IMG/VR virus record: IMGVR_UViG_3300035070_001788
Coordinates: 1-21,228 of that record
DNA from: a virus
Reading direction: 5' to 3' (one strand)
Length of the DNA: 21,228 nucleotides
Shown: positions 1-21,228 of the stretch, one piece after another
Numbering within the stretch: the stretch's first letter is position 1
Layout: every line of letters starts with the position of its first letter
Translations under genes and position numbers: made by a program
The notes under the pieces: generated by a model
Database searches by the model: none
What the model was told of the DNA's origin: nothing
What the model saw: only the letters and a program-made list of their open reading frames with translations

Positions 1-1370
1 AGTAAACCATCTCCATCTGCAACTGCTGTAGTGCCTCTTGCAGTGCCACCATCTATTAAATTAATTTCTGCGGCAGTTGAAGTTACTGCTGTGCTTCCTA
101 ATGTAAATTGTCCATCAGGTACAATAAGTCCTGCTGCTCCACCTAATATTAAATCATCAGCTGAAGTGTCCCATAACATATATGCACTTGCTGTATCCCC
201 AAATAATTTTACATCATATCCTTGATCATCTGCTCCAACTGTAAATGTTGCATCTAATTGAACTGCACCATCAATATCAACAGCATCTAAATTTGTAGTT
301 CCATCTATATCTGCATTACCTGATATATCTAATGTAGCTGCGTCTAACTCACCTGATAAAGTAATATTAGTTGCACCAGTAATTGCACCATCCATTGCAA
401 TAGCACCATTAATATCAATTGTTGTAGCTGCTATTTGTATTTCTGTATCTGCAACAATATCTAATTGGCCATCTGTAGATGAATTAATATATAAACCAGT
501 ATCTCTAAAAAGAAGTTTGTTTGCACCATTTAAAGTTAAACCTGTTCCATCTGTATGTGTTAAAGTTGTGTCTGAATCTGCACCAAAACTTAGTACAGCA
601 GAGTCACTTAATAATTTAACATCATCACCAAAGACTGCATCTTTTGCTACAGACAATCCACCATCAGTTTGTAATGAACCATCCGTTGTAGAAGTTGCTT
701 CAGTCGTGTCGTCTGTTTTTACAATACCACTAGCTGTAACTGTTGTAGCTGTTAATGCTTGTGCAGCAATTGTACTACCTGATTGTGCAGTAAAAGTATT
801 TGCAGTAAATTGAAAATCATCTGCTCCTGCAATTTTAATATCTATTTGGTCATCTGTATCTGCTGTAATACTTGTATCACCATCAGCATCTAAAATTAAT
901 TCATTACCATCTAAATCATGATCTCCTGTAGATGCAATACCTGAATCAACTAAATTTGGATTTGTAGCATCATCTGCAGTAGCGTAGACAAGTTTACTTC
1001 CTTTATCTGTTGCTGCAAAAGTAACTGAACTTCCTGAACCAGACGCGTATTTAAATTGAACTGTATAAGCACCAGATGTACCATTAACTAAAACATATAA
1101 TTGTTGAACATCTAAAGGAATTGTTACGATTTGGTTTCCAGTGATTGTTCCAGTAAATTTTATAATTCTATGAGCAAGAACAGCACCTGCTGATCCATCT
1201 GAAACTGATAATGTTGTTGTATCAGCACTACCAGCTATACTTTGTTCAATGTAACCACCTGAGATTTGTTCTACAATGCTTAAATTTGTATTAGTTTTTG
1301 TTCCCCAAGTTCCGGCGTTTTCGCCAGTGGTCATTAATTCTGTTCCTAGTCCTGTAAATGTTGATGCCAT
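1..1370 (-). CDS. Phage tail-fibre-like structural protein (C-terminus cut by window edge)
   Basis: The frame is open for 456 codons from the ATG at 1370 to the left edge, so the C-terminus is missing. An AAGGAA ribosome site precedes the start, 11 bases after the next gene upstream. The N-terminus (MASTFTGLGTELMTTGENAG) leads into a beta-rich region of about 110 residues. After it come imperfect, low-complexity repeats rich in Asp, Thr, Ala and Gly: variants of DQIDI, DGQLDI, DISGNADIDG and TAAEINLIDGG. This style is common in fibre or appendage proteins of marine podoviruses and cyanophages and usually folds as a beta-helix. It is last in the visible structural operon, after the neck and adaptor genes, which suits a tail appendage. 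Receptor binding is an inference; the tip domain that would show it is outside the window. An internal virion or tail-spike protein is the alternative. Confidence 0.75.
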   Translation of the reverse strand, partial: MASTFTGLGTELMTTGENAGTWGTKTNTNLSIVEQISGGYIEQSIAGSADTTTLSVSDGSAGAVLAHRIIKFTGTITGNQIVTIPLDVQQLYVLVNGTSGAYTVQFKYASGSGSSVTFAATDKGSKLVYATADDATNPNLVDSGIASTGDHDLDGNELILDADGDTSITADTDDQIDIKIAGADDFQFTANTFTAQSGSTIAAQALTATTVTASGIVKTDDTTEATSTTDGSLQTDGGLSVAKDAVFGDDVKLLSDSAVLSFGADSDTTLTHTDGTGLTLNGANKLLFRDTGLYINSSTDGQLDIVADTEIQIAATTIDINGAIAMDGAITGATNITLSGELDAATLDISGNADIDGTTNLDAVDIDGAVQLDATFTVGADDQGYDVKLFGDTASAYMLWDTSADDLILGGAAGLIVPDGQFTLGSTAVTSTAAEINLIDGGTARGTTAVADGDGL

Positions 1371-1381
1371 AATTTAATTCC

Positions 1382-2086
1382 TTAAGGTGTTCGAGAAGGC
1401 ACTGGGATTCTTACTGTTCCGTCTGTGTAATCATCTCTTCGTCTTCTACCTATTTGTTCTCCTCCAAATTTTTGTACTTCTTGTTGATACTTTTGTTCAT
1501 ATAATTGCAGCATATCAGCTGGACCTTTTAAAAAAGCATACGCTTCTGCTAAGCAACAATATAACAGACCATTTGGAAAATTCATACTAATATAATTAGT
1601 GTCATTATTTTCAAATATACCCGGTACTGCATTGTAATGAATTTTGTAAGCAAACGTTCCGCTCGGTGCTGGTGATACAACTATAGACCCAGAGTTTGAT
1701 GAACTCTCTCCAGTTGCTCCAGTATCTAACATAGCATAGTATTTTGGGGTTCCAGTAGATGTAGCTGCTGAAATATACTCTTCTAAAAATGTTAAATCTT
1801 TTTTTTCTAAATATGCATTAGCACCAGTATAAGTAGATCCAGTTGCAGTATAAACTTGTACGGCTCTAACAAATACAGCTCCCGCTGGAACAGTTACATT
1901 ATTTGTTCCGGCTGTAAAATTACCTGTAGATGTTTTTCTATCAGCGTCAATCGGAGCATCTCTAAAAATTCTGTACTGTGCATTTAAGATAATATTTTCT
2001 AAAACACTATCAGATAGCACCGTAGAGCCAACTTCTGTATAGCTTCTTATTTGTGTTTTTAATCCTGATGCACTTAATCCTGCCAT
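1382..2086 (-). CDS. Putative head-tail adaptor / tail-tube-like structural protein
   Basis: A 234-residue protein without membrane segments or cysteine motifs. The first 45 residues look helical (LSASGLKTQIRSYTEVGSTV, then an ILNAQYRIFRDAP helix). A beta-rich middle follows, with TVPAGAVFVRAV near residue 65 and YYAMLDTG near 117. A second helical part, around PNGLLYCCLAEAYAFLKGP (about 170-190), leads to a basic QIGRRRRDDY tail. Helix-beta-helix organisation with a late Tyr/Leu-rich helix is usual in gp4/gp11-like neck proteins of podoviruses, but I recognise no diagnostic motif. It starts one base after the stop of the 184-aa gene and has only a poor ribosome site, so it probably relies on coupling. 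It sits between two other neck-type genes and the fibre. Structural role likely; the exact assignment is uncertain. Confidence 0.7.
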   Translation of the reverse strand: MAGLSASGLKTQIRSYTEVGSTVLSDSVLENIILNAQYRIFRDAPIDADRKTSTGNFTAGTNNVTVPAGAVFVRAVQVYTATGSTYTGANAYLEKKDLTFLEEYISAATSTGTPKYYAMLDTGATGESSSNSGSIVVSPAPSGTFAYKIHYNAVPGIFENNDTNYISMNFPNGLLYCCLAEAYAFLKGPADMLQLYEQKYQQEVQKFGGEQIGRRRRDDYTDGTVRIPVPSRTP

Positions 2087-2087
2087 A

Positions 2088-2642
2088 TTATGCTGTCAAT
2101 GTTGCCGGACCAGCCGAACAATTATTGCCTCCTCCTGATACTCCTCCACTTGTAGCAGTGTTTGTGTCTACAGTAAAGTGATAGAAATTATCTGTTTGTG
2201 TTATAGTGCCGCTTGAATCTCGTTTGCCAACTGTAATCGAGTAGCCAGCAGATTTTGCAACATTAGATCCAGTAATACCATCAAAATTTTTTGGATTATT
2301 AAATGTTGCAGACGTTGAAAGTGTGCCTCTAAATCTAACTGTATCTCCTGTCGATCTACCGTGAGCAAATTCTGATACATTTATAATACCTGATGAAGCT
2401 GCAATTGTCTCAAAAGGATTGGGTCCTAATATTGCAATTACTTCATTTTCAGTTCTATCTGGTCTTGCATTCATTAAACCTTGTTCTTCTCCATGTTTAG
2501 CTCTAATTTCTAATTGTGGATGTTTAGTTTCAAACTCTGATCTGTGAACTAAAGAACCATTCCATTCTCTCATCATTTCATGATATGGAAACTCCATTCC
2601 TGATCTGTCTGATATTGCTTTTGAATATTTTCCTCTTGCCAT
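2088..2642 (-). CDS. Conserved marine-phage structural protein of unknown role
   Basis: A 184-residue protein opening MARGKYSKAISDRSGMEFPY, followed by REWNG and HPQLEIRAKHGEE. From memory, this beginning recurs in neck-region proteins of marine myo- and podoviruses, usually annotated only as structural. The N-terminal 70 residues are basic and probably extended (KHPQLEIRAKHGEEQGLMNA). The rest is Ser/Thr/Gly-rich beta sequence with a VRFRGT strand and a Gly/Asn-rich end (SGGVSGGGNNCSAGPATLTA). The start overlaps the stop of the gp4-like gene by one base (TAATG), so translation is probably coupled. A neck or connector role fits its position between two adaptor-type genes. No catalytic motif is visible. 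Confidence 0.75.
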   Translation of the reverse strand: MARGKYSKAISDRSGMEFPYHEMMREWNGSLVHRSEFETKHPQLEIRAKHGEEQGLMNARPDRTENEVIAILGPNPFETIAASSGIINVSEFAHGRSTGDTVRFRGTLSTSATFNNPKNFDGITGSNVAKSAGYSITVGKRDSSGTITQTDNFYHFTVDTNTATSGGVSGGGNNCSAGPATLTA

Positions 2643-3397
2643 TATGATCCTGGGTAATAAACTTTTGGTGTTATATGAACACTAGTAGAAGAACCATCTT
2701 CTGATAATGCTCTAGCTAATTCATCTTCATAATATAACTTCATTTGTTGAACTAACTGTGGTTGAAATTTTTGTGCAAGATAAAATGCTAAACCTGATAC
2801 CATACACGGTACAAATCTAAATGGTACATCTGTTGCATCTGTATAAGTTCCATCTGCATCTTGAATTCTCTTTACATAATAAAAATGTAAATCTTTGGAT
2901 GCATTAGATGAGTCTGCTGTTGGGTAAACTGTTATTGTAGTTTTATCTACGAATCTTTGTACAAAATATTTTGATGGTGTACCTTTAGATAATTTATTTG
3001 ATAGTGCAGAATAAGTTGATCTGTCAATTTTTGTCAAAGAAGAATCTGCTTGATCTGTTGCAGTTCTATCTGTTCTTAAAGTTGCCTCAAGAATATCTGC
3101 AACTCCATAAACATTTGCTGTTGCATTTGTGCTAGAACTTGTTCCATCTCCACTTGCTCTGTAAAAAGTATATTCAGTTTGACCTTCAATTAAATCAATA
3201 TTTGATTCAGCTACTTCCCAATAGTGCAAACCTCTATTGCCCCATTCTTGAAACATTATATTTAAAGAACGTCTTGCTGATTTTAATTGATATCCAGAAG
3301 TTACTTGTGATCCAATTCGTTCGTAAGCTTCTGAAATTAAATCATCAACTGCGAACGTTTTGTCGAAAGTAACTGTGCCGGAAGTTGTATTGGCCAT
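2642..3397 (-). CDS. P22 gp4-like head-completion/adaptor protein
   Basis: A 251-residue protein. The N-terminal helical section (about residues 15-60: DDLISEAYERIGSQVTSGYQ, then LKSARRSLNIMFQEWGNRGL) is the typical start of the P22 gp4-like family. Those proteins bind the portal, close the filled head and connect it to the tail. The strand segment GQTEYTFYR near residue 73 and the late helix FRFVPCMVSGLAFYLAQKF near 195 also fit. The C-terminal part is acidic and helical (QQMKLYYEDELARALSEDGS). The ribosome site GGGAGG precedes the start. It lies 11 bases after the 134-aa gene and overlaps the following gene by one base. The assignment rests on remembered family appearance, not a search. Confidence 0.7.
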   Translation of the reverse strand: MANTTSGTVTFDKTFAVDDLISEAYERIGSQVTSGYQLKSARRSLNIMFQEWGNRGLHYWEVAESNIDLIEGQTEYTFYRASGDGTSSSTNATANVYGVADILEATLRTDRTATDQADSSLTKIDRSTYSALSNKLSKGTPSKYFVQRFVDKTTITVYPTADSSNASKDLHFYYVKRIQDADGTYTDATDVPFRFVPCMVSGLAFYLAQKFQPQLVQQMKLYYEDELARALSEDGSSTSVHITPKVYYPGS

Positions 3398-3408
3398 ACG
3401 TTACCTCC

Positions 3409-3813
3409 CTAGTATACTTTAATCCACTCGCAAGTAATAGTAGCAGTATCTCCTGCTGTACAAGCTGGTAGAGTTACTTTAACATCTCCTGTTACACCTG
3501 AAGCTTCGTTATTTTTTATTCCACCTATAGAACTATAGTCAAAATAACCACTTTGTTCTAAAGTTAAAAAAGTTGCATCAGTTGTTGCATCCCAAAGCAT
3601 TCTTAATGAATCTACTTTAGCTGTCATTGAAACACTATACCAAAGTTTATTTAATCTTACTCTAGTACAAGTATCACCACTTGGGCTTGTGCCTAATGCT
3701 GAAACATCAACAATCGTTGTTGTGCCACCTGCGTTATCTGAAACATTATTATAGTGTGTTATTAATTTTTTATCACCATCAAAGATAGTTTGATTTAATA
3801 CTACATCTGCCAT
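3409..3813 (-). CDS. Small beta-rich virion protein, unknown
   Basis: A 134-residue protein with no recognised family. It is mostly beta-prone: TTTIVDVSALG near residue 33, TRVRLNKLWYSVSMTAKVDS near 50-70, and VKVTLPACTAGDTATITCEW close to the C-terminus. Length, position between capsid and neck genes, and a strong AAGGAG ribosome site suggest an abundant virion component such as a decoration or neck-ring protein. An inverted repeat lies just upstream of the ribosome site (3836-3859). Four cysteines are scattered and do not form a metal site. Function unknown. Confidence 0.75.
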   Translation of the reverse strand: MADVVLNQTIFDGDKKLITHYNNVSDNAGGTTTIVDVSALGTSPSGDTCTRVRLNKLWYSVSMTAKVDSLRMLWDATTDATFLTLEQSGYFDYSSIGGIKNNEASGVTGDVKVTLPACTAGDTATITCEWIKVY

Positions 3814-3835
3814 TTTTTATTCTCCTTTTATCTAG

Positions 3836-3859
3836 GGGTGAAGTCATTACACTTCACCC
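3836..3859 (-). promoter_or_regulatory. RNA hairpin just upstream of a ribosome binding site
   Basis: Perfect 9-bp inverted repeat GGGTGAAGT / ACTTCACCC with a 6-base loop, in the 64-base gap before the 134-aa gene. In the leftward transcript it is followed by CTAGATAAAAGGAG, not by a T-tract. It is therefore not a complete intrinsic terminator. A 5' stabilising or processing structure for the downstream cistron is more likely. Confidence 0.6.
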
Positions 3860-3877
3860 AAAGAGTTAATTTATTTA

Positions 3878-4534
3878 TTACGCGTCGTATCCCCACATTT
3901 CAATGAGTAATCTTCCTGCTGAGTAGTTTCCATCAGTAGCTGCACCAGTTACTAAATATAAATATTTATCTGCTGCTGGCACTGCACCTGCTGTAAAGTA
4001 ATCAATTGAAGCGGCAGTTAAGTCACCGTTATTCATTAATTGTGTTTGGTTTGTTAAAGCTGTAATTGCTGCATCTTCTGTACCAGTTGCTTCATCCGCG
4101 TACCAAAAATCGATATCTGGATCACCACCTGCTGGAGTTTCATAAACAGACCATTGACCTGTTAAGATAGTTCCATTGTTAGCTGCAGTAATTTGTCCAA
4201 CATGTGAATTAGCAGTTGCTGCTTTTCCAATAATATCACCAGAACCTGAACTAGCTAAACCAGTTAAGTCTATTAAAATTGAAGTAGAATAAATTCCACC
4301 AACTTTAACTGCTGCACCTGCATAAACTGTACCTGTACCAGTTGTAATACCTGTACCTGCTGACATTGTATTTCCATCAAGATCAGTAATACCGGTTACT
4401 ACTAAAGTTCCACCAATCGAAGCGTTAGTTGCGTAAGTAGAGTTATCAGTGATAGCTCCTGTTGCCGCTGTTTTTGTAATAGATTTGAATCCGTTTTCTG
4501 AACGAACCGCACCTGTAAACGTTGTATTTGCCAT
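3878..4534 (-). CDS. Beta-rich structural protein, Gly/Thr/Ala-rich
   Basis: A 218-residue protein beginning MANTTFTGAVRSENGFKSIT. It continues with low-complexity Thr/Gly/Ala segments (around GTGITTGTGTVYAGAAVKVG) and ends in the hydrophobic stretch GRLLIEMWGYDA. The N-terminal pattern (ANTTFTGAVRSENGF) recurs, as I recall, in pelagic phage virion proteins encoded next to the capsid gene. There are no cysteines. It has a strong TAGGAGG ribosome site and the most elaborate leader structure in the late block (4558-4601), suggesting high or separately controlled expression. A head fibre, decoration protein or tail component is possible; I cannot choose between them. Confidence 0.75.
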   Translation of the reverse strand: MANTTFTGAVRSENGFKSITKTAATGAITDNSTYATNASIGGTLVVTGITDLDGNTMSAGTGITTGTGTVYAGAAVKVGGIYSTSILIDLTGLASSGSGDIIGKAATANSHVGQITAANNGTILTGQWSVYETPAGGDPDIDFWYADEATGTEDAAITALTNQTQLMNNGDLTAASIDYFTAGAVPAADKYLYLVTGAATDGNYSAGRLLIEMWGYDA

Positions 4535-4557
4535 GTTAATATTCCTCCTAGAATATA

Positions 4558-4601
4558 TAAATGTAGTCCCTAGGGATGTCGACTATACGCGTCTACATTT
4601 A
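4558..4601 (-). promoter_or_regulatory. Nested palindromes in the leader of the 218-aa structural gene
   Basis: Outer arms TAAATGTAG (4558-4566) and CTACATTTA (4593-4601) are perfectly complementary over 9 bp. The 26-base interior consists almost entirely of smaller perfect palindromes: TCCCTAGGGA (4567-4576), GTCGAC (4578-4583) and ACGCGT (4587-4592). The AGGAGG ribosome site follows about 15 bases downstream in the leftward transcript. It lies in a 171-base non-coding gap (4535-4705) in which I see no gene. An RNA multi-stem element, a regulator binding site or a processing site are all possible. Confidence 0.6.
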
Positions 4602-4705
4602 AATTTTATTTTAATTTGTATAGTGTGATATTTGTACAACAGTTTTTAGTAGAGTGCAAGAGAGCCTTATAAGAAAGTGCGATTTCAGCGATGTAGCTTT
4701 GTTAC

Positions 4706-4915
4706 TTAAGTAGCTACAGAAACTTGTGGAGCAGCGCCTTCAACGCTATTTTGCCTGTGAGCGATTTGAGCTTCTTCAAGCTTAATCTCAGTAATGACTT
4801 GTCTAATCTTATCGTCAAGTCTAACCATGTTAAGAGTATATCTATCTTCGTTAATATGCTCTTGTTCCCACTTCAACTCCAAGGACCTTTTTTGTTTGTA
4901 TAGGTCTTGTATCAT
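4706..4915 (-). CDS. Small helical protein, unknown
   Basis: A 69-residue protein. I chose the ATG at 4915 because GAGGAGG lies 6 bases upstream; an in-frame TTG 15 bases earlier falls within that ribosome site and is unlikely. The sequence is charged and helical (MIQDLYKQKRSLELKWEQEH, then RLDDKIRQVITEIKLEEAQI) with an extended, uncharged Ala/Val/Ser C-terminal tail. This is consistent with a short coiled coil. It overlaps the preceding 84-aa gene by 65 bases in another frame. A large gap with palindromes follows it. Role unknown; perhaps a small chaperone or assembly factor. Confidence 0.65.
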   Translation of the reverse strand: MIQDLYKQKRSLELKWEQEHINEDRYTLNMVRLDDKIRQVITEIKLEEAQIAHRQNSVEGAAPQVSVAT

Positions 4916-5105
4916 CAACAGCCTCCTCAAAGGTTATTCGACTTATCTCGTTATTATAGTTGTTTCCGAGATATTCCCAGCTTATACTCTTTTCTCCCAA
5001 TTTGTCAAGTATTGATTCTTCAAGAGAAACAGCATTATCTTCCGCATAAACATTAAAGTTTGCGTAATGATCGTATGCCCATATTTTCACTGTGAATTGT
5101 TTCAT
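4851..5105 (-). CDS. Small acidic protein, unknown
   Basis: An 84-residue protein (MKQFTVKIWAYDHYANFNVY at the start). A beta-alpha-beta pattern is suggested by the strand-like VKIWAYD segment, the helix EDNAVSLEESILDKLGEKS (about 22-40) and a later ISRITFEEAVDD stretch. There is no metal motif or membrane segment. It follows the capsid gene across a 61-base gap holding an inverted repeat, has only a weak ribosome site, and its last 65 bases overlap the next gene. Small genes of this type next to capsid genes are common in phages but rarely assigned. Function not recognised. Confidence 0.65.
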   Translation of the reverse strand: MKQFTVKIWAYDHYANFNVYAEDNAVSLEESILDKLGEKSISWEYLGNNYNNEISRITFEEAVDDTRPIQTKKVLGVEVGTRAY

Positions 5106-5128
5106 GATTATGTCTTTCTAAAATTCAA

Positions 5129-5155
5129 TTGTGGCGGAACTATGTCCCGCCACAA
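5129..5155 (-). promoter_or_regulatory. GC-rich hairpin after the major capsid gene
   Basis: Perfect 9-bp arms TTGTGGCGG / CCGCCACAA with a 9-base loop, 12 bases past the capsid stop codon. In the leftward transcript it is followed by TTGAATTTTAG, which lacks a proper T-run. It may act as a leaky terminator or as a 3' stabiliser of capsid mRNA. Confidence 0.6.
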
Positions 5156-5166
5156 AAATGTTATGA

Positions 5167-6069
5167 TTATGCTCCTGGTGATCCGAAAATACCTCTCCAG
5201 TCAGAGAACCCAAATGAGTATCTCTCTCTAGCTTTGTATCTTACGTTTCCAGTTGTGAAGTCACCTTCCATAGCTGTTTTCATCGGTGATCTAACGAAAT
5301 GTTTTAATCCATTAGGCACGTCTGTTTTGATAAAGAACGCATCTGTATCTGTTAAGTAATGGTTAACCACATATCCTTGTGGAACCATTCCTTTAGATAC
5401 AACTGCATTGATATCATTATCAGCTGTTCCAGTTCTTCCAGAAGATTTCATTAATCTTTCTGCAGTAAATTGAAGCGCAGAAGGAACGATCATTTTCACT
5501 CCTTGTGCCGCAATTTTAAGACCTCTTTCGTCAGTCATTGCAGCGATATCTATTAAAGATTGCTCCAATGAAGTTTCGTTAAGGTCCGCTGCAACAGATA
5601 ATTCATTTCTGTCTGTCCCTGCAGCGATAGGGTGATCTGTAGCACATAGTGCTTTTCCATCTCCACCGTTTGCAGTCGCAAAAGCGTTGTTTAACACATT
5701 AGCAGCTTTCACTTGTTTAGTGTTAGCCATAGATCTTGCTAAAGCTTTTGTATATCTAGACGCAAGTCTGTCATACAAGTTATCCTCAATCGCTTCTTCA
5801 GTGATTGCGAACGCTAATGCAAGTGTTTCATGTGTGTAACGAGCTGTGAAAGTTTCTTGTGCATTATCAAATGAAACTGAAGTTCCTTCAGCTTTGATTG
5901 GTGCATTCGCGAAACCAGATAACATTACTTCTTCTTCAAAAGCTCTGTCACTGTTTTCAGTGTCGAAAATTTCCGCATGCTCATTAGCATAGTTGTTGTA
6001 CTCCAAGCCGAATAGTGCATTCAAACCTGGCTCTAGTTCTTTAACTAGTTGTCCTCTTGATATAGCCAT
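5167..6069 (-). CDS. Major capsid protein (HK97 fold, Mu-gpT-like)
   Basis: A 300-residue protein preceded by AGGAG. Mu/HK97-type head protein features in order: a short N-arm with GLNALFGLEY (about 15-24); an extended-loop region ending in TARYTHETLALAFAITEEAI near residue 75; a long spine helix with RLASRYTKALARSMANTKQV (about 100-120); LCATDHP near 141; a central domain with a GVKMIVPSALQFTAERLM strand-helix; and a terminal domain with RYKARERYSFGFSDWRGIFG. The closing W/RG-x-x-GS pattern is typical of the family. About 300 residues is a normal length without a cleaved N-terminal delta domain, and a separate scaffold gene (7204-8199) fits that. It assembles the icosahedral shell. Highly confident it is the capsid gene; the sub-family is less sure. 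Confidence 0.88.
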   Translation of the reverse strand: MAISRGQLVKELEPGLNALFGLEYNNYANEHAEIFDTENSDRAFEEEVMLSGFANAPIKAEGTSVSFDNAQETFTARYTHETLALAFAITEEAIEDNLYDRLASRYTKALARSMANTKQVKAANVLNNAFATANGGDGKALCATDHPIAAGTDRNELSVAADLNETSLEQSLIDIAAMTDERGLKIAAQGVKMIVPSALQFTAERLMKSSGRTGTADNDINAVVSKGMVPQGYVVNHYLTDTDAFFIKTDVPNGLKHFVRSPMKTAMEGDFTTGNVRYKARERYSFGFSDWRGIFGSPGA

Positions 6070-6093
6070 AATTTATATTCTCCTATTCTGCTA

Positions 6094-6666
6094 TTATACG
6101 CCAGTTGCGGTCATATAGAAATGTTCTGCAATGATCACTTTAAAGTTACAATTAGCTGATGATAAATCGCTATTGTCTGGATCGTCAGAAACTCCGATAA
6201 TTCGCAAGTTAGCTGTAGTTGTTGATTGTGTATCCGTTAATTCAGTTTTAGAAACGAAATGCGGTGTAACACCTGCCGAAACAGTTAAATCAGCGTTTGT
6301 GAAAACGTCTAATTGTTGAGTTGCGCCAGTTGCTGCCGATTGTATTTCATAAACTTGAAAAGGATCGTCAGTGACAAATGCTTTAATGTCAGTAGCTGCG
6401 TTTGAAGCCACTAAGTGATTAGCAAAAGTCGGTTTACTTGTAGTCGCGTCAGTGAAAAAAACACCTTGCATAGAGCCCAAAAGAACTCCGTTGTCTGTAT
6501 TTGCTGCAATTCCAACTGTACCTGCTGCTAAAGCAGCCATACAATCGTTTTGAGCAAAAGCAGATGCACATGCTGCTACTTCATACTCAGTAGCGGCGTT
6601 GTTATCAGCTGATTGACCAATTTTGCCTAGGGGTTTTAATCCGAAAGCTGCGTCTTGGTTTGCCAT
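6094..6666 (-). CDS. Putative capsid decoration / head-stabilising protein
   Basis: A 190-residue protein beginning MANQDAAFGLKPLGKIGQ. It is Ala/Thr-rich and beta-prone throughout, with a LLGSMQGVFFTDATTSKPTF strand pair near residue 62 and DPFQVYEIQSAATGATQQLD near 100. The AAFGLKP opening is frequent in marine phage virion proteins encoded directly before the capsid gene. Position, 24 bases upstream of the capsid gene, and size suggest a decoration protein, as lambda gpD sits next to gpE, although it is longer than gpD. A GGAG ribosome site and a hairpin (6683-6699) precede it. Confidence 0.75.
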   Translation of the reverse strand: MANQDAAFGLKPLGKIGQSADNNAATEYEVAACASAFAQNDCMAALAAGTVGIAANTDNGVLLGSMQGVFFTDATTSKPTFANHLVASNAATDIKAFVTDDPFQVYEIQSAATGATQQLDVFTNADLTVSAGVTPHFVSKTELTDTQSTTTANLRIIGVSDDPDNSDLSSANCNFKVIIAEHFYMTATGV

Positions 6667-6682
6667 ATTATTATCTCCATTT

Positions 6683-6699
6683 GTTTACCAAAGGTAAAC
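6683..6699 (-). promoter_or_regulatory. Short hairpin before the decoration-protein ribosome site
   Basis: Perfect 7-bp arms GTTTACC / GGTAAAC with a 3-base AAA loop. In the leftward transcript it is followed by AAATGGAGATAATAATATG, so it ends a few bases before the GGAG ribosome site. It lies in a 71-base gap. Confidence 0.55.
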
Positions 6700-6737
6700 G
6701 GTTAATTTATTCGTTGGCAAAAATTACTAAAAAATTA

Positions 6738-7199
6738 TTAGTCTTTTTTTGTACCACCGAAGGTTACACGAGTCTGTCTATCTACATCGATAGGCATACC
6801 TGGGTGCTGTTCCTTCAAGAGGTCGTTATCAATCGCTTCGTCTTTTGCTTTTGTAAGTTTATTAAAATATTCCTCACGCGATTTAACTAACTCTATCGAT
6901 ATCCTAGCCAGCAATAGGCCACCAACTCCGATCACGCCCTTGTATTTTCCATCGTTAATAGCTGGATAATCTGTTTCAGGATATTCATCAGCTCTCACTA
7001 ATTCGTAACCTGATCTCAGTTTACCGGCCATGTTTTTTGTATCATCAAAACCCATAGTCTCGGCTCTTATCCATCTATGATGAAACCCATCTGGTGCAGG
7101 GGGTGCATCTAAAGATGACGGTGGAGTCCAAACTGTTTTTTTAGCTGTCTTAACTCTAGTTTGACTCGCACGGGAAGTTTTTATTTTATCTGTATTCAT
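6738..7199 (-). CDS. Conserved hypothetical protein of the head module
   Basis: A 153-residue protein. The N-terminal 35 residues are basic and probably disordered (KIKTSRASQTRVKTAKKTVW). A compact middle follows with DGFHHRWIRAETMGFDDTKN (about 37-56) and GYELVRADEYP. It ends with a hydrophobic GVIGVGGLLLARISIELVKS segment (about 89-110), too short and too charged around it for a confident membrane helix, and a charged helix. An AGGAGG ribosome site overlaps the end of the scaffold gene, leaving a 4-base gap. The position between scaffold and decoration protein suggests a capsid-assembly role; the RWIRAE...Y.LV.A pattern is typical of marine phages but unnamed to me. Confidence 0.75.
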   Translation of the reverse strand: MNTDKIKTSRASQTRVKTAKKTVWTPPSSLDAPPAPDGFHHRWIRAETMGFDDTKNMAGKLRSGYELVRADEYPETDYPAINDGKYKGVIGVGGLLLARISIELVKSREEYFNKLTKAKDEAIDNDLLKEQHPGMPIDVDRQTRVTFGGTKKD

Positions 7200-7203
7200 A
7201 TGC

Positions 7204-8199
7204 TTATGCCTCCTTCGTGATTTTTAATTGTTTCGCATACTCTTCTAATGGCACTCCTAATTTTTTAGCAATTGCTACCTGAGATGAAGTGAGTCTCACT
7301 GTGTTGCGACCTGGTTTTACGCTCCGCGTAGCTGATGCTACAGTTTGAGTAGGTTTAGTCGTTTCCTTTGGTTCAGTATTACCAAATTTGTGGGGGAAGT
7401 CAAGTCTCATCCTCTTATCTACCTCAGCATAATATTCATCAGTAGAAGGATCAAACCCTTCTTCTTTAGTTAGTTTTTCATGTAAATCAAACGCAGTATA
7501 CGTCATTGCACTATCTTGACCAAACCAAGAATTCTTTTCAGCCCATTCTTCGGCTCTTGGATCTGGTGCTGCTTGTTGAGGTGCTACTGCTTGATCTAAT
7601 GATTTAACAGGTTCTTTAATCTGTTTCATTTCAGCTGCCGCTCGTTGCTTCATTCCAGCAACTCGTGCCTCTTCAACACCCAGTCTTGCTATTTCTTTTT
7701 GTGCATCAACTTCAGTTTTAATATCTCCAGCTTCTCTTGCAGCAACTAATTTTGCTTGCGCTGCCTGTAGGCCAGATATAACTTTACCTTCCATTGCATT
7801 TACATAACTAGGTTCTAAATTAGATACTTTTGTTTTTAATTTAGAATGTTCGTCTTGAACACCTTTAGCGTATTCTAAAGCAGCTTCTCTTTGTCTTTCT
7901 GCTTCACGCCATTTTTTAGTTAACTTAGCAATTCTTTTTTGAACGCCTTCACTATATTGTTCTAGTTCTTCTTCTTTTTTAGGTTCCTCTTTAACTTGTT
8001 CTTTGTCGTCCTTGTTATCTCGAACATCAGGCTTGACATCAAGTTTTTCAGGTGTGTCATCGGACTTATTATCGTCTTTAACATTTTCATTTTCGACCTC
8101 TACTTTCGTTTCTTTTGGTTCTTCTAATTGAACATCAACATCAGGACCTGATGTATCAATATCAACTAGCTCTTGTTTGTTTTCTTCTACGTCTGGCAT
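7204..8199 (-). CDS. Capsid scaffolding protein
   Basis: A 331-residue protein with typical scaffold architecture. Residues 1-85 are extremely charged and low-complexity (Asp, Glu, Lys). About 85-200 is a long coiled coil (EGVQKRIAKLTKKWREAERQ onward, then KLVAAREAGDIKTEVDAQKE). A Pro/Gln-rich hinge follows near 205, and the C-terminus is basic (SVKPGRNTVRLTSSQVAIAK, with KKLGVPLEEYAKQL). A basic C-terminal helix is what P22-like scaffolds use to bind capsid protein. There are no cysteines. AAGGAGAT lies upstream of the ATG. Placed four genes before the capsid gene, as expected. I see no protease domain; prohead maturation may rely on scaffold exit without cleavage. Confidence 0.8.
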   Translation of the reverse strand: MPDVEENKQELVDIDTSGPDVDVQLEEPKETKVEVENENVKDDNKSDDTPEKLDVKPDVRDNKDDKEQVKEEPKKEEELEQYSEGVQKRIAKLTKKWREAERQREAALEYAKGVQDEHSKLKTKVSNLEPSYVNAMEGKVISGLQAAQAKLVAAREAGDIKTEVDAQKEIARLGVEEARVAGMKQRAAAEMKQIKEPVKSLDQAVAPQQAAPDPRAEEWAEKNSWFGQDSAMTYTAFDLHEKLTKEEGFDPSTDEYYAEVDKRMRLDFPHKFGNTEPKETTKPTQTVASATRSVKPGRNTVRLTSSQVAIAKKLGVPLEEYAKQLKITKEA

Positions 8200-8216
8200 A
8201 GTTATCTCCTTCTATG

Positions 8217-8678
8217 TTATATATTATGCAACACTGCTTCAGGATCATCTATAGTTCCTAAAACCTCATCGTCGTTTAATAGACGGACTTCACCGCCTTC
8301 AATTGGTAGTCTTGATCCTGCATATCTTGCAAAAATTACCCAATCACCCTTTTTACACCAAGGACCTGTTGGAAATTTTTCCTTATCATAATATGCTAAG
8401 GGTCCAACTTTTAAAACGTAGCCACAGTTTGTAGCAATACGTAATTTTTCTAATGATTCTTGTGCAATAATTATTCCACCTTTAGTTTTCTCTTTCGGTG
8501 TAAAAGGTAAAACTAAAAGTCGCCAGCCACTAGGGTCGGGCAGTTGTTCTTTTTGTTTTTGTATATTGTCTGGATTCAAAGGTTCTGGTTCTGCCTTTGC
8601 TTCTTTGTCATATTTTTCTTGAAGTGCCAATTTAATTTTTGGGACTTCCTTTGATGTCGATAACGTTTCCTTGTTCAT
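8217..8678 (-). CDS. Phage-encoded GroES-like co-chaperonin
   Basis: A 153-residue protein. The first 45 residues are a charged, probably disordered extension (KLALQEKYDKEAKAEPEPLN). The GroES core begins at about residue 50 with GWRLLVLPFT. The mobile loop TPKEKTKGGIIIAQES (60-75) carries the GG plus Ile-Ile-Ile that GroEL-binding loops use. It continues through GYVLKVGPLAYYDKEKFPTG and CKKGDWVIFARYAGSRL (typical of cpn10) to the end VLGTIDDPEAVL. It likely forms a ring that caps the host GroEL to fold capsid protein, as T4 gp31 does; no GroEL gene is in the window. AAGGAG precedes the ATG; the start lies inside the preceding gene by 47 bases. Confidence 0.85.
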   Translation of the reverse strand: MNKETLSTSKEVPKIKLALQEKYDKEAKAEPEPLNPDNIQKQKEQLPDPSGWRLLVLPFTPKEKTKGGIIIAQESLEKLRIATNCGYVLKVGPLAYYDKEKFPTGPWCKKGDWVIFARYAGSRLPIEGGEVRLLNDDEVLGTIDDPEAVLHNI

Positions 8679-8871
8679 CTTTTTGCTCCTTTTCTTCTAG
8701 CAGGTTAGAGATTTCCTGTAATAGATATTGATATGTTCTTGCTTGTCCTAACATATACTGATATTTTTCCATATTGTCAACACCACCGCTAATCATGGCA
8801 TCACCAACTCTTTGTAAGCTATCTCGCATCATTTTTTGTATTTTAGCTACAACTACTAACGGATCCATCAT
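8632..8871 (-). CDS. Small helical protein upstream of GroES, unknown
   Basis: A 79-residue, mostly helical protein (MMDPLVVVAKIQKMMRDSLQ, then GQARTYQYLLQEISNLLEEK) with a charged tail. Its start overlaps the previous stop by three bases (ATGA), and a second ATG follows immediately, so the true start could be one codon later. It has no ribosome site of its own that I can see, so translation is probably coupled. No motif of known function. Small helical proteins at this place, between basic virion peptides and GroES, could be assembly cofactors. The 3' end is overlapped by 47 bases by GroES. Confidence 0.65.
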   Translation of the reverse strand: MMDPLVVVAKIQKMMRDSLQRVGDAMISGGVDNMEKYQYMLGQARTYQYLLQEISNLLEEKEQKDEQGNVIDIKGSPKN

Positions 8872-9068
8872 AATTTAAACTCCTCTAATGTTTTTAGTTT
8901 TTCTTCTGCAGTTGCAATTTTTTCAATTAATTTATCTACTTCATCTATGTGTTGAGGATGTTCTCCTATACCAACACTATTCTCTAAATAGATTTTAAGA
9001 GTTGCGTCTGCTTCAGATATTTGTGCGTTGTATCTATCTTCCAGTGCCTGTATTATTGCGTCTCGCAT
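8868..9068 (-). CDS. Small acidic coiled-coil protein, unknown
   Basis: A 66-residue protein. I chose the ATG at 9068 because AAGGAGA lies about 9 bases upstream; a longer in-frame start at 9146 lacks one and would lie deep within the preceding gene. Sequence MRDAIIQALEDRYNAQISEA continues into a helix ending in LIEKIATAEEKLKTLEEFKL. It is heptad-like and acidic, a sharp change after the basic neighbours upstream. It overlaps the previous gene by 35 bases and the next by 3 bases. Function not recognised. Confidence 0.65.
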   Translation of the reverse strand: MRDAIIQALEDRYNAQISEADATLKIYLENSVGIGEHPQHIDEVDKLIEKIATAEEKLKTLEEFKL

Positions 9069-9330
9069 TTCTAATTGTCTCCTTACCTTTCTTAAAAATT
9101 GCAGCGACTTTTGATTTACCCATAACCTTGGCACGCTGTTCTCCAACAGTTAATATTTGAATTTTTCTAGCAAATGGTTTGTTAACACGTTTTACTTTTG
9201 CAACCGTAGCACTTGCATCTGCAGGTGTTGCAAATTTTATACCGACAGTATCTTTAGGATTCTCGTCTGTATATAACCGTCTTCCAGAACCTTTAGGTTT
9301 TTTTCCCGTTCCCTTTTTTGGATCCGCCAT
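9034..9330 (-). CDS. Basic protein of the virion-peptide cluster
   Basis: A 98-residue Lys/Arg-rich protein. It opens DPKKGTGKKPKGSGRRLYTD, has a more ordered middle (VGIKFATPADASATVAKVKR, about 29-48), then ARKIQILTVGEQRAKVMGKS and a basic RNARRNNTGTGR end. AAGGAAAT precedes the ATG. Its head is overlapped by the C-terminal codons of a 47-aa gene (9293-9436) in another frame, and its tail by the next gene. High charge suggests nucleic-acid binding. A packaged or internal virion protein is possible; I cannot name a family. Confidence 0.65.
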   Translation of the reverse strand: MADPKKGTGKKPKGSGRRLYTDENPKDTVGIKFATPADASATVAKVKRVNKPFARKIQILTVGEQRAKVMGKSKVAAIFKKGKETIRNARRNNTGTGR

Positions 9331-9436
9331 AAGACTTCATTTCCTTTATATGTTTTTTAATTATGTTTGATTGTTTTTTATGTAACTTAGAAGCATTACC
9401 TAAAGCTTTTGCTACCTTATTTAGTTTTTTTACCAT
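9293..9436 (-). CDS. Very small basic protein (47 aa), overlapping gene
   Basis: A 47-codon frame beginning MVKKLNKVAKALGNASKLHK, then a mixed-charge helix ending in a Gly/Lys tail (YGGSKKGNGKKT). The ATG at 9436 directly follows the previous stop (TAAATG). The C-terminal 38 bases run under the start of the 98-aa gene in a different frame. The amphipathic helix and lysine richness match the neighbours. Without it, 106 bases between its neighbours would be empty in an otherwise gap-free cluster. The start has no strong ribosome site, so coupling is assumed. Confidence 0.5.
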   Translation of the reverse strand: MVKKLNKVAKALGNASKLHKKQSNIIKKHIKEMKSYGGSKKGNGKKT

Positions 9437-9718
9437 TTAACATTTCCATCTTCTGCGAGCCTGTCTTAGTCTTGAATTAGGATCTTTCGCAGCTTTTGGA
9501 AACTTTTTCATTTGTCCTGCGCTACGTGCGCAATACGACTTACGTCGATTTGCAGCTTTAGATCCTGGTTTGACTTTGCCAGTGACCGCTGTTTTTAATT
9601 TAGAGCCGGGATTTTTTCTTCTATAGGCAGCAACACCAGCTCGCGTCATGCCTGCTCCAGATTTTGTAGATCTGAAATTCTTTTTGTTTCTCGCTGGCAT
9701 GTTATCTTGTTTTCTCAT
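9437..9718 (-). CDS. Basic Arg/Lys-rich protein of a conserved viral family (DUF6321-like)
   Basis: A 93-residue protein. The core SGAGMTRAGVAAYRRKNPGS (about 21-40) is followed by KLKTAVTGKVKPGSKAANRR, KSYCARSAGQMK and the end DPNSRLRQARRRWKC. I recognise this conserved core and RRWKC end from cyanophages and large algal viruses, and believe it corresponds to DUF6321; the accession is from memory. Two cysteines flank the basic region. The start TAATG overlaps the previous stop; an internal ATG at 9700 (MPARNKKNF) is an alternative start. Biochemical role unknown; a DNA-condensing internal protein is one idea. Confidence 0.75.
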   Translation of the reverse strand: MRKQDNMPARNKKNFRSTKSGAGMTRAGVAAYRRKNPGSKLKTAVTGKVKPGSKAANRRKSYCARSAGQMKKFPKAAKDPNSRLRQARRRWKC

Positions 9719-10083
9719 TATATCATGCCTTTGTAATATTTTTTTAAACTTGGATTACCAATTGTTTTTCCATCTACATCTAATTTTATAAAGCTACCTA
9801 TGTAACCACCATTCGCTGCTTTTTTTCTTTTTGCAAATGTTGCAACATTTGTTGGTTTACCACCAACACCTTGAGCTACAGATCTTTTTCTAGAAACAGC
9901 AGATTTTCTTTGTCCTTCTGACATAGATCTAGCTTTAGCTAGTGGAACACATTTTGGATATTTACGTTTTGAATCTGTTTTTTGTTTTGAACGGCCACAT
10001 TTTGAAAAAGAACCATCTTTCTTTTTACTTCCAATGTCGACCCATTTTTGTTTGAACCATTTATCTAAACCGTTCTTAGCCAT
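9718..10083 (-). CDS. Basic protein of a conserved viral family (DUF5872-like)
   Basis: A 121-residue protein with WFKQKWVDIGSKKKDGSFSK (about 8-27), then CGRSKQ, KRKYPKCVPLAKARSMSEGQ and SVAQGVGGKPTNVATFAKRK. The combination WVDIG...CGR...YPKCVP...GGKPT occurs, as I recall, in many marine phages and giant viruses, probably as DUF5872. Two conserved cysteines (in KCGR and PKCVP) could bind a metal or redox partner, but no full zinc motif is visible. The end (KKAANGGYIGSFIKLDVDGK) is less basic. AGGTAGG precedes the start; the stop overlaps the next start by one base. Confidence 0.75.
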   Translation of the reverse strand: MAKNGLDKWFKQKWVDIGSKKKDGSFSKCGRSKQKTDSKRKYPKCVPLAKARSMSEGQRKSAVSRKRSVAQGVGGKPTNVATFAKRKKAANGGYIGSFIKLDVDGKTIGNPSLKKYYKGMI

Positions 10084-10085
10084 GG

Positions 10086-10352
10086 TTACCTACCTGGTCT
10101 TCGTGCTTTACCAAAACCTTTTATTTGTATGCAAGAACCACCCATGCCAAAACCTTGTCTTTTTAATCTAGATGTTGCTTCCATTAATCCACCTTCAGCT
10201 TTTTTACCTCTAAAGTCTTTTCTCTTTACACCAGACGGATCTTTTATTTTACCAGCACAAATTTTAGAAGCGTATGCGTTAGCATATGCTGACGGATATA
10301 CTTTAAATTTTCTCTTCGCTGCTGATTTTCCTCTTGGACATAATTTAGTCAT
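10086..10352 (-). CDS. Basic protein with KVYPSAYANAYASKIC motif
   Basis: An 88-residue protein. The core motif LCPRGKSAAKRKFKVYPSAY is followed by ANAYASKICAGKIKD (to about residue 37) and RKDFRGKKAEGGLMEATSRL. The C-terminus is Gly-rich and basic. The F-K-V-Y-P-S-A-Y-A-N-x-Y-A core is widespread in viral proteins, from marine phages to algal viruses, mostly without function. Its ATG shares one base with the stop of the 48-aa gene (TAATG). Cysteines at about residues 5, 32 and 74 do not make a clear metal site. Grouping with two other widely conserved basic families suggests a shared virion task. Confidence 0.72.
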   Translation of the reverse strand: MTKLCPRGKSAAKRKFKVYPSAYANAYASKICAGKIKDPSGVKRKDFRGKKAEGGLMEATSRLKRQGFGMGGSCIQIKGFGKARRPGR

Positions 10353-10498
10353 TATGATCTCGCTGTTTGTTTCGCTCTTTTAAAGTTGGCTGCAGTTGGT
10401 GAACCTTTGGCTCCTCTTTTTCTCATCTTCTCGCCTGAGCCAGCTTTGATTCTAGCTTTTTTAGCGGCGATGTTTGCGTATAAGCCTCTACCAGCCAT
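10352..10498 (-). CDS. 48-aa basic protein, small hidden gene
   Basis: A 48-codon frame starting MAGRGLYANIAAKKARIKAG, then SGEKMRKRGAKGSPTAANFK and a short RAKQTARS end. It exactly fills the space between its neighbours, sharing one base with the previous stop and one base with the next start (TAATG on both sides). The M-G-R-G-L-Y-A-N-I start and K-x-G-A-K-G-S-P-T-A-x-x-F end are familiar from short proteins of marine phages. It would be missed by length-limited gene callers. Highly basic; probably part of the same set of structural or DNA-binding peptides. Confidence 0.75.
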   Translation of the reverse strand: MAGRGLYANIAAKKARIKAGSGEKMRKRGAKGSPTAANFKRAKQTARS

Positions 10499-10968
10499 TA
10501 TGCTCCTATAAACTTTTTAATTTTCTTAGAAGTTTTACCAGATAATTCTGGCATTTTTTTATTTGGTTTTTCACCTTTTAAAAGTGTTGAGAATTTTTTA
10601 CCTTTGTGTGTAAATTCTTTTTTACCAGATTTTCTAGCAAGTTTAAATGCTGCACCTTTGTCAGACAACTGTTTACTAGTATCTCCAACACGAGCTCTTT
10701 CTCTGTTAGACATTCTTTTTTGAGCTGCTTTAACTTCTGCTGCTGTCTTTGTAGAATACTCTAGTTTACCTTTTGTCTTATCATCTCTTGTAGATTTAAA
10801 AGTTTTTTTACCTTCTTTTTTAGCTTTACCAAATTGTTCACCAAAAGTTGGTGCAATTTTTTTTCTAACTTTACCAAAAAAAGATCTTACCTTTCCAGGT
10901 CTTTTTACTTCACCACCCATTTTGTATCCTTTAGGTGAAACTTGAGTATTGTATAAATTATTTGCCAT
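10498..10968 (-). CDS. Basic protein, MANN-type, with ARKxGKKxF element
   Basis: A 156-residue, lysine-rich protein (pI clearly high). The first 19 residues (MANNLYNTQVSPKGYKMGG) nearly repeat the start of the next-upstream protein at 10968-11336. The middle is charged and helical. Residues about 108-130 contain AFKLARKSGKKEFTHKGKKF, a short element I have seen in many phage structural proteins. It ends in PELSGKTSKKIKKFIGA. Stop and start overlaps (TAATG) couple it to both neighbours. Could be an internal, DNA-associated virion protein. No enzymatic motif. Confidence 0.7.
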   Translation of the reverse strand: MANNLYNTQVSPKGYKMGGEVKRPGKVRSFFGKVRKKIAPTFGEQFGKAKKEGKKTFKSTRDDKTKGKLEYSTKTAAEVKAAQKRMSNRERARVGDTSKQLSDKGAAFKLARKSGKKEFTHKGKKFSTLLKGEKPNKKMPELSGKTSKKIKKFIGA

Positions 10969-11336
10969 TATTTATCTCCTTTAAATTTTCTTGCTATTTT
11001 TTTACCTAAATTAATATATCCTTCAGCGCCACGTTTTAAATTTAAACCACTTCTATCAAAAGCTTTTTTATTAGTTGCTTTTTGTCCAGCTTGGTTTGCT
11101 TTAAATTGTTTTTTCTTAGTGTCTGAAACTACTCCTCCCTTTTTCATGAAGCCCATTTTGTTTCTGACTTTAGTTGGAAGTTTTGAAAGTCCTGGATTTT
11201 TTTCTTTATCAACAGGTTTTAAAGAACCATCTTTATACATAGGTCTCTTCATCATTCCGCCACCCATTTTACTTACTCTTCCACCCATCTTATAACCTTT
11301 AGGTGTTACTTGTTTATTGAATCTATTGTTTGCCAT
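10968..11336 (-). CDS. Basic protein, MANN-type paralogue
   Basis: A 122-residue protein beginning MANNRFNKQVTPKGYKMGGR. It is followed by a Gly/Met-rich stretch (KMGGGMMKRPMYKDGS, about 23-39) and long lysine-rich, mostly disordered sequence to the C-terminus. The first 19 residues match the following protein at about 14 positions, pointing to a duplicated N-terminal module on otherwise different proteins. TAATG couplings at both ends place it in a single translation unit. The module may be an anchor or sorting signal into the capsid; that is inference. Confidence 0.7.
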   Translation of the reverse strand: MANNRFNKQVTPKGYKMGGRVSKMGGGMMKRPMYKDGSLKPVDKEKNPGLSKLPTKVRNKMGFMKKGGVVSDTKKKQFKANQAGQKATNKKAFDRSGLNLKRGAEGYINLGKKIARKFKGDK

Positions 11337-11722
11337 TATTTTTTCCCTCCGTTTTTAAATATTTGTGTTCCTTTTATACCATAAATAGATGCCACGACAA
11401 GTATCCATAAATTTGTAAACCATTTGGGAAGCTCTGAGAACATCTCAAAGAACAATTTTACCTTGTCCATAGCTCCAGGATCGTCGCTTACGACTGCCCA
11501 GGCCAGAATTGCGATGGGCAAACTTAAAATTATTAAAACTGCCTCGTCCTTCCAGTCTGATTGTCTGGCTTCAAGTAGTTTTCCCTGGTAAGCTTCTTTT
11601 CCTTCGGCCATACGAGAGGCGTGCATCAATTGTGCGTCTGACATTGCCATTTTAGTCTTTTGTTTGTTAGCATAAATTTTTGATCCTGCCGAAACGGCTA
11701 GTTTTATTGCACTAAACCACAT
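11336..11722 (-). CDS. Small membrane protein, holin-like
   Basis: A 128-residue protein with AGGAGG ahead of the ATG, directly after the portal. The N-terminal amphipathic helix (residues 1-30, WFSAIKLAVSAGSKIYANK) leads to a hydrophilic region with SDWKDEAVL. Two hydrophobic segments follow: VLIILSLPIAILAWAVV (about 62-78) and WFTNLWILVVASIYGIKG (about 101-118). The W-K-D-E before the first membrane helix and the G-I-K-G end of the second match small phage proteins sometimes called holins. If it is a holin, it would form the inner-membrane lesion for lysis, but no endolysin is visible here. A membrane-active virion protein is the alternative. Confidence 0.65.
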   Translation of the reverse strand: MWFSAIKLAVSAGSKIYANKQKTKMAMSDAQLMHASRMAEGKEAYQGKLLEARQSDWKDEAVLIILSLPIAILAWAVVSDDPGAMDKVKLFFEMFSELPKWFTNLWILVVASIYGIKGTQIFKNGGKK

Positions 11723-11724
11723 AA

Positions 11725-14223
11725 TTAATTTCCTCCTCTAATAATTGACACTTGATCTGGCGCTTTATCACTAGATGGTAGTGTTTTACCTAAAATTGTT
11801 TTTTGAATTGACGTATCTGCACGTAATTCTGCTAGTTCTTCGTTCTGATCTAGTTTTTCTTCGACGTTTGCTTGGTTCATCATAGCTTTCATCTTGTCTA
11901 GGTTCATTTTCTCTTCACCTTCTTTTAATTTTCTAGCATTTTCCTTAGCTTGAAGGTCTAACTCTCTTGCTTTTAGTTTAGCAATAGGGTCATTACCAAA
12001 ATCACCAGTAATTTTCTTCTCTTCTTTAGCAAATTCTTCCATCATCTCTGCAATCAACACTGCTTTTCTTGATTCTATCTTCTGTTGTAGCATTTGCACT
12101 TGATTTTGTAGGTTAGGATTCTGCATCATGGCTTGTCTGTTCTGTAACATTGGTATCATTTGTTGTAACTGCATTAATTCATCTCTAAATTCTAATTCAA
12201 TTTGTTCTTGTCCCATTAAACTAATATGTTCTAGACAATTTTTTTCAATTGCAGCAGAAACTGCTGGTGCATTTTTTACCATGTTAGTTCCCATAAAGTT
12301 TAAGTGAGCAGTAATGTGTGCTCTGTGGTCCTGACCAGGAAATGCTTGAAAATTTTTTCCAGCTAACGCATCAATATGTTCTAACGCTGGATCTTTTGGT
12401 GTAGGTTGTGGTGGTTTAATTAATATTAAATCAATATCTTTTACCCCCAGTGCCTCATACATGTTTCGATACACTTCGTATTGATTATGTATTTGAGGGT
12501 TTGAGGCAGCCAGTTGCATTTCTGTTTGAGCTAAAGATATCCGTTGAGTCTGGCTAAAGATGTTTGGATCAGCAACTGGTAAGATGTCAACTCGGTCGTC
12601 AAAATCAGTTTGCTTGATTTGATTTTGTCCACCGATTACATCATAGGGGTAAACTGGAGGTAAGTATAATTTAAATACTCTAGCTAAAATTGTAAATTCT
12701 TTTTTCATTGCAGCGTACATTCTCTTGTGGATCGCAGACATTACTCTTGACCCTCTTTCCAACATAGCTACTGTCGTGCCCACTGCTGCTTGTTGGTTCC
12801 CGTCTCCTACCTGCAGATCGGCAATCGATGCAAATCGTTGCCCTGCTTGTACCACGACACCCATAAGTTGTAATAGAGTTTGAGATGGTTCTTTAAACGG
12901 TAACGTCATGAATGCATCTTTCAAGTTTCCACCTGGTGCATCAACATCTCTAAATTCTCCTGGCTGTATAGATTGCGCTTCATCTCTCATTTTGATGCCA
13001 CGCATTTTAAATCCTGCTGGTAAGTTTGATAATGTTCCTGCATCTAACAATTGTCTAAGGGCTGCAGTTGCTGTTCTTGATAATCCACCGATCATATGTG
13101 TTAAACCAAAACCATAAAAACCTAGTCCTGGTAAAAATTTGAAATGTACAAAGTAATTAATTTTGTTTTTCTGTGCGTCTCCTATTTCATAGTTTCGTCT
13201 GATAGATAAAACTTTTCTTGTGCCTTCTTCTACAGTTACAACGTATGGAATTTTTATTCCTGTTGGTTCACCGTCTTCTCCAGAATCTTCAAAGCCTTCA
13301 AGATCTAAATCAACATGACATTCTAAAAGTGTATACATTCTTTGGTCACGTCCTTTTGATGTTCCATCTAATTCTCTTTCTGCTTTTTCAGATTCAGACT
13401 CATTCATGTATGATGGATTAATTTCTATGTCTCTATAAAATCCACCGACTTGTTGTTTTCTTAATTCGTTTTCTGACATACGAACTTTGTGTATGATAGC
13501 TTCACAGTCATCTAATGATGTTGCAGTATAAGGTACAACAATATCATCTGCTGGTACAAATTTTGAAACTGCTCTTTGCATAATTTCATCGTAGTAAACT
13601 TTTTTAAATGCTGAACCTGCAAGTGGTAGGTAAAATAACATTTGATCAAACTCTGCTTCGTACTCTTTCATCTCTGACATGATTTGATAATTCATAAATT
13701 GTTTTACTCTTTGTGACTGAGCTTCTTTGTCAGGTGTAGGCATACCTATGATTTGAGTTCTAACAGGTCCTTCTGCCGGTAATAATTCTTTATACGCTAA
13801 TGCTTGAAACTGTGTAACAGCTTCAGCTAATACTGGATGCGTCGCGCCGCTCGCTCCTTTGAAAGGTTCTGTTCTGTCATCATAATTAAAACCTAATAAT
13901 TCTAATCCTTGTGTGTAACTTCTTTCCCAATCTTTTCTTGAAGATTTGTAATCCATGTAATTTTCACACATCTTACTTCCTAATGGATCCAATACATCGT
14001 CAGGTAATAGTTCAGCTAAGTTTGCAAAGTGTCCTTCGTCTTCTCCAGGACTTCCCGCTTTTGGATCAAAGTCAACATCAACACTACCGTCTTCGTTTTC
14101 TTGAACTTCAACCGGACCTTTTGTTTCCTGTTCTTGTTCTAACTCAACTTGTACATCTTCCTCACTCGGAATGTTAACTTCTTTTCTTACCTCGTTGGGT
14201 AAGGCCTTTTCTATCTCTGCCAT
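11725..14223 (-). CDS. Portal protein (P22-like podovirus type)
   Basis: An 832-residue protein, long for a portal but usual for P22-type. Residues 1-75 are acidic. The clip/stem region begins around SKMCENYMDYKSSRKDWERS (82-101). Later recognisable parts include YLPLAGSAFKKVYYDEIMQR (about 198), FVPADDIVVPYTATSLDDCE (about 222-241), GLGFYGFGLTHMIGGLSRTA and the helix-turn GTTVAMLERGSRVMSAIHKR (near 490), typical of the stem. The last 200 residues are a Gln/Glu/Lys coiled coil resembling the P22 barrel. It forms the dodecameric ring through which TerL pumps DNA. GGAG precedes the ATG. The 50 bases at its 5' end are shared with a small overlapping gene (14174-14329). Confidence 0.88.
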   Translation of the reverse strand: MAEIEKALPNEVRKEVNIPSEEDVQVELEQEQETKGPVEVQENEDGSVDVDFDPKAGSPGEDEGHFANLAELLPDDVLDPLGSKMCENYMDYKSSRKDWERSYTQGLELLGFNYDDRTEPFKGASGATHPVLAEAVTQFQALAYKELLPAEGPVRTQIIGMPTPDKEAQSQRVKQFMNYQIMSEMKEYEAEFDQMLFYLPLAGSAFKKVYYDEIMQRAVSKFVPADDIVVPYTATSLDDCEAIIHKVRMSENELRKQQVGGFYRDIEINPSYMNESESEKAERELDGTSKGRDQRMYTLLECHVDLDLEGFEDSGEDGEPTGIKIPYVVTVEEGTRKVLSIRRNYEIGDAQKNKINYFVHFKFLPGLGFYGFGLTHMIGGLSRTATAALRQLLDAGTLSNLPAGFKMRGIKMRDEAQSIQPGEFRDVDAPGGNLKDAFMTLPFKEPSQTLLQLMGVVVQAGQRFASIADLQVGDGNQQAAVGTTVAMLERGSRVMSAIHKRMYAAMKKEFTILARVFKLYLPPVYPYDVIGGQNQIKQTDFDDRVDILPVADPNIFSQTQRISLAQTEMQLAASNPQIHNQYEVYRNMYEALGVKDIDLILIKPPQPTPKDPALEHIDALAGKNFQAFPGQDHRAHITAHLNFMGTNMVKNAPAVSAAIEKNCLEHISLMGQEQIELEFRDELMQLQQMIPMLQNRQAMMQNPNLQNQVQMLQQKIESRKAVLIAEMMEEFAKEEKKITGDFGNDPIAKLKARELDLQAKENARKLKEGEEKMNLDKMKAMMNQANVEEKLDQNEELAELRADTSIQKTILGKTLPSSDKAPDQVSIIRGGN

Positions 14224-14329
14224 TTATTTTCTCCAGTTTGACTGTCTTAACAGTATTATATCCAATATTCAAGCCTTGTGGGTTAGGACCTGATTTAGGG
14301 GGTGGGCCAAATTTTTTGCCTTTAATCAC
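14174..14329 (-). CDS. 51-aa KGKKFGPPP-type peptide, GTG start, overlapping portal
   Basis: A 51-codon frame that starts with GTG overlapping the previous TAG by one base (TAGTG) and ends 50 bases inside the portal gene. It begins IKGKKFGPPPKSGPNPQGLN; the K-G-K-K-F-G-P-P-P-x-x-G-P-x-P-Q-G core is familiar to me from small proteins of marine phages at this position. It fills what would otherwise be a 105-base gap between neighbouring genes. The C-terminal part (RDRKGLTQRGKKRS) is basic. Function unknown. The non-ATG start and the overlap are the main reasons for caution. Confidence 0.55.
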   Translation of the reverse strand: MIKGKKFGPPPKSGPNPQGLNIGYNTVKTVKLEKINGRDRKGLTQRGKKRS

Positions 14330-14760
14330 TAAAATCCTCGTTTAGCTAGTTTAGGCAATCCTCTTATAAGACCACCCTTTGCTTGTTTGGTGACGTACTT
14401 ACTTTCAATGTTACCCATATATTTATCTAAATCTTTAATTGCTTGTTTTCTTTTTTTAACAAACGGAGAACCAGAGCTAAAACTTTTATCATATTTTTTA
14501 GACCGAGCTTTTAAAGTTTCTTTAAGAGTGCCCGCCATACTTAATTTTCTTGCGTCTTTTATTTTAATATTCTTGCCAAATAAAGGACCTTTTTTTGCTG
14601 CCTCAGTGGTAGTTGTTATTCCTTTTTTTTCTAATTTTTTAATTTGTTTTGGAGTAATAATTTTACCGCTTTTTAAAAGTTTTTTAAATTCTTTTGTAAG
14701 AGGTTTAATATTTTTTCCTAAAAGATATCTTGCTATTCCTCCAAGTATTGGTGCTGCCAT
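14329..14760 (-). CDS. Basic protein between terminase and portal
   Basis: A 143-residue lysine-rich protein starting MAAPILGGIARYLLGKNIKP. It then has long basic stretches (KKLLKSGKIITPKQIKKLEK), and ends in AKGGLIRGLPKLAKRGF. The position directly after TerL is where some podoviruses encode a packaging partner or an internal virion protein; the Lys content (about one quarter) supports DNA contact. TGATG overlaps link it to TerL. I recognise the GGLIRG-PKLA+RGF ending from uncultured marine phages but not a function. It is not a typical small terminase, as I see no helix-turn-helix. Confidence 0.7.
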   Translation of the reverse strand: MAAPILGGIARYLLGKNIKPLTKEFKKLLKSGKIITPKQIKKLEKKGITTTTEAAKKGPLFGKNIKIKDARKLSMAGTLKETLKARSKKYDKSFSSGSPFVKKRKQAIKDLDKYMGNIESKYVTKQAKGGLIRGLPKLAKRGF

Positions 14761-16229
14761 CAGTAATATGTCCTTTTCGTTTTTATAATCTGCTCATCTT
14801 TGTAGTCTTCAGGATGTGGTACTAACCCTCCCTGTCTAAACCGCATCACAGCTTGTGTCATACTATCGACCAAGTCATCATGATCACCATACGGAAAAGC
14901 TGCACATTCCTCAACTACCTCTTCTGCAAATTTTTCTTCAGGAGCCCATACCATACCAGATTCAAATAAAGGTGCAACCGCATTTACACGTGCATGCTTA
15001 TCATTTCCTTTTGAAGGTGTATAGTTAACAACCGGTATACCCATAGCTCTAAGTTCATAAGTTAGTGGTAGCCCTGATGCTTTAGCTTCAATCAATACCG
15101 TCTCTGGCTTCCAGTAATCATATTGTTCTTTGGCAACGCGACGAAGTTCGGGAAACTCGTACCGACCTTTGAGTGCATCGACAAGTATTAACTGTTGTGG
15201 GCTATCTTCATTTTCTCTAAAGACACCCCAAGTGGTGATTGCACTATAATCCGCTGTCTCCTTTTTCATGAATGCAGTATCATAAGATTGTATAATATGT
15301 TCTAGAGGTGGCATTTCTTCTTTCTCCCAAACGTTCCACCACTCACGTTTAATGATCGCACCTTCTTCACTAGTTGGGTTTTGCATCCACTGTGCGTTCC
15401 ATTTACCAACTGATAGTGATGCTTTAACAGTTTCTAATTCTTTTAACTTCCAATACTCAGGCCATACAGGTTTATTAGATGGCATGATAGCAGGAAACTC
15501 TACTAACTCCCACTGATCTGACTTTGCTTCCTTTTGATGTTTTAATAATTGTCCTGTTAGATCTTTAACATTCCATCTTGTCATTACACAAACAATTGCT
15601 CCACCTGGCTGCAACCTTTGACGTGGACCTGATGTATACCAATCATACGCTCTCTCAAGAGCTGTAAGGTTCATTGCGTCTTGTTCTGAGTGTGGGTCAT
15701 CAATGATTAGAAGATCAGCACCACGACCTGTTATTGCTCCACCGACACCCGCTGCGAAATACTCGCCGCCTTGTGCAGTTTCCCATTTACCCGCTGCTTG
15801 ACTATCTTCCCTTAATCTTGTCTCAAAGACTTTTTTATAATCTTCACTGTCCATTAATGTTTTAGCTTTACGCCCGAATCTAATTGCAAGTTCTCCGGTG
15901 TGGGTAGTTTGAATTATTTTAAGTTTAGGGTTACGCCCGATCATCCAGGCGGGCAGCAGGGAGCTAGCGAACTCTGACTTTGTATGTCTTGGTGGCATAT
16001 TAACAATCAGTCTTTTGATCTTGCCTTTGGCAATCTGGTTAAACTTATCTCCAATAATCTTATGGTGTCTACCTTCTATAAACTCTGGCCACATATGTTT
16101 GGCGAATGACAGGAAGTCGTCCTTGACTTTGAGGATCTTTTTCTTCTCATCGAGCTTCAGGTACATCTTCATGAAGTCTCTCTTCACGTCAGGCGGGAGC
16201 TTTTTTATCTTGTCTAAATCAATTTGCAT
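14760..16229 (-). CDS. terL: Terminase large subunit (TerL)
   Basis: A 489-residue protein. I start it at the ATG at 16229 (MQIDLDKIKKLPPDVK). An in-frame extension of 44 residues (to 16361) is hydrophobic and unlike the family. Packaging ATPase motifs: a deviant Walker A PPRHTKS (79-85), Walker B LLIIDDP (173-179) and the coupling motif CVMTRWN (214-220). The nuclease domain shows SYDTAF with Asp 317, VLIEAKASG with Glu 381, and HDDLVDS with Asp 451/452, the three acidic sites of the RNase H-like fold. It powers DNA packaging and cuts the concatemer. It is the first gene of the leftward late block; no small terminase is recognisable in the window. Confidence 0.93.
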   Translation of the reverse strand: MQIDLDKIKKLPPDVKRDFMKMYLKLDEKKKILKVKDDFLSFAKHMWPEFIEGRHHKIIGDKFNQIAKGKIKRLIVNMPPRHTKSEFASSLLPAWMIGRNPKLKIIQTTHTGELAIRFGRKAKTLMDSEDYKKVFETRLREDSQAAGKWETAQGGEYFAAGVGGAITGRGADLLIIDDPHSEQDAMNLTALERAYDWYTSGPRQRLQPGGAIVCVMTRWNVKDLTGQLLKHQKEAKSDQWELVEFPAIMPSNKPVWPEYWKLKELETVKASLSVGKWNAQWMQNPTSEEGAIIKREWWNVWEKEEMPPLEHIIQSYDTAFMKKETADYSAITTWGVFRENEDSPQQLILVDALKGRYEFPELRRVAKEQYDYWKPETVLIEAKASGLPLTYELRAMGIPVVNYTPSKGNDKHARVNAVAPLFESGMVWAPEEKFAEEVVEECAAFPYGDHDDLVDSMTQAVMRFRQGGLVPHPEDYKDEQIIKTKRTYY

Positions 16230-16281
16230 TTTGAAAAAAATTTTTTGTAAAATTTTTTGGTTAATGTTTCCAACGATTGTT

Positions 16282-16310
16282 ATTGTATTCCTTATTGTTT
16301 TACAAAGCAA
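16282..16310 (-). promoter_or_regulatory. Candidate late promoter for the terL operon
   Basis: Leftward -35 box TTGCTT (16310-16305) and -10 box TACAAT (16287-16282) with a 17-base spacer. Transcription would start near 16275, giving a leader of about 45 bases before the TerL ATG. The match to sigma-70 type boxes is good but not perfect, and AT-rich DNA produces such matches by chance. Confidence 0.4.
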
Positions 16311-16392
16311 TAATGATTTTGGGGAGGTAAACCGTACAAATCCGACTATATATACTAACATTTAGTTACATACTTAGTAACTAGAGAATAAT

Positions 16393-16463
16393 GTCCTACG
16401 GACTCTAATCTTTTTGGTGTCGCCTTGGTACCTCTATTGAGGCACAACCACAGGTTGTAGGAC
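16393..16463 (-). ncRNA. 71-nt structured element, possible ncRNA or packaging site
   Basis: Ends GTCCTAC and GTAGGAC are exactly complementary (7 bp). Read leftward, two internal stems follow: ACAACC / GGTTGT with a 3-base loop, and GTGCCTC / GAGGTAC with loop AATA. The second stem contains a G-U pair that is allowed only on the minus strand, hinting that the minus strand is transcribed. The tRNA-like size is a coincidence as far as I can see: there is no T-arm or normal D-arm and no 7-base anticodon loop. Confidence 0.3.
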
Positions 16464-16470
16464 TAGATAT

Positions 16471-16503
16471 AAAAAAACTCGCCACGTGTAGTACGTGGCG
16501 AGT
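16471..16503 (-). terminator. Rho-independent terminator (leftward)
   Basis: Perfect 11-bp arms ACTCGCCACGT / ACGTGGCGAGT with a 5-base loop. In the leftward direction the stem runs straight into seven T residues. It lies about 82 bases past the stop of the orphan gene (16585-17016) and upstream of terL, so it separates that gene from the late operon. Confidence 0.85.
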
Positions 16504-16584
16504 AGCGTGGGGAGTGTATAGACTCAAATAGACCAAACTATCTTATTGCTATTCCTTGCCCACGTTTGCGAGTAACTCGGTTAA

Positions 16585-17016
16585 TTAAATAGCTTGAACT
16601 ACTTCAGGGAAATCAAACGCTAATTGTTTAATGTTTTCTGAAGTATCAATAAAAGTACATTTATTATTTAATAAATTGTTTTCAAAAAATGTATTAATCA
16701 TTTTAAGAAATAATTCGTTACCTTTATTTTTACCATATAGATTAACAAATGATGCTTGAACCATAAACCACATAAAAGAAGTATTACTTTTTTTGGTTTC
16801 GTGTTTCATAACTTCATTTTTTAACGGTATATATTCACAATTAAAAATAAACATAAGTTTATTATAATTGAATAATTTCCGTTTTCTTTTTTCAATCGGT
16901 TTGTTTTGGTCGCTGTCCTGATCCTCGACATAAATGTCAACCAATTCAAACGGCTTGAAGTGTCCGAAGTTTCCCATAATTTCTAAATTCGGAAAACTTA
17001 GTTTTTTATCTGTCAT
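16585..17016 (-). CDS. Orphan leftward gene, unknown
   Basis: A 143-residue protein. I start it at the ATG at 17016, with GAGGA about 8 bases upstream; an in-frame extension to 17121 would run through the divergent promoter into the opposite gene and looks like a spurious membrane segment. The protein begins MTDKKLSFPNLEIMGNFGHF, is charged in the middle (KPIEKRKRKLFNYN), and has a hydrophobic SFMWFMVQASFVNLYGKNKG near residue 79, then FLKMINTFFENNLLNN. No family recognised. It has its own promoter candidate and its own terminator, and is the only gene of the junction transcribed with the late strand but separated from it. A host-takeover or regulatory role is a guess. Confidence 0.75.
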   Translation of the reverse strand: MTDKKLSFPNLEIMGNFGHFKPFELVDIYVEDQDSDQNKPIEKRKRKLFNYNKLMFIFNCEYIPLKNEVMKHETKKSNTSFMWFMVQASFVNLYGKNKGNELFLKMINTFFENNLLNNKCTFIDTSENIKQLAFDFPEVVQAI

Positions 17017-17035
17017 TTTTATATCCTCGCTTTCA

Positions 17036-17073
17036 CTATTGACATTATAACAATTCAAGTATATTGTCAATAG
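17036..17073. promoter_or_regulatory. Divergent promoter / operator with inverted repeat
   Basis: Arms CTATTGACATTATA (17036-17049) and TATATTGTCAATAG (17060-17073) are complementary at 13 of 14 positions around a 10-base spacer. Each arm holds a TTGACA -35 box, one per strand. Rightward: TTGACA, 17 bases, TATTGT (17062-17067). Leftward: TTGACA (17070-17065), 17 bases, TAATGT (17047-17042). The two promoters overlap, so each polymerase site covers the other, and a dimeric repressor could sit on the same symmetry. The -10 boxes are only partial matches. Confidence 0.6.
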
Positions 17074-17093
17074 GATAATATGGGAGATAAAAC

Positions 17094-17471
17094 ATGAATA
17101 AAAAAGAAGAGTTATACTCAAAGATTATTAAACACGGTCAAAATTTAAAAGCCGTGTTTAATCTTGATAATGATATAGACCCCGTAAAATTATGTAAGCG
17201 GTTATTAAGGCTAGAGACTAAAGCCCACAAATTAGCTGAAGATTTTTGTAACGGGGTTATTGACCAGCTTGAATGGGATAAAAAAGCCGATCAAATATTA
17301 ACCAAAGTTGAAACCATTTTGAACAATAAAAAAGTTCTTTTTTTAAATGGTGACGCTAGAGGTTATGCTCTAAAAATAGATGATGAATATCTAAAAAATA
17401 ACAATTTTAATATTCATCGAGATTGGGGCGGTTATGGTATTATAGCCCCAGATTTTAGAGAATTTAATTAG
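17094..17471 (+). CDS. First rightward early gene, conserved phage protein of unknown role
   Basis: A 125-residue protein with a GGGAGA ribosome site. The N-terminal helix (KEELYSKIIKHGQNLKAVFN) leads to DPVKLCKRLLRLETKAHKLA (about 29-48), a charged helix DQLEWDKKADQILTKVETIL, and then a compact C-terminal part with LFLNGDARGYALKIDDEYL (about 82-100) and HRDWGGYGIIAPDFREF. The K-x-x-x-L-x-x-L-E-x-K-A-H and N-x-D-x-R-G-Y-A-L-K-I sequences are a pattern I have seen in proteins from phages of many marine and soil bacteria, always hypothetical. It is the first gene downstream of the divergent promoter, so probably early. Function unknown. Confidence 0.8.
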   Translation: MNKKEELYSKIIKHGQNLKAVFNLDNDIDPVKLCKRLLRLETKAHKLAEDFCNGVIDQLEWDKKADQILTKVETILNNKKVLFLNGDARGYALKIDDEYLKNNNFNIHRDWGGYGIIAPDFREFN

Positions 17472-17686
17472 TGACCCGTAAATACGGGTCATCGATGACC
17501 AATATTCTAGCCATCCACAGCGAGTGGCTAGCAGCTAATGGCTACACGCTACACGTGAAAAAAAAAAAACAAAACTCCACAATTCAAAGCACAAGCGACG
17601 CGCTACAACCCACACGCGAAATTGCCAAAATAAAAAGCACAAGCGAAGACACAAGCTACAAGACGCTAGAAACTAGAACGTTTTAG
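17471..17686 (+). CDS. Uncertain small ORF over structured, repeat-rich DNA
   Basis: The frame runs 71 codons from a GTG sharing one base with the previous TAG (TAGTG), or 63 codons from an ATG at 17495. Neither start has a clear ribosome site. The protein begins plausibly (MTNILAIHSEWLAANGYTLH) but then becomes Ser/Thr/Lys low complexity (QSTSDALQPTREIAKIKSTS, ending ETRTF). Two palindromes cover the start, and the DNA is visibly less AT-rich, with repeated AAGCGA, GCTA and CTAG words. HSEW followed by A-x-G also occurs in the 80-aa protein at 20544-20786. It could be a real small gene or a non-coding structured segment with an open frame. Confidence 0.35.
   Translation: MTRKYGSSMTNILAIHSEWLAANGYTLHVKKKKQNSTIQSTSDALQPTREIAKIKSTSEDTSYKTLETRTF
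17472..17500 (+). promoter_or_regulatory. Two overlapping palindromes at a gene end
   Basis: TGACCCGTAAATACGGGTCA (17472-17491) is a hairpin with arms of 8-9 bp. It overlaps GGTCATCGATGACC (17487-17500), a perfect 14-bp palindrome. They share GGTCA, so only one structure can form at a time in RNA. They begin right at the stop of the first early gene and cover both possible starts of the next frame. There is no T-tract, so this is not an ordinary terminator. Confidence 0.55.
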
Positions 17687-17890
17687 CTAGTAGCGGGGGG
17701 CGGGATTTTGCAAGTAAATGACTTTCAATAACTTATAGATTGTAATAATTATAAACTACAAAAATTATAGTAATTATGGCACAAATAAGACTAAAAAATG
17801 TCCAAAATAAAACTTGTTTTTTAGAGTACATAACGCTTGACTTACATATAAGATATTATAAGATTTTCTATAACTTAACAAAAGGAAAAT
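17687..17890. other. AT-rich intergenic stretch
   Basis: After a short G-run (GCGGGGGGCGGG, 17693-17704) the sequence is extremely AT-rich, with imperfect repeats of TAATTATA. A partial promoter (TTGACT at 17837 with several TATAAT-like words after it, none at a normal 16-18 base distance) and an AAAAGGAAAAT ribosome site lead to the next gene. A 41-codon frame (17776-17901) exists but has no ribosome site. A replication origin is conceivable from composition only. Confidence 0.3.
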
Positions 17891-18481
17891 ATGACCGATA
17901 AACCACTAACAAAGCATCAATTGGAATATAATAAGGAAGCAATAAAACGTGAGATGCAACCTTTATTAGATGACGCTGAATTAATGCTTAAATCTGTTGT
18001 AGCTGATTTGACAGCTTCAGCGGAAAATAAACTCGCTAAAAAAATAAAAGCCGATGTTGTAATAGCCAATTTAGAGAAGGCGCAACAAGAGTTAGAGATT
18101 GCACAACGTAAGGCAAAAACTTTTTTTAGTAAAGGCGCAACTAATGAAACTCTAAAAAATACTACCAATTACAAATTTGAAAACAAAAAGCGTGATAGGT
18201 ATTATTCAAGTTATAGAGACAATGACGGTATAACGCCCGAAGATTGTCGAGAACAATTAAGACAATGGGCGCAAGCTTTGGCGCATAAGGAAGCTGAAAA
18301 AACTAAAGCGGGTCAGCACCTTAAAAAGTTGAAACTATACAAACAATCAGCAACAGACACGCTTTATTCAGTAGGTATTAATAAAAACTTGCAAGAGACA
18401 ATGAGCAAGATTTTAAAACCTATCGGGATTGTTTGGAATAAAACTGAAGCGCTACAATTAGAAAATAAACAATATAATTAA
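17891..18481 (+). CDS. Coiled-coil early protein, unknown
   Basis: A 196-residue protein with AAAAGG ahead of the ATG. It begins MTDKPLTKHQLEYNKEAIKR and is predominantly long charged helices: residues about 20-90 (ELMLKSVVADLTASAENKLA, then ANLEKAQQELEIAQRKAKTF). A middle part rich in Lys/Arg/Tyr follows (NYKFENKKRDRYYSSYRDND, about 93-112). A second helical region (REQLRQWAQALAHKEAEKTK) precedes a less charged C-terminus with LKPIGIVWNKTEAL. No catalytic motif is visible. The shape suggests an oligomeric structural or nucleic-acid-associated protein. The next gene starts one base after its stop (TAATATG). Confidence 0.75.
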   Translation: MTDKPLTKHQLEYNKEAIKREMQPLLDDAELMLKSVVADLTASAENKLAKKIKADVVIANLEKAQQELEIAQRKAKTFFSKGATNETLKNTTNYKFENKKRDRYYSSYRDNDGITPEDCREQLRQWAQALAHKEAEKTKAGQHLKKLKLYKQSATDTLYSVGINKNLQETMSKILKPIGIVWNKTEALQLENKQYN

Positions 18482-18482
18482 T

Positions 18483-18662
18483 ATGACAGATAAAACACAA
18501 ATAGACCCATTAATGAATATTGCAAAATCTTTTAATGATGTAAGTTTAAGCGCAAGTTTACAAGGTAAAGTATTAGTTTTAATGGAATTACAAGTCCATA
18601 TTCAAACTAAAATTAATGAGCTTAACAAAAAAATTGAAGATACAAGCCCATTAAAAAAATAA
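18483..18662 (+). CDS. 59-aa small early protein
   Basis: A 59-codon frame starting MTDKTQIDPLMNIAKSFNDV, which includes the same MTDK opening as the previous gene and the orphan leftward gene. It continues with a hydrophobic VLVLMELQVHIQTKINELNK helix and a short polar tail. It starts one base after the preceding stop (TAATATG) and ends just before a perfect hairpin. Tight spacing and a composition like its neighbours support it. No family recognised; possibly a small oligomerising regulator. Confidence 0.65.
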   Translation: MTDKTQIDPLMNIAKSFNDVSLSASLQGKVLVLMELQVHIQTKINELNKKIEDTSPLKK

Positions 18663-18669
18663 ATGTTGC

Positions 18670-18701
18670 AATATGGGATATTTTAATTAATATCCCATAT
18701 T
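18670..18701 (+). promoter_or_regulatory. Perfect 13-bp hairpin over a ribosome-binding region
   Basis: Arms AATATGGGATATT (18670-18682) and AATATCCCATATT (18689-18701) are exact complements with a 6-base loop. The next ATG (18709) is only 7 bases after the stem, and there is no separate Shine-Dalgarno sequence. The structure thus sits where the ribosome would bind. It is followed by AGAAATT, so it is not a terminator. Candidate for translational control or a binding site of a dimeric DNA-binding protein. Confidence 0.65.
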
Positions 18702-18708
18702 AGAAATT

Positions 18709-18930
18709 ATGAAAGTTGAATTAATAGAAAAAACTGATTTATTAAAAATGATTGAGCCCCAATACTTACAAGATTTTAAAAAATGGAGCGTTAAGGATTT
18801 AAGGGCTCATTTTTGTATTACTCACAAAATAGACGGTGAATATAAAAATATGAGCGGGTATTGTTTTAAATGCTTAACACCATTAAGACCCGATTATACC
18901 CAATACGAGAATTACTGTAAAGATTGTTAA
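18709..18930 (+). CDS. Small zinc-ribbon protein
   Basis: A 73-residue protein. Cys pairs CFKC (52 and 55) and CKDC (70 and 73), separated by 14 residues, form a zinc-ribbon pattern at the C-terminus. A further Cys 36 and His 39 (FCITH) lie upstream. The N-terminal half is helical and charged (VELIEKTDLLKMIEPQYLQD, then WSVKDLRAHF). Such small ribbons usually bind nucleic acid or protein partners. Its stop directly abuts the ATG of the gene-88-like gene (TAAATG), so the two are probably translated together. The metal role is inferred from spacing. Confidence 0.75.
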   Translation: MKVELIEKTDLLKMIEPQYLQDFKKWSVKDLRAHFCITHKIDGEYKNMSGYCFKCLTPLRPDYTQYENYCKDC

Positions 18931-19644
18931 ATGAAATATAAATATAAATTACAAAAAAAACTTTTAGGGTCTTCAACCTATAAAATGGAGAAGTCACAAA
19001 AATATAAATATTTAAGTGAAATATTACACTTAGCCCCGTCAAATATTGGTGGCGTTAATATATGCGCTAGCGCTAGCCCTGAGTGTATAAAATTATGTTT
19101 AAATACAAGCGGGCGGGGTCAAATGACAAGCGTTCAAAAATCAAGATTAAATAAGAAATACTATTTTTTAGCGGACAGACTGAAATTTTTAAATCATTTA
19201 GACCGTGAAATTAAATTAAGTTATGCACGGGCTAAGCGTAAAGGTTTTAAATATACTGTTAGATTAAACGGGACGTCCGATCTTCCATTTGAGAGATACA
19301 AGCTAGATAACGGCTTAAATCTTATGGAAAATAACCCTAACGTACAATTTATAGACTATACAAAAATTACAAATAGATTATTGCAAAAACTACCTAAAAA
19401 TTACAGTTTAACATATTCTCAAGCGGAAAATAATTTAAAAGATGTTAAGCAAGTATTAAAAACAAAATACAATATTGCGACTGTATTTAGAAAAAAACTA
19501 CCTAAAAAATGGTTAGGGCGTAAAGTTATAAACGGGGATTTATCGGATTTAAGACACTTAGAGGACGGCAAAAAAATAATTGTAGGTTTAATTGCTAAAG
19601 GTAAAGCAATTAAAAATTTTAATGGATTTGTGCAAGATGTTTAA
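18931..19644 (+). CDS. Gene-product-88-like protein
   Basis: A 237-residue protein that I match from memory to the gp88 family first named in mycobacteriophages and present in many phages. Landmarks in order: LHLAPSNIGGVNICASASPE with Cys 45 and 52, CIKLC with Cys 56; a basic helix (VQKSRLNKKYYFLADRLKFL, 68-87); TVRLNGTSDLPFERY (109-123); FIDYTKITNR (140-149); LTYSQAENN (160-168). The three cysteines plus the YTK strand are typical of the family. Its biochemical function is not known to me; a metal or cluster site near the cysteines is possible. It partners with the zinc-ribbon gene with zero spacing. Confidence 0.75.
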   Translation: MKYKYKLQKKLLGSSTYKMEKSQKYKYLSEILHLAPSNIGGVNICASASPECIKLCLNTSGRGQMTSVQKSRLNKKYYFLADRLKFLNHLDREIKLSYARAKRKGFKYTVRLNGTSDLPFERYKLDNGLNLMENNPNVQFIDYTKITNRLLQKLPKNYSLTYSQAENNLKDVKQVLKTKYNIATVFRKKLPKKWLGRKVINGDLSDLRHLEDGKKIIVGLIAKGKAIKNFNGFVQDV

Positions 19645-19699
19645 TTTTGTGCGGATAGGTAAGTTCGGATTTCAAACCTTAAAATGAATTCTAGGTTTT

Positions 19700-19745
19700 G
19701 TTAGTTTTTTCCTCACCAAAACTAACGCCGTTAAAAAAAACTAAC
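19700..19745 (+). promoter_or_regulatory. Alternative hairpins in the leader of the small-gene cassette run
   Basis: GTTAGTTTTTT (19700-19710) can pair with AAAACTAAC at 19718-19726 (9 bp, 9-base loop) or with AAAAAACTAAC at 19735-19745 (11 bp, longer loop). The two pairings exclude each other, as in attenuators. The T-run in the first arm does not follow a GC-rich stem, so it is not a plain terminator. It lies in the 141-base gap between the gene-88-like gene and the first cassette. Confidence 0.45.
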
Positions 19746-19766
19746 AAGCGACAAGCTCAAGCGACA

Positions 19767-19788
19767 AGCGAGCAGAAGGGATAATATG
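19767..19788 (+). repeat. Cassette linker repeat, copy 1
   Basis: The repeat unit begins AGCGAGCAGAAGGGATAATA and ends with the ATG of the first cassette gene. The 22 bases are identical in all four copies. Here the sequence is not the end of a full gene: in the frame that reads ...SEQKG-stop the upstream codons (QAQAT...) have no start, so this may be a relic or a leader. AGAAGGG is the ribosome site. Confidence 0.85.
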
Positions 19789-20052
19789 AAAAAAGTTAAG
19801 GCAGAAAAATATAAAAATTTCACAATAGAAATATATGAACAGCAAGCGAGTATTGAATACCCGCTCAACGAAGATTGGGAAAATTTAGACCCCGAACATT
19901 TAGGAACACACGCTTATAAAATATTTGATGAAAAAAAAGAATTAGTTTACGAAGATAAAACTAGTATGTGGGATATTGGGGCGTGTTTAGATAATGCGCA
20001 ACAAGATATAAACTGCGGTGCAGTACAACAAGCAAGCGAGCAGAAGGGATAA
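19786..20052 (+). CDS. Cassette gene A, unknown, ends QQASEQKG
   Basis: An 88-residue acidic protein. Residues 1-20 (MKKVKAEKYKNFTIEIYEQQ) are followed by YPLNEDWENLDPEHLGTHAY (about 25-44), KIFDEKKELVYEDKTSMWDI and a C-terminal AVQQASEQKG. A beta-alpha-beta shape is suggested. The last eight residues, QQASEQKG, are encoded by the linker repeat and are shared with the next two genes. Codon and charge use agree with the neighbours. There is no known motif; the body is distinct from the other cassette genes, so the shared tail does not indicate a common fold. Confidence 0.75.
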   Translation: MKKVKAEKYKNFTIEIYEQQASIEYPLNEDWENLDPEHLGTHAYKIFDEKKELVYEDKTSMWDIGACLDNAQQDINCGAVQQASEQKG

Positions 20053-20056
20053 TATG
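20026..20056 (+). repeat. Cassette linker repeat, copy 2 (31-bp version)
   Basis: The 31-base unit starts CAACAAGCAAGCGAGCAGAA and differs from copies 3 and 4 at a single base. It supplies the C-terminal codons and stop of gene A and the ribosome site and ATG of gene B. Confidence 0.85.
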
Positions 20057-20218
20057 GCAAAATATAAAATTACTTTTACAGATGAATTTGAATGTTTAAA
20101 TGAAGAACATAGTTATGAAACATTATTAAATTATTTAAAAGAATGTGTACAAAACGAAGATGTGACTGCATTTGAATTTGAAGAAGTAAAACAACAAGCG
20201 AGCGAGCAGAAGGGATAA
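20054..20218 (+). CDS. Cassette gene B, unknown, ends QQASEQKG
   Basis: A 54-residue acidic protein starting MAKYKITFTDEFECLNEEHS, then YETLLNYLKECVQNEDVTAF, and ending EEVKQQASEQKG. I chose the ATG at 20054, one base after the stop of gene A (TAATATG), because the linker's AGAAGGG lies 6 bases upstream; an ATG 36 bases earlier lies inside gene A without such a site. The strand-helix-strand pattern resembles very small phage modulators, but no family is recognised. Confidence 0.7.
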   Translation: MAKYKITFTDEFECLNEEHSYETLLNYLKECVQNEDVTAFEFEEVKQQASEQKG

Positions 20219-20222
20219 TATG
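20192..20222 (+). repeat. Cassette linker repeat, copy 3 (31-bp version)
   Basis: Identical over 31 bases to copy 4. It ends gene B and starts gene C. Confidence 0.85.
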
Positions 20223-20390
20223 ATAAACCCAAATAAAAAATTAAAAGATATGACAAAAAAATTAGATGATATTTTAGATTGGTTAGTTGATAGCCCAATG
20301 GATAATAAAGACTATAACGATATACATAAAATTTTTAATAAATATTTAGAAATAGAAGAAAATCAACAAGCGAGCGAGCAGAAGGGATAA
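20220..20390 (+). CDS. Cassette gene C, unknown, ends QQASEQKG
   Basis: A 56-codon frame: MINPNKKLKDMTKKLDDILD, then WLVDSPMDNKDYNDIHKIFN and KYLEIEENQQASEQKG. It is mainly helical and charged. It starts one base after the stop of gene B and its own stop is one base before the next ATG. It is real by context: it has the same linker, frame logic and spacing as its neighbours. Function unknown. Confidence 0.7.
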   Translation: MINPNKKLKDMTKKLDDILDWLVDSPMDNKDYNDIHKIFNKYLEIEENQQASEQKG

Positions 20391-20394
20391 TATG
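20364..20394 (+). repeat. Cassette linker repeat, copy 4 (31-bp version)
   Basis: Identical over 31 bases to copy 3. It closes gene C and supplies the ribosome site and ATG of gene D, which itself lacks the tail. Confidence 0.85.
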
Positions 20395-20547
20395 AATATA
20401 ACACAATTAGAAAAAGAAATAATAAAGGTATTAAAAATTAATGAAAATGTAGATTGGGATTTTTCAGATATACCACCAAAAGAAGAGTTTAAAGAATTAC
20501 AAATATTTATTAAACGATTGTTTAAAGAATATAGGGGGCAGGAATGA
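20392..20547 (+). CDS. Cassette gene D, unknown, no shared tail
   Basis: A 51-codon frame: MNITQLEKEIIKVLKINENV, then DWDFSDIPPKEEFKELQIFI and KRLFKEYRGQE. It is a charged helical protein. It uses the linker repeat for initiation but ends differently, with its TGA overlapping the next ATG (ATGA). It therefore marks the right end of the cassette run. Not recognised. Confidence 0.65.
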   Translation: MNITQLEKEIIKVLKINENVDWDFSDIPPKEEFKELQIFIKRLFKEYRGQE

Positions 20548-20786
20548 CACAACGAGATGAAGGACACGACTATCGAGACAGTAAGAATAAGGCGCAGGCG
20601 TATGAGCGCAAGCAAAAAATAGAAGATATCATTGAGGACATAAGAGAATTAAGAGATGCAGACTTCCACGTTTGTAAACATAGCGAGTGGCAAGCTAAAG
20701 GCGAACCCGAAACAGATGAAGATATCACTTGTACTTGTGGTGAGTTTGATTCTGTTATTGACAAGTTAGAAGAGTTAAAAGTTTAA
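20544..20786 (+). CDS. Small protein with a Cys/His cluster, unknown
   Basis: An 80-residue protein. The charged helical N-terminus (QAYERKQKIEDIIEDIRELR, about 18-37) precedes a possible metal site: HVCKH with Cys 44 and His 46 and CTCG with Cys 63 and Cys 65. It ends in the helix DSVIDKLEELKV. The spacing C-x-H ... C-x-C is unusual for a classic zinc finger but could bind one metal. GGGGGCAGG precedes the ATG, and its ATG overlaps the stop of gene D. Its 3' end overlaps the convergent nuclease gene by 12 bases. Function unknown. Confidence 0.7.
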   Translation: MTQRDEGHDYRDSKNKAQAYERKQKIEDIIEDIRELRDADFHVCKHSEWQAKGEPETDEDITCTCGEFDSVIDKLEELKV

Positions 20787-21146
20787 CTTCTCTAAACATG
20801 ACAAACAATCTTCAATATTTTGAGCTATGGGTGTAGCCTTTAAACCACAAACGACAAGCTCGTCCACTTGTTTACCAAGATACAAGCACAAGCGTTTTTT
20901 CTTAACATCTTTAACCAATATAAATGTGTTAACGGGGTGGCGTATATGAAAACTAATTTGATGAGGGGACAAGCGAATCTTATTACCAGACTTAACAACC
21001 TTAAGTTCTACTGTAAAGAAAGCATTATTAGTATTATAGCCGAGCAGGTCTGGAGTTCCAAAGGCACAGGCGTTCTCAATTCTTGTCCATTTAATAGTAG
21101 GTGTATTCTTTTTTACATACTGCCAAAAATTACTTTCGTCTTTCAC
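20775..21146 (-). CDS. VRR-NUC-like PD-(D/E)XK nuclease
   Basis: A 123-residue protein, a normal length for a stand-alone VRR-NUC domain. Catalytic pattern: Glu 24 in RIEN, GTPDLLG with Asp 33, FTVELKV with Glu 47 and Lys 49, and LSPHQ with Gln 63. This is the E...G-x-P-D...E-x-K...Q order of the family, which acts on structured DNA in phage recombination or replication. The start is a GTG at 21146; no in-frame ATG is available. It overlaps the end of the convergent 80-aa gene by 12 bases and the preceding minus-strand gene by 17 bases. It may resolve junctions before packaging, but this is inference from the fold. Confidence 0.8.
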   Translation of the reverse strand: MKDESNFWQYVKKNTPTIKWTRIENACAFGTPDLLGYNTNNAFFTVELKVVKSGNKIRLSPHQISFHIRHPVNTFILVKDVKKKRLCLYLGKQVDELVVCGLKATPIAQNIEDCLSCLEKLNF

Positions 21147-21228
21147 TGTTTACTCTTGCCTGTAAATTAAAATGTATAAATCTAAATGGGTCAATACCAT
21201 TATCTACACTAAATTGATGAGGCAACCA
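21130..21228 (-). CDS. C-terminal fragment of a gene beyond the right edge
   Basis: An open frame enters from the right edge and ends at a TAA at 21132-21130. The last 32 residues are visible: WLPHQFSVDNGIDPFRFIHF, then NLQARVNSERRK. It overlaps the start of the nuclease gene by 17 bases in a different frame, which is normal for this compact genome. The piece is too short to identify. A replication gene upstream of the nuclease would be usual, but nothing here shows that. Confidence 0.45.
   Translation of the reverse strand, partial: WLPHQFSVDNGIDPFRFIHFNLQARVNSERRK

Follow-up and report, generated by a model that had tools for sequence, protein, structure and literature searches.

Exchange at short boundary sequences between genes is an established idea for the lambdoid phages (PMC3233612), and an old question in phage mosaicism is whether mosaic joints at gene borders arise through homologous exchange at such boundaries or through illegitimate recombination followed by selection (PMC3233612). 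In T4, small early genes are shuffled by promoter-early stem-loop (PeSL) elements (Arbiol 2010, Comeau 2014; cited in PMC4503421), and in cluster K mycobacteriophages the 13 bp SAS (GGGATAGGAGCCC) is spread over many genes (PMC3203893). Integrons are arrays of single-gene cassettes at one locus, with a conserved joining site and varied content. In the text of a large pelagiphage genome paper (PMC9599517) the words 'hypervariable', 'intergenic' and 'cassette' are absent.

The locus described here lies in a stretch of viral DNA of 21,228 nucleotides (the whole stretch analysed, hereafter the window), in which a short linker, partly coding, recurs at the borders of tiny genes of unlike sequence. 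The most probable reading is that the linker serves as a recombination handle for swapping tiny genes at one fixed locus.

A repeated, partly translated linker at one locus

The exact 22-mer AGCGAGCAGAAGGGATAATATG starts at positions 19767, 20035, 20201 and 20373 on the plus strand of the window, with no copy on the opposite strand and none elsewhere in the window at up to three mismatches; under a first-order Markov model, chance alone would give about 2e-10 such copies. Measured against the 31-mer CAACAAGCGAGCGAGCAGAAGGGATAATATG, copy 1 has five mismatches, copy 2 has one, and copies 3 and 4 have none. The 31 bp comprise the last codons of the preceding gene (CAACAAGCGAGCGAGCAGAAGGGA), the stop TAA, a ribosome site (AAGGG) and the start codon of the gene that follows, and a single base separates the TAA inside the linker from the following ATG in the case of genes A, B and C (Table 1). 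With a minimum free energy of 0 kcal/mol the linker is predicted to stay unfolded, and it contains neither a hairpin nor an inverted repeat. The sequence-only reading of the window had claimed four 22-bp copies, three of them extending to 31 bp with at most one mismatch, a QQASEQKG tail common to genes A, B and C, and unlike bodies of genes A to D, all of which held, with the bodies belonging to four different families. Its further claim, that every copy provides C-terminal codons and a stop together with the ribosome site and start of the following gene, held for three of the four copies only, because copy 1 stands behind an untranslated leader instead of a gene end and gives ribosome site and start alone.

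Table 1. Features of the array and its flanks in the window.
Feature	Position	Strand	Description
Left anchor, GP88-like gene (237 aa)	18931..19644	+	Pfam PF17338, E 2.7e-35
Leader, GP88 gene to first linker	19645..19757	+	Sequence; hairpin and recurrent stretch
Linker copy 1	19758..19788	+	Core 22-mer 19767-19788; 5' half untranslated; gene A receives AAGGG and its ATG
Cassette gene A (88 aa, family F20)	19786..20052	+	ORF; tail VQQASEQKG
Linker copy 2, A/B seam	20026..20056	+	31-mer with 1 mismatch
Cassette gene B (54 aa, single-member family F79)	20054..20218	+	ORF from linker ATG; tail KQQASEQKG
Linker copy 3, B/C seam	20192..20222	+	Equals 31-mer
Cassette gene C (56 aa, family F48)	20220..20390	+	ORF; tail NQQASEQKG
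Linker copy 4, C/D seam	20364..20394	+	Equals 31-mer
Gene D (51 aa, family F47)	20392..20547	+	ORF from fourth copy; terminal cassette without tail
Gene E (80 aa)	20544..20786	+	N-terminal module MTQRDEGHDYRDSKNKAQAYERK (about 20544-20612) and variable body; right border of array
Gene F (123 aa), right flank	20775..21146	-	Helicase- or nuclease-like phage protein

Gene A has no match in Pfam or PHROG, and its predicted fold (pLDDT 82) has no significant structural match in the PDB or BFVD. In the program-made ORF list gene B begins at an upstream GTG instead of the linker ATG. The stop of gene D overlaps the ATG of gene E (ATGA), with AGGGGGCAGG just before, and gene F matches phrog_2165, named DNA helicase (E 7e-12), and phrog_5702, Holliday junction resolvase (E 0.02). 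The same genes recur elsewhere in other company: family F20 of gene A is also found in L016, L033 and L090 beside other neighbours (in L090 a different gene comes next, and the L016 copy has the C-terminus DIKQESEK), gene C is flanked by F5 and F0 in L084 versus B and D in the window, and a protein like that of gene D is also present in L020, L074 and L103.

The exact 22-mer was found in 105 IMG/VR contigs from 84 metagenomes and not at all in the bacterial and archaeal genomes of GTDB, while none of 50,697 phage records had a match covering 80% of the 31-mer. All linker-bearing sequences are metagenomic contigs. The terminase is 75-77% identical to those of HTVC027P and 023Pt_psg01 and 62% identical to that of HTVC023P, and the phage is therefore considered pelagiphage-like; a Pelagibacter (SAR11) host is inferred from these relatives only. 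The HTVC023P/HTVC027P-type pelagiphages (PMC9599517), although the closest cultured relatives by terminase, differ in that the linker is missing from them as from every other cultured phage record, and in the four nearest relatives no member of a cassette family was found.

With respect to its position, the linker locus is fixed, with the GP88-like gene on one side (before the array in most loci long enough to show that side) and a variable gene block on the other. Eleven long contigs of 26-51 kb carry the linker at the array locus alone and, within each contig, on a single strand. Allowing up to five mismatches, 260 linker copies were counted in 134 non-redundant loci, versus none with a reversed control. 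As most loci were gathered through the linker itself, counts of perfect copies are biased upward; among 36 loci collected independently of the linker, through the GP88 neighbour gene, 32 contain it, and the remaining four carry a shorter or different relative of the linker, e.g. CAAGCGAGGANNAAATG, joining similar genes.

Shuffling of cassettes and breakpoints in the linkers

The genes that start at linkers fall into about 80 families with a median length of 65 aa, and 97 distinct arrays were recorded, each with one to seven linkers separating one to seven tiny genes. Across these arrays there are 84 direct joins of gene pairs through the linker, which represent 81 different ordered combinations, while the reading frame, and likewise the spacing, is identical at all 107 direct joins of the full set. 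Phages that are otherwise close differ at this locus, as among the 87 phage pairs whose GP88 genes are at least 92% identical in DNA, 69 do not have the same array (a few of the 69 differ since a contig ends early). Conversely, phages with only about 46-60% identity between their GP88 proteins can share cassettes at a DNA identity of 95-98%; 15 pairs combine cassettes at least 95% identical with GP88 below 65% identity, a count made after two apparent high-identity cassette pairs, spurious alignments of only four bases, had been discarded. In L012 and L018 about 550 nt, comprising two cassettes with the linkers that belong to them and the beginning of the gene behind, are shared with nearly 100% identity, and this block begins inside a linker with unrelated sequence upstream. 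Within the L012/L018 comparison the few mismatches are confined to the first 75 nt of gene E, followed by 100% identity, a pattern which possibly reflects a second exchange point in the start of gene E.

Twelve multi-cassette arrays were seen again in separate assemblies, eleven of them without any difference over the length compared and one at 98.5% identity. The sequence-only reading had predicted that relatives would show the same linker flanking different ORFs, and had named a fixed gene order or misassembly as what would refute it. The prediction is strongly borne out by the 97 arrays, the 81 distinct pairs in 84 joins, the clustering of breakpoints in linkers (below) and the clean L012/L018 exchange with its edge in a linker, and both refutations failed, the former on the 69 of 87 close pairs that differ and the latter on the 12 recurring arrays.

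Ends of shared blocks map to linkers at 37/kb versus 2.0/kb between linkers (approximately 18-fold), with block starts at the 5' edge of the linker and block ends at the 3' edge. With one locus used per array, 285 breakpoints fall in linkers compared to 72±9 in shifted controls (500 controls, maximum 95). Alleles at positions -12 to -9 track the upstream gene and alleles at +18 to +21 the downstream gene, whereas alleles within the linker track neither neighbouring gene, as is expected if crossovers fall within the linker. Gene starts without a known linker show block ends as well (23.5/kb), which indicates that selection for intact gene boundaries contributes too.

Cassette genes encode small proteins, most of them acidic (median pI 4.9, 58% below 5), in which known domains are almost absent. 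Searches of 79 family representatives against Pfam, PHROGs and PADLOC gave few, weak and single matches without a theme, a tblastn search with families F1 and F3 against the 50,697 phage records gave nothing, and the structure predicted by a model for family F0 reached a pTM of 0.50.

Constraint on the linker, further seams and the leader

The 3' half of the linker is a ribosome site at the right spacing, and its 5' half exceeds the needs of a ribosome site. Codons that are rare in these genes are kept (CAG 6%, AAG 9%, GCG 17%), untranslated first copies are as conserved as translated ones, and variants in tail codons 2-8 comprise 29 non-synonymous versus 17 synonymous changes, such that amino-acid changes are not avoided. 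Together these observations point to a constraint on DNA or RNA. Of the two options raised for the shared tail at the outset, a side effect or a localisation or degradation tag, the conservation at the nucleotide level and of the untranslated copies favours the first, and the QQASEQKG tail is probably, by inference, a by-product of the linker.

The linker is not the sole seam. An unbiased 14-mer count recovered a second one, GATGAAGAGGGGGACGAGTGA (also recorded as AGGGGGACGARTGA), which encodes a DEEGDE tail with overlapping stop and start, and at which breakpoints amount to 53/kb. This second seam, in the form GAAGAGGGGGACGARTGA (tail EEGDE, the start overlapping the stop), was found in 29 IMG/VR stretches, some of them outside these arrays. 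On the start side, the module MTQRDEGHDYRDSKNKAxAYER of gene E (MTQRDEGHDYRDSKNKAQAYERK) is joined in relatives, always in frame, to a large number of bodies that do not resemble each other; in L005, for example, the body behind it is that of cassette F18, with 91% identity over 54 aa. The linker, the DEEGDE seam and the MTQRDEGH module therefore provide shared seams at gene ends, junctions and starts.

A number of side observations concern these seams. Copies of GAAGAGGGGGACGARTGA are located at L033:2810-2827, L041:1347-1364, L142:1471-1488 and L032:4915-4932, among others. The MTQRDEGH module is present at 20544-20612 of the window and in L005, L043, L045, L097, L025 and L012, where the body is F14-like in L043 and F6-like, with a short MTQRDD start, in L097. 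Shorter relatives of the linker, e.g. ACAAGCGAGGANNAAATG, join similar cassettes in some lineages (L121, L139, L141, L151, L182, L189). In L095 a copy of F5 (near 4363, minus strand) reads through as ...KLKKQASEQKEQYEKTNRNN, which is linker-like without the stop and might represent either the origin or the decay of a seam.

The leader of the window contains a hairpin (GTTAGTTTT...AAAACTAAC, about 19699-19725) and a recurrent AACTAACAAGCG / CAAGCTCAAGCG stretch. Leaders of relatives mostly contain a stable stem-loop, unrelated in sequence, directly ahead of TTTAAAACTAACAAGCG, with z<-2 in 66% of 64 distinct leaders; for the window's own leader z is -0.1. The motif CAAGCG occurs in leaders at 10.7/kb on the sense strand versus 0.17 on the antisense strand, and an Rfam search of nine loci gave no match. 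Different leader hairpins recur in different phages, resembling an exchangeable regulatory head.

Proposed mechanism, rival explanations and known systems

In the proposed mechanism the unit of exchange would be a gene body from one linker to the next. As the linker hardly varies, either between its positions or between phages of the group, homologous recombination could occur at any linker, whether between co-infecting phages or between two copies in the same array, and a crossover anywhere in it would insert, delete or swap whole genes with frame, stop, ribosome site and start always restored. The handle function proposed from sequence alone is strongly supported. Homologous annealing at the linkers during co-infection is the likely mechanism and the one with the best support, but homologous recombination itself stays inferred, as does its form, an annealing-type exchange during replication; no recombinase is yet tied to this locus and no recombination experiment is available. 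Single-strand annealing would need an exonuclease. A phrog_298 exonuclease is encoded in all 11 genomes examined; RecT and ERF were not found in searches of related genomes, and a sequence search of the PDB with a conserved 240-aa protein of the replication region gave nothing. Against annealing at linkers stands that some 20-30 bp of near-identity are short for many recombinases. In the search for endonuclease VII the control matched nowhere, so that its negative carries no weight; a PHROG comparison gave an endonuclease VII match in one contig. As a separate observation, an endonuclease VII-like gene adjoins the phrog_298 exonuclease in G001 (L161:17007-17582) and at L034:120-569; the two may conceivably form a recombination/packaging pair. 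What keeps the array variable is inferred to be diversifying selection, perhaps via host defences.

The rival explanation that survives best, although it is unlikely, considers the linker merely a strong conserved translation element, a ribosome site with coupled stop and start, with illegitimate recombination occurring anywhere and survivors retaining intact gene boundaries, so that breakpoints would seem to lie at linkers. In its favour, the 3' half makes a good, correctly spaced ribosome site, blocks break also at gene starts without a linker (23.5/kb), and comparable start-associated repeats of cluster K mycobacteriophages are tied to translation initiation sites (PMC3203893). On the other hand, some 15 nt ahead of the ribosome site, in the coding part of the upstream gene, are conserved as well, with rare codons kept, no other gene in the window or the long contigs uses the sequence, and one frame and one spacing at 107 of 107 direct joins would not be expected of illegitimate joins.

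It is considerably less probable that selection acts on the QQASEQKG tail itself, as a tag for localisation, interaction or degradation, and that the identity of the DNA is merely a consequence. The tail is indeed common to many otherwise unlike proteins and always in the same frame, but its codons tolerate amino-acid change (29 versus 17, as above), untranslated first copies are conserved equally, the same families can carry other tails (EEGDE or EYEKS in F4, QESEK in F20, QQARNYEKYISAI in F23), and terminal families lack it altogether.

Equally hard to sustain is a site-specific recombinase acting on the linker in an integron-like cassette system. A short conserved site, cassette arrays, one orientation and one locus would fit, but a tyrosine recombinase (PF00589) was found in none of 11 genomes (eight related long contigs, which are possibly incomplete, and three cultured relatives), with positive controls detected in 14 of 14; serine recombinases were outside the search. 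The linker is moreover unlike attC in having no inverted repeat and no folding, and the absence of a hairpin is evidence against an integron-like site. An assembly artefact, in which repeated linkers would have joined unrelated genes in metagenomes, can be all but excluded: even though every sequence is metagenomic, the 12 multi-cassette arrays recur across assemblies (11 identical, one 98.5%), a 31-bp repeat is short relative to usual reads, and the junctions hold a single reading frame.

With the recombination handle retained as the preferred reading, a bolder one, towards which the evidence leans by a narrow margin, is an integrase-free cassette platform in lytic phages, where a global phage population would build arrays from a common stock of tiny genes, at least about 80 in number, by means of a self-perpetuating, locus-specific seam uniting stop, ribosome site, start and homology for recombination, with extra seams exchanging protein starts (MTQRDEGH) and ends. 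Tiny unknown proteins with fast turnover in widespread marine phages are candidate counter-defence or host-takeover factors; such a role is a reasonable guess and has not been shown. The array yields a catalogue of such proteins, for which the linker is a handy marker, and with a single seam repeated hundreds of times, some 80 genes that can replace one another and close relatives that differ solely in array content, the locus constitutes a natural test of mosaicism.

Compared with known systems, the locus resembles the lambdoid boundary sequences, which as short conserved sequences at gene borders act as exchange points in mosaic genomes, and two marks of such exchange, a shared border sequence with differing genes and mosaic breakpoints at the conserved sequence, are present, the third, exchange by homologous recombination, being inferred. 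In contrast to the lambdoid phages, the same linker recurs here at one gene border after another within an array, and does so in diverged phages too; its 5' half is translated, stop, ribosome site and start are combined in the one element, and the gene families interchangeable at this single spot number about 80. The T4 PeSLs are alike as repeated elements in the shuffling of small genes, and a variable stem-loop also heads this array, but a PeSL combines promoter and stem-loop/terminator, whereas the partly coding linker has no room for either. Neither PeSL mark is met, as there is no excess of promoters over shuffled sequences in the array (with a stop-start gap of 1 nt) and the linker is unfolded, the stem-loop being found solely in the leader. 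The SAS/ESAS repeats share the conserved sequence directly before the starts of unlike families, mostly in one orientation (PMC3203893); the dispersed GGGATAGGAGCCC is not matched, the linker being a different sequence at a single locus, and coding of the upstream gene end or a role as exchange point is not described in the relevant sections of that paper (PMC3203893). The integron differs in that no integrase and no attC-like hairpin were found here, and in that the linker is coding and bears a ribosome site. The initial statement that no described system of this form is known met no counterexample in the literature searched (subscription papers and preprints were mostly outside), and none of the lambdoid, PeSL and SAS systems, in the sections examined, unites stop, ribosome site, start and coding tail at a single array. 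Cumulatively, while the form of an array with translated linkers appears to be undescribed, its principle resembles that of the lambdoid boundary sequences and the T4 PeSLs.
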